Assembly (NCBI RefSeq): GCF_003991135.1
Contig: NZ_CP016379.1
Coordinates: forward strand, 2,790,001-2,854,000
Length of the DNA: 64,000 nt
Direction: 5' to 3'
Origin: Anoxybacter fermentans
GTDB taxonomy: Bacteria; Bacillota; Halanaerobiia; DY22613
The notes beneath the pieces are model-generated. The model was not told where the DNA came from. It worked only from the letters and a program-made list of their open reading frames with translations, and searched no databases. Below are positions 1 to 64,000 of the stretch, in pieces (within the stretch, counting starts at the first letter, position 1; each line of letters opens with the position of its first letter). The translations under genes were made by a program, and so were the position numbers.

Positions 1-1222
1 ATAAAGTCAAAGGTAATCCGATCTTTAAATAATCCATAAAACTGATCTTTATCCCCTCTTTTTGAGCCATCCCAGTTACAATTACATTGGCAGAAGCTCC
101 TATTACTGTCATATTACCACCTAAACAGGCACCCAGTGATAATGCCCACCAGAGAAATTGACTATTGTCAGATAACCCCTTAATTACGGGTATGGCAGTA
201 GCTACAAAAGGAATATTATCCAAAAAACCTGAAATTAATCCAGCTCCCCAGAGTGTCAAAGCCGAAGTAACAGCCAGATTTCCCTGGGTAGCATGTAAAA
301 TTCCCCGGGCCAACAGATCTAAAAGCCCGACTTTCTCCAATGCACCTACCAGAATAAATAATCCCGCAAAGAAGAAGATAGTTGCCCATTCTACTTCTCT
401 AAAAGCTTCATCTGCATTCACTTTACTGATCAGCATCAATAAAAGCGCACCAATAATGGCAACAGCAGCAGTTTCAATTCCCAAAAGATCATGGAACATA
501 AAGCCAATCAAGGTCAATCCCAAAATACTAAGAGATTTGTAAACCAATTCTTTATTTTTAAGGCTAATTTCGCAATTCAGGTTTTTAATTTGTTCCCGTA
601 TTTCATCAGAAACCTCAAGCTGACGACGATAAAGCAGATAAATAATGGTAATGGTTACTATATAAATAATTAAGACAACCGGACCCAAATTAAGAATAAA
701 ATCCATAAAACTTAATCCGGTAGCACTTCCAATCATAATATTGGGAGGGTCACCAATAAGAGTAGCAGTTCCTCCAATATTTGAAGAAAGAATTTCAGCA
801 ATCAAATACGGAACAGGTGAAACATTTAAAGCCTTGCTAACTACCAATGTAATCGGTGCTATCATAACAACTGTTGTAACATTATCTAAAAGTGCTGAAA
901 AAACAGCAGTCAAAGCAGAGAATAATACTAAAATTTTTACAGGACTACCCTCAACCCAATTTACCAATTTATAAGCAATATATTGAAATACACCAGTTTT
1001 CCGTGTAATGGAAACAAGAATCATCATAGAAACCAATAAGCTCAATGTATCAAAATCCACAAAATTAATAGCATCTGCCGCTGACAAAGGACCAAATAAG
1101 ACCACTATAGTTGCCCCAAGTAAAGTAATAACAGCTCTGTCTACTTTCTCAGAGATAATAAATCCATAAATGATTAAAAAAATACTTGATGCTTCAGTCA
1201 TTTCTGCAATAGAGAATTGCAT
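1..1222 (-). CDS. ArsB/NhaD-type (SLC13-like) ion permease, partial
   Basis: The minus-strand frame is open from an ATG at 1222 to the left edge, so the C-terminus is missing. The translation starts MQFSIAEMTEASSIFLI and consists of hydrophobic segments. It includes the ArsB/NhaD family signatures ALLDNVTTVV, IGGTATLIGDPPNIMIG and, in the second half, SGFLDNIPFVATAIPVIKG. The two halves repeat the same motif layout, as expected for the internal two-fold symmetry of this transporter fold. The family moves Na+/H+, arsenite or dicarboxylates across the inner membrane; the substrate here cannot be told. The RBS GAGGTGATG lies just upstream. The mpsC-like gene is 17 bp upstream in the same direction, so the two are probably co-transcribed. 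Confidence 0.85.
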   Translation of the reverse strand, partial: MQFSIAEMTEASSIFLIIYGFIISEKVDRAVITLLGATIVVLFGPLSAADAINFVDFDTLSLLVSMMILVSITRKTGVFQYIAYKLVNWVEGSPVKILVLFSALTAVFSALLDNVTTVVMIAPITLVVSKALNVSPVPYLIAEILSSNIGGTATLIGDPPNIMIGSATGLSFMDFILNLGPVVLIIYIVTITIIYLLYRRQLEVSDEIREQIKNLNCEISLKNKELVYKSLSILGLTLIGFMFHDLLGIETAAVAIIGALLLMLISKVNADEAFREVEWATIFFFAGLFILVGALEKVGLLDLLARGILHATQGNLAVTSALTLWGAGLISGFLDNIPFVATAIPVIKGLSDNSQFLWWALSLGACLGGNMTVIGASANVIVTGMAQKEGIKISFMDYLKIGLPLTL

Positions 1223-1239
1223 ATCTCATCACCTCACTT

Positions 1240-1590
1240 TTAATCGAATTTTCTATCCAGAATAAATATATCAATCCTTTCACCAGTTTTTGTACTTATA
1301 TCACAATGGATACTGATTACTCTTGCACCTGTAACCTGTTGAATTAAATGTTCTAATTGAGGACGACATACCTCCTCTAAATGATAGCGAAATTCTTTAA
1401 TCACCCGTTGACCTTCATGGTTTTGTGCCAGTTGCTTTTCTGCAGGAGTTAAAACACCTTTCAAACGAACAATCACCATATCATCTATGATATAAGTTTT
1501 AGCGGACTCTGCACCACGTCCAAACTGCTCTTTTTGAAATTTAACCATTAAGCTAGAAATCTTATCAGCCAATTCACCTTTAGTTGGCAT
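1240..1590 (-). CDS. MpsC/DUF2294 family protein
   Basis: This 116-aa soluble protein begins MPTKGELADKISS. The ATG at 1590 is preceded by AAGGGGGAATT, which favours it over an in-frame start ten codons upstream. Conserved family features include the early FQKEQFGRGAES segment, the central KGVLTPAEKQL segment and the near C-terminal CDISTKTGERIDIFIL. DUF2294 is now called MpsC after a Na+-translocating, membrane-potential-generating system of staphylococci. No MpsA or MpsB lies in the window. The partner here is the downstream ion permease, so a role in sodium or potential homeostasis is inferred. A structured leader precedes the gene. Confidence 0.75.
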   Translation of the reverse strand: MPTKGELADKISSLMVKFQKEQFGRGAESAKTYIIDDMVIVRLKGVLTPAEKQLAQNHEGQRVIKEFRYHLEEVCRPQLEHLIQQVTGARVISIHCDISTKTGERIDIFILDRKFD

Positions 1591-1635
1591 TTTATAATTC
1601 CCCCTTTTACTTCTCATATTTTACCCAAAAAAGAT

Positions 1636-1735
1636 AAAAACCAGCCGCATTCAGGGGGACAGAAATACCCAGAACACTAGCTGGTCTATCGGGCGACAAA
1701 GATCAAAAAGATCCCCTTCGCCCAATCTACCAAAG
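1636..1735 (-). promoter_or_regulatory. switch-like structured leader RNA upstream of mpsC and permease
   Basis: Read on the minus strand, GGGCGA (1718-1723) pairs with TCGCCC (1691-1696), enclosing an AGGGGA and a GATC/GATC hairpin. TTGGT (1729-1733) can pair with ACCAG of ACCAGC (1680-1685). The same ACCAGC can instead pair with GCTGGT (1640-1645), which is followed by TTTTT and a second T run, as in an intrinsic terminator. AGGGGA can also reach the TCCCCC stretch near 1655. Mutually exclusive pairings ending in a terminator suggest a riboswitch or attenuator. I could not assign it to a known class. Na+ or Li+ sensing is a guess from the transporter it precedes. Confidence 0.45.
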
Positions 1736-1847
1736 AATATTCACTTTTTTATATTTATACTCCGATTTTGATTATAATACTTCTTTTTTAAACTGTCAAG
1801 AATTTATACTGAGAAAATACATTTTTGACATTAATTTAACCCAATAC

Positions 1848-3314
1848 TTACATTAAAGGGGTAAACGCCAGGTATTCATCATTGCTCTCCTCACTTAAGA
1901 AATCTCTTATCACCTGTGAAAGAATTTGAATACCTTTTAACATCTCCTCCTCTTCTACGGCGGCAATACTTAGTCTGAAAAACTGATTGGGCTGCCTATC
2001 AGGGTAAAAAACTGAACCTGGGACAAAGATTACACCATTGGACAGACATTTTTTGTATAACCGATTGGAAGAATATCCATCCGGTAATGCCAGCCAGAAG
2101 TTCAATCCTCCTTCAGGTACTCTGTACTTAACCTGAGATGGAAGATACTGAGCCAGCAATTTTACAAAATACTTATATTTCTCAAAATAAATCTGCCGCA
2201 TTCCTTCAATATGCTTTTCCCATAAACCATTACGTAATAAAAGATCAAAGGTACGTTGAATTAATCCTGAAGAAGAGATATCAGAAGTATGTTTAGCCGC
2301 CATCATCCGGCCAATGAACTGATCCGGGATCACTATAAAAGCAATTCTAAAGCCGGGAAGAAAGATTTTACTAAAACTCTTAATATAAATTACTTCCTCT
2401 GCTCCTTTCATTGCCCGTAAAGGTTTAATAGGCTTTTCCGTAAAGTATAGGTCACTTAAACAGTCATCTTCCACTATAGTCAATCCCCATTCAGATGATA
2501 TCTCCAATAATTTTTCTTTCGTTTCACGGCTATAAGTATAACCTGTAGGGTTTTGAAATGCAGTCATGATATAAAGAAACTTAGGCTGATATTCTGCCAG
2601 TTTAGCCTTAAGAATCTCAAGGTCAATTCCATTTTCCCGAATTGGAATAGAGACAACTTTAGCTCCCCGTAATTTAAAAGCAGAGATAGCACCGGGATAA
2701 GTTGGCTCTTCGGTAAAAACTACATCCCCATAATTTAAAAGACCTTTTGCCAGGATATCAATCCCCTGCTGTGCTCCTGAAACCACCTGAATATTTCCAA
2801 TCTGGCAAGAAATATTTTTCTTTAAAAGATACTGATAAAACGCTTCCCTTAAAGGCTTATAGCCCATACTTTCCTGATACCCAAATGCTTCTCCACCATC
2901 CCGATCCAACACATGATTGATTGCTTTTTTCACATCCTGAATGGGAAAAAGATCAGCATCAGGTGTAGCAGTAGCAAAACTGATTACATTTTGCTTTAAG
3001 GGCATCTGGCCCTGATTCATAAGCTGAATCTCTTCATCAACAAAGATTCCCTTTTGATCAACTTTATGGTCAAAGGGAGCCACATAAGTACCGCTCCCCA
3101 CCTTTTTTAATACCAATCCTTCTTTCTCCAACAATTTGTACGCATTAACCACCGTTACATTATTTACATCCAGTATTTTTGCCAGCTGACGAATAGGCGG
3201 TAACTTTTGATATTCTTTCAAAACACCCTTTTCAATCATCCCCTTTAACTGCCTATATAACTGAATGTATAAAGGTTGTTCCCCTTTCCTGTCCAATTGT
3301 ATTTCTTGATACAT
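1848..3314 (-). CDS. pdxR: MocR/PdxR-type regulator of vitamin B6 synthesis (GntR HTH plus aminotransferase domain)
   Basis: The 488-aa protein has an N-terminal GntR winged helix (about residues 10-80: QPLYIQLYRQLKGMIEKG, then LPPIRQLAKILDVNNVTV) and a fold-type I aminotransferase domain from about 105. The PLP lysine lies in YIKSFSKIFLPGFR, with the upstream AFQNPTGYTYS and the EDDCLSDLYF aspartate region. MocR proteins of this type sense PLP and activate pdxST. The gene is divergent from pdxS across a 155-bp spacer full of TACAAT repeats, the classic arrangement for pdxR. The length is normal for the family. A role other than B6 control is possible but unlikely given the neighbours. Confidence 0.88.
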   Translation of the reverse strand: MYQEIQLDRKGEQPLYIQLYRQLKGMIEKGVLKEYQKLPPIRQLAKILDVNNVTVVNAYKLLEKEGLVLKKVGSGTYVAPFDHKVDQKGIFVDEEIQLMNQGQMPLKQNVISFATATPDADLFPIQDVKKAINHVLDRDGGEAFGYQESMGYKPLREAFYQYLLKKNISCQIGNIQVVSGAQQGIDILAKGLLNYGDVVFTEEPTYPGAISAFKLRGAKVVSIPIRENGIDLEILKAKLAEYQPKFLYIMTAFQNPTGYTYSRETKEKLLEISSEWGLTIVEDDCLSDLYFTEKPIKPLRAMKGAEEVIYIKSFSKIFLPGFRIAFIVIPDQFIGRMMAAKHTSDISSSGLIQRTFDLLLRNGLWEKHIEGMRQIYFEKYKYFVKLLAQYLPSQVKYRVPEGGLNFWLALPDGYSSNRLYKKCLSNGVIFVPGSVFYPDRQPNQFFRLSIAAVEEEEMLKGIQILSQVIRDFLSEESNDEYLAFTPLM

Positions 3315-3317
3315 AAA

Positions 3318-3426
3318 ATTGTACCCCCTAACATTTTTTTAATCCGACATATTGACAATACAATCATTATTTGCAATAATACAATTAGTACAATTACCGT
3401 ACAATTTTAAATTGTTCCCATACAAT
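3318..3426. promoter_or_regulatory. pdxR-pdxS intergenic operator with direct TACAAT repeats
   Basis: TACAAT occurs at 3359, 3380, 3389, 3400 and 3421, and its inverse ATTGTA at 3318. Start-to-start spacings of 21, 9, 11 and 21 bp are near multiples of a helical turn. MocR regulators bind direct repeats of this kind. A TTGACA at 3352-3357 could be a -35 for pdxS. That these are PdxR sites is inference from position. Confidence 0.55.
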
Positions 3427-3469
3427 TATTATAACACAAACTTTATCTCTAATAAAGGAGGCGTTTAGT

Positions 3470-4348
3470 ATGTCTGAACGTTTTGAGCTGAACAAAAACC
3501 TGGCCCAGATGCTAAAAAACGGCGTAATTATGGATGTAACTAATGTTGAACAGGCAAAAATCGCCGAAGAGGCAGGCGCAGCAGCAGTAATGGCACTAGA
3601 ACGAGTTCCAGCAGACATCCGCAAAGAAGGTGGAGTAGCAAGGATGTCCGATCCTCAAATGATTGAAGAGATAATGAATGCTGTCTCCATTCCAGTAATG
3701 GCAAAAGTCCGAATCGGCCACTTTGTAGAAGCACAGATTCTAGAAGCCCTCGGTATTGACTACATAGACGAAAGCGAAGTTTTGACCCCAGCTGATGAAG
3801 TAAATCATATTGACAAAACAGCTTTTAAAGTTCCCTTTGTCTGTGGAGCGAGAAACTTAGGTGAAGCACTCCGCCGGATTGGTGAAGGAGCAGCAATGAT
3901 CAGAACCAAAGGTGAAGCAGGAACCGGTAATGTAGTAGAAGCTGTACGGCATATGCGCACCATTATGAGTGAAATCCGCCGTCTAACTGTTCTTAGTCAG
4001 GAGGAATTGATGGCAGTCGCCAAAGAAATGCAAGCACCATTCCACCTGGTTGAATATGTAGCTAAAAACGGAAAATTACCGGTGGTTAACTTTGCTGCCG
4101 GCGGTATTGCAACACCTGCTGATGCTGCTTTAATGATGCAACTGGGTGCAGACGGAGTATTTGTCGGGTCTGGAATTTTCAAATCCTCTAATCCAAAAAA
4201 ACGTGCCAGAGCCATCGTATTGGCAGTTACCCATTATAATGACCCAGAGATGCTGTTAAAAGTCTCTAGAGATTTGGGGGAACCGATGGTAGGTATTAAT
4301 ATAGACGACTTAGATCACAAAAATCGACTGGCAGAAAGAGGTTGGTAA
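3470..4348 (+). CDS. pdxS: pyridoxal 5'-phosphate synthase subunit PdxS
   Basis: This 292-aa TIM-barrel synthase condenses ribose-5-phosphate, glyceraldehyde-3-phosphate and ammonia into PLP in the cytosol. The sequence is strongly conserved: [20 protein letters not shown], the Schiff-base lysine region [28 protein letters not shown], the phosphate loop [13 protein letters not shown] and [11 protein letters not shown]. It starts after AAAGGAGGCG. It forms a two-gene operon with pdxT, whose ATG follows the stop by one base. PdxR is encoded divergently and is the likely activator. Confidence 0.97.
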
Positions 4349-4349
4349 T

Positions 4350-4940
4350 ATGCTTAAAGTCGGTATATTAGCTATACAGGGCGGCATTGAAGAACACGAA
4401 GCACATCTAAGACAGCTCGGTGTCGATACAGTACAGATTAAAAAACCAGGCCAATTAGCAAACTGTCACGGAATAATTCTGCCTGGTGGAGAAAGTACAG
4501 CCATCGGCAAGACTCTGCTCGAAACCTCTATAGCTCAAGAAATTATCGAAAAATCCAAAGTCGGAATGCCCATCTGGGGAACCTGTGCTGGAATGATTCT
4601 CTTAGCAAAAGAGATCGAAAACCAGACAGAAAATTACTTAAAACTTCTCGATATCACTGTCCACCGCAATGGATACGGTCGCCAGATCGATAGTTTTAAA
4701 ACTGAAGCCATTATTCCTGCTATTTCAAAAGAACCAATTCCTCTTGTATTTATTCGTGCCCCATATGTTACAAGGGTTGGATCAGATGTTAAAGTCCTTT
4801 TACAGCTGGATGGCAAAATCGTTGCAGTACAGCAGAATAACATTTTGGGTACTTCCTTCCACCCAGAATTAACAGATGATCTCCGATTCCATGAATACTT
4901 CCTTAAGATGGTTCGAAAATTTGCTTTAGAAAAGGAATAA
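4350..4940 (+). CDS. pdxT: pyridoxal 5'-phosphate synthase glutaminase subunit PdxT
   Basis: This 196-aa class I glutamine amidotransferase feeds ammonia to PdxS. Visible motifs are LPGGESTAIGKTL, the nucleophile elbow WGTCAGMILLA and the catalytic His-Glu pair in TSFHPELTDD near the C-terminus. The usual PdxT start VGILAIQGGIEEH is present. It is coupled to pdxS with a 1-bp gap. Length is typical of the family. Confidence 0.97.
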   Translation: MLKVGILAIQGGIEEHEAHLRQLGVDTVQIKKPGQLANCHGIILPGGESTAIGKTLLETSIAQEIIEKSKVGMPIWGTCAGMILLAKEIENQTENYLKLLDITVHRNGYGRQIDSFKTEAIIPAISKEPIPLVFIRAPYVTRVGSDVKVLLQLDGKIVAVQQNNILGTSFHPELTDDLRFHEYFLKMVRKFALEKE

Positions 4941-5035
4941 ATTGACCTTCGGCCCTAATATTTTATAAGGAAAATTTATTGATACCAGGGATGAAAGCTA
5001 TCTACAACTGTATAATTTCCTTGATATTAAAAATC

Positions 5036-5080
5036 AAGGCTAAATTGGTAAACTTTGATTTTACCGATTTAGCCTTTTAT
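5036..5080 (+). terminator. intrinsic terminator after pdxST
   Basis: A 17-bp stem (AAGGCTAAATTGGTAAA with its near-perfect complement) with a short loop is followed by TTTTAT. It ends the pdxST transcript. Confidence 0.85.
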
Positions 5081-5139
5081 CATTTCAAAAAAGGTTTTCT
5101 TTCATTTATCACGAATATTTAAATACAGGAGGTGTTTTC

Positions 5140-5751
5140 ATGAAACTGAAGATAATTCCATTATTTATCTTAATTTTGCTAATATCTGTTACTCAAACAA
5201 GTTCAGCTGAAGATCAAGAGTATCAAATTCCCGATAATTTTGACCAACTTGTGGATATAACCTTTAAGACCATTTACCGCAATATCAAAGTAAATGAAAA
5301 CCTTTTTTACGACCTCTACCTTTTTGATGAAAACTTTATGGTTCTGTCAGCTATAACCAGAGGCCAGGGATTTCAGTTGTCCTTACGTCAAATTAAAGAA
5401 TATTACAAAAAAAGTCTTGACAAATATGATCTTGAAAAAAATTTTATGCTTATGGTCATGGCCTATGACTTAAATGAAAAACATGATTTTTCCAATCTAT
5501 CATCCCGGATAGGGATTCGTAATTCTAAAGGTAAAGTAATATATGGAACCGAATTAGAAAACTATAATTCCCTCTTTATTATCAGTTTTCCAAAAGAACA
5601 GGTTGATCAGCTTTTAAAAGACGAGAAATTAATTATCATACAATTTAAAGAAAAAAACGGTCAACTTTATGAGGTAACCTATAAACGCAACTATCGGGAT
5701 GAAATTCCGGTAAAAATAAAAGAGTTAATAGAAATTTTAAAGGGAGAATAG
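5140..5751 (+). CDS. exported hypothetical protein
   Basis: I do not recognise a family. The 203-aa product begins with a clear signal peptide (MKLKIIPLFILILLISVTQT, with SSAED as a plausible cleavage site) and is otherwise soluble and rich in Lys, Asp and Tyr. There is no lipobox cysteine. The start follows AGGAGGTGTTTTC. It is monocistronic between the pdxT terminator and its own terminator, whose stem overlaps the stop codon. An exported or periplasmic location is inferred. Confidence 0.75.
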   Translation: MKLKIIPLFILILLISVTQTSSAEDQEYQIPDNFDQLVDITFKTIYRNIKVNENLFYDLYLFDENFMVLSAITRGQGFQLSLRQIKEYYKKSLDKYDLEKNFMLMVMAYDLNEKHDFSNLSSRIGIRNSKGKVIYGTELENYNSLFIISFPKEQVDQLLKDEKLIIIQFKEKNGQLYEVTYKRNYRDEIPVKIKELIEILKGE

Positions 5752-5766
5752 CTTCTCCCTTTTTTA
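5739..5766 (+). terminator. intrinsic terminator overlapping the end of the exported-protein gene
   Basis: AAGGGAGAA pairs with TTCTCCCTT and runs into T6. The stop codon lies in the loop. An almost identical hairpin plus flank lies after the alcohol dehydrogenase at 7309-7336. Confidence 0.85.
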
Positions 5767-5769
5767 TTT

Positions 5770-5956
5770 ATGATTTTACTGCAAAAAACTAATTTCGAGC
5801 GACATAGAAATTTTTCGTTAAACCATCCTGGTGAGATTTCAGTCGAAATAAGGCCTCATACGAAGATTGATAAGCTAATCAAGTCACTAAAATCGAACTT
5901 TAGACGGTTCAAAAAATTTCTCTTGAAGCGAAAAATTAGCTTTTTGCATTAAATTA
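5770..5956 (+). repeat. palindromic intergenic repeat, copy R1 (187 bp)
   Basis: Left end ATGATTTTACTGCAAAAAAC, arm GAGCGACATAG, middle AAATAAGGCCTCAT; right end AAAAATTAGCTTTTTGCA. The inner hairpins are shortened compared with full copies. Forward orientation is defined as the GCGACATAG arm on the left. Confidence 0.85.
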
Positions 5957-6053
5957 TTTATTTAAACTTAAAAAACCAACTTAACTCAATAATCCTGACA
6001 CCTTTGATTGGGAGTTATATTTTACTAGCGAAAAAAAGTATATATAAATACCC

Positions 6054-6082
6054 TTGACTTTATTTAAAAAATGTGATACTAT
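6054..6082 (+). promoter_or_regulatory. sigma-A promoter of the alcohol dehydrogenase
   Basis: TTGACT (6054-6059), 17-bp spacer, TACTAT (6077-6082). Two direct copies of AAGATATATTT follow at about 6094-6115. Confidence 0.65.
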
Positions 6083-6114
6083 TTTATTAGTTAAGATATA
6101 TTTTTAAGATATAT

Positions 6115-6132
6115 TTGATAAAAAAATCACAA
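6115..6132. promoter_or_regulatory. degenerate Rex-like operator
   Basis: TTGATAAAAAAATCACAA matches the right half of a Rex box (TTGTGA-N6-TCACAA) perfectly and the left half imperfectly. It lies between the promoter and the RBS of a dehydrogenase of the kind Rex often controls. The match is weak. Confidence 0.3.
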
Positions 6133-6152
6133 ACATAAAAGGAGGACTACAT

Positions 6153-7307
6153 ATGGAAAAAACATTTAGATTTTTTATGCCACCAGTTAGTTTAATGGGA
6201 CCCGGATGTCTAAAAGACCTGGGGAAAGAAATAGTTAATTTAGGGCTAAAAAAAGCTTTAATAGTAACTGATAAAGTTTTAGTTCAAATAGGGTTGGTTA
6301 ATCAATTAACAGAAGTGTTAACTTCAGAAGGAATAGAGTACGTTATCTATGATGGAACCCAACCAAATCCGACAGTTAAAAATGTAGAAGATGGATTAAA
6401 GATGTTAAAAGAAAATAATTGTGATTTCTTAATTTCTTTTGGTGGAGGTTCTCCTCACGACTGCGCTAAAGGTATAGGTATAGTCGCTACAAATGGTGGT
6501 TCAATAAAAGATTATGAAGGTGTAAACAAATCAACTAAACCTGGGCTACCTTTAATTGCAGTAAATACAACAGCTGGTACTGCTAGTGAAATGACTAGAT
6601 TTTGTATCATAACAGACGAAGAAAGACATGTTAAAATGGCTATTGTAGATTGGCATACAACTCCTATTTTAGCAGTAAACGACCCTCTTTTAATGGTAGG
6701 TATGCCTAAATCATTAACAGCTGCAACAGGTATGGATGCCTTAACACATGCAATCGAAGCTTATGTTTCAACTGAAGCAACACCGGTTACAGATGCTTGT
6801 GCACTGATGGCAATCGAGCTAATTTCAAAATACTTAAGAAGAGCAGTTGAAAATGGTGAAGATTATGAAGCGAGAGATAAAATGGCATATGCTGAATTCT
6901 TAGCCGGTATGGCATTTAACAATGCTAGTTTAGGATACGTTCATGCTATGGCACATCAATTAGGTGGATTCTATGATCTACCACATGGAGTATGTAATGC
7001 AGTATTGCTTCCACATGTTCAGAGATTCAATGCTAAAGTTGTACCTGAAAGATTTATTAATATAGCCAGAGCAATGGGAGAAAATGTAGAAGGCCTTTCA
7101 GCAGAGGAAGCTGCTGAAAAAGCGATTGAAGCTATTGTAAAATTAGCATCAGATATTGGAATCCCATCTGGATTAAAAGAACTAGGAGTTAAAGAAGAAG
7201 ATATAAAAACTCTTTCAGAAAACGCCTTGAAAGATGCATGTGGACTAACAAATCCAAAACAAGCTAGTTTAGAAGAAATAATGGAAATATATAAACAGGC
7301 AATGTAA
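6153..7307 (+). CDS. iron-containing alcohol dehydrogenase
   Basis: This 384-aa group III (Fe-ADH) enzyme interconverts aldehydes and alcohols with NAD(P)H, a fermentative electron sink. It has the nucleotide-binding [14 protein letters not shown] loop, [13 protein letters not shown] and the metal-binding histidine region ([33 protein letters not shown]). Its length and start are typical, with AAAGGAGG before the ATG. It is monocistronic with its own promoter and terminator. Substrate specificity (ethanol, butanol or 1,3-propanediol type) cannot be read from the sequence. Confidence 0.94.
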
Positions 7308-7308
7308 A

Positions 7309-7336
7309 AAGGGAGAATAGCCTCTCCCTTTTTTAT
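7309..7336 (+). terminator. intrinsic terminator after alcohol dehydrogenase
   Basis: AAGGGAGA pairs with TCTCCCTT, followed by T6. It is nearly identical to the terminator at 5739-5766. Confidence 0.85.
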
Positions 7337-7338
7337 TT

Positions 7339-7567
7339 ATGATTAAACTGCAAAAAGCTAATTTTAAGCGTTATTGAAATTTTTCGTTAAACCATCTTAG
7401 TGAAATGAAAAGAGAAATAAGGCCTCATCACAGGATGTGATGAGCTAATCAAGGGCCAGGAGGGCCCGTTGATTAGTGCACCTTATTTCGACTGAGATTG
7501 AACTTTAAATAGTTTAATGAAAAATTTCATTATGAAGCGAAAAATTAGCTTTTTGCAGTTTAGTTAT
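7339..7567 (+). repeat. palindromic intergenic repeat, copy R2 (full length, about 229 bp)
   Basis: Full-length copy with ends AAACTGCAAAAAGCTAATTT and AATTAGCTTTTTGCAGTTTA. Inner hairpins are CTCATCACAGG/TGATGAG and CTAATCAAGGGCC/GGGCCCGTTGATTAG. It lies between convergent genes. Confidence 0.9.
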
Positions 7568-7597
7568 TTACTTAAAATTAACTCTGAGGCTACACTT

Positions 7598-7951
7598 TTA
7601 AAATAAAATAATTTTCGTTACATCTCCTTTTAGTGCCTGCTTAAAAAATTCTGGAAAACGAAGTGTTCCTTTTTGAATAGCTATTAAATCTGACTTATCC
7701 AACATTGTTCGATATTTAAGTTTTCCAATATATTTTTCAAAATCGATCTTTATTTCTCCGTCTTTTGTTAAAAAAAGCTCTCTTAGATAAGCAGTAATCT
7801 TTTTTGAGCAGAATTCTCCCTGATTTTCATCTGGAAATATAAATATATACGTAAAAGTCTTATCACCATCTAATAATTTAACTTCACTAATACGTCCAAT
7901 ATTTATTACATGCCAGCCTTGACCCCATAAGACGCCTTCTTCAACTCCCAT
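7598..7951 (-). CDS. conserved hypothetical protein, last gene of the hydrogenase operon
   Basis: I do not recognise a family for this 117-aa soluble protein, which starts MGVEEGVLWGQGWHVINIG. It has no cysteine cluster motif (a single Cys near residue 48) and no membrane segment. Its ATG is preceded by GGAGGTGCAGAT and lies 39 bp after the group-B-like hydrogenase stop, same strand, so co-transcription is likely. It may be an accessory of that hydrogenase; this is inference from position only. Confidence 0.7.
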   Translation of the reverse strand: MGVEEGVLWGQGWHVINIGRISEVKLLDGDKTFTYIFIFPDENQGEFCSKKITAYLRELFLTKDGEIKIDFEKYIGKLKYRTMLDKSDLIAIQKGTLRFPEFFKQALKGDVTKIILF

Positions 7952-7990
7952 ATCTGCACCTCCAAAAGTTTATGAAAACCCTGGCCTAGC

Positions 7991-9499
7991 TTACCTTTCC
8001 ATCGCATGGGCCAGAGATTTTCTTTTTTCTTCTGCTGCTTTATTTTCCAAAGCCAACTTCCATCTGGCTTTATCAGCAAACTTTTGCACCAATCTGGTAG
8101 TAATCTTGCTATTCATCATGCTACCTGGCCCCCCAACACAACCTCCCTCACAGCCCATACCTTCAAGAAAGTTACAGTCCAACTTACCTTCTACTAGCTT
8201 TTGCAAAGCTTCCTTGCAGTTAACAATTCCATCTACATGGGCAAATTTAATCAAATTTTCCTTTCCTTCTTCTTTTAAAATCTCCCGAATCACATTTGCT
8301 ACTCCACCTGCATAGGCAAAGTTACGGCCATGACTGGATGCATCTTTTATCTCTTCTTCAAGTTCATACTCTGCCAGATTAATCCCCATACTTACCAGGA
8401 TGCATCCCAGCTCCTCAAAGGTGAGAACCGCATCTATATCCTTTTCCTTTTGTGCTTCTATCTTTTTGGTAATACATGGCCCGATGAAGACCATTTTACT
8501 TTCTGGATCAGTCTTTTTCAATAAACGGGCCAGAGCAATCATTGGAGAAACTGTAGTAGAAGCTTTATCGGCTATCTCCGGGAAATATTTCTGAATTAAA
8601 CTCAAAAAAGATGGACAACAGGATGATGTCATAAACGGTTGACCTTTTTCTAATCTTTCAACCAACTCATGTGCTTCATTTAATGCCACCATATCAGCAC
8701 CTAAAGCAACCTCATATACCTCAGAAAAACCAATCTCAACTAAAGCTGCCTTCAACTTGCCGGGACTAACTTTTGCCCCAAATTGACCTATAAAAGAAGG
8801 TGCTATTATAGCATTAACCTTAGTCTCTGGATCTTTCAACATCTTAATTACCTGAATAATTTGCGTACTGTCCTCAATAGCTCCAAAAGGACAACTCCTG
8901 ACACAATTACCACAACCTATACATTTTTCATAATCGATAGAAGCCTGCCTACTATAATCAGCCTTAATAGCATCTACCGCGCAGGCGCGCTCACATGGCC
9001 TTATATTTTCAAGGATGGCTCCAAAAGGACATGCCACTTTGCACCTGCCGCATTCAATACATTTACCCTGATCAATATATGCCCGATTCTGAATGATAAC
9101 AATGGCATTTCTGGGACATGCGCTGACACAGGAATGGGCCACACAATTGCGACAGGCATCAGTTATCATATATTTATCTATAGGACAGCGGTCACAGGCC
9201 ACACTTAAAACATGGATAATCCGTTTATCACTTTCTAATTGATCTATCTGTTTAGCCATCTCTATCAATGACATATTTTTATACTGCTCCGGGTCAAAAC
9301 CCATTGCCAGTTTTATCATCTCTTTTAAAATAGCCTGTTCTTTATATTCACAGCAACGATATCTGGGTGTATCGGCATTTGCTAAAAGTTCTGGCAAACT
9401 CTCCACTTTTTCAACCAATTGATCCTTTAATGTAAATCGAGCTAATGAAATATAGATACGGCGTTTAAGCTTTGTCAACTCTGTTACAATATTGAGCAT
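7991..9499 (-). CDS. monomeric [FeFe] hydrogenase, group B-like
   Basis: In this 502-aa protein an N-terminal helical part is followed (about residues 100-215) by several cysteine clusters: CDRCPIDKYMITDACRNC, CVSACPRNA, CIECGRCKVACP, CERAC and CIGCGNCVRSCP, enough for three or more 4Fe-4S clusters. The H-cluster domain follows with L1 TSSCCPSF, L2 FIGPCITKKIEA and L3 GMGCEGGCVGGPG. These L2 and L3 forms differ from catalytic group A (MPCxxKxxE; MACxGGC) and resemble the poorly studied group B. All cluster cysteines are present, so H2 production or uptake is plausible. It belongs to a five- or six-gene operon with a sensory hydrogenase under Rex-like operators. Confidence 0.88.
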   Translation of the reverse strand: MLNIVTELTKLKRRIYISLARFTLKDQLVEKVESLPELLANADTPRYRCCEYKEQAILKEMIKLAMGFDPEQYKNMSLIEMAKQIDQLESDKRIIHVLSVACDRCPIDKYMITDACRNCVAHSCVSACPRNAIVIIQNRAYIDQGKCIECGRCKVACPFGAILENIRPCERACAVDAIKADYSRQASIDYEKCIGCGNCVRSCPFGAIEDSTQIIQVIKMLKDPETKVNAIIAPSFIGQFGAKVSPGKLKAALVEIGFSEVYEVALGADMVALNEAHELVERLEKGQPFMTSSCCPSFLSLIQKYFPEIADKASTTVSPMIALARLLKKTDPESKMVFIGPCITKKIEAQKEKDIDAVLTFEELGCILVSMGINLAEYELEEEIKDASSHGRNFAYAGGVANVIREILKEEGKENLIKFAHVDGIVNCKEALQKLVEGKLDCNFLEGMGCEGGCVGGPGSMMNSKITTRLVQKFADKARWKLALENKAAEEKRKSLAHAMER

Positions 9500-9513
9500 G
9501 ACCGCCCCCCCTT

Positions 9514-9738
9514 TCAGGTAATCTTTTTAATTAATTCTTCCGGTGTTATCGGAGCAAAAATTTGGCCATTAATCCGGACAGCTGGTGATTTGTCACAGGA
9601 TTTAAGGCAGGGAACAGTTTTCAATTGGATTGAATTTAACTTTTCACCGGGCAATCCTTGAACTGCTCTGATCAAATCCTGGGCCCCCATTAAATGACAT
9701 GAAGTGCCAATACAGACTTCTACCAAATGCTTTTTCAT
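9514..9738 (-). CDS. thioredoxin-like 2Fe-2S ferredoxin (NuoE/HydC-like), second copy
   Basis: This 74-aa protein starts MKKHLVEVCIGTSCHLMG. Its four cysteines (CIGTSC, then CLKSC about 35 residues later) match the 2Fe-2S site of the NuoE/HydA-gamma thioredoxin-like fold. The ATG at 9738 has AAGGTGGG upstream; a longer in-frame start at 9774 would overlap the phosphatase gene and has no better RBS. It sits directly before the group-B-like hydrogenase (15 bp gap), for which it is the likely electron partner. Confidence 0.82.
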   Translation of the reverse strand: MKKHLVEVCIGTSCHLMGAQDLIRAVQGLPGEKLNSIQLKTVPCLKSCDKSPAVRINGQIFAPITPEELIKKIT

Positions 9739-9764
9739 TTTTTCCCACCTTCTTTGAATTTGAT

Positions 9765-10913
9765 TTAAAACCATTCTATCTTTACTTTTTTATTTAAACC
9801 TTTAAGAGTATTTACTAAACGTTTGATAACCTGGGTACGAATTCCCAGATTAACCGGCAAATCTAAATTCTGATGGGCTTCATTTACTGCCCGACCTACG
9901 AGAAAATGAATCTCATCACTCTCCAAAAGCTCTCTTGCCAGAAGTGAAGCTCCATCTTTTCCCAAAGGCATTTCTGAATCGCCGGGCCTTTGTAGATACT
10001 CTAGCGTTCTATTTAAAGTCAAAAGGCCTTCTGTCACCAGATCAACTCCCTCAATAAAGGAAATGGGCGGAACATCGGGATCTACATAGTTAAAAGTACA
10101 CTCCAGCTCACACCCTGTCTCCCGGGCAAAAATCTGGGCTGTAGTACCACCACAGATCACCTTTTTACCCCGGGCTTCAAGTAAACGCCGACTCATAATA
10201 AAATCATCTGATGGGTTGATAGGCGGCCCAGTCATGATGGTCAAATATCTGGGCTTTCTTAGCCGGGCACCAATAATAGTAAAATCATCTCCCGGTTCCA
10301 TCAAATAATAGGCCTCACAAATTTTTATCATCTTCTCTACCATCCGATTAAGGGATAAGCCTTCTGCTGCCAGTTCTTCCAGATGATTAGCTACTCCGTC
10401 CCACCCCAGGCCAAAATCCATCAACCCTCCAATTCCAGCATGAATTATTCCATCACTGGTCAAAAAAATATAGTCACCCAATTCCAGCTTAAAATGAGCC
10501 TCTTTGATCAATTTGCCCTTAATCCTTCGTTCCTTCATATAAAGAGGCTGCACTTTACCCTGCTTTAGAAAAAAAGCAGGTGGTGAATCCAGTTCAATCA
10601 AATAAGCCCTTCCATCATTATAGATCTTTAAAACAGCCAGAGTAGAGTAAGCTATTTCTCTAACTTCACATATGGGTAAAGTTTCAATAATAGTCTCAAT
10701 AATCTCTTCTAAAGGTAAATTTTTTTCAATCAGTCCAATAGCTATCTTGGTTGTTAGAGTAGCCAGAATATTTGCCTTTACCCCACTTCCCAAACCGTCA
10801 GATAAAACGAGAATGGTTCCATCTTCTTTTTTTAAGACTTCCACATGATCTCCGCATAACTCTTCACCGTACCGGGACATACTCTGATAAACATCTTCTA
10901 CTACAAAATTCAA
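9765..10913 (-). CDS. SpoIIE-family PP2C protein phosphatase of the sensory hydrogenase operon
   Basis: The 382-aa protein has the SpoIIE/PP2C metal-binding motifs: LVLSDGLGSGVKAN near residue 35, YIFLTSDGI near 150 and DDFTIIGARLRK near 205. A C-terminal extension of about 170 residues (PPINPSDDFIMSRRLLEARG and onward) contains no motif I know. It overlaps the sensory hydrogenase gene by 4 bp. A phosphatase next to a PAS-containing [FeFe] hydrogenase is the signature of group C3 sensory hydrogenases. The inferred chain is H2 or redox state sensed by the hydrogenase, output through protein dephosphorylation. The phosphoprotein target is not visible here. Confidence 0.88.
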   Translation of the reverse strand: MNFVVEDVYQSMSRYGEELCGDHVEVLKKEDGTILVLSDGLGSGVKANILATLTTKIAIGLIEKNLPLEEIIETIIETLPICEVREIAYSTLAVLKIYNDGRAYLIELDSPPAFFLKQGKVQPLYMKERRIKGKLIKEAHFKLELGDYIFLTSDGIIHAGIGGLMDFGLGWDGVANHLEELAAEGLSLNRMVEKMIKICEAYYLMEPGDDFTIIGARLRKPRYLTIMTGPPINPSDDFIMSRRLLEARGKKVICGGTTAQIFARETGCELECTFNYVDPDVPPISFIEGVDLVTEGLLTLNRTLEYLQRPGDSEMPLGKDGASLLARELLESDEIHFLVGRAVNEAHQNLDLPVNLGIRTQVIKRLVNTLKGLNKKVKIEWF

Positions 10914-12646
10914 TCTAAATCACCATCCTCGATTATTTCGGTGAGTTCATATAAAGCTGCCTTGGTTTCTACAGTTGTCTCTCCTAACAATTTTGCTATC
11001 TCCTGAACAATCTTCATCTGTTTGTGAACCACAGCAGAAGCTTTCTCCACCGCCATTCTCTTCATCTCATGTACCTTTTTCTTTTGCTCCTCCTGTGCTG
11101 TGATGTCAGTAATTATACCAACAATAACTTCATATTCTTCAATTGGAAAGATGGTCTGATCAGTAACCAGACGATATTGTTCATATTTAACCTTTTTGTG
11201 GACAATCCGCGTCTTCTCCTTCCAAACTTTCTGAAATAAACTGGGGTCAATATATCGATATAGAGGCTGACCAATAGGTGACTCATTTTTTCTATTAAAC
11301 ATCTGATTGGCTACCGGATTAAATTCCTGTATTATCATATTTTTATCGACAACAATAATAGCATTATGGGATGATTCAACGATAATATGAGCCAGGGATT
11401 CAATCCGTTCTTTCATATAGGGGATACACATCTTCTCTTCTGCCAATCCCTGATACACAGCAATTGCTTTATCCCGGCAGGTTTGATATCCACAGCCTCC
11501 ACAATTGGTTTCATCATCTTTTCCAAATTTGCCAATCCTTTTTAAAATCTCTCTTATCTCCTCTTCCGTAGGCATGGGATAAATTTGTTTCCGATGACTG
11601 TACTCCCGTTTGAGACGTAGTTTAGCAGGCTGAACTTCTTTCTCCACGTTTTTTTGATTTTTGGTCTTAAAAGAAAGTTTAGACCTATCTCTGGCATATT
11701 TAATCACCAACTGACACCGGCCTGCCACACCTAAGTTAATATCTACTTCAGGTCCATTAATACACCCACCCCTACAGGCCATCAGTTCCAGAAAGATGGG
11801 GCGAATACGCCCTTCTTTAAGATCAGCTATAGACTGAATACAATCCTCAATCCCACTCACCGAAAAAACCTGACCATTCAAATACTCTTCTTCTAACCCG
11901 GCAGTGGTCAATACACCACCCCTCAGGGGGTATTTTCGCGGCCACTGAGATTGACTTAAATCAAAGTCAACAGGTTCAACTTTCTCTAAATTAACTCCTT
12001 TTTTTGTAAAAAACTGAATCAACTGTCGAAAAGTCATAACTAAATCCACTCCACCAGAAGCTTCCGGACGATTGAGTTCATCTATCTTGGCAATACAGGG
12101 ACCAAAAAAGACCACTTTTACCTCTTTACCATAAATTTGCTTTAAAATCTGTCCGTGAGCCATCATCGGTGAAATAAGTGGAGCTAGATTAGGAATCAAT
12201 TCCGGGTAATGCTTTTCTACAAGATTAACAATAGCAGGACAACAGGTAGAAATAAGAGGTTTGTCCCACTTTTTGACTAAGTTAAAATATTCCTTTGCAA
12301 CATATTTGGCTCCCTGAACTGTCTCGACAACATAATCAAATCCCAACTCTTTTAATCCTCCTACCAATTGCCGGTAATCATGAAGTTCCAGAGTAGCGAC
12401 AAATGATGGAGCAACTGAGGCAATTACAGGTATATCTGAAGTCAGAAATTTTTCCAGTTCAGCACTACCATTAAAGGGAACTTTGGCTTTCTGTGGACAA
12501 ATGTTAACACAGCGGCCACAATAAATACATTTTTCCTTAATGATCCAGGCTTGATCCTGACCAAAACCAATAGCCCCAACAGGACAATGACGCAAGCATC
12601 TATAACAGTCTTTACAGGATGCTTTTAGAACAGAGAGAACTTCCAT
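10910..12646 (-). CDS. sensory [FeFe] hydrogenase with Fe-S and PAS domains (group C3-like)
   Basis: Domain order in this 578-aa protein: two 4Fe-4S clusters (CKDCYRCLRHCP, CIYCGRCVNICP; residues 10-55), H-cluster domain (about 75-315; L1 STCCPAIVN, L2 FFGPCIAKIDE, L3 ELMACRGGCINGP), a CGGCGYQTC four-cysteine Fe-S domain (near 385), then a PAS domain (about 425-530; SSHNAIIVVDKNMIIQEFNP) and a C-terminal helix. There is no kinase domain. PAS-linked H-cluster proteins are regarded as H2 sensors. The downstream overlapping phosphatase gene supports signalling. Expression probably responds to NADH/NAD+ through the upstream Rex boxes. Confidence 0.88.
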   Translation of the reverse strand: MEVLSVLKASCKDCYRCLRHCPVGAIGFGQDQAWIIKEKCIYCGRCVNICPQKAKVPFNGSAELEKFLTSDIPVIASVAPSFVATLELHDYRQLVGGLKELGFDYVVETVQGAKYVAKEYFNLVKKWDKPLISTCCPAIVNLVEKHYPELIPNLAPLISPMMAHGQILKQIYGKEVKVVFFGPCIAKIDELNRPEASGGVDLVMTFRQLIQFFTKKGVNLEKVEPVDFDLSQSQWPRKYPLRGGVLTTAGLEEEYLNGQVFSVSGIEDCIQSIADLKEGRIRPIFLELMACRGGCINGPEVDINLGVAGRCQLVIKYARDRSKLSFKTKNQKNVEKEVQPAKLRLKREYSHRKQIYPMPTEEEIREILKRIGKFGKDDETNCGGCGYQTCRDKAIAVYQGLAEEKMCIPYMKERIESLAHIIVESSHNAIIVVDKNMIIQEFNPVANQMFNRKNESPIGQPLYRYIDPSLFQKVWKEKTRIVHKKVKYEQYRLVTDQTIFPIEEYEVIVGIITDITAQEEQKKKVHEMKRMAVEKASAVVHKQMKIVQEIAKLLGETTVETKAALYELTEIIEDGDLD

Positions 12647-12897
12647 TAAAATTCACCTTCTTTTAAAAGTTCCCGTCTAAAAATCTCTCTGGCATTTTCA
12701 GGTGAAACCCGGCTTATAAGCTTATCACCAATTTTAACAGTTACACCCTTAGCACAATTTTTCTGACAAAAGGAAGCTTTAAGATGGATTCTATCCTCTA
12801 AATCATAAGTTTTAACCATTTCTTTAAAAATTTGTACCACCTGATAAGCGCCTTTTAAATGACAACTACTTCCCACACATATCTGTACTTCTAACAT
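12646..12897 (-). CDS. thioredoxin-like 2Fe-2S ferredoxin, first gene of the hydrogenase operon
   Basis: This 83-aa protein starts MLEVQICVGSSCHLKGA and carries the four-cysteine pattern CVGSSC ... CQKNC of the NuoE C-terminal domain. Its stop overlaps the sensory hydrogenase start by one base. It is a paralogue of the 74-aa protein at 9514-9738, so each hydrogenase gene is preceded by its own small ferredoxin gene. It probably passes electrons to or from the sensory hydrogenase. Confidence 0.85.
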   Translation of the reverse strand: MLEVQICVGSSCHLKGAYQVVQIFKEMVKTYDLEDRIHLKASFCQKNCAKGVTVKIGDKLISRVSPENAREIFRRELLKEGEF

Positions 12898-12937
12898 TGA
12901 TAAACACCTCTTTCTATCTTAAATACCATAAACATTT

Positions 12938-12955
12938 TTGTGAAATAATTCACAA
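12938..12955. promoter_or_regulatory. Rex operator 1
   Basis: TTGTGAAATAATTCACAA is a perfect match to the firmicute Rex consensus TTGTGA-N6-TCACAA. It lies downstream of the -10 of the hydrogenase operon promoter, where a bound repressor would block transcription. Rex releases DNA when NADH is high. Confidence 0.85.
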
Positions 12956-12959
12956 TATA

Positions 12960-12977
12960 TAGTGAAATATTTCACAT
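12960..12977. promoter_or_regulatory. Rex operator 2
   Basis: TAGTGAAATATTTCACAT keeps the GTGAAATATTTCAC core and is one mismatch per side from the full box. It overlaps the expected transcription start. Centre-to-centre distance to operator 1 is 22 bp. Confidence 0.75.
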
Positions 12978-12980
12978 TTA

Positions 12981-13010
12981 ATTATATATTACCCCCGGGG
13001 TTTCTGTCAA
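12981..13010 (-). promoter_or_regulatory. consensus sigma-A promoter of the hydrogenase operon
   Basis: On the minus strand TTGACA (13010-13005), an 18-bp spacer and TATAAT (12986-12981). Both hexamers are perfect. The two Rex boxes follow immediately. Confidence 0.85.
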
Positions 13011-13032
13011 GAGATTTGTTTGCTTTGAAAAT

Positions 13033-13070
13033 TTAAAAAACAAGGGTTGGAGGTTAAAACCACACCCTTT
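13033..13070 (-). terminator. intrinsic terminator after the decayed cstA
   Basis: On the minus strand AAGGGTGTGG pairs with CCAACCCTT (one bulge) and is followed by G and T6. Confidence 0.7.
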
Positions 13071-14592
13071 TTATTTACCACCATCCTTAACTGTCTTATA
13101 CTTATGCCAGGTGTTCCAGGCTTCTTCTATCATCCAGATTTCCAAAAGGAAAATAATTACACCCAGAACCGTTAGAAGCACATTACCGGATGCTATATAT
13201 TTTCCCAGGTTCAGAATCATGGTCTAACCTGTCATAACCAGCATGAAAATCATCGGTATAAGAGTGGACTTAACAGATTTAGCCTGACGTAATAGATAAA
13301 CAGTGACCACCAAAAAAACCAGACCAACAAGAAGCTGATTCACCACCCCAAAGAGAGGCCAGAGGATTAAACCACCTTTTCCTCCATTAATCAGTGTCAG
13401 GAGGAATGCAGTGAAAACAGCAACAAAGGTAGCAGGATAGCGACCAGTAAGAGACTTTAACCTAACAGTTTCAAAAAGCTCAGTTAATACATACCGCTGA
13501 ATACGTGTAGCAGAATCAAGGGTAGTAGCAGTAAAACTGATAACTACCACAGCAATAATCGCTTTACTCAAATCCAGAGGAATACCGTAAGAATTTAAGA
13601 AAGGTGCGCCGCCATTAACAAAAGCAGAAACTTTGGCTGCAAAACCACTGGCAGCACCCCAACTTTTATAATGGGCTACCCAGCCAGCTTTGGTAGCAAA
13701 ACCGGCGGTACAGGCAAGAACAACAAAGAGAGCCAGAATACCTTCAACAATCATTCCACCATAACCGATAAACTTAGCATCTACTTCTGAATTAATCTGT
13801 TTAACTGTTGTACCGCAGGAAACCAGACTATAGAATCCTGAAATTTCTCCACAGGCGTAAGTAATCCCGTGGCTTAAGCAGAGTTCATACAGGAAGGGTG
13901 GATGCGATATAACAATAAACCAGTAAAACCACAATCCATGTCATCAATTCAGAACCAAAAATAGCGGGCATCTTAAACCCAGGCATTAAAACTTCAAGCC
14001 AGATAAATATGCAGGCAATAACGGCAGGAATTGTAACCTCTTCCCCTTCTTATATACCAGAAAACTTAAAATAACGGCTAATGGAATTTCTATAAATATT
14101 GAGAATACAGTGTGCTGAATACTCATAAAAAGAAAAGCGATTACCAAAGCAAAAACAGCGATGAATATAACCAGAGCAAAAAAGATAATTAATAAGAATA
14201 AAATCTTGGCCCGTGGTCCAATAAGTTTAGCAGTAATATCACCAACAAATCTACCTTTATTCCTCAATGAAACTACCAGTGCGCCAAAATCATAAACAGC
14301 TCCTAGAAAAATAGTACCCAATACAATCCAGAGTAATGCAGGTACCCAACCCCAGATAACAGCAATAGCCGGGCCAACTATTGGCGCTGCTCCGGCAATT
14401 GAGATAAAGTGATGACCAAAAAGAACGTGTTTTTGAGTTAGCACAAAGTCGATATTATCATTGAATTTATGAGCCAGAAGTAACCCGATTTGGATCAAGC
14501 CTAAAAACCTTGTTACTTAAGTAAGTCCCATAAAACCGATAGGCAAGATAATATAAAATTAAAACCACTAAAGCCACCAACAACGCATTCAT
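13071..14592 (-). pseudogene. cstA: decayed carbon-starvation protein CstA (peptide transporter)
   Basis: Fragments in order are MNALLVALVVLILYYLAYRF from the ATG at 14592, a frameshift near 14475 (VTSGS-stop versus AHKFNDNIDFVLTQKH in the next frame), FGHHFISIAGAAPIVGPAIA, a second frameshift at a G run near 14040, then EEVTIPAVIACIFIWLEV. A TGA follows where the family has Trp (TLPV-stop-TLLKPRDY). An internal deletion of roughly 40-60 codons joins RDY to ACGEISGFYSLVSCGTT. Finally a TAG at 13224-13226 separates LVMTG from TMILNLGKYIASGN, in frame to the true end at 13071. CstA imports peptides or pyruvate. With at least four lesions it cannot make a working transporter. Confidence 0.9.
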
Positions 14593-14706
14593 ATATATTC
14601 CCCTCCTTTTATAAATTTTTAAATTTTAACTATTACAACCCAAACCCAACTTGTTCCCAGCTATCACCTCCTGATTAATATATTTCTTTATTTCTTAAAT
14701 TTTTAT

Positions 14707-14931
14707 ATGATTATACTGCAAAAAGCTAATTTTGAGCGACATAGAAATTTTTCGCCAAATCATCTTAACGAGATTTCCGACGAAATAAGGCCTCATCACA
14801 GGAAATGATGAGCTAATCAAGGGCCAGGAAGGCCCTTTGATTAGGAAGCCTTATTTCGGCGGAAATCGAGCTTTAGATGACTCGAAAAATTTCTCAAGAA
14901 GCGAAAAATTAGCTTTTTGCAGTTTAACCTT
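14707..14931 (+). repeat. palindromic intergenic repeat, copy R3 (full length, 225 bp)
   Basis: Full copy upstream of the decayed cstA. It shows outer arms, the middle stem CGACGAAATAAGGC / GCCTTATTTCGGCG, hairpin CTCATCACAGG..TGATGAG and hairpin CTAATCAAGGGCC..GGCCCTTTGATTAG. It is a good reference for the consensus. Confidence 0.92.
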
Positions 14932-14957
14932 ATATAATTTTTTCCTTAAATAAGAAA

Positions 14958-14990
14958 AAAAAAGATCAGGAAGATTTCCTCCTGACCTCT
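14958..14990 (-). terminator. intrinsic terminator after the rubredoxin-like gene
   Basis: Minus strand: GGTCAGGAGGAAATCTTCCT folds with the following CTGATC and runs into T8. Confidence 0.85.
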
Positions 14991-15018
14991 TTATAATCCT
15001 AAAAGGGAGATAAGTTTT

Positions 15019-15348
15019 TTAACCCCATTTTCCTTTTTTCATATGACCTTCTAACTCAGCTTTTATTTTTTGACCTAATTCAAAAGCTATAGCTTTTGCT
15101 TCTTTAAAAACTTTGACACAACCTGGATCTAAATCATCTTCAATTCCTTCTTCAGCTAATTCAATGATCGTATCTAATAATGTTTTAATTTCCATATGTA
15201 GATCATTGGTATATCGGGAACGAAGAATTTTTTCTTTCACTTCCTCACTTATTTCTATAAATTTCTCTTTAGGTGCTCCACATTTAGGGCATTGCTCAGG
15301 TGCTGCTTCTCTCTCATAAATAAAATTGCACACACTACATTTAAACAT
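15019..15348 (-). CDS. rubredoxin-like domain protein with helical C-terminus
   Basis: This 109-aa protein starts [24 protein letters not shown] and CPKC form a rubredoxin/rubrerythrin-type one-iron site (residues 4-33), followed by about 70 residues of predicted helix without ferritin ligands. The ATG at 15348 has AAGGAG nine bases upstream, while an in-frame ATG four codons earlier abuts that RBS. It directly follows rubrerythrin (27 bp), so the two are probably co-transcribed for oxidative-stress protection. Its electron partner is not known from the sequence. Confidence 0.8.
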
Positions 15349-15375
15349 AAAATTCATCTCCTTTTTTATAATCAA

Positions 15376-15894
15376 TTACCCTTTATATGGCTTATAATGT
15401 TTAGCTGGATGGAAACAAAGTGGGCAAACCTCGGGAGGAGTGGTTCCTTCATGAATATAACCACAGACACGACATTTCCACTTAATATTTTCCTTAGACT
15501 TCAAAAGTTCACCATTTTCCAGGCGCTTTTTCAAATCAGCAAACATTTTTGCATGATCTTTTTCTACTTCAATAACTGTTCTAAAGTATTGGGCAGCAGC
15601 GTCTTCTCCCTCTTCTTCGGCAACTTTCAAGAATTCAGGATACATACTTTCATGTTCATAAGTCTCTCCCTCAATAGCTGCCTGTAAGTTAGCTTTAGTA
15701 TCACCGATCCCTTCTAACAGCTTTAAGATTACTTTTGCATGAGCTTCTTCATTGAGAGCAGCTGTCTCAAAAGCTTCAGCTACCTCTAACCACCCTTCCT
15801 TTCTTGCCACCTGAGCAAAAAACGTGTATTTATTCCTGGCCTGACTTTCACCTGCGAATGCTGTTTTTAAATTCTCAACTGTTCTTTTACTCAT
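15376..15894 (-). CDS. rbr: rubrerythrin
   Basis: This 172-aa protein has a ferritin-like diiron four-helix domain (residues 1-130; EAFETAALNEEAHAKVI, EHESMYPEFLKVAEEEGE, EVEKDHAKMF) and a C-terminal rubredoxin domain (CRVCGYIHEG ... CPLCFHPAKHYKPY). Rubrerythrin reduces hydrogen peroxide in the cytosol of anaerobes. The start follows AGGAGGTACATATT. An optimal promoter lies about 50-70 bp upstream. AT-rich imperfect palindromes next to it could bind PerR, but I see no clean box. Confidence 0.95.
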   Translation of the reverse strand: MSKRTVENLKTAFAGESQARNKYTFFAQVARKEGWLEVAEAFETAALNEEAHAKVILKLLEGIGDTKANLQAAIEGETYEHESMYPEFLKVAEEEGEDAAAQYFRTVIEVEKDHAKMFADLKKRLENGELLKSKENIKWKCRVCGYIHEGTTPPEVCPLCFHPAKHYKPYKG

Positions 15895-15937
15895 AATATG
15901 TACCTCCTAATTGATAATAATAATTTTTATTGATTAT

Positions 15938-15967
15938 ATTATAACTCCTATCTGTCCACTATGTCAA
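15938..15967 (-). promoter_or_regulatory. consensus sigma-A promoter of rubrerythrin
   Basis: Minus strand TTGACA (15967-15962), 18-bp spacer, TATAAT (15943-15938). Confidence 0.8.
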
Positions 15968-16047
15968 CAATTATTAACAAAATTACTCAGGTTTTTGATA
16001 AATATTGTTTTTTCAATACAAACTATCTGGATTTTTAAAATTATATG

Positions 16048-16238
16048 ATGATTATACTGCAAAAAGCTAATTTTGAGCACCATAGAAATTTTTCGTTAAA
16101 CCATCTTAGTGAGATTTCAGTTGAATTAAGGCCTCATATAAGGATGTGATAAGCTAATCAAATCACTGAAATCGAACTTTAGATGGTTCGAAAAATTTCT
16201 TTTGAAGCGAAAAATTAACTTTTTACAGTAAAATCATT
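16048..16238 (+). repeat. palindromic intergenic repeat, copy R4 (about 190 bp)
   Basis: Ends ATGATTATACTGCAAAAAGC and TTAACTTTTTACAGTAAAAT. The middle hairpins are shortened as in R1. Confidence 0.88.
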
Positions 16239-16501
16239 AGATAGATCAAAACTGCAATTAAGCAACTTTTCTAAAATCTAAATTCGATATAAAAGGGCTT
16301 TTTACCTTCTAATTTTATTAACAGTCTGAAAATTATCATTTTTATTTTTTCTCTTTTCCTTCCAATCTCCAGATAAGCTTTTTTTGGCACTATTATAGAA
16401 AGAATATTTTGTAATATTAAAATTTTAAAAAAATTAAAGGAAAATTGATAGAAAGCCTCGAAATATAATCAATAATACTTAAAGAAGAGGTGATGTTTAT
16501 C

Positions 16502-16927
16502 GTGGATAAGTTAACCGGTCTTCTGGACAAAGAAACATTTTTTGAAAAAGCTGCAGCCTACGATGGAACTTATGCAATTGTCGATCTGGATAATTTTAAA
16601 AGCTTTAATGATGCTTATGGTCGCGATGTAGGGGACGAAGTTTTAAAGAAGACAGCAGAAGTTTTAAAACAAAATATTGATGAACGCCATTTGATCGGTA
16701 GGCTATTACATGATAAATTTTTGGTCTTTTTTAAAGGTTTAAATGTAAACGAAGCAAAAGTATTATTAGATGACATAAGGGAACACTTCCACGGTTTTTA
16801 CTTCCCTTCTGTAAAAAAAGAACTGCACATTATCTTCAGTGCCGGTGTAGGTTCTGATTTTGAAACCGCCGAAAGAGCATTAAAACAAGCCAAAGATTTA
16901 GGCAGAAATAAGATCGTCTGCTTATAA
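16502..16927 (+). CDS. stand-alone degenerate GGDEF-domain protein
   Basis: This protein of about 141 aa starts at GTG 16502 with AGGTGATG as RBS; an ATG at 16493 is the alternative. It has the GGDEF fold start DKLTGLLDKETFFEKA, the metal site AIVDLDNFKSFNDAYG and the helix GDEVLKKTAEVL. The active-site loop reads RLLHDKFLVFF in place of GGDEF/GGEEF, so cyclase activity is unlikely. The C-terminal AKDLGRNKIVC is conserved. It has no sensor domain or membrane segment. It may bind c-di-GMP or GTP or act by protein contact; this is inference. Confidence 0.75.
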   Translation: MDKLTGLLDKETFFEKAAAYDGTYAIVDLDNFKSFNDAYGRDVGDEVLKKTAEVLKQNIDERHLIGRLLHDKFLVFFKGLNVNEAKVLLDDIREHFHGFYFPSVKKELHIIFSAGVGSDFETAERALKQAKDLGRNKIVCL

Positions 16928-16931
16928 ATTA

Positions 16932-16980
16932 AAAACCCCCTTTGGAATCAGCAAACTGATACCAAAGGGGGTTTTTATTT
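16932..16980 (+). terminator. strong intrinsic terminator after the GGDEF-like gene
   Basis: AAAACCCCCTTTGG pairs with CCAAAGGGGGTTTTT around a loop of about 16 nt. Confidence 0.9.
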
Positions 16981-16993
16981 CCCTTCCAAATAT

Positions 16994-17057
16994 TGATGAG
17001 GCCTTATTTCTCCTTCAATCTTACTAAGATGGTTAAAGCTTTTTGCAGTTTAATCAT
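16994..17057 (-). repeat. palindromic intergenic repeat, truncated copy R5 (64 bp)
   Basis: Only one arm remains: TGATGAGGCCTTATTTC, TTACTAAGATGGTTAA, then AGCTTTTTGCAGTTTAATCA. The other arm is missing. Confidence 0.8.
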
Positions 17058-17125
17058 AAAGGTTTTTGCAATACAATATATATAACCTAGTGAACAATTT
17101 AATACATTACATTGGAGTGAAGTTT

Positions 17126-18688
17126 GTGAAACAGCAGACCTTTCTTAAAGGTGCAGTTATCCTAATGGCTGCTAGTTTTTTTAATCGAATATTGGGCTTT
17201 ATTCTGCGCGTGGTTATGGTTCACTACCTGGGAGATGAAGGTGTGGGATTATATTCAATGATCTATCCCATTTATGTAACTCTGGTTCTTCTTTGTACAG
17301 CCGGATTTCCGGTAGCAATTGCTAAATTGGTCTCTGAAAAAAATGCCCAGGGGGATGTGCATGGTGTAAAGAGAATCCTTCGTCTCGCCATCACCTTTGT
17401 TATCATAACCAGCATAACTATCGCAGGAATTCTTTTGCTTTCCGCAGAATGGGTAGCTAAATCCATCCTTTCAGATTTAAGAACCTACTATCTTATCCTG
17501 GCAATTTCACCTGCTTTGATATTTGTCTCCATAGCCTCAGTTCTAAGAAGTTATTTTCAGGGTTTACATACCATGACACCCACCGCTATCTCCCAGATGA
17601 TAGAACAATTAGTGCGGATTACCGCATCTATTTTCTTAATTATATTGTTGATTAATAAGGGACTTAAATACGGTGCAGCAGGAGCAGCAATAGGTATTAC
17701 CTTAGGAGAATTCAGCGGAATGATGACACTGATCATTCTTTATATAAGCCATTGTTTCTCTGGTAGAAGTACTGATCTTCTCTTAAGAAATTTAAAAACT
17801 GCACCTCCTTCCAGTTACTCCTATAAACAGATCTTTAAAGATCTTTGTAAAATGGGTATACCTATAACTCTTGGCAGGCTTATCATCTCGTTAATGTATT
17901 CTCTAGATGCAATTTTAATACCTACCCAGCTTCAGCGGTCAGGTCTATCAGTTGCTGAGGCCACTTCCCAGTTTGGACAATTATCTGGAATCGCCTTACA
18001 GGTTATATTTTTGCCCACAATTATCAGTGTTGCTTTGACAACCAGTCTGGTTCCTACCATCTCAGATGCCCTGGCCCGTAATAATATGCAGGCCATCCGG
18101 GCCAAATACCATGAAGTGCTCCGGATCACCTTTTATACCGGAATGCCTGCAACACTCTTTTTCATATTTCGCGGCAGACAAATCTGTTATCTCCTTTTTG
18201 ACTTTGCTGAAGCCGGTTCACTCCTGGCCCTTTTGGGAGTAGGCGCAATTTCAACTTACTTCATCCATGTAGCTGGAGGGATCTTAAATGGTCTGGGTAA
18301 GCCTCATCTGGCAGTAAAAAATATGATTATCGGTGCAGCTTTTAAAATTATAGGTCTTCTAACTTTAGTTAGTCACCCTCTCTTAGGAATTAGAGGAGCT
18401 GCCATAAGCATCGTCACAGGATGGATAACTGGTTCTATAGCTGATTTCATTTCCCTTGGACGAATCGTGGGCTTTAAGCTCAATCTTTATCATCTGGTAA
18501 TAAAACCTTTCTTTGGATGTCTGGTCCTTTACTGGTTATTACCTATCTTTGATAACGCAGGAAAAATTCTAGGACTTAATCCCAAATCAGTAACTTTGCT
18601 TACCATTTTTCTATCCAGCATCTTCTATTTCATCTGGATGATACTGGTTAAAGGAATCTCCAAAGATGATTTAAAGAAATTTAAATAA
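17126..18688 (+). CDS. MOP-superfamily flippase (SpoVB/MurJ-like polysaccharide exporter)
   Basis: This integral membrane protein of about 520 aa has some 14 hydrophobic segments. The start KQQTFLKGAVILMAASFFNR and LGDEGVGLYSMIYPIY are typical of SpoVB/YtgP. GTG 17126 is preferred because TTGGAG lies eight bases upstream; the frame extends to a TTG further upstream. The family flips lipid-linked polysaccharide precursors. A sporulation role (SpoVB) or lipid II role cannot be separated by eye. The stop codon abuts repeat R6. Confidence 0.85.
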   Translation: MKQQTFLKGAVILMAASFFNRILGFILRVVMVHYLGDEGVGLYSMIYPIYVTLVLLCTAGFPVAIAKLVSEKNAQGDVHGVKRILRLAITFVIITSITIAGILLLSAEWVAKSILSDLRTYYLILAISPALIFVSIASVLRSYFQGLHTMTPTAISQMIEQLVRITASIFLIILLINKGLKYGAAGAAIGITLGEFSGMMTLIILYISHCFSGRSTDLLLRNLKTAPPSSYSYKQIFKDLCKMGIPITLGRLIISLMYSLDAILIPTQLQRSGLSVAEATSQFGQLSGIALQVIFLPTIISVALTTSLVPTISDALARNNMQAIRAKYHEVLRITFYTGMPATLFFIFRGRQICYLLFDFAEAGSLLALLGVGAISTYFIHVAGGILNGLGKPHLAVKNMIIGAAFKIIGLLTLVSHPLLGIRGAAISIVTGWITGSIADFISLGRIVGFKLNLYHLVIKPFFGCLVLYWLLPIFDNAGKILGLNPKSVTLLTIFLSSIFYFIWMILVKGISKDDLKKFK

Positions 18689-18910
18689 TGATTAAACTGC
18701 AAAAAGCTAATTTTTCGCTCCTTAAGAAATTTTTCGAACCACCTAAAGCTTGATTTCCGACGAAATAAGACTTCCTAATCAAAGGTCCCTCCTGGCCCTT
18801 GGTCAACTCATCACATCCTGTGATTAGGCCTTATTTCGTCAGAAATCTTGCTAAGATGATTTGGCGAAAAATTTCTATGTCGCTCAAAATTAGCTTTTTG
18901 CAGTATAATC
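18688..18910 (-). repeat. palindromic intergenic repeat, copy R6 (full length, reverse)
   Basis: Full-length reverse copy. The left end ATGATTAAACTGC overlaps the last base of the flippase stop codon. The arm ATGTCGCTCAAAATTAGC is on the right. Confidence 0.92.
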
Positions 18911-19135
18911 TTCAATATTTTCTGGAATTCCTGGATATCCCTCCCCACATAAGGGGAACTGGGCCAATACAAACGTGTTGGGTCTAAATTTGATAATAAT
19001 TCAGGTATTAGATGATAAACTTTCTCACCATAAAATGGTGTTTTAATAGTACTATCAGAATACATTACTTCATACAACCAATCATTTTCATTATTACCAC
19101 ACCAGAGAACAATGCATTGTTCACTTCTTAATCTT
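18911..19135 (-). pseudogene. remnant of GH2 family beta-mannosidase
   Basis: The minus-strand reading RLRSEQCIVLWCGNNEND, then FYGEKVYHLIPELLSNLDPT and RLYWPSSPYVG matches the catalytic-domain region of GH2 beta-mannosidases (conserved LWCGNNE with the acid/base Glu, and WPSSPY). There is no start, and stop codons flank it upstream. About 70 codons survive, cut on one side by repeat R6. Confidence 0.75.
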
Positions 19136-19143
19136 TTATTTAT

Positions 19144-19818
19144 TTAACCAGAAGTGTATACAGATTCTTTTTCAAAATAGGGTTTCCTATTCCTCTGGGG
19201 TTTATAAATAACCCGATAAAGGGCATAACTTAAAAGCATGGCATAAATCACATCTTCCACTGAATGCTGCTTAATAAAAACAGTAGAAAGTGAGATAAGA
19301 ATAGCGCAAACAAGTGAGATATAATGAATCCATTTACGATTTTGTAACTTTTTAGATTTAATCACTGCCAGATGAACTGCTATAGCATCCAGAACATGCA
19401 TACTGGGCGAAACATTAGTTGGCCTATCAATACTATATATCCCTTTGATCAACCTGGACAAAAAATCCTGTTCTGTTATTACAGGACGTAATTTCTGACC
19501 ATTAGGTAAAATGAAGTAGATAAAAAAACAAATGGTCATTCCACCAAACATAAACAACATTAATTTAATAAAATCTTCCCGTGATGTCAAGCCAAAATAA
19601 GTTACAGCAATTGCAATATAAAGATACCAGAATAAATAGGGAATTACAAAAACCTTGATAAAGGGAATATAATCATCAAGAAAAGAATGTACATAATATT
19701 TAGGTACAATATACTTATTAAAAGTATGATACAATAATCCAATTACACCATAATATAAAAGAATTAATAAATGGTTATATCTGGACCATAAGTTTTTAAC
19801 AACATTTCTTTTACTCAT
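19144..19818 (-). CDS. PAP2-like membrane phosphatase
   Basis: This 224-aa protein has about six hydrophobic segments. PAP2 motifs are PTNVSPSMHV (around residue 140) and KQHSVEDVIYA (around 185), supplying the catalytic histidines, while the first KxxxxxxRP motif appears as GQKLRPV. The family hydrolyses lipid phosphates or moves phosphate groups on membrane lipids. The gene ends nine bases before the GH2 remnant and is 24 bp from the next gene upstream. Substrate unknown. Confidence 0.8.
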   Translation of the reverse strand: MSKRNVVKNLWSRYNHLLILLYYGVIGLLYHTFNKYIVPKYYVHSFLDDYIPFIKVFVIPYLFWYLYIAIAVTYFGLTSREDFIKLMLFMFGGMTICFFIYFILPNGQKLRPVITEQDFLSRLIKGIYSIDRPTNVSPSMHVLDAIAVHLAVIKSKKLQNRKWIHYISLVCAILISLSTVFIKQHSVEDVIYAMLLSYALYRVIYKPQRNRKPYFEKESVYTSG

Positions 19819-19842
19819 TTAAAAAACACACCAACCTTTATC

Positions 19843-21030
19843 TTAAAGCTGTTCTAATGCTTCAGCCAGATCCTGAATCAATACGGCAGGATCTTCAAGA
19901 CCAATAAATAGTCTGATCAATTGTGGTGATAAATCCCATTCAGCCATCTCCTCTAAAGTAAATTTATGTTTTAAACTAATGTATGGATGAAAAACTAAAC
20001 TCTCAAATCCACCCCAACTTACACCTATAGAAAAATACTTAAGGTGGTTCATCATCCGACTGATTCCTTCGATATCCCCTTCTACTTCTATACTGAGCAA
20101 TCCTCCCCATCCGCTCATCTGCCGATCAGCCAGTTCTTTTTGAGGAAAAGATTCAAGACCAGGGTAGTTTACTTTTTTCACCTTTAGGTGTTGCTCTAAA
20201 AAGTTAGCTACTTTAAGAGCCGATTTGGTATGGCGTTCCATTCTAATACCCAGAGTCCTTAAACCCCGAATAATAAGCCAGGCTTCAAATGGCCCTATAA
20301 TACCGCCAAACAGAGACAATTCATTCTCCTGAATCTTTTCGATTAAATCCTTTCGTCCTGTAACCACACCTGCTACCACATCACTATGCCCATTAAGATA
20401 TTTGGTAGCAGAATGGACGATAAGATCTACCCCCATCTCAAAAGGCCGTTGATAATATGGAGTTGAGTAGGAATTATCGATAATAGTGATAATATTCTGC
20501 TCTTTTGCCAGTTGAGCAACTGCCCTGATATCCTGAAGATGAAAGTTTAAACTAGTTGGGCTTTCAAGATAAATTAAACTGGTATTAGGCTTTAAAGCAT
20601 TAGCAATCTCATCAGTTTCCCGTCCATCAACATAGGTGACATCTATGGCAAATTTCTTAGCTAAATAATCAGTCAAAAATTGATAGGCTGGAGAATAAAT
20701 ATTTTTGACAGCAACTACGTGGTCTCCATTTTTCACCACACTCATTATAGCCGCAGAGATAGCTGCCATCCCAGACGCAAAAACTTTGGTCGCTTCCGTG
20801 CCTTCTAAGGCAGTAATTTTCCGTTCCAGAATCTCTACCGTGGGATTGGTACCCCTGGTATAGATATAGCGATTGGAATTACCTGCAAATGCTTTATCAA
20901 TCTCTTCATAGGCAGGAAAAGAAAAGAGAGAATTTTCAAAGATGGGTGGTGTTACTCCACCATAAAATCGTTCATAGTCCTCCCCTTCATGGATACAGAT
21001 GGTCTGGAAGATATCCTTTTTATCTGTCAT
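19843..21030 (-). CDS. trans-sulfuration family PLP enzyme (cystathionine gamma-synthase/lyase or methionine gamma-lyase type)
   Basis: This 395-aa protein is of Cys/Met-metabolism PLP type. YIYTRGTNPTVEILERKI and GTEATKVFASGMAAISAA mark the cofactor phosphate site, IIDNSYSTPYYQRPFEMG the aspartate region, and HSATKYLNGHSDVVAG the Schiff-base lysine. The family cleaves or forms C-S bonds of cystathionine, homocysteine or methionine; I cannot decide which. It starts after AAGGAGGCAGC and is monocistronic, with repeat R7 just upstream. Confidence 0.88.
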   Translation of the reverse strand: MTDKKDIFQTICIHEGEDYERFYGGVTPPIFENSLFSFPAYEEIDKAFAGNSNRYIYTRGTNPTVEILERKITALEGTEATKVFASGMAAISAAIMSVVKNGDHVVAVKNIYSPAYQFLTDYLAKKFAIDVTYVDGRETDEIANALKPNTSLIYLESPTSLNFHLQDIRAVAQLAKEQNIITIIDNSYSTPYYQRPFEMGVDLIVHSATKYLNGHSDVVAGVVTGRKDLIEKIQENELSLFGGIIGPFEAWLIIRGLRTLGIRMERHTKSALKVANFLEQHLKVKKVNYPGLESFPQKELADRQMSGWGGLLSIEVEGDIEGISRMMNHLKYFSIGVSWGGFESLVFHPYISLKHKFTLEEMAEWDLSPQLIRLFIGLEDPAVLIQDLAEALEQL

Positions 21031-21048
21031 ACGGAGCTGCCTCCTTAT

Positions 21049-21157
21049 ATGATTTTACTGCAAAAAGCTAATTTTTCATTTCAAAATCAATCTCACTAAG
21101 ATAGTTAAACGAAAAATTTCTCTGGCGCTCAAAATTAGTTTTTTGCAGTTTAATCAT
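21049..21157 (-). repeat. palindromic intergenic repeat, short copy R7 (109 bp)
   Basis: Both terminal arms are present (ACTGCAAAAAGCTAATTTTT; CAAAATTAGTTTTTTGCAGT) but the middle and inner hairpins are deleted. Confidence 0.85.
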
Positions 21158-21245
21158 TTATTAAATTCAACAAAGCGGTAAATATTCCTTTTTCGGATTG
21201 TTTTTATTGCAATTTTTTTATTCAAATTCGCAAAATAATAATAAA

Positions 21246-21292
21246 AAAGGCTGTTGACCTTTTATTAACTCCGTCAACAACCTCATATAACC
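21246..21292 (-). terminator. intrinsic terminator after the YdjM-like gene
   Basis: Minus strand: GGTTGTTGAC pairs with GTCAACAGCC and is followed by T6 ATT. Confidence 0.75.
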
Positions 21293-21366
21293 CTTAAACC
21301 TAAGAAAACCTCAATTACTTCAAAAAAATTTTTCGAACTAAAGTTAATCTTATTAGAGAATACTTT

Positions 21367-21981
21367 TTACACGCCTAATAAATTTTTTAAATTAATATGC
21401 TCTAACAAAGTATATACTGAATAGATTCCGGTACCCAATAATATAATCTTTTCCAATACTCCACCGGTTTTTATTGCTATTGGAAAAGATATATTCTTCC
21501 CAAACGGATAAAAGATTGGAATACCTCCCTTTGTCATAAAATCTGCCAATAAGTGACTTATATATCCAATAGCAAAGCCTATGTATATTTCTTCTGCTTC
21601 TTTAATCCCATACTGCATTACAGCTAAATAAACGGCAGAAGTATAAAATATTAGTCCCAGTATACTGTGGGTAAATCCTCTGTGCTGGGATAATCCCGTA
21701 ATAATCAAAGTTATACCCAAAATTCTTAATGCCTGACTATTTATTTTTGTCTCTAAATAAAGTAACCCTGCACCAATAAGCAAATATACAAAAACCTTAA
21801 AGAATTTATTTTGAACGGGAAGTATTTTTTGGTTTAACTTACTCTTTGGATGATCTACATCCGGTACCAGAGAACCAAAAATTGAACAACCTATTAAAAT
21901 AATTCCGCTTTCCATAGGAAAATTTATTACTGTAGCTATTCCGGCAGCAGTTCCTATCATCATATGGGTTTTTCCTGTCAC
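21367..21981 (-). CDS. YdjM/DUF457-type membrane-bound metal-dependent hydrolase
   Basis: This protein of about 204 aa starts at GTG 21981, which has GGGAGGT at the right distance. Metal-binding motifs are GKTHMMIG near the N-terminus, LVPDVDHPKSK and LSQHRGFTHSILG, ending with the ISHLLADFMTKGGIP segment; four to five hydrophobic segments are present. The family is predicted to be a membrane hydrolase; substrates are unknown in general. The in-frame extension to 22035 has no RBS and runs into the end of repeat R8. Confidence 0.85.
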   Translation of the reverse strand: MTGKTHMMIGTAAGIATVINFPMESGIILIGCSIFGSLVPDVDHPKSKLNQKILPVQNKFFKVFVYLLIGAGLLYLETKINSQALRILGITLIITGLSQHRGFTHSILGLIFYTSAVYLAVMQYGIKEAEEIYIGFAIGYISHLLADFMTKGGIPIFYPFGKNISFPIAIKTGGVLEKIILLGTGIYSVYTLLEHINLKNLLGV

Positions 21982-22032
21982 TTTGTTTATACCTCCCTGA
22001 ATCTTTATTACAAGAATAAAATGTCCTTCGGA

Positions 22033-22170
22033 CACTGCACAAAGCTAATTTTTCGCTTCGCAGTGAAATTTTTCGAACCATCTAAAGTTCGATCTCAGTC
22101 GAAATAAGGCACACTAAACAACGCGGGCCCTCCTGGCCCTTGATTAGCTCATCATTTCCTGTGATGAGGC
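22033..22170 (-). repeat. palindromic intergenic repeat, truncated copy R8
   Basis: Arm ACTGCACAAAGCTAATTTTT with TCGAACCATCTAAAGTTCG, then GGGCCCTCCTGGCCC and CATCATTTCCTGTGATGAGG. The distal arm is missing and a different palindrome (22222-22311) follows. Confidence 0.8.
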
Positions 22171-22221
22171 GAACTTGTTGACAAACCTTTCTTTTTTAGA
22201 GATTTGCCCATGCACTGCCAG

Positions 22222-22311
22222 AAAACTAAATATAATTTCTAAAGCGTATAAGTCAAGGCTGAAGCCAGGAGGGCGGAGCGTCCGGTAGCGGAGGAAATTA
22301 TATTTAGTTTT
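22222..22311. repeat. 90-bp palindrome with 18-bp inverted ends, unrelated to the main repeat family
   Basis: AAAACTAAATATAATTTC (22222-22239) is perfectly inverted at 22294-22311. The 54-bp core is GC-rich for this genome (GGAGGGCGGAGCGTCC) and can form small hairpins such as GGCTGAAGCC and GGACGCTCC-like pairings. No ORF. It lies between R8 and the larC terminator. It could be a second non-autonomous element or a structured RNA. Confidence 0.6.
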
Positions 22312-22327
22312 TCTATTCCTGAACATC

Positions 22328-22378
22328 AAAAAATACCACCGACAGAACATTTGTACTGCCAGCGGTATTATTATAATA
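22328..22378 (-). terminator. intrinsic terminator after larC
   Basis: Minus strand: AATACCGCTGGCAG pairs with CTGTCGGTGGTATT, followed by T4G. Confidence 0.8.
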
Positions 22379-22394
22379 CCAATAGCTTTTTTTG

Positions 22395-22841
22395 TCAATA
22401 ATGATGCAATTCTCCCGACTCTATCGCCTGATAAATTCTTTTAAGTGGTACTCCTACCTCAAGACTTAACCGACGGCAATCTTCATATTCGGGTGCAAGA
22501 TTGACCAATTTACCTTTATAATAAGAGGCCTTAACCTTCACTTTCCCCCAGGGGGTTATAACTTCTACCATCTCCCGCGGCAAAAACCGCTTCTCCACCC
22601 GGTTAATACGGAGACCAATGGAAGTAGTCTCTTTAAAGAAAATCTCCACCACCTGATCCAGCTTATCCGGTGGAGTAAGAGCAGTTAATATATTGGCCGG
22701 ACGACCTTTTTTCATAATGATGGGAGTTAAAAAAACATCTACAGCGCCAGCCTGAAAGAGTTGTTCCATGACAGCACTATAAAATTCCGGATTCATATCA
22801 TCAATATTGGCTTCCACTACAACCATTTCATCTATACACAA
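22395..22841 (-). CDS. larC: LarC C-terminal part (LarC2), read by -1 frameshift from larC1
   Basis: This part is nickel-pincer cofactor synthesis protein LarC, C-terminal half: VVVEANIDDMNPEFYSAVM, DVFLTPIIMKKGRPA, ITPWGKVKVK, EDCRRLSLEVGVPLKRIY. The open frame extends upstream without stop through KHYLTDGEISRDELCID to the A9 run at 22878-22886, so no own start is needed; a TTG at 22841 is only a possible start. LarC is the CTP-dependent cyclometallase that inserts Ni into the pincer nucleotide. In Lactobacillus plantarum LarC is made by programmed frameshifting, and the same arrangement is seen here. Confidence 0.9.
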   Translation of the reverse strand: MCIDEMVVVEANIDDMNPEFYSAVMEQLFQAGAVDVFLTPIIMKKGRPANILTALTPPDKLDQVVEIFFKETTSIGLRINRVEKRFLPREMVEVITPWGKVKVKASYYKGKLVNLAPEYEDCRRLSLEVGVPLKRIYQAIESGELHHY

Positions 22842-22867
22842 TTCATCTCTGCTAATTTCACCATCTG

Positions 22868-23593
22868 TTAGATAGTGTTTTTTTTTCCAACAGTTAATCG
22901 GAGCAAGTTGGGAATCTCATCTAAGTCCCAACTTCCTGCACCATAACCGATAGTTTCGACAGTCATCTCTTTTAGATTGGTAAACTCATTAGCAAGAGTA
23001 GTAATTAAAGCAGCACCGGTGGGCGTCACCAGTTCTTTTTTAATTCCCCAACAATAGGTAGGTACACCCTTTAAAATCTCCAGTGTAGCCGGAGCAGGGA
23101 CAGGCATCATTCCATGCGCACATTTGACAAATCCTGTACCAATATGTAAAGGTGATGCAGTAATTCTTTCAACTCCCAGTTGGTCAATACCAATAAGAGT
23201 TCCTACCACATCAATGATAGCATCCATTGCTCCTACTTCATGGAAATGAATCTTTTCAGGAGTAGTATTATGAACCTTTGCTTCAGCTTCTGCAATTTTT
23301 CTAAAGACCTCTTTTGCCTTTTCAACAATCTCTGATTTTAAGTCACTTTCATCGAGAATCTTATAAATATCCTTCAAATGGCGGTGAACATGTCCCTCTT
23401 CATAAACAATATGAACTTTGGTACCTGAAACCCCTTTTTTCACCACTCGCTCAGCCTTAAAGTCAAAATCATCAATATTTAATTTCTTAAGTTCTGCTTT
23501 TAAAAACTCCAGATCAATTCCCAGATCCACTAAAGCTCCCAGAATCATATCTCCAGCAATTCCAGCAAAACAATCAAAATGGGCTATCCTCAT
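22868..23593 (-). CDS. larC: LarC N-terminal part (LarC1), nickel-pincer cofactor synthesis
   Basis: The 241-aa zero-frame product has the LarC hallmark start MRIAHFDCFAGIAGDMILGA, the histidine-rich EEGHVHRHLKDIYKI, TTPEKIHFHEVGAMDAIIDV and CWGIKKELVTPTGAALI. It ends KKNTI-stop just after the slippery A AAA AAC. Full-length LarC would be about 400 aa. It overlaps larB by 4 bp in the order larE-larB-larC. The metal-binding histidine stretch is in this half. Confidence 0.93.
   Translation of the reverse strand: MRIAHFDCFAGIAGDMILGALVDLGIDLEFLKAELKKLNIDDFDFKAERVVKKGVSGTKVHIVYEEGHVHRHLKDIYKILDESDLKSEIVEKAKEVFRKIAEAEAKVHNTTPEKIHFHEVGAMDAIIDVVGTLIGIDQLGVERITASPLHIGTGFVKCAHGMMPVPAPATLEILKGVPTYCWGIKKELVTPTGAALITTLANEFTNLKEMTVETIGYGAGSWDLDEIPNLLRLTVGKKNTI
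22877..22883 (-). promoter_or_regulatory. programmed -1 frameshift site (A AAA AAC) in larC
   Basis: Zero-frame codons read GGA AAA AAA AAC ACT ATC TAA. Slipping back one base on the heptamer gives AAA AAA then CAC TAT CTA ACA and enters the larC2 frame. It lies within a run of nine A (22878-22886 on the complement). I see no strong downstream hairpin or upstream Shine-Dalgarno-like stimulator. Confidence 0.75.
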
Positions 23594-24360
23594 TTTTTTA
23601 CATTCCTCCCGATTCGGTTAATAGAATTGGCAAGAAATGCAGCACCAAATCCGTTATCTATATTAACTACACCAATACCTGCTGAACAGCTGTTAAGCAT
23701 GCCCAGTAGTGCTGCAAGTCCATTAAAACTGACTCCATACCCCACACTAGTAGGTACGGCAATGACGGGCTTATCCACAAGGCCACCTACCACACTGGCA
23801 AGAGCCCCTTCCATCCCAGCAATGACAATAAGTACCCGGGCATCCAGTAACTTCTCATAATTCTCAAAAAGACGGTGAATACCGGCAACTCCCACATCAT
23901 AGAGCTTCTCTACTGGATTTCCCAGCATCTGTAGAGTTAATACTGCTTCCTCTGCTACGGGTAGATCTCCCGTCCCAGCACTAATTACTAAAACCTTACC
24001 CATACCTTCTGGAATTTTAACTTTGTCCCGATATAAAGTAATACAGCGGGCCAGCTCATGAATCTCCGCTTCTGGAATTTCTTTAGAAACTTTTTCTATG
24101 ATTTCATCATTACAGCGGGTTGCAAGAACCGGATGATTCCTGTCCTTCACCAATTTCAAAATCTCTACCACCTGCTCAGGAGTTTTACCCAGACCTAAAA
24201 TCACTTCCGGAAAACCCTGTCTTAAGTGACGGTGGTGATCGAATTTAACAAAACCCAGATCCTCAAAAGGAGCAATCTGAACCTTTTTTATCGCTTCCTC
24301 TATAGAAATTTTACCCTCTTTGACATAGTTTAACAATTGACGTAAATCATCTTTATCCAT
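23590..24360 (-). CDS. larB: LarB, pyridinium-3,5-biscarboxylic acid mononucleotide synthase
   Basis: This 256-aa protein is LarB. An N-terminal helical part has FVKFDHHRHLRQGFPEVIL, followed by a PurE-like domain with VISAGTGDLPVAEEAV, YDVGVAGIHRLFEN, VIAGMEGALASVVGG and AVPTSVGYG. LarB carboxylates and hydrolyses nicotinate adenine dinucleotide in the first step of nickel-pincer cofactor synthesis. It overlaps larE by 8 bp and larC by 4 bp, indicating translational coupling. Confidence 0.95.
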   Translation of the reverse strand: MDKDDLRQLLNYVKEGKISIEEAIKKVQIAPFEDLGFVKFDHHRHLRQGFPEVILGLGKTPEQVVEILKLVKDRNHPVLATRCNDEIIEKVSKEIPEAEIHELARCITLYRDKVKIPEGMGKVLVISAGTGDLPVAEEAVLTLQMLGNPVEKLYDVGVAGIHRLFENYEKLLDARVLIVIAGMEGALASVVGGLVDKPVIAVPTSVGYGVSFNGLAALLGMLNSCSAGIGVVNIDNGFGAAFLANSINRIGRNVKK

Positions 24361-25177
24361 TCTTTTTCACCTCATCAGGTAAGACTTCATTCATACTACC
24401 AGTACGGTATCCCTGCAAATCCAGTGTAATATAAGTATATCCCAAATTTTTTAAGTAAGCTACTATATCTTCCCGATGTTTAAGAAAAAGCGACATATCC
24501 TCGGGCAAAACCTCGATCCTGGCGGTTTTTGCATCATGATGGCGAACCCTGAGCTGTTTAAGATTAAACTGGCGCAAATAACGCTCTGCACTATCTACCA
24601 TTACCAGCTTCTTTTGAGTAATCCGATCTCCATAAGGAAATCTAGAGGAAAGGCAGGCAAAAGCCGGTTTATTCCATGTAGGCAGACCCAGACGTTTAGA
24701 AAGTTTCCGAATATCTTCTTTAGTTAATTCAGCTTCTAAAAGAGGACTTCTCACCTTTAATTCCTTAACCGCCTTCATCCCTGGCCGATAATCCTTTAAA
24801 TCGTCATAATTAGAACCGTCTAATACAAATGCTAAACCTTCTTCTCTTGCAACCTTAAGCACAGCAGAAAATAGCTCCTTTTTGCAGTAATAGCAGCGGT
24901 TAGGATCATTTTTGACAAACTCCTCATTGGTTAACTCTTCAGTATAAATGATCCGATGGGGTGCCCCTATTAATGCAGTCAATTTTTTAGCTTCTTCTAA
25001 TTGCTCTTTGGGATAGGTCTCTGATTTAGAAGTTACCGCCACTGCTTTATCTCCCAATACATCGTAAGCTACTTTTAAAAGAAGTGTACTATCCACACCA
25101 CCGGAAAATGCTACAGCCACACTTCCCATCTCTCGTAATAAATTCTTTAATTTTTGGTATTTTTCTTCCAAATTCAT
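24353..25177 (-). CDS. larE: LarE, ATP-dependent sulfur transferase for nickel-pincer cofactor
   Basis: This 274-aa PP-loop protein has AFSGGVDSTLLLKVAYDVLG near the N-terminus. The cysteine of FACLSSRFPYGDRIT corresponds to the sulfur-donating Cys of L. plantarum LarE. A further RCYYCKKELF CxxC is present, so this may be the three-cysteine type that binds a 4Fe-4S cluster and works catalytically instead of sacrificing its own sulfur. It is first in the operon. No larA lies in the window, so the client nickel enzyme is elsewhere. Confidence 0.93.
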   Translation of the reverse strand: MNLEEKYQKLKNLLREMGSVAVAFSGGVDSTLLLKVAYDVLGDKAVAVTSKSETYPKEQLEEAKKLTALIGAPHRIIYTEELTNEEFVKNDPNRCYYCKKELFSAVLKVAREEGLAFVLDGSNYDDLKDYRPGMKAVKELKVRSPLLEAELTKEDIRKLSKRLGLPTWNKPAFACLSSRFPYGDRITQKKLVMVDSAERYLRQFNLKQLRVRHHDAKTARIEVLPEDMSLFLKHREDIVAYLKNLGYTYITLDLQGYRTGSMNEVLPDEVKKNG

Positions 25178-25224
25178 CTCTTACAGCCCCCTTGCCACTT
25201 TATGTAATATAAAGTAATTTTTCA

Positions 25225-25272
25225 CAAAAAAAGCCATGAAGTCCTCACCATAAAATGAGGTCTTCATGACCG
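25225..25272 (-). terminator. intrinsic terminator after the phospholipase C-like gene
   Basis: Minus strand: CATGAAGACCTCA pairs with TGAGGACTTCATG (13 bp), followed by GCT7. Confidence 0.85.
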
Positions 25273-25328
25273 TAATTTCACTGGGCCGTTCATCAACCCG
25301 TTTGAATTATTATACCACAGTTTAACAA

Positions 25329-26372
25329 TTATTTCAAGTTGATAATTGGCTCAAAATATTTCATTCTCTCATCATCCACTTCTCCCGGTCTTTTTCCGCT
25401 GGAAAATGAAAGATTGGGAATCAAATCATTAAGATGCTTATCATCAATCCTGTCTCTTAAATAATCCACCATTCCCTGAATCCACCTTTGAGCCCATTCA
25501 TTTGCTCGCTCCCAGAGTTGGTCAAAACTTTCAAAGTAAACTTCCCCTTTATCAGCAGGATGACACCACTTTTTTTGCTTCCGATTTAAATAATCCACAG
25601 AGTTATCCACAGTATGGGGATAGAAAAATTGGTAATATCTAAATTTACTTAAAGATAAAACCCCCAGGATTCTGGCTATACCCACTTTTAACTTATGTGG
25701 ATCATAAAATAATTTCCATGCCTTGACCATATCTCTATATGCTCTATTTAAAATTTCTTTATTTATTTGTATAGCAAAAAATTCATCTATCTGATGCTGA
25801 TAGAACTTAAGAACCGATAGGGGAAGATTTTTTCCCATATCGATTTGTCGATATGCCGGCTCTTTTAGGGTTTTTAAGTTTCGCTTCTCCCAAAGTAAAA
25901 TGGTATCCAGAATTTCTTCAAAAAACTTATGATTTCCGAAGTATCTGTGGGTGTTATGATCATCCTTTCTATATACTCCACATTTATAATGTATATAAGG
26001 ATGGGTCACAGTATCCAGTGCATAATGACAGATCAAACCCATTAAATAAACTACTAATAATCGATAATCCACACATTCCACAATATTATCCCCAGAGTTA
26101 TCCACAAGTTGGGGATAACTCTTTAAAGTTTTCAAATACCTGATTCCTGATCGGACAAATTCTCCACCAGCCTCTTTATGAATTTTACTACCAATTATAT
26201 TGACATTTTTGCTCCTATACCAGGGCAAAAATCGGTAATAAAAAAAGAAATCCGGGCCTTGACAGGCGAATCTAAAAAGTTCTGGATATTCTTCCACCCA
26301 ACTTATCATCTCATCTTTTATTTTTGAGATCACTTCTTCACCAAATAAAATATGTGCCCAGATATCAGGCAT
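25329..26372 (-). CDS. zinc-dependent phospholipase C family protein
   Basis: In this 347-aa protein the start MPDIWAHILFGEEV supplies the Trp and His seen at the N-terminus of the family. LICHYALDTVTHPYIHYKC carries the HxxxD and H zinc ligands, and CQGPDFFFYYRF is also typical. No signal peptide is visible, so the protein may be cytosolic, and the family name does not prove phospholipase activity. It is monocistronic with a strong terminator. ATG follows AGGAGGTAAATTGTA. Confidence 0.8.
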   Translation of the reverse strand: MPDIWAHILFGEEVISKIKDEMISWVEEYPELFRFACQGPDFFFYYRFLPWYRSKNVNIIGSKIHKEAGGEFVRSGIRYLKTLKSYPQLVDNSGDNIVECVDYRLLVVYLMGLICHYALDTVTHPYIHYKCGVYRKDDHNTHRYFGNHKFFEEILDTILLWEKRNLKTLKEPAYRQIDMGKNLPLSVLKFYQHQIDEFFAIQINKEILNRAYRDMVKAWKLFYDPHKLKVGIARILGVLSLSKFRYYQFFYPHTVDNSVDYLNRKQKKWCHPADKGEVYFESFDQLWERANEWAQRWIQGMVDYLRDRIDDKHLNDLIPNLSFSSGKRPGEVDDERMKYFEPIINLK

Positions 26373-26473
26373 TACAATTTACCTCCTCCAGATATAAGAA
26401 AACAGACCTTTAAAGGTTAATTTATGTTAACATGGTTCCATAATATTATGCTAAACTTTTTAAGATATATTCA

Positions 26474-26686
26474 GGATTAAACTGCAAAAAGCTAATTTTG
26501 AGCGACATAGAAATTTTTCACCAAATCTTTGCGAGATTTCCGACGAAATAAGGCCTCATCTGAGGAGTGATGAACTAATCAAGGGGCCAGGAGGGCCACT
26601 TTGAGTCAGGAAGGCGGAAATCGAGCTTTAGATGATTCGAAAAATTTCTCAAGAAGCAAAAAATTAGCTTTTTGCAGTTTAACCAC
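26474..26686 (+). repeat. palindromic intergenic repeat, copy R9 (213 bp)
   Basis: Ends AAACTGCAAAAAGCTAATTT and ATTAGCTTTTTGCAGTTTAA. The second inner hairpin is partly eroded (GGGGCCAGGAGGGCC then TTTGAGTCAGG). Confidence 0.88.
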
Positions 26687-26760
26687 TCAATATTTTAATC
26701 ATTATTCACCCGTCCAAAATGGAATAATAAAAGAAGTAAAAATTTAAAGGAGAGATCTGA

Positions 26761-28230
26761 ATGCCAAAACCTAAAGTTTTGCTCCGTTTTGATACAGAAG
26801 ACTACATCACTCCAGAAAGTAATGATGCTTTAAATGCCATCCTGGACATCCTTGATGAATTACAGATCAAAGCAACTTTTGTACTGGTTGGACATAAAAT
26901 TGAGATGCTGCTTAATGAAGGAGAGACAGAAATTTTAGAAAAGCTACAGCACCATGCATTAGGCTACCATTCTTATATGCACAGTTTTCATCCTCTGGCT
27001 TGTGAATACCTTGAAAGATTAGGATGGCGTGAGGGAGTTGAAAAATTTTTAAAAGTTGAAGAACCAGGCCATAAAACATTTGTAGAAATATTTGACCAGA
27101 CACCTGTCTGTTATACCCAACCCGGAGCTGATTGGGTACCTCATACTTATGTAGCCTTACAACAATGGGAAATCCCCTTTTTCTTCAGCGAAGATAAACA
27201 TTCCCTGATCAATCTTCAACAAAAACCATTTATCTTAAATGGAATCTTAACTTTAGCAAAAAAACCTACCATTAGTAATCTAACCTGTCTGGCCTCATCT
27301 CCTGATACCCTGAATAATGCCAGAAATAAATTTTATCAGGATTATCAACAGACATCTCAAGCTAAAGAACCGGGACTAATAATTCTGGTAAGTCACCCCG
27401 GAAGAATGATAACTTCTAAAAAGTCATGGGATGTGCTAAACTTTGCTAAAGGAATAAATACTCCCCGCAAAAAATGGCAAACTCCACCTTTAAAAAGCAG
27501 AATAGAGTATGAACAGGATTTACAGGCATTCAAACAATTTCTTATTGACTTAATGGATAACTATGATTTTGAATGGATTACAGCTAAGAACCTGGTGGAT
27601 ATGTATAAGAACCGGATCATTCATAAAGACCGGGTCAAGGGAGCTTATCACGGTGAATCTAACTTGACAGTTGATTCTAACACAATTCAGCAGATAGCTA
27701 CTGCCTTTATAAAAGAGATTTCATATTATCAATTGGGAGATATGTGGCTGTCACCAATTCAAGCAACTTCGATTCTTTGCCATTTCCTTCAGATTAAGGC
27801 TAAAGAAGGATATTTCCCTGATTCAGTACCAGTACCCGGTGAAATCTTTTTTCCAGAAGATATTCCAGAAGTAAAGGTATCCAATGATCTGGAGTGTTTG
27901 GGATGGGCAGAACTAATTCAAGGGACGGAAACAATCATGAAAATGATAAAAACAGATACCTCTTTCCCCCTTAAGATAAAGGCGGGAGGAAATCTGTGGA
28001 TTGAATTAGAAAAGTTTATAGGCGGTCTTGCACAGGCCATCATTACTATGACTAAGGATAATCTTACCCTGGATCGGGTACTTTTGCCACATACCCGGCT
28101 TAAAACAAAAGATTTTGTTAAAAAAATTGACCAGGTCCATTGGTCCTGGCCAATCTTTGAATTCGGTTATCGAAATGGTAAGATTCTCGAATACACCAAA
28201 TTATTAAGTTGGACAATGAAGCCAATTTAA
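26761..28230 (+). CDS. polysaccharide deacetylase-like protein with unknown C-terminal domain
   Basis: The 489-aa protein has an N-terminal NodB-like TIM barrel: KVLLRFDTEDYITPE (metal Asp and the strand 1 motif), IKATFVLVGHKIEML, HALGYHSYMHSFHPL (metal His pair) and a later ILVSHPGRM. The C-terminal 200 residues (from about YHGESNLTVDSNTIQQIA) contain the WLSPIQATSILCHFL segment, which I cannot assign. No signal peptide is visible, which is unusual for a cell-wall deacetylase. ATG follows AAAGGAGAGATCTGA. Its 3' end overlaps the convergent ATP-grasp gene by 4 bp. Confidence 0.75.
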   Translation: MPKPKVLLRFDTEDYITPESNDALNAILDILDELQIKATFVLVGHKIEMLLNEGETEILEKLQHHALGYHSYMHSFHPLACEYLERLGWREGVEKFLKVEEPGHKTFVEIFDQTPVCYTQPGADWVPHTYVALQQWEIPFFFSEDKHSLINLQQKPFILNGILTLAKKPTISNLTCLASSPDTLNNARNKFYQDYQQTSQAKEPGLIILVSHPGRMITSKKSWDVLNFAKGINTPRKKWQTPPLKSRIEYEQDLQAFKQFLIDLMDNYDFEWITAKNLVDMYKNRIIHKDRVKGAYHGESNLTVDSNTIQQIATAFIKEISYYQLGDMWLSPIQATSILCHFLQIKAKEGYFPDSVPVPGEIFFPEDIPEVKVSNDLECLGWAELIQGTETIMKMIKTDTSFPLKIKAGGNLWIELEKFIGGLAQAIITMTKDNLTLDRVLLPHTRLKTKDFVKKIDQVHWSWPIFEFGYRNGKILEYTKLLSWTMKPI

Positions 28231-29036
28231 CTGGCCCTTGGAATCAGCGGTTTATCCGGTTCCCGTGGTGGAATGCTCTGACTTTGCAAATATTCATAAA
28301 TTAGTCTTCCCACGGGAATCTTTTTTTCCAATAAAGCTTGATTTCCAAACATGTGGTTAAACTCTAAAAAATAATAATGTCCGTCCACTTCAGCTACGTC
28401 AAAACCAGCATGGTTTATACCCAACTTGCGAGCCACCTTCTCCACCAATCGAATAGCCTCTTCAGGTATATCATCAAAGGAAATGCTTCCACCACGTGAG
28501 ACATTGTTATGAAACTGACCTTCAGCTCCTATACGCCAATAAGCAGTAATCACTTTATCACCAAGATAGACAATTCTAAGATCCCGATCAATGGGAAGAT
28601 ATTCCTGAACATAAAGAATAGAATTTTTCTGTGCATATTCTAAAAAATCTTTTTTATTTTCAATCAAAAAAACCCCACGTCCCATTGAGTTACGAACCTC
28701 TTTGGTGACAAAGGGAAAAGTAAATTCATCTAAAACCTGCTCAATATTTGCATCTGTAGATGCCAGAATCTGAGTATATGGTGTATTTTCGGGACAGACC
28801 GCCCAGAAAGCCCGGGTCATTTCAACTTTATCATGTCCAAGATGGTAAGTGTTAATATTGGGAAAAATTCGTTTCTTTAATCCATAAACTAAGAAATTGA
28901 CCTGCCAGTATTCAGGAAATAAAATCCAATCCGCCTCGGCAATTTCTTCCCTATGCTTAAAAACCATCTCGGGTTTAATATACCGAACTCCAGGAACACC
29001 TATTGAACGATACGGATTAAAAGAGACCAACCGCAT
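28227..29036 (-). CDS. RimK-like ATP-grasp ligase
   Basis: This 269-aa protein shows the ATP-grasp pattern: FPFVTKEVRNSMGRGVFLIE (ATP-binding Lys and glycine loop), LYVQEYLPIDRDLRIVYLGD, NVSRGGSISF and FDVAEVDGHYYFLEFNHMFGN (metal-binding Glu and Asn). RimK-type enzymes link amino acids to proteins, peptides or small acceptors. The substrate is not deducible. It is convergent with the deacetylase gene, and repeat R10 is upstream. Confidence 0.82.
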   Translation of the reverse strand: MRLVSFNPYRSIGVPGVRYIKPEMVFKHREEIAEADWILFPEYWQVNFLVYGLKKRIFPNINTYHLGHDKVEMTRAFWAVCPENTPYTQILASTDANIEQVLDEFTFPFVTKEVRNSMGRGVFLIENKKDFLEYAQKNSILYVQEYLPIDRDLRIVYLGDKVITAYWRIGAEGQFHNNVSRGGSISFDDIPEEAIRLVEKVARKLGINHAGFDVAEVDGHYYFLEFNHMFGNQALLEKKIPVGRLIYEYLQSQSIPPREPDKPLIPRAS

Positions 29037-29122
29037 CTCAATCTGCCCCTCTTTCTATATTCATTTTTCCGAAAATATAGTAGCATCTACTCTATTTTTT
29101 GTCAATCAGATTTTTTAATTAC

Positions 29123-29348
29123 ATGGTTAAACTGCAAAAAGCTAATTTTTCGCTTGGGGAGAAATTTTTCGAACCATCTAAAATTCGATTTCCGCCGAAA
29201 TAAGGCTTCCTAATCAAAGGGCCCTCCTGGCCCCTTGATTAGCTCATCACCTCCTGTGATGAGGCCTTATTTCGTCGGAAATCTTGCTAAGATGGTTTAG
29301 CAAAAAATTTCTATGTCGCTCAAAATTAGCTTTTTGCAGTATAATCAT
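29123..29348 (-). repeat. palindromic intergenic repeat, copy R10 (full length, reverse)
   Basis: Full copy with CTAATCAAAGGGCC / GGCCCCTTGATTAG and CTCATCACCTCCTGTGATGAG hairpins intact. Ends GGTTAAACTGCAAAAAGC and TTAGCTTTTTGCAGTATAAT. Confidence 0.92.
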
Positions 29349-29360
29349 TACATTAAATAA

Positions 29361-29392
29361 GAACCGGTAAAGGCTGAACCTTCACCGGTTTA
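29361..29392. terminator. intrinsic terminator after the PKD lipoprotein gene
   Basis: AACCGGTAAAGG pairs with CCTTCACCGGTT. T-rich tracts on both sides suggest it can work in both directions; the gene on its right is on the minus strand. Confidence 0.75.
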
Positions 29393-29396
29393 TTTT

Positions 29397-31247
29397 TTAA
29401 AGCCAAACAGAACTTATAAGAATATTACCATACTCATCATAAGTAAACCAGAAAGTAAATACTCTTATCAAACTATTTGGGAATGTTTCAAACAAAACAT
29501 AAAAATCACCCTGTACTGCAACTTGAACTTCAAACTCACCATCTACTTCAATAATTTCACTTAGCTTTCTGATAGTCAAATTAGAAACCCGCTCAAGTTC
29601 AAAATAGCGATTCAGACGAGATTTCAGCTCTGCTTGATATGAAGAATCTGTATAACTCAAAATCGAATTTATGTCCTGATTCTCATAATCATTAACAAAC
29701 CGCGAAATAAGATTATTGATCTGGTCAATAGCGTTTTGGTCAATAGCGTTTTGGTCATTAGTGTTGTTATCAGCTCCATTATCTACATCAATAATTACAC
29801 TAGCAACACGCACCTGTAAGCCATCAAATACATATATCCAAATTTCATCCATTTCTTCTTCCATTGGAGCTGTAAAAGTTAACTCATTAGTATTCCAAAT
29901 TTCATAATATGGATCTATTATCTTATATTCTAAAGGCGCATCATTATCACTATCACTGGCCAAAACCGATATTGTAATCTCTTCCCCTGGTGCAGCTTGA
30001 TAATAATTATCTGTAATCAACTCATTATTTATATAAATCGCATCAATCTCAGGACAACTATTTTCAACAACCTGAACCGGATATTCTTTAACCACAGTAT
30101 AGATACCATCAGTTACAGTAAAGGTTAAAGTATATTCACCCGCTACATCTGGAGCAACCCAAAAGCATATAGTTTCATACTCAGATGCAAAAATCTCAAC
30201 TTCTCCAACATCAGCTGTCGCTTGAATATCTAATTGATCAGACTCATCCACATCAACAAATATAGGCCAGACCGCGTACAATCGTCCAGCAGCAAGAACA
30301 GAGTCCACAACAACCTGGGATTCAAAGTAAGGAGTTGTTATAGCTACTTCTTGAATTTCAGGAGCATGATGAGAATCATCTTCAACATTTATATTAATAG
30401 TCTTACTGGATTCAAATATACCATCACTTACATAAAGAGTTACAGGATAAACTCCATAAGTATCAGGAGCATGCCATTCCAGGGATGGCTCAGTTCCCAG
30501 AACTTCTCCAATAGCATCTTCCCATCTATAGGTCAAATTATCTCCAGTAGGATCATTTACAATCGCTGTCAAAGTCAGCGTTCCATTTACTAGTACTGAA
30601 CTAGAACTTGCAGATATTTCCTCAATAATTGGAGCAGTATTAACCTGAATATTAATAGAACCAGTTACAGTATCCCTACCATCAGAAACTTCAACAGTGA
30701 TGGTATAATTACCATCAGTTTGTGATGCTATCCAGAATACCTCACTACCTGTTCCTTCAATACTTCCACCTGTTACTGTCCAGGTATATGTAAGTACATC
30801 CCCATCCGGATCACTGGCTTGAACCTGAACTTTAACCTTTTCCTCCGGCTGTACTACTGATTTTTCCACAGTCAATGATGAAATCACAGGTGCCTCATTT
30901 GGCAAAGGTTGTACCGAAATCTGTATAGACTTACTTACATCCACTTTACTATCAGAAACTTTAACCGTAATAGTATATTCTCCAATTTCCTGGGGAGCTA
31001 CCCAGATTACTTCACTACCTGTTCCATTAATCTTTCCACCTGTCGCATTCCAAGTATATACAAGTGAGTCCCCATTCGGGTCGCTGGCCTTAACCTGAAT
31101 TTTTACTTCTTCTCCTGGATGAATTGTTGTTTTTTCTGAAATTAAAGAATAAATAACCGGGGCCTTATTCATGAAAGGCAAAAAATCACATCCAACCAGG
31201 CCAACAGTTAGAATTAAAATTGTTAATAGAGTTAGTAATTTTTTCAC
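29397..31247 (-). CDS. lipoprotein with tandem PKD/Ig-like domains
   Basis: This 616-aa protein starts at GTG after AAGGGGGTTAAATGC. It has a lipoprotein signal peptide MKKLLTLLTILILTVGLVGC with the lipobox LVGC. Five Ig/PKD-like beta-sandwich repeats of about 90 residues follow, with recurring GEEVKIQVKASDPNGD, LTYTWTVTGG, GEYTITVKVSD and similar motifs. A DQNAID tandem linker (two copies of a 15-bp unit near 29730-29760) leads to a C-terminal NTF2-like part (INNLISRFVNDYENQDINS). It is probably anchored to a membrane and displayed in the envelope. Ligand unknown. Confidence 0.85.
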   Translation of the reverse strand: MKKLLTLLTILILTVGLVGCDFLPFMNKAPVIYSLISEKTTIHPGEEVKIQVKASDPNGDSLVYTWNATGGKINGTGSEVIWVAPQEIGEYTITVKVSDSKVDVSKSIQISVQPLPNEAPVISSLTVEKSVVQPEEKVKVQVQASDPDGDVLTYTWTVTGGSIEGTGSEVFWIASQTDGNYTITVEVSDGRDTVTGSINIQVNTAPIIEEISASSSSVLVNGTLTLTAIVNDPTGDNLTYRWEDAIGEVLGTEPSLEWHAPDTYGVYPVTLYVSDGIFESSKTININVEDDSHHAPEIQEVAITTPYFESQVVVDSVLAAGRLYAVWPIFVDVDESDQLDIQATADVGEVEIFASEYETICFWVAPDVAGEYTLTFTVTDGIYTVVKEYPVQVVENSCPEIDAIYINNELITDNYYQAAPGEEITISVLASDSDNDAPLEYKIIDPYYEIWNTNELTFTAPMEEEMDEIWIYVFDGLQVRVASVIIDVDNGADNNTNDQNAIDQNAIDQINNLISRFVNDYENQDINSILSYTDSSYQAELKSRLNRYFELERVSNLTIRKLSEIIEVDGEFEVQVAVQGDFYVLFETFPNSLIRVFTFWFTYDEYGNILISSVWL

Positions 31248-31276
31248 GCATTTAACCCCCTTGCATAATAATTATA

Positions 31277-31501
31277 TTGATTAAAACTGCAAAAAGCTAA
31301 TTTTGAACGCCATAGAAATTCTTCGCTAAACCATCTTAGCGAGATTTCCGACGAAATAAGGTCTCATCACAGGAGGTGATGAGTTAATCAAGGACCAGAA
31401 AGCCCCTTTGATTAGGAAGCCTTATTTCGGCGGAAATCGAGCTTTAGATGGTTCGAAAAATTTCTCAAGAAGCGAAAAATTAGCTTTCTGCAGTATAACC
31501 T
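31277..31501 (+). repeat. palindromic intergenic repeat, copy R11 (full length, 225 bp)
   Basis: Full copy immediately upstream of the PKD lipoprotein gene. The right end has AGCTTTCTGCAG in place of AGCTTTTTGCAG. Confidence 0.92.
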
Positions 31502-31576
31502 TTTAATAAAATAGAAAGAGAATAAAACTACATCACAAACCTTAACAAATCAAGATTCATTCTCTATTCCTGACTT

Positions 31577-31693
31577 TTGATTTTATTCAAAAAATCTAAT
31601 TTTTCATTCCAAAAAAAAATTTCTGAATCATTAAAGTACAGACATATTACGAAAAAATTCTACTTTAGCAGCATAAATACGTAGATTTTTTCT
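31577..31693 (-). repeat. strongly degenerate repeat copy R12
   Basis: TGATTTTATTCAAAAAATCT, AATTTTTCATTCC and CATTAAAGTACAG follow the order of a reverse copy but have many mismatches, and the far end is barely recognisable (CGTAGATTTTTTCTTC). Confidence 0.4.
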
Positions 31694-31834
31694 TCTTACA
31701 TTAAAATAACATTTTTAATGTAAATAGTCAAGGCTTATACTTATAAAAAAACTAAACCTTGTCATTTCTCCGTGTCTAAATATAATATTGAAAAAATTAC
31801 ATAAAATCAAGACTAAAACGCTAAAAATCAACTT

Positions 31835-32215
31835 AGCCCCCTTCTTCTGATTTTGGAAGCTAAAAAAACCATTGTAAGAGATTTTCCAGACCCCTGAGTA
31901 TGCCAGATAACTCCGCCCCTTTCTCTGGGAGTTTTGCCTTTTAAAAGACACTCAATAGCTTTATTAACTGCCCGATACTGTTAGTATCTTGCCAGTTTTT
32001 TGACAAGCTTACCATAGACAAGTTCAAAAACAATAAAGTTCTAGATAAGATCAGGAAGTTTTTTCTAAACATTCCCAGAATAAGGATCCTAAAATATAAG
32101 TTTTTCGTCTATATCTTTTAGCTTAAGGGGATATGGGTCTTTCCACTCCATGTAATGTTCAGGTCTTGCTCCAATTGTGCCAAAATAAGCCCTCTCTTAT
32201 AACAAATTTAGATTT
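31835..32215 (-). pseudogene. hsdR: remnant of type I restriction enzyme HsdR
   Basis: Across frames the minus strand reads AYFGTIGARPEHYMEWKDPY, GMFRKNF, LPDLI-stop-NFIVFE, ARY[19 protein letters not shown] and [20 protein letters not shown]. The last is the Walker A region of HsdR. Several frameshifts and stops, no start or end. It shows that a type I restriction system was once present; no hsdM or hsdS is seen here. The surrounding 31.5-32.5 kb is AT-rich and otherwise empty. Confidence 0.75.
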
Positions 32216-32547
32216 CCTTCAACAGAGAAAACAAAAAGACTTCCTTACCCAAACTTAAAGAAGTTTTTCCGATAGTCAAAGATATTTCATTTTAAAAGAT
32301 TTTTGTAAAAAATATTTTTTGAAACTATTAGCTTATTTTATAAATATTTTTTTGAATTAGTCATTATATTTTAATTAGTTATATTAAAATGATGGTTGCA
32401 AATTCTGTGATTTTTGTTTATAATGTTGTTGAGACCGAAAAAAAACATTTTTACATTATAATTTTTCGTTCAGGAAGAAAAAACTTAAACAAATTAAAAA
32501 AACAGAAAACAAAGTTACCTATGTAAAAAATACGATTTATAAAATCA

Positions 32548-32820
32548 TCAACTAATCTTGCCAAAAAGATAACCCAAAGTGACAGCTTTAGCCAGAGAAC
32601 TATTTATCCGCTTGTACATAATCCTATCAATACACTTGAAAAGTTCCAGTACCTTGACCCAATAATCTTCAGTTCCATGCATTACAACCTGATTTTTTTC
32701 AAAAGTTATTGAATCATTAGTTGTTTCAACTACTAGTTTATCATTTTCCTGGTATACATTCAGAAAATTTTTAATGGTTTCCATAGTTCCGTTCCTTAAA
32801 AGCAAATAGTAATTACCCAT
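32548..32820 (-). CDS. hypothetical protein
   Basis: I do not recognise this 90-aa protein, which starts MGNYYLLLRNGTMETIKNFL. It looks soluble, with a beta-rich first half and a helical second half. The start is well supported by AAAGGAGGCAGTTTTA. It lies alone between the hsdR remnant and the XRE regulator, so its context gives no function. Confidence 0.65.
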   Translation of the reverse strand: MGNYYLLLRNGTMETIKNFLNVYQENDKLVVETTNDSITFEKNQVVMHGTEDYWVKVLELFKCIDRIMYKRINSSLAKAVTLGYLFGKIS

Positions 32821-33067
32821 TAAAACTGCCTCCTTTTAAATAAACTTTGAAGAAAAAGAGAGAGGCCAGGAAAAGATTTGGGAATAAAGTCAACTGGCAC
32901 TCCACAAGAGAAAAGTGGGGTTTTTACACTTTCTATATTTTTATTATACCTTAAAGTTCCATTTTGGTCAACTATTAATTTTTTGTCCCGATTTTTACAA
33001 CTAAATTATCTGGATTTATTGACTGAAACTATAAAATGTTATATAATACTTTTAGGGGAGGTAAATT

Positions 33068-33589
33068 ATGGAGGAGTTAACCAAATTGGTGTTTGAAAAA
33101 ATCGAAATATTAAAAAATAAATTCGGTATCTCCGACCAGGATATAGCCAGGGGGATTGGTGTGTCTAAATCAAGCTATTCCAGAATTCGTAATGGTAAAA
33201 CCAAGTTAACTCTGGACGTACTTTTAGATATCGCCAGATATTTTAATCTCCCAGCATACTACTTTATACTAGCAAGTGATAGATTAGATCAATACTCTTT
33301 TTCCACCCTGCTTAAGGATTATCTGGATAAACTAAATTGGACTTACGAAAAACTTGCTCAGGAGACCGGGATTCTTATTTTCAGATTTATGGAATTTGAT
33401 CAGGGCTCTAACCCCACAAAAGAAGAGTTAAAAAAGATTGAAAGTGTTCTTACGGTTCATTTTCCGCAAATGTCCCTCGACCCCCGGGAACATGCTATTA
33501 AATTATTACTGGAAGAATTGGGATTAGAAGAACGTAAGATAGAAAATATCCTTCAGTATATTGGGCAGAATAAATCTTATAAAACATAA
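33068..33589 (+). CDS. XRE-family DNA-binding regulator
   Basis: This 173-aa protein has an N-terminal helix-turn-helix of Cro/CI type (about residues 12-65: KFGISDQDIARGIGVSKSSY, then SRIRNGKTKLTLDVLLDIAR). The middle (about 75-125: LLKDYLDKLNWTYEKLAQET and on) looks like a second, degenerate HTH. It lacks TPR repeats. RBS AGGGGAGG. It is convergent with the small-peptide/TPR pair and shares a terminator with it, so it is a candidate partner or target of that pair. Confidence 0.8.
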   Translation: MEELTKLVFEKIEILKNKFGISDQDIARGIGVSKSSYSRIRNGKTKLTLDVLLDIARYFNLPAYYFILASDRLDQYSFSTLLKDYLDKLNWTYEKLAQETGILIFRFMEFDQGSNPTKEELKKIESVLTVHFPQMSLDPREHAIKLLLEELGLEERKIENILQYIGQNKSYKT

Positions 33590-33620
33590 AAAACTCTTGA
33601 GCAGAAGCTCAAGAGTTTTT
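33590..33620. terminator. bidirectional terminator between XRE regulator and peptide gene
   Basis: ACTCTTGAGC pairs perfectly with GCTCAAGAGT around AGAA, with A and T tracts on the two sides. Confidence 0.88.
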
Positions 33621-33632
33621 AAATTAAAAAGA

Positions 33633-33851
33633 TTAAGCAGAAGTTGAAAAACCAAGGCTAGAAGTATCTGGACCAGGATCGGGATATACAAAACCTGCTA
33701 GGTAAATTTCGAAAGTTGTTGTTTTTATTTCTTGTTTTACATAACCTGACAATTTTGTGTCCGTATTTAAAGTTGGTACAGTAAGAGCATAATTCATTAA
33801 ATACACTACAAGAATAACAATTAAGACAACAAACAAAATTCCCCTCTTCAC
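33633..33851 (-). CDS. small exported or membrane-anchored peptide (candidate signalling peptide precursor)
   Basis: This 72-aa product starts at GTG, eight bases after GAGGAGG, which is itself the end of the TPR gene (codons GAG GAG). A short basic start (MKRG) leads into a hydrophobic segment ILFVVLIVILVVYLMNYALT, followed by a polar tail ending FVYPDPGPDTSSLGFSTSA. Size, export signal and placement immediately 3' of a TPR protein resemble Phr-type precursors of RRNPP quorum-sensing systems. The mature peptide, if any, cannot be read. A small membrane protein of other function remains possible. Confidence 0.7.
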   Translation of the reverse strand: MKRGILFVVLIVILVVYLMNYALTVPTLNTDTKLSGYVKQEIKTTTFEIYLAGFVYPDPGPDTSSLGFSTSA

Positions 33852-33854
33852 TTC

Positions 33855-34844
33855 TTATACCTCCTCTGGTGTATAAATTTTCTCTCTAATTTTCTCACAG
33901 GTAACAAAAAATTTTGCCGCTTTTGCCGGATTTACTCTCTCATATATTTTAAATAATTCATAACTTACGTTAAGTAATTCAAGTAAAACCTGCTTTTCTT
34001 CAAATATATTTGCACTTTCTTTCAGATAATATTCTGCCCTTTCATACTGATTCTGCTCTTTATACCATAACCCTCTTAAAAAATAATTCCGGGCTAATTC
34101 AACTTTATCATCAACATTTTTCAAAATCTCATAAGCTTTATTGAGATATTCATCTGCCTGATCATACTTTTTTAGTTGAATATATAACCATGCCAATTCA
34201 TTCATAGCATGACTGGCAATATAATCAGATGTTGTGGTATTTAATACTTCAGTAAGTAATTTTAATGCTTTATTTGTTTCTTTTTTTTGTAACAATGCAA
34301 TACCTAATGCAGTCTTGTAAAACTCTAACATTTGGGTATTTAAAGTTCCTGATTTAATCTTATCTTGGAGAAAATTTATTGCATTATTGACATAAAATTC
34401 TTTATTAGAAATCTGGTATAAATATTGAAAAACATAACTGAGAGTAATTATCACTTTTGTCTTTAAATCCTCATCCTCGGAATTATCAAGAATTACGGTC
34501 AATAGCTGATAAGCACCTTGAAGATCACCCAAAATATTCTTATCAATAGCTGCACCGAATTTAATACGATTTATAAATTCATTCCCTAAACACATTACAA
34601 CTTCCGTTTCTTTACTCAAAATAGTTTCAAACTTTTCAAGAGATTTTTTATAATATTGAAGTTTATAATATGCAAAGGCCTGTAATTCTAAATTTTTTGC
34701 CAGGTCACTTAAACTAGATAAGTACCGGGCAAATGCTGCATTTTCAGTTGCAACTTCTAATAAATCAACATACTTCCCCTTTTTCTTTAAATCCAGAGCC
34801 AGTTCATAACGTTGATCAAGGTCAATTTCAGCACTGATAATCAT
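33855..34844 (-). CDS. TPR-repeat protein (Rap/RRNPP-like candidate)
   Basis: The 329-aa all-helical protein has about seven to eight tetratricopeptide units, clearest in ASHAMNELAWLYIQLKKYDQ, LARNYFLRGLWYKEQNQYER and LNVSYELFKIYERVNPA. It lacks an N-terminal HTH, as in Rap receptors as opposed to PlcR/NprR. No signal peptide, so it is cytosolic. It is translationally coupled to the 72-aa exported peptide gene (3-bp gap). The inferred role is peptide-binding regulator. A general TPR scaffold is the alternative. Confidence 0.72.
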   Translation of the reverse strand: MIISAEIDLDQRYELALDLKKKGKYVDLLEVATENAAFARYLSSLSDLAKNLELQAFAYYKLQYYKKSLEKFETILSKETEVVMCLGNEFINRIKFGAAIDKNILGDLQGAYQLLTVILDNSEDEDLKTKVIITLSYVFQYLYQISNKEFYVNNAINFLQDKIKSGTLNTQMLEFYKTALGIALLQKKETNKALKLLTEVLNTTTSDYIASHAMNELAWLYIQLKKYDQADEYLNKAYEILKNVDDKVELARNYFLRGLWYKEQNQYERAEYYLKESANIFEEKQVLLELLNVSYELFKIYERVNPAKAAKFFVTCEKIREKIYTPEEV

Positions 34845-34915
34845 TCAACAATTCCTCCCCTGCCATACATAATTATATGGCAAATATAACTTTTTATGTA
34901 ATTACTAGTACTTTA

Positions 34916-34944
34916 ATTATATCATTTATATTGCTTAAAATCAA
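34916..34944 (-). promoter_or_regulatory. sigma-A promoter of the TPR-peptide operon
   Basis: Minus strand TTGATT (34944-34939), 17-bp spacer, TATAAT (34921-34916), about 70 bp before the TPR gene start. It makes the pair independent of the aro operon. Confidence 0.7.
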
Positions 34945-35052
34945 CCAATATATTGCAAAAAAACAATAAAAAAATTAAATTTATATTTAATTATTATGAT
35001 AAATATACTATTACTTGTTATAATATTTATTATTAACATATTTTGGTTATAA

Positions 35053-36138
35053 TTATTTTTCCATAATCTCTATCAAATCCTGTTCACACCACTTATCGGT
35101 GATATGTACCTGACCAATGGCAGTGGGAAGGATCATCCTAACTTTACCCTGAAAAGATTTCTTATCCTGTTTTATAGCTTCCAGAATAGCAGTTGAGCTT
35201 ATATCTGGTGGAAGTTGGGTTGGAAGACTGGTGCGGTCCAGCAGTTGAACCAACCGTTTTACATTATCTTCGTTAATCATTCCCATATATTCAGCCAACC
35301 GAGTGGCAATTACCATTCCAATGGCAACAGCTTCACCGTGACGGTATCTCTTATAATGGGTAACCACTTCTAAAGCATGGCCTACTGTATGTCCAAAGTT
35401 TAAAATGGCACGCAAATTCTCTTCTTTTTCATCTGCTTCTACCACCTGACCTTTAATGCGACAGGAACCATATATTAGTTGAATTAGTACGGAAGGATCA
35501 AGATTAAGGATTTTATCAAGATTTTCTTCAATCCAGTTAAAATAATCAGCATCCAGTATCATACCGTGTTTGATAATTTCAGCCATTCCAGCAATCAGCT
35601 CTTCTCTGGCAAGAGTCTTTAATGTGGCAACATCTATCAGAACCAGTCGGGGTTGGTAAAATGCACCGATCAGGTTTTTACCAGCCGGATGGTTAACAGC
35701 TACTTTTCCTCCAATACTACTATCAACCTGGGCCAGCAAAGTAGTCGGCACTTGCACAAAAGGAATCCCACGCATATAAGTGGCAGCTACAAAGCCCGCC
35801 AGATCACCAACTACACCGCCTCCCAGACTGATTACCACAGAACTCCGATCCATCTGATGCTCTATCAGTTGGTCATAAATATTGCTGGCAGTATCAAGTG
35901 ATTTATATTCCTCCCCATCAGAAATTAATCCACTACCAGGATTTAAATCCACATCTTCAAGACTTTTCATCACAATTTCACCATAGAGTGGAAAAACGGT
36001 AGTATTAGAAATCACAAAACTCCGCCGGGCTTTAGGAATCAGATTTTTAATAAGTTCTCCTAATTTATGTAAAAAATTATCTCCAATAAAAATAGGGTAA
36101 CTCCGCTCCTTTAAATAAATGGTCAACTTTTTCTGCAT
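35053..36138 (-). CDS. aroB: 3-dehydroquinate synthase
   Basis: This 361-aa NAD-dependent enzyme converts DAHP to 3-dehydroquinate, shikimate pathway step 2. Conserved features: VVISLGGGVVGDLAGFVAAT, the YMRGIPFVQVPTTLLAQVDS loop, GGKVAVNHPAGKNLIGAFYQ, zinc ligands in EIIKHGMI, LNFGHTVGHALE and RHGEAVAIGM. The start overlaps the end of aroK by 16 bp. It is last in the aroE-aroC-aroK-aroB run. Confidence 0.96.
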   Translation of the reverse strand: MQKKLTIYLKERSYPIFIGDNFLHKLGELIKNLIPKARRSFVISNTTVFPLYGEIVMKSLEDVDLNPGSGLISDGEEYKSLDTASNIYDQLIEHQMDRSSVVISLGGGVVGDLAGFVAATYMRGIPFVQVPTTLLAQVDSSIGGKVAVNHPAGKNLIGAFYQPRLVLIDVATLKTLAREELIAGMAEIIKHGMILDADYFNWIEENLDKILNLDPSVLIQLIYGSCRIKGQVVEADEKEENLRAILNFGHTVGHALEVVTHYKRYRHGEAVAIGMVIATRLAEYMGMINEDNVKRLVQLLDRTSLPTQLPPDISSTAILEAIKQDKKSFQGKVRMILPTAIGQVHITDKWCEQDLIEIMEK

Positions 36139-36662
36139 CCTGATCCCTCCTGAATCTTTTCAACCAATACCCGTACCACCTGATCGGGTGTAAGACGGCC
36201 GGTATCAACCTCTATCTGAGCTGCCTTCCGATATAAAGGCAGTCTGATTCTAAGTAATTCTTTCAGCCTTCTCTCCGGGTCACTACATTTTATCAAAGGT
36301 CTGGAATCATCATCCTTAAGACGCTTAATAAGAACCTGAGGGGCTGTGTAAAGAAAAATAATTATTCCCTTTTTCCGTAATACTTTGATATTTTCAGGTT
36401 TAAGAACAACTCCCCCCCCAGTAGCAATCACCTGACCGCCTCTTTCAGCAACCTGTTTTACAATCTCCTCTTCCAGCCTACGAAATTCATCCTCTCCATC
36501 CGTAGCAAATATCTCACTTATAGAACGGCCAATTTTTTCTTCCAGTTCTTTATCTGTATCCACAAAATTTAAACTCATCTCTTTAGCCAACATTTTTCCA
36601 ACAGTTGTTTTGCCCGAACCCATCATTCCAATTAACACAATATTTTTATCTTCTAATTTCAT
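36123..36662 (-). CDS. aroK: shikimate kinase
   Basis: In this 179-aa protein, Walker A GMMGSGKTTVGKML, the shikimate-binding DTDKELEEKIGRSI and EFRRLEEEI, the GGG of VIATGGGVVLKP and the lid Arg region DDSRPLIK are all present. It phosphorylates shikimate at the 3-OH. It follows aroC with a 1-bp gap and overlaps aroB. Confidence 0.95.
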   Translation of the reverse strand: MKLEDKNIVLIGMMGSGKTTVGKMLAKEMSLNFVDTDKELEEKIGRSISEIFATDGEDEFRRLEEEIVKQVAERGGQVIATGGGVVLKPENIKVLRKKGIIIFLYTAPQVLIKRLKDDDSRPLIKCSDPERRLKELLRIRLPLYRKAAQIEVDTGRLTPDQVVRVLVEKIQEGSGCRKS

Positions 36663-36663
36663 C

Positions 36664-37881
36664 TTAAAAACTCCTCACATATGCCTGATATTGTTTATAG
36701 TTGTGACGGATTTCTGCCATGCTGTCACCACCAAATTTAGCAGCAAACACCTGTGCAAGAACTATAGCCACTACCCCTTCCCCCACCACACTAGCAGCAG
36801 GAACAGCACAGACATCTGCCCGCTCTTTGCTGGCAAAAATCTCTCGCTTAGTCAAAATGTCTACTGAATGGAGAGGATTCATAAGAGTGGGTATGGGTTT
36901 CATCGCTGCCCTGATGATTAGAGGTTCACCATTGGTCATCCCACCTTCTAAACCGCCGGCCCGATTGGTCGTACGGTAAAATTTACCTCCATTAGAAGAA
37001 GCCTGATAATAGATCTGATCATGTACCTTTGACCCCGGCATTCCAGCACCGCTAAAACCTAATCCAAATTCTACACCTTTGATCCCCTGAATACTTATCA
37101 AAGCCTGGGCCAACTTCCCGTCCAATCTCTCATCCCACTGTACATAACTTCCAAGACCCACAGGTAACCCGGTTACCACAATTTCAAAAACACCCCCCAC
37201 TGAATCCCCAGCATCACGCCAGGTATCAATGAGATGGATCATCTTTTCTTCAATCGCTGGATTCCCGCAGCGAAGAGCTGATTTCTCAACCTGTGCAAAG
37301 AAATTTTTGATTGCTTTATTATCAGTGACTACTATCTCTCCTTTCTTATCCGTCAACTCTCCCCAGGTGGGAGCTTTGATATCACCGATTTGAACCACAT
37401 GACTAAAGATTTCTATTCCAAACTGGCGCAAAAATTGGCGACAGACTGCTCCAACAGCCGTCCTGATCGCTGTTTCTCTGGCGCTGGCACGCTCCAGAAT
37501 ATTACGTAAATCACGGGTATTATATTTGATGGCACCCGGAAGGTCAGCATGACCTGGCCGGGGATTGGTCATGGGTTCAATTTGATGTTCTTCATCTGCC
37601 AGGGGCTCTACAGCCATTACGTCCTGCCAGTTCTCCCAATCCTTATTTTTAATAATAAGGCTAATAGGACTCCCCAGAGTCAAACCGTGCCTGACACCAG
37701 ATGTAATCTGGACACGATCTTTTTCTATCTTCATCCTTCCCCCCCGGCCATATCCCCGTTGACGGCGAGCCAGTTCTTTATTGATCATCTCTGCTGTCAA
37801 CGAAAGCCCTGATGGTACCTTTTTGATAATTGCAGTAAGCATCTTTCCATGAGATTCACCGGCTGTAAGATATGTAAACAT
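36664..37881 (-). CDS. aroC: chorismate synthase
   Basis: The 405-aa protein is near the upper end of the family length. It uses reduced FMN to convert EPSP to chorismate. Signatures: TAGESHGKMLTAIIKKVPSG, RRQRGYGRGGRMKIEKD, RPGHADLPGAIKYNTRDLRN, ERASARETA, and the C-terminal GGLEGGMTNGEPLIIRAAMK. It follows aroE with a 3-bp gap. Confidence 0.97.
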   Translation of the reverse strand: MFTYLTAGESHGKMLTAIIKKVPSGLSLTAEMINKELARRQRGYGRGGRMKIEKDRVQITSGVRHGLTLGSPISLIIKNKDWENWQDVMAVEPLADEEHQIEPMTNPRPGHADLPGAIKYNTRDLRNILERASARETAIRTAVGAVCRQFLRQFGIEIFSHVVQIGDIKAPTWGELTDKKGEIVVTDNKAIKNFFAQVEKSALRCGNPAIEEKMIHLIDTWRDAGDSVGGVFEIVVTGLPVGLGSYVQWDERLDGKLAQALISIQGIKGVEFGLGFSGAGMPGSKVHDQIYYQASSNGGKFYRTTNRAGGLEGGMTNGEPLIIRAAMKPIPTLMNPLHSVDILTKREIFASKERADVCAVPAASVVGEGVVAIVLAQVFAAKFGGDSMAEIRHNYKQYQAYVRSF

Positions 37882-37884
37882 GGT

Positions 37885-38742
37885 TCAATCCTCCTTTTTT
37901 AATTGATCAAGAATGGCCCGGCGCATCACCTCTATAGGAGGCTCCATTCCTGTCCAGATTTTATATGCCTCTGCCCCCTGATAAAGGAGCATTCCTTCCC
38001 CTGAAAGAATAGAAGCACCAGCGCTGCGGGCCATTTTTAAAAGTGGAGTCTTAAGTGGGCGATAAACCAGCTCTACCACCAGATGCTCAGGTCTAAACCA
38101 CTCCAGCTTTAAGGGTAGTTCTTTTTGCGTGATGGATTTCATTCCAACAGGTGTAGCATTGACAATAATCTGAGCCTTTTTCATCTCTTCTTTCAATTCC
38201 CCTGGTGTAAACCCAACCGCTCGAAAGGAGGTGGTAGAAATTTTCCCTCCCAGTTCTTTCGCCAGATCTTCTCCCCTTTTTCTGGTCCGGTTGGCAATAA
38301 CAATCTCTTTTGCTTTAGAAAGACCCAGTTGAACAGCTACAGCCCTGGCTGCTCCTCCTGCTCCAAAGAGCAATACCCTTAAACCTTCCGGATCTGTTCC
38401 ACCATCTTCTCTTAAAGAACGTAAAAAGCCTATTCCATCGGTATTATAACCAATCCATTTACCATCCTTAAGATGAATAGTATTAATAGCACCAATTAAA
38501 GCTGCTTCTTCAGAAATTTGATCAAGATAGGACATAACAGCTACTTTATACGGAATGGTCACATTTACACCAACAATATTTAATGCTTTAAATCCTTTTA
38601 ATGCATCTTTTAAATTATCAGGAGTTACTTGAAAAGGTAAATAGATATAATCCAATTTTTGCTTCTCTAAAGCTGCATTATGCATAATCGGTGAAAGAGA
38701 ATGTTCAATTGGATCTCCAATAATCCCCAGATATTTTTTCAT
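37885..38742 (-). CDS. aroE: shikimate dehydrogenase
   Basis: This protein of about 285 aa starts MKKYLGIIGDPIEHSLSPIM. ATG 38742 has GAAGGTGAC upstream, which beats a longer frame start at 38778 lacking a spaced RBS. Shikimate-binding SLSPIMHN and NVTIPYK, the NADP-binding LFGAGGAARAVAVQL and NRTRKR, and the closing LLYQGAEAYKIWTG are present. It reduces 3-dehydroshikimate. The minimal repeat R13 separates it from chorismate mutase upstream. Confidence 0.95.
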   Translation of the reverse strand: MKKYLGIIGDPIEHSLSPIMHNAALEKQKLDYIYLPFQVTPDNLKDALKGFKALNIVGVNVTIPYKVAVMSYLDQISEEAALIGAINTIHLKDGKWIGYNTDGIGFLRSLREDGGTDPEGLRVLLFGAGGAARAVAVQLGLSKAKEIVIANRTRKRGEDLAKELGGKISTTSFRAVGFTPGELKEEMKKAQIIVNATPVGMKSITQKELPLKLEWFRPEHLVVELVYRPLKTPLLKMARSAGASILSGEGMLLYQGAEAYKIWTGMEPPIEVMRRAILDQLKKED

Positions 38743-38812
38743 AAAATCTGTCACCTTCAAAAAAGCGACATTCTTCACCTCCAGATCATTAAAATTGTTT
38801 TAATCATTTTAC

Positions 38813-38881
38813 AATTTTACTGAAAAAGCCAATTTTTCGAACCATACTAAAGTTCGATTTCAGTCGAAATGCAGTTTAATC
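38813..38881 (-). repeat. palindromic intergenic repeat, minimal copy R13 (69 bp)
   Basis: Left end TTTTACTGAAAAAGCCAATT; core TTCGAACCATACTAAAGTTCG and TTTCAGTCGAAA; right end GCAGTTTAATC. It lies inside the aro gene run, and the complement of its right end (ATTAAACTGC) supplies the TAA stop of the chorismate mutase. Confidence 0.8.
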
Positions 38882-39172
38882 TTTCATTCGTTTTATATTA
38901 AATATTTCCTTCTGTAGCTCAATTGATTGCCTAAAAATTTCCTGAAAAATTGCTGTGATTTGCTGATTAGAAAAAGGGCCCTGGTTGTGTAAAAATAAAT
39001 TTTGTAAAATTTCTTTTTCCCTTTTTGCATCTATTAAAGTATACCCAATCTCCATTTTCACCTGACCAATCTTTTGAACAATCCTACCTCGTATATTTAA
39101 TAATTTTAAAATCTCTAAATTAATTTTATCCAATTTTTCTCTCAAAAATTGCAACTGTTCTTTTTTCATCAT
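38876..39172 (-). CDS. chorismate mutase, AroQ type
   Basis: This 98-aa all-helical monofunctional mutase converts chorismate to prephenate. The pattern LREKLDKINLEILKLLNIRG, IVQKIGQVKMEIG and DAKREKEILQNL supplies the Arg, Lys and Glu residues of the AroQ active site. It overlaps tyrA by 4 bp. Its stop codon lies in repeat R13, so the last residues (RMKD) may have been reset by the insertion. Confidence 0.9.
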   Translation of the reverse strand: MMKKEQLQFLREKLDKINLEILKLLNIRGRIVQKIGQVKMEIGYTLIDAKREKEILQNLFLHNQGPFSNQQITAIFQEIFRQSIELQKEIFNIKRMKD

Positions 39173-40047
39173 TTCTCCTCCTCAAAAAATTCTGTTCTAA
39201 TTTGCCGGGCCTTAGAAAAATATTCAAATAACCCTTCCCTATCATCTCTAGAAAGCATCTTTTTTACTTCTATTAACTCTTCCAGAAAATGGTCTAAAAT
39301 CTTTTTCAGTTTTTGACGATTTGATGAAAAAATATCTATCCAGATATTGGGCTGACTTGCTGCTATTCTGGTTGTATCTTTAAAACCTCCACCCGACAGA
39401 CTTAAAACCTCATTTATATTAGTAAAATTCCTGCTTAATACATTTACTAATGCAGCAGCTACCAGATGTGGAAGATGACTGACATAACCAACCTGCAAAT
39501 CGTGTTGCTCATGATCCATTATCACCACCCTGGCTCCAATCCTCTCTAACCACTGAGATAACTGTAATACTTCTGATCGTGGATTCTTTGCAAGCGGTAT
39601 CAGAATAAATGGAGCGCCCTGAAAGAGATAAGGGTCACTCCACTCTACCCCTGCCTTTTCTGAACCAGCCATTGGATGTCCTCCTACAAAAACCAAATCG
39701 GGACGATCTTTTAAATATTCTTCAGCCTGTTTTATAATATCACTTTTTGTACTTCCTACATCTAAAATCCAGGCAGATTGCTTAATATAAGTTTTTATTT
39801 CCTTTAATACAGTACCAATGACTCCAACAGGAACAGCTAAAATGATTAAATCTGCATCTCTAACCCCTTCTTTTAAATCCAGAGTTCCCTGGTCAATAAC
39901 CTTAAACTGCAAAGCCTTTTTTATTACCTCTGCATTAATATCAACCCCGACAATAGTTTTGCATAATCTCTGTTTCCGAAAGGCCCGTGCCAGAGAACCT
40001 CCTATCAACCCCACACCTACCACAGTCATTTGATTAATTACTTCCAT
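39169..40047 (-). CDS. tyrA: prephenate dehydrogenase
   Basis: The 292-aa protein has an N-terminal Rossmann GVGLIGGSLARAFRK, DLIILAVPVGV, the prephenate-binding GGHPMAGSEKAG and a helical dimerisation C-domain containing VGYVSHLPHLVAAALV. There is no C-terminal ACT domain. It oxidatively decarboxylates prephenate to 4-hydroxyphenylpyruvate for tyrosine. Its start overlaps the aroF stop by one base. No prephenate dehydratase (pheA) is in the window. Confidence 0.94.
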   Translation of the reverse strand: MEVINQMTVVGVGLIGGSLARAFRKQRLCKTIVGVDINAEVIKKALQFKVIDQGTLDLKEGVRDADLIILAVPVGVIGTVLKEIKTYIKQSAWILDVGSTKSDIIKQAEEYLKDRPDLVFVGGHPMAGSEKAGVEWSDPYLFQGAPFILIPLAKNPRSEVLQLSQWLERIGARVVIMDHEQHDLQVGYVSHLPHLVAAALVNVLSRNFTNINEVLSLSGGGFKDTTRIAASQPNIWIDIFSSNRQKLKKILDHFLEELIEVKKMLSRDDREGLFEYFSKARQIRTEFFEEEK

Positions 40048-41087
40048 TAAACCAACACTCCCTGGTCAAGAATATCGCGATCAATAGCCTTTGCCACTTT
40101 ACTTACTTCTTGCATTAACAAATGAAAATTTTCCGGCGTTAGTGATTGGGGCCCATCAGAAACAGCCTTTTCAGGACAGGGGTGAACCTCTATCATTAAT
40201 CCATCTGCACCGGCAGCAACAGCCGCTTTTGCCATGGGTGTAACCAGGTTCCATTTTCCCGTACCATGACTGGGATCAGCAATAATGGGTAAATGGCTTA
40301 ATTGTTGGATCAACGGAATAGCACTAATATCTAAAGTATTCCTGGTAGCATCTTCAAATGTTCGAATTCCCCGTTCACATAAAATAACCTGGTAATTTCC
40401 TTCAGACATAATATATTCTGCAGCCATTAGCCATTCTTTAATGGTAGAAGCCATACCCCTTTTTAACAAAACAGGTTTATCCAGACGACCTACAGCCCGC
40501 AGAAGGGGGAAGTTCTGCATATTTCTTGCTCCAATCTGAATTATATCTGCATACTCATAAACCAGTTCCAGGTTTGTTAAATCCATCAATTCAGTAACAA
40601 TTTTCAATCCGGTCTCTTCCCGGGCTTTTGCAAGCAATTTCAGACCTTTTTCACCCAGGCCCTGGAAACTATAAGGAGACGTTCTGGGTTTAAAAGCCCC
40701 TCCCCTGAGAATCTTTGCTCCAGATTTTTTAACCGCCCAGGCAGTGGTCATCAATTGTTCCTCATTTTCTACTGCACACGGGCCAGCCATAACTATAATT
40801 TCCTTCCCACCAATCTCAATATCGCCAACTTTAACAATTGTCTTTTCTGGTTTAAATTCCCGGCTGGATAATTTGTAAGGATTAAGAATAGGTACAACCT
40901 TTTCTACCCCATCCATAACTTCTATTGCCTCCATTACTGTCTCTTTTTGCTGTTGATCACCGATTGCTCCAATAATTGTCCGATGAGTTCCCCTTGAAAG
41001 ATGAATGCCATAATTCAACTGTTTTAATCGTTCCACCACCTTTTGTACCTGTATATCTGAACTATTTTGTTTCATAACCACAATCAT
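40047..41087 (-). CDS. aroF: 3-deoxy-7-phosphoheptulonate (DAHP) synthase, type I-beta with N-terminal regulatory domain
   Basis: This 346-aa protein has an N-terminal ferredoxin-like (ACT-like) domain of about 80 residues ([20 protein letters not shown]), as in the Thermotoga enzyme where it binds Tyr/Phe for feedback. The catalytic barrel follows: [55 protein letters not shown] and [16 protein letters not shown]. It catalyses the first step of the shikimate pathway. It overlaps hisC by 26 bp, with AGGAGG inside the hisC end. Confidence 0.95.
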
Positions 41088-42201
41088 TTACTTTTTTCCT
41101 CCTTTCAGGTAATATCTCTATTAAAGCTGAAATAAATCTTTTATTTGCATTCTCTGTACCAATTGTGATCCTGATCCAGGTCGGTAATCCAAATATATTT
41201 CCCGGCCGAATGATAATTCCACGCATTAACAACTTCTCAAAAATTTCTTGTGCATCACAACCTGTATTAATTAGCATAAAATTACCCTGTGTGGGTATAT
41301 AATCCAATCCAACTTTATCTAAATTCTGGTATAAATATTTTTTGCCCTGTTCATTTACATATCGACTTGTCAATACATGATTCTGATCCTGCAAAGCGAA
41401 AATAGCAGCTTTTTGAGCCAATAAATTTACATTAAAAGGACTCCGTACCCGATTCAACATATCAATTATCTCTGGATGTCCAATTCCGTATCCCACGCGA
41501 AGTCCTGCCAATCCATAAATTTTAGAAAAAGTCCTGAGCAAAAGAAGATTCGGATACTTATGAATAAGGTTCAAACCATCACAATAGGTAGGATCTGTTA
41601 CATATTCTCGATAAGCCTGATCGATCACAACCAAAATATCAGTGGGAATTTGGCTTAGAAAATCTAATATTTCTCCCTGACCTACTATCGTCCCTGTGGG
41701 ATTATTAGGATTACATATAAAGATTACTCTGGTTTTTCTAGTTACTGCATTTGCCATTTTTTTAAGATCATGAGTAAAATCTTTTCTTAAAGGAATTTCA
41801 ACACTTTTTCCCCCGGCCGCCTGAACAGCCAATCGATACTTTATAAATGATGGATTAGCATAAATAACTTCATCTCCTGGCTCAACCAGAACTGCCATAA
41901 TAAGATCAATAATCTCATCAGAACCATTCCCAATGATCAAATTTTCTTCTTCTAGATTATAGAACCGACATAAAGCCTGTTTAAGATAATAACAGTTGCT
42001 ATCAGGATACTGATGAATCCCTTGAAGCCCCTCCCGGAGAAGTTTTAGTACCAGTGGGGAAGGACCTAACGGATTTTCATTTGAGGCCATTTTAATGATA
42101 TTATCCACCTGATATTTTCTTTTAACCTCTTCAATAGGTTTACCAGGTTGATACCTACCAAGTTCTCTAACATTTTGACGCACCTTTCTCATCAAACTCA
42201 T
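41062..42201 (-). CDS. hisC: histidinol-phosphate / aromatic aminotransferase (HisC family)
   Basis: This protein of about 379 aa starts [17 protein letters not shown] 42201 has AAGGAGG in place; the open frame continues upstream only because the attenuator lacks stops there. PLP features: [62 protein letters not shown] (Schiff-base Lys) and GIIIRPG. In an aromatic operon it likely transaminates phenylpyruvate and 4-hydroxyphenylpyruvate, perhaps also histidinol phosphate. Confidence 0.92.
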
Positions 42202-42225
42202 TTTCTTTACCTCCTTACTAACTTT

Positions 42226-42355
42226 TTTAAAAAAAACACTCCCCTGGTGGAGAGTGTTTAAGGACAATCAGTCTCCATTGAGACTAAATCCAGCAATTTG
42301 ACTATATACTAATAACAACCCTACCATCCTACCATACCACCAGAGCCGTTAAATA
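42226..42355 (-). promoter_or_regulatory. attenuator leader upstream of hisC-aroF-tyrA
   Basis: Minus-strand order: ACGGCTCTGGTGGTATGGTA (CTGGTGG at 42343-42337), a hairpin AGTCTCAATGGAGACT near 42270-42285, then the terminator CACTCTCC-ACCA-GGGGAGTG plus T8 (42258-42226). The terminator carries CCACCAG (42250-42244), which can pair with the upstream CTGGTGG, giving mutually exclusive antiterminator and terminator. The motif is shared with the aroA leader. A possible promoter TTGATA-17-TATTTA is at 42378-42350. Not a T-box: no GGGTGGNACCGCG. Confidence 0.7.
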
Positions 42356-42374
42356 TCTTTTTAAATTTTAGTTA

Positions 42375-43664
42375 TCAATACAAAGAGCGTAATATCTTTA
42401 CAAATTCTGGAAAAGAAGTATTGATACATTGACTTTCCTGAATAATAATTTCAGAATCAGCTACTAATCCTGCAATTGCCAGGGACATGGCAATCCTGTG
42501 ATCACCATAACTATGAACTTTCACTCCTCCCCTGATTCGAGCAGGACCTTGTACTACCATACCATCCGGTAATTCCTCTATCTCAACACCTAGTTTAGTT
42601 AACTCACTAGCCATTGCTTTAATCCGATCTGTTTCTTTTACCCTGAGTTCGGCTGCATCCCTGATAATTGTTTTTCCTTCTGCCTGGCTTGCTAAAACAG
42701 CAATAATCGGCAATTCATCAATCAGTCTCGGAATAATTTCCCCCTCGATTGTAATCCCATGTAATTTACTGCTTTTGACCAGAATATCTGCTACCGGTTC
42801 ACCACTCATCTTACGAGGATTTAAAAATTCTATTTCCCCTCCCATCTTTTTTACCACTTCAATAAAACCGCTCCTTGTGGGGTTTAGTCCTACATTTTTC
42901 AATAATATTTCACTACCGGAAGTGATTAAGCCAGCCGTAATGAAAAAAGCTGCCGAAGAAATATCTCCAGGAATTTGAAGATCCTGAGGATAAAGTCGTT
43001 TTTCAGTTTCCCCAGATAAATGGATTTTGTTTCCATCTTTTTGTAAATCAACCCCAAATCCTATCAACATTCTTTCGGTATGGTCTCTTGATAATCCAGG
43101 TTCTATAAGATTAATATCTCCATCAGCATAGAGTCCAGCCAATAAAATCGCCGATTTTACCTGAGCACTGGCTACAGGCAGGGAATAATTTATACCCTGT
43201 AACTTACTCCCTTGAATACTCAAAGGAGCATACTTCCCTTTCCTGGCCCAGATTTTTGCACCCATCCTGTTTAAGGGTTCAATTACCCGATCCATTGGAC
43301 GATGACGCAGGGAATGATCTCCAGTCAGGACGGTATAAAAGTTCTGTGGAGCCAATAAACCAGCCAATAATCTCATGGACGTTCCAGAATTCCCACAATC
43401 AATTACCTGCTCCGGCTCCTTAAGACCGTAAAGACCAACTCCTTCGATTATATATTCACCTGGTCTTATTTTCTCAATAGTAACTCCCATTGCCCGAAAA
43501 GCAGCAAGTGTGTTAAGACAATCTTCACTTTCTAAAAATCCCTTTACCCGGGTTTTCCCATCAGCTAAAGAACCTAAAATTATTGAACGATGGGAAATAG
43601 ATTTATCTCCAGGTATAACTAACTCACCCTTTAATCGATTCAGTTGATTAATTTTCAAGTCCAT
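42375..43664 (-). CDS. aroA: 3-phosphoshikimate 1-carboxyvinyltransferase (EPSP synthase)
   Basis: This 429-aa protein has the EPSP synthase motifs VIPGDKSISHRSIILGSLAD, IDCGNSGTSMRLLAGLLA, TGDHSLRHRPMDRVIEPL, VASAQVKSAILLAGLYADG, RLIDELPIIAVLA, ELRVKETDRI and SYGDHRIAMSLAIAG. It joins PEP to shikimate-3-phosphate. GNSGTSMRLL with Thr-Ser is the usual bacterial form, so I cannot judge glyphosate class with certainty. It is preceded by its own promoter and attenuator leader. Confidence 0.96.
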   Translation of the reverse strand: MDLKINQLNRLKGELVIPGDKSISHRSIILGSLADGKTRVKGFLESEDCLNTLAAFRAMGVTIEKIRPGEYIIEGVGLYGLKEPEQVIDCGNSGTSMRLLAGLLAPQNFYTVLTGDHSLRHRPMDRVIEPLNRMGAKIWARKGKYAPLSIQGSKLQGINYSLPVASAQVKSAILLAGLYADGDINLIEPGLSRDHTERMLIGFGVDLQKDGNKIHLSGETEKRLYPQDLQIPGDISSAAFFITAGLITSGSEILLKNVGLNPTRSGFIEVVKKMGGEIEFLNPRKMSGEPVADILVKSSKLHGITIEGEIIPRLIDELPIIAVLASQAEGKTIIRDAAELRVKETDRIKAMASELTKLGVEIEELPDGMVVQGPARIRGGVKVHSYGDHRIAMSLAIAGLVADSEIIIQESQCINTSFPEFVKILRSLY

Positions 43665-43694
43665 TTTCTTTCACCTCCTTATTTAGTTTTTAAC

Positions 43695-43896
43695 AAAAAA
43701 CCACTCCCCCTGGTGGAGAGTGGTGTATAATAGAATTTATATCTAATTAATCTAAATTTAACCATAAAATCAGAACTTCTGGTCAAAATTATATCTTGCT
43801 TGCATAACCAATACATTTTTGACCAGACTTTCTTACTTAAATGCTAAACGGCAATTCTACTATACTACCATACCACCAGTGCCGTCTATAAGGTTT
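43695..43896 (-). promoter_or_regulatory. attenuator leader upstream of aroA
   Basis: Minus strand: ACGGCACTGGTGGTATGGTA (CTGGTGG at 43879-43873), with ACGGCA able to close on TGCCGT around 43850; then a long hairpin CTGGTCAAAA / TTTTGACCAG; then the terminator CACTCTCC-ACCA-GGGGGAGTG and T6 (43724-43695). CCACCAG in the terminator (43716-43710) is complementary to the upstream CTGGTGG. Same architecture and near-identical conserved block as the hisC leader. Confidence 0.75.
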
Positions 43897-43902
43897 TTAA
43901 CC

Positions 43903-43931
43903 AGTATATCATAATTATTAAACTAAATCAA
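43903..43931 (-). promoter_or_regulatory. sigma-A promoter of aroA leader
   Basis: Minus strand TTGATT (43931-43926), 17-bp spacer, TATACT (43908-43903). Transcription would start just before the conserved leader block. Confidence 0.7.
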
Positions 43932-43979
43932 TCTATAAATTCGTTAAATTTCATAGAATTCCGTACTTCCATCTTGAAT

Positions 43980-45683
43980 TTACATCTGATCAGGCGCCTT
44001 AATACCCAAAAGTTTTAATCCATTGCGCAAAGTAATCTTTACTGCTAGGGCCAGCGCCAATCTAGCTCTGGTCAAAGTCAGATCATCTGTAATTATCCGA
44101 TGAGCATTATAGAAGGTATTGAACGCCGCAGCCAGACTAATTAAATATTTGGCAATTATAGAAGGTTCTAATTTTTGAGCAGCCTCCTGAATTTTAGCCG
44201 GAAACTCACCGACTGTTTTAATTACTGCCATCTCTTCCGGTTCTTTTAATTGATCAAAATCGATCTTATCCAGATCTAATTGCTCTTCACCTTTTTTCAG
44301 TAAGCTAGTAATCCGGGCATGGGTATACTGAAGATATGGACCGGTCTCACCTTCAAAGGAAAGAATTTTATCATAATCAAATGGTACATTTTTAATCCGT
44401 GTATTCTTCAGATCAGCAAAGAATACAGCACCAACACCAACCATTTCGGCTACTTTATCTTTCTCTTCAAGACCTGGGTTCTTTTCTTCTATCACTTCTC
44501 TTACCCGACTAACTGCTTCATCTAATACTTCTTCAAGAAAGATTACTTTTCCTTTCCGGGTGGACATTTTTTCACCACTGAAAAGATAAAGACCAAACGG
44601 TACATGAACACATCTGTTGGCCCATTCATATCCCATTAATTCCAGTACCTTAAAGACCTGCTTGAAGTGAAGGGTCTGTTCCTGTCCAACCACATAAAGA
44701 GACTGGGTAAAACCGAAACGTTCATAGCGGTCGATGGCAGCCGCCAAATCCCGGACAGCATAGAGTGTAGTACCGTCCTTTTTCTTGACTATAAATGGCG
44801 GCATATCGTATTCGCTCAGATCTACAATCATTGCGCCTTCGCTCTCCTGAAGCAAACCCATCTCTTCAAGACGGGCAGCAACCTCATCAGCTTTTTTACT
44901 GTAAAAACTCTCGCCGGAATATTCATCAAACTCAATTCCCATCCGATCGTAAATCTTTTTCAACTCATCAATGGTGATCTTGCGGAATTTTTCCCACAGC
45001 TTCCGGGCTTCAGGGTTACCTTCTTCCAGGCGCCTAAACCAGGCTCTTGCCTCTTCATCCAACTCCGGATTTTTCTCAGCCTCTTCATGAAATTTGACAT
45101 ATAACTTCAAAAGCTGTTTAATGGGTTCCTGAGATAAATCCACTTTATTACCCCAAAGTTTATAGGCGTAAATTACTTTCCCAAACTGAGTACCCCAATC
45201 TCCTAAAAAGTTAATCCCCTGAACTTCATAACCCAGATATTCAAAAATGTTTTTCAAAGCTCCTCCAATTACTGTAGAACGAAGATGGCCAATGTTAAAA
45301 GGTTTAGCAATATTAGGTGATGAGAAATCAATAACAATGGTTTTATTGGCTCCAATCTGTTGAGAACCGTAATCATCAGGATGGCGCAATACCTGATCCA
45401 ATACCTGACGGGAAAACTCTGACTTTTTGATGAAAAAATTGATATACGCCTCAATCTGTTGAATATCTGCTATCACTCCCCGGGGTTCAAGTTTTTCTTT
45501 CAGCTCTTCAGCAATTTTTACCGGGTTTTTCCGCAAATATTTAGCCAATTTAAAACATGGAAATGCATAATCTCCCATCTCTGGTTTAGGCGGAACTTCA
45601 ATCATCTCTTCTAAATCCAATTCCAATCCTTCAGGTAGTTGCTCAGCTAATAAAAGAGCAATCTCACGTTTAAAATCTTGCAT
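43980..45683 (-). CDS. argS: arginyl-tRNA synthetase
   Basis: This 567-aa class I synthetase has the HIGH-like SSPNIAKPFNIGHLRST, the KMSKS-like GEKMSTRKGKVIFL, GDWGTQFGKVIYAYK and QYTHARITSLLKKG, and a DALR anticodon-binding C-terminus ending NGLKLLGIKAPDQM. An N-terminal tRNA D-loop recognition domain is present. The start is odd: GGAGGT is about 30 nt upstream of the ATG with a hairpin between (45691-45710), which may bring the RBS close or regulate translation. Confidence 0.96.
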   Translation of the reverse strand: MQDFKREIALLLAEQLPEGLELDLEEMIEVPPKPEMGDYAFPCFKLAKYLRKNPVKIAEELKEKLEPRGVIADIQQIEAYINFFIKKSEFSRQVLDQVLRHPDDYGSQQIGANKTIVIDFSSPNIAKPFNIGHLRSTVIGGALKNIFEYLGYEVQGINFLGDWGTQFGKVIYAYKLWGNKVDLSQEPIKQLLKLYVKFHEEAEKNPELDEEARAWFRRLEEGNPEARKLWEKFRKITIDELKKIYDRMGIEFDEYSGESFYSKKADEVAARLEEMGLLQESEGAMIVDLSEYDMPPFIVKKKDGTTLYAVRDLAAAIDRYERFGFTQSLYVVGQEQTLHFKQVFKVLELMGYEWANRCVHVPFGLYLFSGEKMSTRKGKVIFLEEVLDEAVSRVREVIEEKNPGLEEKDKVAEMVGVGAVFFADLKNTRIKNVPFDYDKILSFEGETGPYLQYTHARITSLLKKGEEQLDLDKIDFDQLKEPEEMAVIKTVGEFPAKIQEAAQKLEPSIIAKYLISLAAAFNTFYNAHRIITDDLTLTRARLALALAVKITLRNGLKLLGIKAPDQM

Positions 45684-45690
45684 TATCAGT

Positions 45691-45720
45691 CCCTGGTTTA
45701 AAAAACCAGGTATACCTCCT
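45691..45720 (-). promoter_or_regulatory. RBS and spacer hairpin before argS
   Basis: AGGAGGT (45720-45714) is separated from the ATG at 45683 by CCTGGTTT / AAACCAGG, an 8-bp hairpin. Without the hairpin the distance is too long for initiation. No closer RBS and no usable upstream in-frame start is visible. Confidence 0.5.
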
Positions 45721-45857
45721 TTCTCTTAAAGAAAAAAATTTATAGTTTTGCTATATTATTGAATATATATATCATGCATATTCTAGATATGTAAAAACTT
45801 CATTATTAATAAGTGTAACTGATTTGCGCCCGTTTTACAAGTCCTGATAAAAAAATA

Positions 45858-45994
45858 ATGGTTATACTGCAAAAAGCTAATTTTAAGCAACATAGAAATT
45901 TTTCGATAAACCATCTTAACGAGATTTCAGTCGAACTTTAGATGGTTCGAAAAATTTCTTTTAAAGAAAAATTAGCTTTTTGCAGTAAAATCAT
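45858..45994 (+). repeat. palindromic intergenic repeat, medium copy R14 (137 bp)
   Basis: Ends ATACTGCAAAAAGCTAATTT and ATTAGCTTTTTGCAGTAAAA. The middle AAATAAGG stem and both inner hairpins are deleted, leaving GAGATTTCAGTCGAACTTTA. Confidence 0.88.
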
Positions 45995-46024
45995 AATTAA
46001 TATAAATCAGGAGGTTGATTTAAA

Positions 46025-46906
46025 ATGGATAAGCATCATAAGTTCATTATCATTACAGATCTTATTATCGGGTTTTTTGAATCCTTATTAGTCAAGTTTG
46101 AAAACCCGGGGTGGATCTGAAACTGTACTCTGTCTTCTCTTTGGTGCTTTTATGATGATCGGTGCTATGGTCTTTTTGAGATGTCCTTTAAGGACGATTT
46201 TACGTCTTGCAGGCGGTGATTTGAATGCAATAGGTGATATGTTGGATTTTGTCTTTCGTATAGTTATAGGAACCATCTATCTTAAAAAGGGTTTTACCCT
46301 GAGTAAACCTATTTCATCTGAAAATCAGGTCAGCGGTTAGGTCTTTCCTATATAGATGATTTGCTTATTGATTCTGTTGATTGTTAAACCGGCATTTATC
46401 GCCTTCAGTCAGGCTGGCCCTGGTTCTTTATCTGCACCTATTTTGCTGAGCCTGTTCGTAGGCCTCATCGTTGGATTTCTTGTTCAAAGCACAGGGTTTT
46501 GTTTTACTGGAGGATATCGAAATCTTATATTTGGTAAAAACCCTCATCTATTTCAGGGATATCCGATGACTTTTGTAACTGCTCTGTTCTTTAATTTGAT
46601 CTTTGGCCAATTTAAACTGGGTTTTGCTAATCAGCCCGCTGCCCACAGTGATTACCTCTGGTCTTTTTTGAGTATGACTCTGGTAGGAATCTGTGCTACT
46701 TTTGCAAGTGACTATCCACTCCGGCAATTGATCAAATCTACAGAAGGAAATCTGGATTCTGTTATAACCGTCTTCGGAATGATTCTGGGCACAGCTTTCG
46801 CACATAATTTCGGCCTTGCCAGCAGTGGGAAAGGTACCACCGCTAACGGTCAAATCGCAGTTATCATCGGACTGGTTACTGTCCTGGTAATCGGGTACTT
46901 CTGCAA
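46025..46906 (+). pseudogene. yedE: decayed YedE-type selenium/sulfur transporter
   Basis: The ATG at 46025 has CAGGAGG. MDKHHKFIIITDLIIGFFES and LLVKFENPG are followed by a deletion of roughly 60 codons and a frameshift to RGGSETVLCLLFGAFMMIGA and LRLAGGDLNAIGDM. Stops follow near 46338-46355, then AGPGSLSAPILLSLFVGLIV to SSGKGTTANGQIAVIIGLV. The family cysteine motifs GCPLR appear as RCPLR and DYPLR, so key residues are gone too. The 3' end is replaced by repeat R15. The family (DUF395) is linked to selenium metabolism. Confidence 0.82.
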
Positions 46907-47116
46907 AAAGCTAATTTTGAGTGACATAGAAATTTTTCGCCAAATCATCTTAGCAAGATTTCCGACGAAATAAGGCCTCATCACAGGAGGTGATGAGCTA
47001 ATCAAGGGCCAGGAGGGCCCTTTGATTAGGAAGCCTTATTTCGGCGAAAATCGAGCTTTAGATGATTCGAAAAATCTCTCAAAAAGTGAAAAATTAGCTT
47101 TTTGCAGTTTAACCAT
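46898..47116 (+). repeat. palindromic intergenic repeat, full copy R15, inserted in yedE remnant
   Basis: Full copy: CTGCAAAAAGCTAATTTT, CATCACAGGAGGTGATG hairpin, AAGGGCCAGGAGGGCCCTT hairpin, TTAGCTTTTTGCAGTTTAAC. It replaces the end of the yedE reading frame, whose open frame runs about 23 codons into it. Confidence 0.92.
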
Positions 47117-47153
47117 AAATTGATTTCACAAAAACTCTGAAAGGTACGATATT

Positions 47154-47387
47154 ATGTCAAGAGAATATCTGGTATTCACTTTTCCTTCTACATACCACGC
47201 TCTGAGAGCAGAAAAAGCCCTTAAGGAAAATGGTTATCATAACTGTGGTGAAGTCATCAGGGTTAAACCAGAAATAAAATTAGAAATTCAAAAAATTTTA
47301 GAAGAGGTTGGTATAAAAATCGAAGCTATTCATCTTATTAAGTCCCAAAAAAAGCATATTCTAATAGATAATTTTTTCGGATTTTAA
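47154..47387 (+). CDS. DUF3343-like small protein
   Basis: The 77-aa protein begins MSREYLVFTFPSTYHALRAE, matching the (S/T)TxHAL(K/R)AEK start of DUF3343 proteins, then KALKENGYHNCG and KPEIKLEIQKILEEVGI. In typical members about a dozen residues (PVPR...SSxCG region) lie between these parts; they seem missing here. DUF3343 genes often accompany yedE and selenium-linked genes. The RBS is weak (GAAAGG, far from the ATG), and the neighbour is a dead yedE, so this gene may be decaying too. Confidence 0.6.
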   Translation: MSREYLVFTFPSTYHALRAEKALKENGYHNCGEVIRVKPEIKLEIQKILEEVGIKIEAIHLIKSQKKHILIDNFFGF

Positions 47388-47484
47388 GCCTAAATTGGAC
47401 TTTTTTTCTTTTTAAAAGGAATTTCACCGATATATGTCGAATACCATTATTATACAAATAAACATTTTATAAGGAGGACTTGTT

Positions 47485-48006
47485 ATGAGTTACAAAATCT
47501 ACTTTGTAACCCGGACCGCTCTCCTGTTAATTATAACTATCATCCTACAAATGATAGCTTTGCCTCAATTTCTGATAGACCCTCTGGTTAATATGATGAT
47601 TTTTCTTGCAATTATTCTGATAGGGCCATACAGTGCAGGCATGATTGGACTTCTTACTCCCTGGATTGCTTTTAAGAACGGAACCTTACCACTTCCTTTA
47701 GAACCAGCTATTCCATATATCATCTCAGGAAATCTAGTAATGATCGGTATTTTTGAATATTTCTATCGAAAAAAATATTCATATAAATTATATAATATCC
47801 TCATAATCCTCCTTAGCTCCCTGGCCAAATTTTTAGTCATAACACTATCCGTCGAATATTATTTAGAACTTCCAGAAACAGTAATTAAAACAATCCAGTT
47901 ACCACAATTAGTTAATACAATTATAGGTGGAGTATTAGCTATAATTATCTCTAAAATATTAAGAAAATTAGGAATTAAAGATCTGGATTTGCTAAACCTG
48001 AAATAG
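47485..48006 (+). CDS. ECF-transporter S-component-like membrane protein
   Basis: This 173-aa protein has five to six hydrophobic segments and short loops, in the size range of ECF substrate-binding (S) subunits. LPQFLIDPLVNMMIFLAIIL followed by GPYSAGMIGLLTPWIAFKNG resembles S-components of unassigned specificity. No energising ECF ATPases lie next to it, so it would share a module encoded elsewhere. Start supported by AAGGAGGACTTGTT. Confidence 0.65.
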   Translation: MSYKIYFVTRTALLLIITIILQMIALPQFLIDPLVNMMIFLAIILIGPYSAGMIGLLTPWIAFKNGTLPLPLEPAIPYIISGNLVMIGIFEYFYRKKYSYKLYNILIILLSSLAKFLVITLSVEYYLELPETVIKTIQLPQLVNTIIGGVLAIIISKILRKLGIKDLDLLNLK

Positions 48007-48009
48007 ACT

Positions 48010-48052
48010 TAAAAAACCTCTACTTCTTTTTAAAGAAATAGAGGTTTTTTTA
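48010..48052. terminator. bidirectional terminator between ECF-like gene and gltX
   Basis: AAAAACCTCTACTTCTTT pairs with AAAGAAATAGAGGTTTTT. A and T runs on both sides suit the convergent genes. Confidence 0.88.
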
Positions 48053-48053
48053 T

Positions 48054-49490
48054 TTAAATCCAATGACTTAACCGCTCAATTGCCCTTTCTTTGCCCAATC
48101 CACAAATCAGAAGTTTTAAGTCAGGGCCATGTTGTTGACCTGAAACCGCAAGGCGGATTGGCATATAAAGCAATTTCCCCTTGACACCTGCTTCTTTTCC
48201 GGCAACTTTAATTAATTCCTGGAAATTATCAGGAGTAATTTTTTCAACACTTTCAAATTTTTCTTTAAGTACTTTAAAGAGTTTTCTGGAAGAATCCAGT
48301 TCAAGTAATTCTAGAGATTTAGGATCAGTTACCTCAAATTTATCACGATAGAAAATCTCCATCTTATCAGTAATCTGAGCCAGATAATCCAGATCTTGAT
48401 AAACAGCTTCCACCATCCATTTAAACCGCTCTTCATCTTCAGGAATAGTGTAACCTGCATTTTCAAGATAAGGTTTAACCATTTCCACTATCTCATCCAG
48501 CTCTTTAGAACGAATATACTTACCATTCATCCAATTAAGCTTTTCTATATCAAAGACACCTGCTGAATCATTAACCCGGTCTAAAGAAAATCTCTGTTCC
48601 AGTTCTTTTAAAGTAAAGAATTCTTCCTCAGTCCCTGGATTCCACCCTAATAGAGCAAGATAATTAATTAAAGCTTCAGGCAAGTATCCTTTATTAAGAT
48701 AATCTTCTACTGATACATCACCATCACGCTTGCTTAATTTCTTACCTTCAGTATTAACTAACAATGGAATATGGCCAAACTTTGGCGGTTCCCATCCAAA
48801 GGCCTCATAAAGAAGAATGTGTTTAGGCGTACTGGGAATCCATTCATCAGCTCTTAGAACATGAGTAATACCCATATGGTGATCATCAATAACTACTGCC
48901 AGATGATAGGTAGGAAATCCATCTGATTTGAGAAGAATTTGATCATCAATGTTATCAGTCTCAAAAGTAGTAGGACCGTGAATCAAATCGTTAAAAGTAA
49001 TAGTCCGTCCAGAGGGAACATTAAGACGAATTACATAGGGTTCACCTGCATCCAGACGTTTTTGGACTTCTTCTTTAGAAAGTTTTAAACAACGCTTATC
49101 ATATTTAGGGGCCTGACCAGATTCAATCTGCTTTTTCCGCATTTCGTCCAATTCCTCTTTGCTACAGAAACAATAATAAGCATGTCCTGTCTCTACTAAT
49201 TGTTTAGCATATTTTTGATATAAATGTTTCCGTTCAGACTGGATATATGGCCCATAATCTCCACCCTGTACGGGCCCTTCATCAAATTCCAGATTAACCC
49301 TTTTAAAAGTATTAATCATTTTTTCAATAGCATCTTCTACTAACCGCTCACGATCAGTATCTTCAATCCGCAAAATCACCTTACCATTGTTTCTTCTGGC
49401 AAAAAGATAGTTATATAAAGCTGTTCTTAAACTTCCAACATGAAGATAACCTGTTGGACTGGGTGCAAAACGGACCCTTACCTCAGACAT
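48054..49490 (-). CDS. gltX: glutamyl-tRNA synthetase
   Basis: This 478-aa class I enzyme has FAPSPTGYLHVGSLRTALYN (HIGH motif), a zinc-knuckle-like CFCSKEELDEMRKKQ ... YDKRCL region, GFPTYHLAVVIDDHHMGITH and KLSKRDGDVSV (KMSKS motif). The length suits bacterial GluRS. The start follows AGGAGGTTTATAAGG. Repeat R16 lies just upstream. Confidence 0.96.
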   Translation of the reverse strand: MSEVRVRFAPSPTGYLHVGSLRTALYNYLFARRNNGKVILRIEDTDRERLVEDAIEKMINTFKRVNLEFDEGPVQGGDYGPYIQSERKHLYQKYAKQLVETGHAYYCFCSKEELDEMRKKQIESGQAPKYDKRCLKLSKEEVQKRLDAGEPYVIRLNVPSGRTITFNDLIHGPTTFETDNIDDQILLKSDGFPTYHLAVVIDDHHMGITHVLRADEWIPSTPKHILLYEAFGWEPPKFGHIPLLVNTEGKKLSKRDGDVSVEDYLNKGYLPEALINYLALLGWNPGTEEEFFTLKELEQRFSLDRVNDSAGVFDIEKLNWMNGKYIRSKELDEIVEMVKPYLENAGYTIPEDEERFKWMVEAVYQDLDYLAQITDKMEIFYRDKFEVTDPKSLELLELDSSRKLFKVLKEKFESVEKITPDNFQELIKVAGKEAGVKGKLLYMPIRLAVSGQQHGPDLKLLICGLGKERAIERLSHWI

Positions 49491-49517
49491 CCTTATAAAC
49501 CTCCTTTTACTTATAAT

Positions 49518-49657
49518 ATGATTCTACTGCAAAAAGCTAATTTTGAATGATATAGAAATTTTTCATTAAACCATCTTAGTGAGATTTCAGTCGAACTTTA
49601 GATGGTTCGGAAAATCTCTTTTGAAGCGAAAAATTAGCTTTTTGCAGTAGAATCATA
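49518..49657 (+). repeat. palindromic intergenic repeat, medium copy R16 (140 bp)
   Basis: Same internal deletion as R14. Its two ends, ATGATTCTACTGCAAAAAGC and GCTTTTTGCAGTAGAATCAT, are exact complements including the CT/AG bases that vary between copies. Confidence 0.9.
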
Positions 49658-49870
49658 TATATACATTCTTCATTATTATAGCATTAGTATTTTTTCTCTG
49701 TCAATTTTTCGTTTAGTTTAACCCTTTTCTAAGTCTTTCATCCCTTCTCACTTTCTGTTCTATTAATATTGACTTCGCGGTTTTATATAAAAACCCCTTT
49801 TCACAATCACACTTACTTCCTTATTTTCATACTATGTCAGTGTACCTTATACTAAAGAGGAGGAATGTTC

Positions 49871-50680
49871 ATGATAGACTACCTACAGCAATTTAATATT
49901 ATTCACCTCGGAATCATGGCAAGTCTTATAGCAGGGCTGGCTACAGGGGTTGGTGCCGTCCCCATCTTTTTTAAAAGAAAATTTTCTAAAAAATATCTGG
50001 ATTGTTCTTTAGGTTTCGCGGCCGGGGTCATGTTAGCAGCCACTTCCTTTAGTCTTATCTTACCTGCAATTGAAGCAGGAGGTGGTGGAATCAAAGGAGC
50101 TACCATCACAGTTCTGGGGATGCTTATTGGAGGAATTTTTCTCGATCTTTTAAATAAATTTTTCCCAGATACCAACCTTTTGACCAACTCACGTTTAAAT
50201 GGAAATGGAAACTCTCATGAACCCATCAACGGAAAAGCACTAAAAAAAGTCTGGCTCTTTGCCATAGCTATTACCCTACATAACTTCCCAGAAGGTCTCG
50301 CAGTAGGTGTTGGTTTCGGAGATGGTAATATTGCTAATGGTCTTAGTTTAGCTATCGCTATTGGCTTACAGAACATACCTGAAGGATTAGCAGTAGCCCT
50401 ACCCTTTTTAAAAGAGAAATTCTCTCCAACCCGGGCATTTCTCATCGCACTGACAACTGGCCTTGTGGAACCTATAGGTGGTCTATTGGGGGTAGGTTTA
50501 GTATCAATAGCAAAACCCCTGCTTCCCTTAGGCCTGGCTTTTGCAGCAGGTGCCATGCTCTTTGTCATTGCTTCTGAAATTATCCCTGAAACCCAAAAAG
50601 GCATATCTTCCAAGATGGCAACCCATTTTCTTTTAATCGGTTTCGTTATTATGATGTTCCTTGACAATGTATTGGGCTGA
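49871..50680 (+). CDS. ZIP-family metal transporter (ZupT/GufA-like)
   Basis: This protein of about 269 aa has eight hydrophobic segments. The metal-binding helix signatures are HNFPEGLAVGVGFGDG and QNIPEGLAVALPF. N-terminal GLATGVGAVPIFF and central GLVEPIGGLLGV are typical of GufA-like members. It imports Zn, Fe or other divalent metal ions. ATG 49871 fits the GAGGAGG spacing better than the ATG two codons upstream. Confidence 0.88.
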   Translation: MIDYLQQFNIIHLGIMASLIAGLATGVGAVPIFFKRKFSKKYLDCSLGFAAGVMLAATSFSLILPAIEAGGGGIKGATITVLGMLIGGIFLDLLNKFFPDTNLLTNSRLNGNGNSHEPINGKALKKVWLFAIAITLHNFPEGLAVGVGFGDGNIANGLSLAIAIGLQNIPEGLAVALPFLKEKFSPTRAFLIALTTGLVEPIGGLLGVGLVSIAKPLLPLGLAFAAGAMLFVIASEIIPETQKGISSKMATHFLLIGFVIMMFLDNVLG

Positions 50681-50681
50681 T

Positions 50682-50727
50682 AGAAAAAGCACTTGTCAGT
50701 TAAAGAATCCGACAAGTGCTTTTTATC
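50682..50727 (+). terminator. intrinsic terminator after the ZIP transporter
   Basis: AAAAAGCACTTGTC pairs with GACAAGTGCTTTTT. Confidence 0.9.
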
Positions 50728-50732
50728 CATAG

Positions 50733-50903
50733 ATGATTTTACTGCAAAAAGCTAATTTTTCGAATCATCTAAAATTCGATTTCAGTCGAAATAAGGCCTC
50801 ATCACCTCCTGTGATAAGGCCTTATTTCGACTGAAATCTTACTAAGATGGTTAAACGAAAAATTTCTATGGCGCTCAAAATTAGCTTTTTACAGTTTAAT
50901 CGT
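50733..50903 (-). repeat. palindromic intergenic repeat, copy R17 (171 bp, reverse)
   Basis: TTTTACTGCAAAAAGCTAAT at the left, CGAAATAAGGCC / GGCCTTATTTCG middle stem with CTCATCACCTCCTGTGATAA, and TTAGCTTTTTACAGTTTAAT at the right. It lacks the GGGCC hairpin. Confidence 0.9.
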
Positions 50904-50933
50904 ATTTATATTTATAAGAATAAGGTGATAGTA

Positions 50934-51932
50934 ATGCAAAAAGTCAATTTAGCCTTTTTCAAATAATTAGAAAAAAGAGCATCTATCTATCGTTGGATTA
51001 TGTTAGTTTTTATCGCCCCAATTGCCTATAAGTTAAGTAAATTTCATGAAAACGCATTTTTAGTCTTATATTGGCCTGTATTTATACTACCCTTGTTACT
51101 ATTGCAGCTTATAACAAAAAGGACCGGTTCAGTATTGTTCTTAAATCCACTATGTATGTTGATATATTACTGATTAATCTTGTTCTCTGTGCCAGAGGCG
51201 GCCTACGTTCTGATTCTTACTTTCTTTATTTTATCGTCATTTCATACAATGGTATCAAATATGGTTTTCGAGGTACTATCTATACTCTAATCTTTTCTAC
51301 CATTACATCTTTTTATTTTACCCCGCCGGAACAAATTCAATTGAATTTAGAGTCATTTATTTAATCTTCACTGCTATAGAGGTTTATGAAATGAAACCGA
51401 AAAATACTCGCAAGTCAGTTTCGGGAAAAGAAAGCCCGCGACCTGACCTCCAAAAATCCTTTAACTAATTTACCTAACCGCCTGCTTTTAAAAAGACACT
51501 TTAAATAAATGATATCTGACCATAAAAAATAAAAAACCTTTTGCCATAATATTATTTGATTTAGATAATTTCAAAAGGGTCAATAATACTAAAGGTCATT
51601 TCTTCAGTGATCAGGTTTTAAAAGCCCTGGCAAGAATACTCAAAAAGCATATAACCGATAAAGATTTTGCCTGCCGCTTCGGTGGAGAAGAATTTCCCGT
51701 TCTTTTCGCTAACACGGATTTAACTACAGCTTATCAACACGCCAATCGAATTCGTGAGGAATTCGTCTCTAAAAATTTTGAAGGTAAAACTATTATTATT
51801 AGTGATGGAATTAACCTTTATCAGAAGGATTATTCCATCATTGAAAATATCAACTTTGCTGATGAAGCTATGTATACAGCCAAAAATGCAGGAAAAAACC
51901 GGATTATCACTTATCAAGATTTAGTAAAATAA
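50934..51932 (+). pseudogene. decayed membrane-bound diguanylate cyclase
   Basis: From the ATG at 50934: MQKVNLAFFK then stop, SIYRWIMLVFIAPIAYKLSK, a frameshift to AAYNKKDRFSIVLKSTMYVD and more membrane segments, a stop near 51361, DLTSKNPLTNLPNRLLLKRH, another break, then IILFDLDNFKRVNNTKGHFF and RFGGEEFPVLFANTDL. The catalytic GGEEF survives, but at least three lesions separate the domains. The last 130 codons are open and might still be a free GGDEF fragment. Confidence 0.8.
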
Positions 51933-52077
51933 ATCCCCAAAAAAAGACAAGCCCGGATACAAAATGATTTAAAATTAATTTGCTCAACCTTTAACCTCTT
52001 ATATTAAGATTATTCTTTTTTTGTTCCGCTCTATACTCAAAAAAAGCAAAAAAAAAGAGTTATTAGGAAATCTTTTC

Positions 52078-53760
52078 CTATATCTCACCAAAAGTATTGT
52101 TTATAGGCAGTTCTATGGTAAAAGCAGTTCCTTTACCCACTTCGCTCTCAACACTAATTTTACCATTATGTTTTTCTATAATTTTACGACATATTGATAA
52201 TCCAAGGCCTGTACCAATTCCCTTTTCTTTAGTTGTAAAACCAGGATCAAAAATTCTATGTAAATTTTCAGGGGGAATTCCGATCCCGTTATCTCTAATC
52301 TGGACAAAAACTTTATCACCTTTAGCCCAGGTTTTTATCCATATATCCCCGTTATTCTCAATAGCCTGTGCAGCATTAACTATTATATTCATAAAGACCT
52401 GATTTAATTGATTGGGAAAACATTTGACAGGCGGAATCTCACCAAACTCTTTATGTACCTTAATCCGGTGTTTGAGCAAATTATGTGAAAGTATCAGTAC
52501 ACTTTCTATTCCATCGTGGAGAGATACTTCCTGAAATTCAGCATCGTCCAGGCGGGAAAAGTTTTTCAGTTGGCGTACGATTTTAATGATCCTATCACAG
52601 GCTAATTTATTGGTATCATTAGCTTTTTTAAGTTTATCAAACATCTGTGCTACTTTTTCATTATGTTCTAAATCCAGCTCCTCTTTGAGAAAACCAATCA
52701 CCATTTCAATAATATCGGTATTGCTATTAATGGCTCCTAGCGGTGTATTTATTTCATGGGCCACACCAGCTGTCAACTCACCCAAAGATGCCATCCTTTC
52801 CGATTGAACCAGCTGGATCTGGGTATCCTGAAGTTGCTTCATAGCATCTTCTAAATTCTCATTAAGAAATTTTAGCTCTTCTGTTTGAGCTGCCAATTTT
52901 TTAGCCTGCTGAGTTAACTGTTGGTTCTTTTCTTCCAATCGTGCCTGTTTATCCTCCAACAATTTGACAAAACGCTTTGTACTATCCATCACCATATTAG
53001 TGGCTTCTGCTAAGTCTTCTACCTCTTTATAGGTCTTTTTAAATGTTATACGCTCTGTCAGATCATCTTCAACCCGTGCAACCATTCGGATTTTTTGTGC
53101 CAATATTTCCAAAGGTCGAACAATTCGCATCATCATAATCCGGGTTACCCCAAGATTAAATATAAAAACGGCAATAATTAATAAGATAATTATTAGAATC
53201 ATTACATCAAAAATTCTCAGCCATATATTAGGATTAAGTTTGGCGACAAAAATCCCTGCCATCTCACCTTTACTATCCCAAATAGGTGTATAAGCAATAA
53301 TATTATATGGTCTTTTAACATACTCAATCTTACCGCTAAATTGATATTTTTCCAATCGATTCATTACTTCAGGCGAAATTTGATAGGAGGTAAAAAGTTC
53401 ATCTTTACTATCAATAATACTGACCATCTGACCATTCAATTTTTTTATAATTGAAAATTGGATTACACCATTCTCCCAGAACCAGGAAAATGTCTCTTTT
53501 AATTTTCTGGTAATCTCTTTATATTCAGGACCTGTAAAATCGTCCATAGAATTAATTTTATTTAAATCATCCCCATCTACCAGATTCAAACAAACTTTTC
53601 CAAAAATCTCGGTAATTATTAAGGTTCCAGACATAACAAACTGATATGCAAACCATATATAAATACCTACCAGCAGAATAAAAATAAAGAGAAACTCTAT
53701 TCCAATAATACGCCTGATTTTTTTCTCTAATGCCCGTTCATTCTTTTTCCACTTTTTCAT
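52078..53760 (-). CDS. membrane sensor histidine kinase
   Basis: The 560-aa kinase has TM1 near residues 18-40, an extracytoplasmic sensor of about 140 residues, TM2 near 185-205, HAMP (about 205-260), a coiled-coil (about 265-320), HisKA with phospho-acceptor LTAGVAHEINTPLGAINSNT, and the ATPase motifs NAAQAIENNGD (N box), DNGIGIPPENLHRIFDPGFT (G1/F) and GIGTGLGLSICRKI (G2). It overlaps the upstream HD-GYP regulator gene by 4 bp, its likely partner. The signal is not known. Confidence 0.92.
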   Translation of the reverse strand: MKKWKKNERALEKKIRRIIGIEFLFIFILLVGIYIWFAYQFVMSGTLIITEIFGKVCLNLVDGDDLNKINSMDDFTGPEYKEITRKLKETFSWFWENGVIQFSIIKKLNGQMVSIIDSKDELFTSYQISPEVMNRLEKYQFSGKIEYVKRPYNIIAYTPIWDSKGEMAGIFVAKLNPNIWLRIFDVMILIIILLIIAVFIFNLGVTRIMMMRIVRPLEILAQKIRMVARVEDDLTERITFKKTYKEVEDLAEATNMVMDSTKRFVKLLEDKQARLEEKNQQLTQQAKKLAAQTEELKFLNENLEDAMKQLQDTQIQLVQSERMASLGELTAGVAHEINTPLGAINSNTDIIEMVIGFLKEELDLEHNEKVAQMFDKLKKANDTNKLACDRIIKIVRQLKNFSRLDDAEFQEVSLHDGIESVLILSHNLLKHRIKVHKEFGEIPPVKCFPNQLNQVFMNIIVNAAQAIENNGDIWIKTWAKGDKVFVQIRDNGIGIPPENLHRIFDPGFTTKEKGIGTGLGLSICRKIIEKHNGKISVESEVGKGTAFTIELPINNTFGEI

Positions 53761-54812
53761 ATTTTAATCTCACCCTCCTGGATCAATTCAATAAGAATTC
53801 TAACAACATCTTGATCCAGTTTCCCACCTGCTGCTTCTTTTTGTAATATTTCAATACACTGCTCAATTGGTAATTTAGAACGATAAGGTCTGTCTGAATA
53901 AAGGGCATCAAAGATATCTACTACTGTTAAAATTCTAGCTTCTAGACAAATCTCATCCCCTTTTAAACCATCGGGATAACCGGAGCCATCTAATTTTTCA
54001 TGATGACTGCGTATAAGCTGACGGATTTTAGCTAATGTTTTTAAAGGTTTACAGATTTCTTCACCGATCACCGGATGAGTTTTTATAATATCAAATTCTT
54101 CATCAGTCAGCTTACCCGGCTTATTTAAAATCGCTTCTGGAACACCTATTTTACCAATATCGTGGATTAGTGCTGCTGTTCCCAGAATTTTAAGTTGCTC
54201 TTCACTTAAATCAAATCTCTCACCCACTTTTAATGCCATCTGTTTTACTCTTTCAGTATGATCTTCGGTATATTTATCCTTAGCTTCAATAGCTTTGGCA
54301 AAAGAGATAATTACATTCTCAATATTTTCCTTCTCCTGTCTATATTCTTCTTCAAGTAAATTATATAAACGGGTAATTTCATCTTTTGATTTTTTCAGTT
54401 CTTCAACCTTTTCTTTAAGTTCATCAATCAATATCTTCTTTTCCAGACCATTATATATGATTTTTACCAGTTCCTCATTATTCCAGGGTTTTTCAATGTA
54501 ATAATATAGTCCAACTTCATTAATCGCTTTGATTGCACTCTCTTTATCAGCACAGCCGGTAAGAAGAATCAATACAGCATCCTGGTTAATCTCTTTCACA
54601 CGGCGCAAAAACTCCAATCCAGTCATACTGGGCATTAAAAAATCAGAGATAACCAGATCTATCTCTTCTTCTTTAACATATTTAAGCCCCACCTCAGGGT
54701 CATTAGCAGTTAAAACCCGTAAATCTGTGGTCAGTTCCAGATATATGGATATACTTTCTGTAATCATTACTTCATCGTCAACAACCAAAATAGTTCTTGT
54801 TTTTTTGCTCAT
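53757..54812 (-). CDS. response regulator with HD-GYP phosphodiesterase domain (RpfG-like)
   Basis: In this 351-aa protein a REC domain (VVDDEVMITESISIYLE; phospho-Asp in DLVISDFLMPSMTGLEF; residues 8-125) is followed by a coiled linker and HD-GYP (about 165-345): HTERVKQMALKVGERF, ALIHDIGKIGVPEAIL and HHEKLDGSGYPDGLKGDEIC. All metal-binding His and Asp residues and the GYP motif are present, so c-di-GMP hydrolysis is expected. It forms an operon with the histidine kinase. ATG follows GAAGGAGGTGATTTGTT. Confidence 0.93.
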   Translation of the reverse strand: MSKKTRTILVVDDEVMITESISIYLELTTDLRVLTANDPEVGLKYVKEEEIDLVISDFLMPSMTGLEFLRRVKEINQDAVLILLTGCADKESAIKAINEVGLYYYIEKPWNNEELVKIIYNGLEKKILIDELKEKVEELKKSKDEITRLYNLLEEEYRQEKENIENVIISFAKAIEAKDKYTEDHTERVKQMALKVGERFDLSEEQLKILGTAALIHDIGKIGVPEAILNKPGKLTDEEFDIIKTHPVIGEEICKPLKTLAKIRQLIRSHHEKLDGSGYPDGLKGDEICLEARILTVVDIFDALYSDRPYRSKLPIEQCIEILQKEAAGGKLDQDVVRILIELIQEGEIKI

Positions 54813-54935
54813 AACAAATCACCTCCTTCTTTACTGCAATAACTTATGCAATTCTACATAAATAGAGTTTTTTCCTCTCTTAAATCCAAAAATCATCAAA
54901 AAAAAACGCCTCCCTAAAACTGCTTTATTAAAATT

Positions 54936-55068
54936 ATGATTAAACTGCAAAAAACTAATTTTAAGCACCATTAAAATTTTTTGTTTAATCATTTTAGTTA
55001 AAATCGAACTTTAGATAGTTCGAAAAATTTCTTTATAAAGCGAAAATTTGCTTTTTACAGTAAAATTA
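54936..55068 (+). repeat. palindromic intergenic repeat, medium copy R18 (133 bp)
   Basis: AAACTGCAAAAAACTAATTT at the left, CGAAAATTTGCTTTTTACAG at the right. The middle is deleted as in R14 and R16, with more point changes. Confidence 0.85.
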
Positions 55069-55094
55069 ATTATCAGATAAAAAATAATAACAAA

Positions 55095-55119
55095 ACCAGG
55101 GCTTAAAAAAACCCTGGTC
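55095..55119 (-). terminator. terminator-like hairpin after the DUF1858 gene
   Basis: ACCAGGG pairs with CCCTGGT. On the minus strand the T-rich part lies in the loop and in the weak TTTTG that follows, so efficiency is uncertain. Confidence 0.5.
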
Positions 55120-55127
55120 CTAAGATA

Positions 55128-55325
55128 TTAATGATTCCGTTCATATTCATTGAGTTCTGTCAACAGAGAATTAAGATCAACTCTGGAAAATCTGGCAGCA
55201 TCACCGATGCTGAAATTGGCCATACTACCTCAGCCAAATACTTTAATCCGATGTTTTTCAAAGACTTTTTCTATACCGGGTACATTAAAGACTACATCGG
55301 AAATTTTATCTTCGGCATGAATCAA
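55128..55325 (-). CDS. DUF1858-domain protein with in-frame TGA (candidate selenoprotein)
   Basis: Start at TTG 55325 after GGGAGGTGATATT; 65 codons to TAA at 55128. The reading is LIHAEDKISDVVFNVPGIEK, VFEKHRIKVFG, TGA (55232-55230), GSMANFSIGDAARFSRVDLN, SLLTELNEYERNH. DUF1858 proteins carry a CxGC motif after the first helices; here the first Cys is Val and the second is the TGA. The rest of the frame is intact. Downstream, CAGCATC-GGT-GATGCTG (55212-55196) forms a 7-bp hairpin 17 nt after the TGA with a G-first apical loop, as in bacterial SECIS elements. Either Sec is inserted here or the gene carries a single nonsense mutation. Confidence 0.55.
55196..55212 (-). promoter_or_regulatory. 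candidate bacterial SECIS hairpin
   Basis: The stem CAGCATC/GATGCTG with loop GGT begins 17 nt 3' of the TGA and may extend by GGC/GCC across an internal bulge. It fits the loose bacterial SECIS description (stem-loop just after UGA, G among the first loop bases). Confidence 0.45.
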
Positions 55326-55396
55326 AATATCACCTCCCTTCTTAGTTTATGAGTTCGACAAAAAATTAACCTGTATATTTTTTTACAATTTATTTT

Positions 55397-55448
55397 ATGA
55401 TTAAACTGCAAAAAACTAACCATCTTAATAAGATTGAAAGAGAAATAA
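55397..55448 (+). repeat. left fragment of repeat copy R19, cut by the IS element
   Basis: ATGATTAAACTGCAAAAAAC, CCATCTTAATAAGATTG and AGAGAAATAAG match the left arm. The IS begins at this point, and the matching right end is at 57230-57250. Confidence 0.7.
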
Positions 55449-55562
55449 GGGGCTGTCTCAAAAGTAATTAATTACTTTTGGGCATGGCCCCTTTTTTCAT
55501 TGTTCATTTTAAATTCATTGAAAATTTTTCTGTTAAGAAAATAAAAACCCATACCTGACATT

Positions 55563-57119
55563 CTATACTGTTGCCAGTTTAGCCAGGTTATGGGCTATAC
55601 ACAGTAAACCCCATTCAATTTTTACTTTCTCAAGGCCACGAAGCAGAAATCTCCGGAATGACCAATTACCTTTGATCCTTCCAAAGACAGATTCCGCTTC
55701 AATTGCTCTTTGAGAACGGAGTTTCATACCTTTATCGGAACAAAGGTTTTCCTTTACCTTTTGCTTATATTCACGTAATTTAAAATTTATTCTTATTACT
55801 CGATCACCTTTGGCCTTGGTACAATTTTCTTTTAACTCACACCCATCACAATTTTCGCATTTGTAATATCTAATTTGTTTAGTATATCCATTTTCAGTCT
55901 TAATTTCTTTTGTCTTACAGTAAATGAGTCTTCTTTGAGCAGGACAAATAAACTCGTCGTTTTCTTTATCATACGGCCAGTTTTCTACTTTAAATATATC
56001 ATTTTTAAACTTCTTCTTTTGTTCTTTATGAAAAGTATTATACTTAACATAAATATTAGTATTGGCTTTCTCTAAGTAATCATAATTTTCCTCACTACCA
56101 TAACCTGAATCAGCTATCACATTTTCCGGAATCTTACCTGTAACTTCTTTTACTTTTTCTAAATGAGGTATTAAGCATCTTGAATCTGCCGGCCTTTGAT
56201 GAATACTATAACCAACTACAAACTGATTCTCTGTACCTATCTGAACATTATATGCGGGCTTCAATTGCCCATTTTTCATGTGGTCTTCTTTCATTCTCAT
56301 AAAAGTTGCATCAGTATCTGTTTTAGAATAACTGTTTCGTCCATTTAAAATCTCTTCCTGCTGCTCATATTTTTTCATTCGAGGAAGACATTTATCTTTG
56401 AGCTCTTTAACTGTTTTTTTTAACTTCTTATCTTTGGAGTTCTTTTCTAGACGTTCTTCAAGTTCCTTAATTTTTTCTTCGAGTTTCTTTGAATCTATTT
56501 CTTTTCCTTCACCCATCTCCTCCAGGTCATTATCCCCATACAATCTATTCTCTTCTTCGTTGGTTTTCTCAATCTCTTTTAAAAGTTCATTAATTTTTGC
56601 CCTAAGCCTTGCTTTGTACTTCTTTGTCGCTTTTCTCCAGACAAAGCTATATTTGTTTGCATTAGCTTCTATTTTTGTACCATCTAAAAAGTAATTCTCT
56701 AACTTTACATATCCTTCTTCTATAAGAAGTTCCAATACTGATGCAAATACCTCATCAATAACATCTTTCATGATCTCTGATCTGAATCGGTTTATCGTCC
56801 GAAAATCAGGTTTATTGTTACCACTAAGCCACATAAAATAAATATTTTCCCGAAGTGCCTTGGCAATTCGTCTTGATGAATATATTCTCTGAGTATAGGC
56901 ATATACTATAACCTTAAGCATCATTTTCGGATGGTAGCTGCTTCTACCCCCACCTTTATATTTTTCAAGCAGGGGTTCAATATTCATCCTTTCTATAGCT
57001 GAATTTACCACCCTTACTAAATGATTCTCAGGAATAAACACATCAAAACTCAAAGGCAACATTGTCTGATTCATATTATATTCAATAAATGTCTTTTTAT
57101 TATGGTTTTTCCTCTTCAT
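55563..57119 (-). CDS. IS1182-family transposase
   Basis: This 518-aa protein has an N-terminal DNA-binding part (FDVFIPENHLVRVVNSAIER, MMLKVIVYAYTQRIYSSRRI), a charged coiled insert (about 190-250), and a DDE core with GTKIEANANKYSF, SKTDTDATFMRMK, AYNVQIGTENQFVVGYS and VIADSGYGSEENYDYLEK. A zinc-ribbon-like CENCDGCELKENC precedes the final ESVFGRIKGNWSFRRF (Glu). It is uninterrupted. Neighbouring sequence is unrelated. Confidence 0.93.
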   Translation of the reverse strand: MKRKNHNKKTFIEYNMNQTMLPLSFDVFIPENHLVRVVNSAIERMNIEPLLEKYKGGGRSSYHPKMMLKVIVYAYTQRIYSSRRIAKALRENIYFMWLSGNNKPDFRTINRFRSEIMKDVIDEVFASVLELLIEEGYVKLENYFLDGTKIEANANKYSFVWRKATKKYKARLRAKINELLKEIEKTNEEENRLYGDNDLEEMGEGKEIDSKKLEEKIKELEERLEKNSKDKKLKKTVKELKDKCLPRMKKYEQQEEILNGRNSYSKTDTDATFMRMKEDHMKNGQLKPAYNVQIGTENQFVVGYSIHQRPADSRCLIPHLEKVKEVTGKIPENVIADSGYGSEENYDYLEKANTNIYVKYNTFHKEQKKKFKNDIFKVENWPYDKENDEFICPAQRRLIYCKTKEIKTENGYTKQIRYYKCENCDGCELKENCTKAKGDRVIRINFKLREYKQKVKENLCSDKGMKLRSQRAIEAESVFGRIKGNWSFRRFLLRGLEKVKIEWGLLCIAHNLAKLATV

Positions 57120-57140
57120 ATTTATATTTTACCATAAAAA

Positions 57141-57186
57141 AAAGGTGTTGTCTTTATAAAAATTTCTGACAACACCTTTCTTTTAA
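57141..57186 (+). terminator. inward-blocking terminator within the IS
   Basis: AAAGGTGTTGTC pairs with GACAACACCTTT, followed by CTTTT. It lies between the transposase start and the IS right end. Confidence 0.7.
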
Positions 57187-57229
57187 TATTTACTTTTGGG
57201 GGTTATAAAGGGACTTTTGGGACAGCCCC

Positions 57230-57250
57230 TTATTTTTGCTGTAATTTATT
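57230..57250 (+). repeat. right fragment of repeat copy R19
   Basis: TTATTTTTGCTGTAATTTAT resembles CTTATTTC and the TTTTTGCAGTTTAATC end of the family. Together with 55397-55448 it brackets the IS. Confidence 0.5.
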
Positions 57251-57259
57251 ATACATTAA

Positions 57260-57300
57260 AAAAAATCAACCACGGAAAGTATCCCATGGTTGATTTAACC
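57260..57300 (-). terminator. intrinsic terminator after the S8 protease
   Basis: Minus strand: AAATCAACCATGG pairs with CCGTGGTTGATTT, then a T run. Confidence 0.88.
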
Positions 57301-57307
57301 TCACTGA

Positions 57308-58639
57308 TTAATAACTTCCCGCTGCCTTTACAGCTGCATCAGCCTGAATCAAACCTGAACCGGTAGCATCACTGCCCCACTCAAAAGTTTCTCCACCCCA
57401 GGGGTCGGGAACAAAGACTGAATTAGGAGGAATATAAATGGCAGTCTCTTTTAGAATCTTCTCCACATCTTTCTGGGTCAGGAACGGATTTTTCTGAAGC
57501 ATTAAAGCAGCAACCCCAGCTACATGAGGAGCAGCCATACTGGTACCGCTTAGATAATAATATTGGCCCATTTTATCCTGCTTAGCCCAGCGTGGTGGAT
57601 GAGCAGCACCATAAACTGAATATGGTCCGACAACCCAGACACCCGGAGCCAATACATCCAGAAACTGGCCCGGTAATTCCCGGCTACTAAAATCAGCTAC
57701 ATAAACTTGATCAACAATATCACCCTCAGCTACATCTCCCAGCCAGCCTTGAAGCCACATATCTCTCCAGCCAACAGCACCTACTGAAATAACTTCATCA
57801 TAACCGCCCGGATAGCCCATTCCCGCTTCTCCTTCATTTCCGGCAGAAGCTACTACAATTACACCATGCTTAATGGCATATTGGATAGCCTTTAATTGCG
57901 GAACACTCGGATATTTACCTCCTAAACTCATATTAATTACAATCGGCTCAGTTATTTTACCGCTGGCCCGTAAATTTGCAACATAGATAATTCCTGCAGT
58001 TACAGCAGAAGTATAACCTGAACCCTGGTTACTTAGAACTTTTACTGGAATAATTTTTGCTCCAGGAGCAACTCCATCTATCGGAGTATTATAAAGGTAA
58101 TATCCAATAATAGTACTGGTAACATGAGTACCATGAGCATGGGTCCCGATCCAGGCTCCCGGGTTTTCCTGTCCCTGTGGGTTATGGAATCCCATACCCA
58201 ATTCTGTTGCTATCCGCTCTTCTGGGAAATAATTTTTCCAATGAGGTAAAAGGCCAGTATCCAGAACAGCTACATATACCCCTGTTCCATCAACATCTAT
58301 GTAGGTATTATTATGAACAACTTCCACATCAATAATATCCAGATCCCAGGTTTTAAGTCCGCCATGAACAGTCACTTCTTCATCACGATAAACCCCAACT
58401 ACACCCGGCATTCCCTGAATTTCAGGTATATCTTCTTCTCTTACTGTTAATGCAACTGTATTAATCTCTGGAAACTTAAAATTAATATTAACAGCCATCC
58501 CCTTCAATTCTGCCAGCATTGTGTCAGTATATTTTTCTACTTCCACCATAACTCTAACATTTTTTGCAGCTGCTACCCCAAATACCCCAACACTAAAAAT
58601 AACCAATAGTGTTACTACCAAAAGAAAAGACCTCTTCAT
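57308..58639 (-). CDS. secreted subtilisin-like (S8) serine protease
   Basis: This 443-aa protein has a signal peptide of about 25 residues (MKRSFLLVVTLLVIFSVGVF), a propeptide of I9 type (about 30-95) and the catalytic domain with Asp in YVAVLDTGLLPHW, His in AHGTHVTSTIIGYY, the oxyanion Asn in VVASAGNEGEAGMGY and Ser in YYLSGTSMAAPHVAGVAALM. All three catalytic residues are present. It is probably secreted and matured by propeptide cleavage. No C-terminal anchor is visible. Confidence 0.94.
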   Translation of the reverse strand: MKRSFLLVVTLLVIFSVGVFGVAAAKNVRVMVEVEKYTDTMLAELKGMAVNINFKFPEINTVALTVREEDIPEIQGMPGVVGVYRDEEVTVHGGLKTWDLDIIDVEVVHNNTYIDVDGTGVYVAVLDTGLLPHWKNYFPEERIATELGMGFHNPQGQENPGAWIGTHAHGTHVTSTIIGYYLYNTPIDGVAPGAKIIPVKVLSNQGSGYTSAVTAGIIYVANLRASGKITEPIVINMSLGGKYPSVPQLKAIQYAIKHGVIVVASAGNEGEAGMGYPGGYDEVISVGAVGWRDMWLQGWLGDVAEGDIVDQVYVADFSSRELPGQFLDVLAPGVWVVGPYSVYGAAHPPRWAKQDKMGQYYYLSGTSMAAPHVAGVAALMLQKNPFLTQKDVEKILKETAIYIPPNSVFVPDPWGGETFEWGSDATGSGLIQADAAVKAAGSY

Positions 58640-58711
58640 CCGTGACTTATACCCCCTTTTAAAAATTTAGTTTATTATAAAATATATTCCAATATTCTTT
58701 CTAATATAACT

Positions 58712-60769
58712 TCATAGAGAAAATATTAATTCTATTTCACTTTTATATTCTTCATCATTCCAACCATCAACAGTCAGGGGTAATTCTGCAGAAAAATTCA
58801 ATTTAGTCATTCTATTAAATTGGTAACTCCCTGTAAGAACCAAAGACCAGACCGATTCTTTTTTAAATAATTCCTTCTGCTTTTGATATATAAATCGGGA
58901 AATAATCTTAAATTCAGGAACTGGATTATACTCTATCTGACTACTCACCTGTTGGCCATTCTTATCTTTCACCCAATTCAATTTAATTGCTCCCTTTTCT
59001 CCACTTAAGAAAGCCTGTGCTGAACCACCTTTAGAACTCAGATTACAACGAATTTCAATCCGAATTGGGTTTTGATAAAAAATTTGAACAGATATTTTTC
59101 TGGCTAACCCTCCATCTGCTCCCGGATAAACCTCTTTTTCCTGCTGATATTTAAATTCAGTCTGAAAAATGTTCAGAAAACGTTTTTTAATTCTAATTTC
59201 TTGCAAATGACGTTGATAGTCTTCTTTAAACTCTTCTTCCCCTGAAAAAGAAATCTGTCCTTTCCCCATCTGATAAGCTAAATCATAATTAATAAAATGA
59301 TCCACCCTATCCTCAGATTGATTTTCAATTTTATTAATAGGATGAATGTACTTTGATCTAAAACCCAGTTGACCAGTTAACCGTTCCTTCTTCCAATTTA
59401 AACGGGAGCTAAGCTGAATAAATTGGTGATTTAAATTCAATTGAGAGGCAGACTGACTTTTCCAGATCCACTGTCCGAACCCGGTCTCCAGGTCAAGGGA
59501 ATATGGCCCCTGATAACTATATGTGAGAAAACCAATCTTTCCCTCTTTTCCCTCTGGTAAAAATATCAGGTCATCCCCTTCCTCGTTTTCCTGATAGACA
59601 AACTGCAGATAAGAATCAGGACTTATCTGCCAATATCCCTTTAAAAGTCGAAGTTCCTTATATTCTGTGATCAACTCCGGGTTTTTCTCTGGATTATCAT
59701 GACTATAATCAAAGTGTATCAATAGATAAAGATTAGGATTTACAGACCATCGCCCTTCCAATCTATATTCTTCTAATGGAGCTGTCTCTTTTTGATCTAT
59801 TGAAGACATAAATTCCGGGCCATGATAGGTATACCTTAACTTAAGATGGGTCTGATCATTACCAAGACGTATTAATCCATCATATGCCCAATCCCGGAAT
59901 TCCAATAACCCTCTAATCTCCGACCAGGCAAGTTGATTTTCTAACTTTAACCATGTTAAACCATTCCACTCCCCGGTCAAGATACCGGCCTGAAAAGTTC
60001 TGGCCGGCAGATAAAAGATAACATTTTCCCCCGGACAATCTTCTATTACTATCCAACTTACTCCCCCATGAATCAGCCCCTTTTCTAAAGAGATGGAGAA
60101 TCCCTTCTGCAACCGTTCGTAATAACCTCCTCCGGGTTGGTAAGTATAGCTGACCTCAATCTCTTCATCCGTTAAAAGGGGACGGTTTAAAAACACAACT
60201 CCCGTCTGATAGTCCAATTGATATTCTTCTTTCGTCAATTTTACTCCATTCCAATACAAACTTTCACTCCCCGGAATGATGGGACTATTACTCAAATTAT
60301 ACGGACCTCTACTTCCATTGCCCTTAATTTTGTCCTGATAATGCAACCCCTTAACAAAAGCCTTTAGTATCTGCAACTCAATCGCCCCATTAAAAAATTG
60401 ATAACCAATCAAACCGCCCCGCTGATCCTGATTAAAAGAAAAAAAATCATTCTCCATCTCATTTAGCGAATAATCTCCCAACTGGATTTTAAGGTTTTCT
60501 TTTGTGTAATTAAGCATAATCCGGTCAATTAATTCTCCATCAGGCTTAAGATATGTCACCAGATATAATCCCGGATACGGATTGCCCTGTAGATATAATA
60601 AATAATCCGGCTTCAATATACTTTGTCCTTCTTTAATATAAAGGGCCAATCTGAGCTCCCCTGAATAAACTAACCCATACTCCTGAATAACTCCACCTTC
60701 TACAAGCAGGCTAATTGAAATTATAAAAATAATCAAAAAAACCCCTATCTTTTGTATCCGGCCATACAT
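58712..60769 (-). CDS. predicted outer-membrane beta-barrel protein
   Basis: The 685-aa protein has a signal-anchor-like start (KIGVFLIIFIISISLLVEGG) and is then almost entirely alternating aromatic/polar beta strands. An early region has VYSGELRLALYIKEGQ. A beta-sandwich-like segment (LYWNGVKLTKEEYQLDYQTG, VVFLNRPLLTDEEIEVSYTY) precedes a long run of amphipathic strands such as LKLRYTYHGPEF and ENQLAWSEIRG, ending IELIFSL with a hydrophobic C-terminal residue as in outer-membrane barrels. It implies a two-membrane envelope. Ligand unknown. Confidence 0.7.
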   Translation of the reverse strand: MYGRIQKIGVFLIIFIISISLLVEGGVIQEYGLVYSGELRLALYIKEGQSILKPDYLLYLQGNPYPGLYLVTYLKPDGELIDRIMLNYTKENLKIQLGDYSLNEMENDFFSFNQDQRGGLIGYQFFNGAIELQILKAFVKGLHYQDKIKGNGSRGPYNLSNSPIIPGSESLYWNGVKLTKEEYQLDYQTGVVFLNRPLLTDEEIEVSYTYQPGGGYYERLQKGFSISLEKGLIHGGVSWIVIEDCPGENVIFYLPARTFQAGILTGEWNGLTWLKLENQLAWSEIRGLLEFRDWAYDGLIRLGNDQTHLKLRYTYHGPEFMSSIDQKETAPLEEYRLEGRWSVNPNLYLLIHFDYSHDNPEKNPELITEYKELRLLKGYWQISPDSYLQFVYQENEEGDDLIFLPEGKEGKIGFLTYSYQGPYSLDLETGFGQWIWKSQSASQLNLNHQFIQLSSRLNWKKERLTGQLGFRSKYIHPINKIENQSEDRVDHFINYDLAYQMGKGQISFSGEEEFKEDYQRHLQEIRIKKRFLNIFQTEFKYQQEKEVYPGADGGLARKISVQIFYQNPIRIEIRCNLSSKGGSAQAFLSGEKGAIKLNWVKDKNGQQVSSQIEYNPVPEFKIISRFIYQKQKELFKKESVWSLVLTGSYQFNRMTKLNFSAELPLTVDGWNDEEYKSEIELIFSL

Positions 60770-60898
60770 TTCCCTAATCCTTCCTGTTTTAATATTTACT
60801 ATCCATTTAATATTATGAATCTGGTTTTTTTTCTATGACAAAAAGTTACCCAAACCTCAAAGATATTAATAATTACCGTGTTGATCTAAATTTTATAA

Positions 60899-60948
60899 AA
60901 AAACCGCCAGTTATTGAGCATAACTGCTCATCTAACTGACGGTCTCTG
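60899..60948 (-). terminator. intrinsic terminator overlapping the methyltransferase end
   Basis: Minus strand: ACCGTCAGTTAGATGAGCA pairs with TGCTCAATAACTGGCGGT and is followed by T7. The gene's stop codon lies in the stem. Confidence 0.85.
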
Positions 60949-62107
60949 TAAATCTTTCTATAGCCGGATTGACCTTTAAAAACTGCTTCAACCTCTGATA
61001 CTCTTTAAGAGCTTTTGGATTTACTTCTCTGGTTTTAACAGCTCGAATCATTAAATTTTTCGGAGTCTCAAGAGGTGAAATATATTCAACTACTGAAGTC
61101 TTATAACCTTTAGCTTCCAAATAAAGACTTCTTAATCCATCAGTCAAAAGATCAGCAAGTCTGGTTTTAAAAATCCCGTGTTTAATAATGGGTACCAAAA
61201 GATCAAAAGAATATTGGTCTAAAAGTTCCCTATGACAACACGGAACGGCAACTATTGCTTTTGCCTTAGACTTAATAGCTAAGGCCAACGCTTCATCAGT
61301 AGCAGTATCGCAGGCATGGAGACTGATTACCAGATCTATAGGTCGGTTGGGTTTGAAATTTTTAATATCTGTTTGATAAAAATCCATGTTTCTGTATCCC
61401 AATTTTCTGGCAATCTCCCTGGAAGTTTCAATAACTCCTTTTGAATAATCAAGTCCTATAAAATAGCAGTCTTTTTTCAGGATATTTTTCAAATAAAAGT
61501 TTAAGACAAAAGTCAGATAGGATTTACCACATCCACAGTCGAGAATATTAATAGGACCATCCTTATCCCCCAACTCTTTCAGCATACCATCGATCAGTTC
61601 CACAAAATGATCGATTTGATTATATTTGCGGATCATATCATTTTTGATCTTACCGTCTTTTGTCATAATCCCGATGGCTTTTAAAAGTTCATCTGCCTGT
61701 CCTACTTTTATGTAATATTCCCTATTTCCAACCTGGGCCGTCGTTTGATAATGTGAACTTTCGGGTTCTTTCTGTGCCGCATCTTCATATTTAATTCTAA
61801 CATCCTTGTTATCTGCTTCAACAAGAATTCTGGTACCCCGTTCTACAAAAGTCAAGATTAATTCATCAAAGTTTTCTGCTTCTTTTGCCACCTCCTGACT
61901 TAAATCGGTAAAGGAAATAACCTTTGAAGCACCTTGAAAGCTGTACTTTAATTTTTCTGGCCCCGCATATTGTAAACGTGCGGGAAAAATTTTAGCCCCC
62001 GATTTAAAATTAATTATAATTTCCTGAAAAAAATCTTCGTTATCCTTTAAACGCTGTTCAAGACCTTTTAAGAAAAATTGCAACTTGTTACAGATTTGCT
62101 TTTTCAT
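60932..62107 (-). CDS. class I SAM-dependent methyltransferase
   Basis: In this 391-aa protein an N-terminal domain of about 160 residues is followed by a Rossmann methyltransferase: INILDCGCGKSYLTFVLNFY (motif I), YFIGLDYSKGVIE, then DLVISLHACDTATDEALALA and AIVAVPCCHRELL. This resembles the METTL25/RRNAD1-like group; RNA or protein as substrate is not determined. It is monocistronic with a strong terminator overlapping its end. Confidence 0.82.
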   Translation of the reverse strand: MKKQICNKLQFFLKGLEQRLKDNEDFFQEIIINFKSGAKIFPARLQYAGPEKLKYSFQGASKVISFTDLSQEVAKEAENFDELILTFVERGTRILVEADNKDVRIKYEDAAQKEPESSHYQTTAQVGNREYYIKVGQADELLKAIGIMTKDGKIKNDMIRKYNQIDHFVELIDGMLKELGDKDGPINILDCGCGKSYLTFVLNFYLKNILKKDCYFIGLDYSKGVIETSREIARKLGYRNMDFYQTDIKNFKPNRPIDLVISLHACDTATDEALALAIKSKAKAIVAVPCCHRELLDQYSFDLLVPIIKHGIFKTRLADLLTDGLRSLYLEAKGYKTSVVEYISPLETPKNLMIRAVKTREVNPKALKEYQRLKQFLKVNPAIERFTETVS

Positions 62108-62184
62108 ATATTATACCTCCCGGTTTATTACATCACATTTCAGTTTCTCTTATTACCTATTATAGACTTAATTTTACAATACAA

Positions 62185-63099
62185 TCAACAGACCTTCTTA
62201 TGCTGGATTTGTGACGGTTTTGCTTTCTCTAGCACCATAATAACAGAACCAAGGATGATAAAAATCGTACCCACTACCATATTCACTTTTATGGTCTCAT
62301 TTAAAATAATAAAAGCCATAATTGAAGCTATAATAGGTTTAAAGAAAAAAACTATCCCACCCTTACTGGCATCAATTAAATTTAATCCTTCTAAGAAAGC
62401 CAGATAAGCTAAGCCACTTACCACAATACCCAGAAATAGTATAGGACCTATCGTAGTTCGATTTAGACCTGTTAAAATAGGTTCACCTTTTATTAAGAGA
62501 ATAAAAAGTAAAGTCAAACTCCCGCTAAAAAATGCTCCCCCATTGGTAATCATTGTACCTAATCTTTTTACTACCTTTTTGCTCAAAACCGTATATAAGC
62601 CGAAAAAAAATGATGCTCCAACAGCAGCTAAAACTCCAATACCATTTACCTCAGAAACAGAAAAACTAAATATATCAGTAACCAGACTTAATCCCAAAAC
62701 CCCCAGAATAAGTCCGGTAATTTTTCGATAGGTAATCTTTTCTTTTAAAATAATACTCGCAAATATTACTGTAAATATTGGGTTTGAACTTATAATAATA
62801 GCCGCAAGAGATGCAGGAATGGCAGTTACTGCCTTTTGAAGCAGAACCATTGCGAAAGTGATATTACAAATTCCTAAAATAACCATCCATCCCAGATCAG
62901 TTATAGCCAAGGTTATTTTGCGTCTTTTAATATCCAAAATGATAAAAGGAACCAATATGAAAAATCCAATAGCAAATCTTAAAAAAGTCACCTGAAGGGG
63001 AATCATTTGAGTTGCCACCATTTTACCTACAAGTTCCATAGAACTAAAAGCCAGAACAGCAAAAGCAAGATAAACTATTGCTTTCATTTGATTGGTCAT
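62185..63099 (-). CDS. EamA/DMT-family transporter
   Basis: This protein of about 304 aa has ten hydrophobic segments in two EamA halves (AVLAFSSMELVGKMVATQMI; VNGIGVLAAVGASFFFGLYT). ATG 63099 follows CAGGAGGTAATTAATACA, so the longer open frame to 63153 is not used. Transporters of this family export metabolites or amino acids; substrate unknown. Repeat R20 lies upstream. Confidence 0.88.
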   Translation of the reverse strand: MTNQMKAIVYLAFAVLAFSSMELVGKMVATQMIPLQVTFLRFAIGFFILVPFIILDIKRRKITLAITDLGWMVILGICNITFAMVLLQKAVTAIPASLAAIIISSNPIFTVIFASIILKEKITYRKITGLILGVLGLSLVTDIFSFSVSEVNGIGVLAAVGASFFFGLYTVLSKKVVKRLGTMITNGGAFFSGSLTLLFILLIKGEPILTGLNRTTIGPILFLGIVVSGLAYLAFLEGLNLIDASKGGIVFFFKPIIASIMAFIILNETIKVNMVVGTIFIILGSVIMVLEKAKPSQIQHKKVC

Positions 63100-63143
63100 T
63101 GTATTAATTACCTCCTGAGAAATATTATTTACTAAAACATTAT

Positions 63144-63297
63144 ATGATTTCACTGCAAAAAGCTAATTTTTCGCTTCAAGAGAAATTTTTCGTTTAATCA
63201 TCTTAGTGAGATTTAAAAGAATGTCCTCATTACAGGATTTAGATGGTTCGAAAAATTTCTTTTGAAACGAAAAATTTGCTTTTTACAGTAAAATCAT
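63144..63297 (+). repeat. palindromic intergenic repeat, hybrid copy R20 (154 bp)
   Basis: The outer left arm reads TTTTTCGCTTCAAGAGAAAT, which normally belongs to the right arm of a forward copy, while the next part CATCTTAGTGAGATTT is left-arm sequence. The outer arms are therefore true mirror copies. It ends just before the stop codon of the next gene. Confidence 0.85.
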
Positions 63298-64000
63298 TTA
63301 TACTGTGATAAAGTAAGGAACCTCAGCAATAACTTCACGTGGTATCTCTACAAAAATATGATCTTTTTTTAAAGGTAATAAAATTTTTATTTGTCCATTC
63401 TCCCCTTCTGCTTTTATAGCCCTAAGCTCATAATGAAAGACAGGTTTTCGATAAATGCTACTCTTTTCCGTAACCAATAACCCGGCAGAAACCGATTTAT
63501 TAGTTAACAAAGAATATATAGCAATAAAGAAAGCATTACTAATATCAGCCTCGATCTGATTTATAAGAGGAGTTACTGTAACATAAAAGTCATTTTGTTC
63601 TATTTTCTGCCTTAATCTTAAATATAACTTTCTATTTTTAATAATTATAAAGGTTTTTCTAAGATGATTTCTTATAGACTGATTTATTTCTCCATTAAAG
63701 AATAACCTACCACTACCAGGTTTATATTCAACTTTTAACTTCAATAAAGCAAAATCATGACCATCATCCAAAATCTGCCCAATATAAACAACTCCCGGCT
63801 CAGCTAATCTTCTTTTAAACCCTGTATCCAAACAAGCTTCAGGTAAAATCGGAAAATATCTTCTTTGAGATTCACGATCAATATACTCAAATGATGTTTC
63901 CTTATATTCAAAAGAACCCATCTTAATTAACTGTTCTTTAATCCGTTTTCTTCCTTCCAGGGCTATGTCAAGATATAATTTTAAATCTTCTTTAGTAAAC
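63298..64000 (-). CDS. C-terminal part of a Lon/BrxL-related protein, partial
   Basis: The minus-strand frame is open to the right edge, so the N-terminal AAA+ part lies outside; the Met at 63921 is internal. Visible sequence: TKEDLKLYLDIALEGRKRIK, EQLIKMGSFEYKETSFEYID, then PGVVYIGQILDDG, YKPGSGRLFFNG, FIAIYSLLTNKSVSAGLLVT and ILLPLKKDHIFVEIP. This layout matches the C-terminal Lon-like domain of BrxL and other Lon-related proteins. The family Ser-Lys dyad is not evident. Whether it belongs to a BREX system or another role depends on genes beyond the window. Confidence 0.6.
   Translation of the reverse strand, partial: FTKEDLKLYLDIALEGRKRIKEQLIKMGSFEYKETSFEYIDRESQRRYFPILPEACLDTGFKRRLAEPGVVYIGQILDDGHDFALLKLKVEYKPGSGRLFFNGEINQSIRNHLRKTFIIIKNRKLYLRLRQKIEQNDFYVTVTPLINQIEADISNAFFIAIYSLLTNKSVSAGLLVTEKSSIYRKPVFHYELRAIKAEGENGQIKILLPLKKDHIFVEIPREVIAEVPYFITV

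Follow-up and report, generated by a model that had tools for sequence, protein, structure and literature searches.

A conserved in-frame TGA in a small DUF1858-fold gene of Anoxybacter fermentans: a probable selenoprotein without cysteine

A single TGA within an otherwise intact frame can mark a decayed gene, a true stop or a codon read as selenocysteine (Sec), and a 65-codon gene of Anoxybacter fermentans raises the question of which of these readings applies. The initial annotation had proposed the gene as a candidate new selenoprotein.

The interrupted frame and the selenocysteine machinery

The gene lies on the minus strand at 55128..55325 of the window, i.e., the whole 64-kb stretch of DNA that was analyzed, and its 65-codon frame with a single TGA at 55232-55230 was found as first described. 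The frame opens with a TTG start (55325-55323), closes with a TAA stop (55130-55128) and carries the TGA at codon 32, which is read here as Sec within the motif VFGU. A ribosome-binding site, GGGAGGTGA (55330..55338, minus strand), recognized by sequence reading and graded strong, precedes the TTG, and similar sites are present in the orthologues of the genomes G001 and G405, which are described below. Downstream, an intrinsic terminator on the same strand (55091..55122), with a counterpart at the same place in G001, delimits a single-gene unit. Translation of 55325..55128 with TGA as U gives LIHAEDKISDVVFNVPGIEKVFEKHRIKVFGUGSMANFSIGDAARFSRVDLNSLLTELNEYERNH*.

Within this single window, the combination of TGA, open frame and hairpin is no better than chance: given 2462 TGA triplets, 41 with a hairpin of -7.0 or lower and 43 with at least 30 open codons on each side, 0.7 such sites are expected over both strands and 1 was found, namely the selenoprotein site. 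The significance of the locus comes instead from comparative evidence.

A search of the genome for the Sec machinery, which had been suggested as a check, returned the complete set. The Anoxybacter fermentans genome (one contig, 3.56 Mb) contains selA, selB, selD and tRNA-Sec, with matches of 634.5 bits for SelA, 436.6 bits for SelB, 404.4 bits for SelD and 76.2 bits for the tRNA, whose anticodon is tca (ARAGORN). SelD has an in-frame TGA of its own, followed by an 8-bp triloop hairpin, and is likewise a selenoprotein with a triloop hairpin 3′ of the TGA in both genomes (L051, G000:C1:1616749-1617675, and L052). It thereby serves as an internal positive control for the use of UGA for Sec in this genome: it shares with the window gene an in-frame TGA and a subsequent triloop hairpin with G in the loop, whereas the two proteins are unrelated. 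SelB was present in 18 of the 18 TGA-form genomes tested; however, 24 of 26 genomes with a Cys form carry it as well, and thus its presence does not separate the two forms.

These findings bear on the reading in which UGA specifies some other residue, through reassignment of the stop to Trp or Gly or through misincorporation of Cys. Nothing specific favors it, and Cys insertion at UGA is compatible with the sequence; however, dedicated tRNA-Sec, SelA, SelB and SelD are present, and the aligned residue of homologues is Cys, the usual counterpart of Sec, so that this reading is extremely improbable.

Conservation of the TGA, the frame and the hairpin

An orthologue with 68% identity, its single TGA at the matching codon, was found in G001, the only other genome of the order that was compared, which belongs to the same family and another genus. 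G405, from another family and the third carrier among 59 genomes of the class, encodes a protein with 46% identity and, again, one TGA at the same codon. All three proteins contain IKVFGUG and zero Cys, in line with the earlier remark that the first Cys of the CxGC motif is replaced by Val. The gene order shared by the window and G001 comprises a DMT transporter, a methyltransferase, the selenoprotein gene, a response regulator and a histidine kinase.

Beyond the class, a survey of 398 genomes of the phylum gave 44 with a match, many of them carrying one TGA. Eleven of these relatives were read out, and each has the TGA at the same column, the motif CxGU and a hairpin of its own. Cys occupies the Sec column in L078, a close homologue with CLGCGG from a Bacillota genome, and in L077, a CLGC paralogue of the TIGR03980 type in the window genome itself. 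The proposed alignment of homologues with Cys or TGA at this site therefore yielded both, TGA in three VFGU and 11 CxGU proteins and Cys in L078 and L077, and the Sec falls on the column of the second Cys of CxGC, as had been claimed.

A second TGA-containing DUF1858 paralogue, with CFGUGVAKFEN, was observed at L108 (G059:C13:27654-27842), in a genome that also has a CxGU form; with two TGA paralogues in one genome, Sec may have arisen on more than one occasion in the wider family. The genomic neighbors of the CxGU genes, named by eye as FtsW-like, NUDIX, radical SAM, MiaB and IMPDH, include no common operon partner, and prismane (Hcp)-family proteins occur in the three VFGU genomes, unlinked to the selenoprotein gene. 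A related-locus search with the window protein as query gave zero matches, and a plasmid search gave no match; the same related-locus search with the alignment as query recovered the Cys form alone because the search patterns carry Cys in place of Sec.

Comparison of the window gene with its G001 orthologue (NG86) gave an overall dN of 0.20 and dS of 1.49 (dN/dS about 0.14), and a dN of 0.24 and dS of 0.85 for the part 3′ of the TGA alone. The changes at codon positions 1, 2 and 3 number 18, 6 and 27, respectively, with zero indels. Such a substitution pattern is what translation past the TGA leaves behind, with purifying selection on either side of it.

The possibility that UGA is a true stop, which ends a 31-residue peptide while the downstream conservation serves something else, agrees with the intact frame 5′ of the TGA. 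However, the downstream half is under protein-level constraint and makes helices 3-4 of the fold, and in the homologues L078 and L077 a Cys codon stands at this position and the frame continues without interruption; a true stop is accordingly given next to no probability. Only slightly more credit, and still very little, is due to a pseudogene, in which the TGA would derive by mutation from a Cys (TGY) or Gly/Trp codon and the remainder would be decaying. Nearby features are indeed broken, e.g., yedE with an internal TAG, and an IS element and MITE-like repeats flank the gene, but the identical TGA recurs in three genera and two families, no indels surround it, dN/dS is well below 1 on its 3′ side, and the ribosome-binding site, terminator and hairpin are all maintained. 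The unrelated decay in relatives that was named at the outset as counting against a selenoprotein was absent, since TGA, frame and hairpin are all retained.

The hairpin described in the initial annotation was confirmed as CAGCATC-GGT-GATGCTG at 55212..55196 of the minus strand, with a 7-bp stem that begins 17 nt 3′ of the TGA and a GGT triloop at +24 from it. Published constraints on the bacterial SECIS (bSECIS) include a loop of 3-9 nt, a stem of 4-16 bp, a G in the first two loop positions, a distance of 16-37 nt from UGA and an energy of -7.5 or lower (PMC13188914); the window hairpin, with 7 bp, GGT, +24 and -7.8 kcal/mol, lies within all of them. When the protein was held fixed and synonymous codons were varied, an equally stable hairpin arose with P = 0.010 for the window, 0.002 for G001 and 0.0002 for G405. 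In the three VFGU species, all seven pairs are intact (21 of 21 cells paired), two compensatory changes (A-U to C-G and G-C to A-U) are present, and no slid pairing approaches the observed one. The covariation is limited to two events among only three members, and 48 of 500 shuffles do equally well, which is no more than so small an alignment would lead one to expect. The minimum-free-energy structure of the first 57 nt 3′ of the window TGA is a different, longer fold, and an Rfam search gave sub-threshold, chance-like matches only. The CxGU hairpins have a GGC, GGG or GGT triloop at +29 and covariation of their own (8 of 500 shuffles). The position of the putative SECIS element thus differs by 5 nt between the groups, that of the VFGU genes being closer to the TGA.

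Based on the Sec machinery, the conserved TGA, the coding conservation on both sides and the conserved, covarying hairpin, the window gene is very probably a genuine selenoprotein gene and not a pseudogene. In the proposed mechanism, UGA codon 32 would be decoded as Sec by SelB together with tRNA-Sec, and the GGU-loop hairpin 17 nt downstream would guide the insertion. The pseudogene, true-stop and reassigned-code readings were rejected on account of the conserved TGA, the purifying selection and the full Sec machinery.

Fold, known relatives and proposed chemistry

The assignment to DUF1858 made at first stands for the fold and is weaker than claimed for the sequence profile. The best Pfam matches of the window protein are ScdA_N with 26.1 bits (cut-off 32.5) and DUF1858, PF08984, with 19.5 bits (gathering cut-off 32.2); the TIGR03980 score is 26.6 bits against a cut-off of 44.95, with no Cys pair, and none of the NCBIfam models (June 2026) matches the protein above its cut-off. 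The AlphaFold (AF2) model comprises four helices (pLDDT 95.9) and matches 2K53 (Z 11.0) and 2K5E (Z 10.5), both of DUF1858 type, and the N-domain of YtfE (Z about 10), so that by the model the protein has the DUF1858/ScdA_N (YtfE-N) fold. Sec32 would lie in the loop that joins helices 2 and 3, at the position equivalent to the second Cys of DUF1858 CxGC and of the CC pair of YtfE/ScdA.

Three known systems resemble the window protein. The nearest is the DUF1858 selenoprotein with CxxU, which is likewise small and of DUF1858 type, has Sec at the second position of CxGC and, among its CxGU relatives, a SECIS-like hairpin directly 3′; the window clade differs from it by VFGU, zero Cys and a SECIS loop at +24, where the CxGU genes have theirs at +29, and it reaches neither the DUF1858 nor the TIGR03980 cut-off. 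The hybrid-cluster-protein-associated redox disulfide domain (TIGR03980) has the same length and register, and its second Cys aligns with Sec; unlike the window protein, it has two cysteines of its own that can form a disulfide, and no UGA. The ScdA_N (DUF542) domain of the RIC proteins YtfE and ScdA shares the fold, with the second Cys of the CC pair aligned to Sec, whereas the window protein is free-standing, without the C-terminal hemerythrin-like di-iron domain, and has one Sec in place of two Cys.

The function of the window protein is read from fold and motif alone. Since the VFGU proteins contain no Cys, Sec cannot close an internal Se-S bond. In YtfE, Cys30/31 serve as an electron relay to the di-iron site (PMC9052748), and C31 carries dimerization (PMC9268430). 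By analogy with this Cys pair, we tentatively propose, as the likeliest role, that the protein is a small redox relay of an anaerobe, in which Sec would act by intermolecular exchange, i.e., by pairing with another protein or a small thiol in a mixed Se-S bond or by forming a diselenide dimer, or by metal binding.

Published lists of selenoproteins contain a ‘DUF1858 domain-containing protein’ (PF08984, CxxU, WP_012065717.1; PMC9312934; PMC13188914). The term ‘candidate new selenoprotein’ therefore holds as to selenoprotein, by comparative evidence, and in part as to new: the family is already listed in its CxxU form, and the Cys-free VxxU subgroup is new. What is new is the VFGU clade, which has no Cys, carries its hairpin 5 nt nearer the TGA and does not reach the cut-offs of Pfam and NCBIfam. 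This clade was not found in the literature searched, the coverage of which was partial, so that an earlier notice of the subgroup is possible.

The origin of Sec in the clade depends on how the Sec column is treated. In a tree with this column read as Cys, the VFGU and CxGU Sec groups fall apart; with Sec masked, all Sec rows and the Cys form L078 fall on one side of a branch scored 83/78 (not starred), and the Sec rows alone as a group gave a p-AU of 0.064. A somewhat more guarded proposal than that for the role is that the VFGU proteins form a separate DUF1858-fold lineage without a resolving Cys, in which the selenol is the only thiol or selenol and may act as a one-selenol relay by intermolecular or metal chemistry; the SECIS at +24 as against +29 would be in keeping with Sec having been gained independently.

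The DUF1858 selenoprotein family now extends beyond CxxU, and its SECIS appears movable relative to a conserved fold. Genes like the window gene are probably missed or called pseudogenes because standard gene calling stops at TGA and the protein scores below the Pfam and NCBIfam cut-offs. Additionally, a Cys-free selenoprotein with a clean fold of 65 residues offers a compact system for testing the chemistry of one selenol apart from internal thiols.

Genomic neighborhood in the window

The next gene downstream, on the same strand, encodes a response regulator with an HD domain of the HD-GYP type (53757..54812), which adjoins a histidine kinase (52078..53760, minus strand); the order of both is conserved in G001. 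The selenoprotein gene is preceded, about 120 nt upstream, by an inserted IS element at about 55443-57235 with a DDE transposase at 55563-57119. No sigma-70-like promoter was found between the insertion and the gene, and the insertion may affect the promoter in the window strain.

A decayed yedE about 8 kb away had been offered as a sign of selenium metabolism in the lineage. The gene is really broken, by an internal TAG, but it counts neither for nor against the selenoprotein, since Sec is clearly still decoded in this genome. The remnant of this yedE-type selenium transporter spans 46025-46973, with the N-terminal part partly missing, the TAG near 46341 and a 3′ end that enters a copy of a MITE-like repeat. 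It adjoins an intact gene for a small Se/S carrier (PF11823, 50 bits) at 47154-47387. The MITE-like family is about 150 nt long with terminal repeats ACTGCAAAAAGCTAATTTT, and the window contains 19 matches to these ends, where chance would give 0.1; examples lie at 45979, 47101, 54933 and 55394, and one copy separates the selenoprotein gene from the response regulator.
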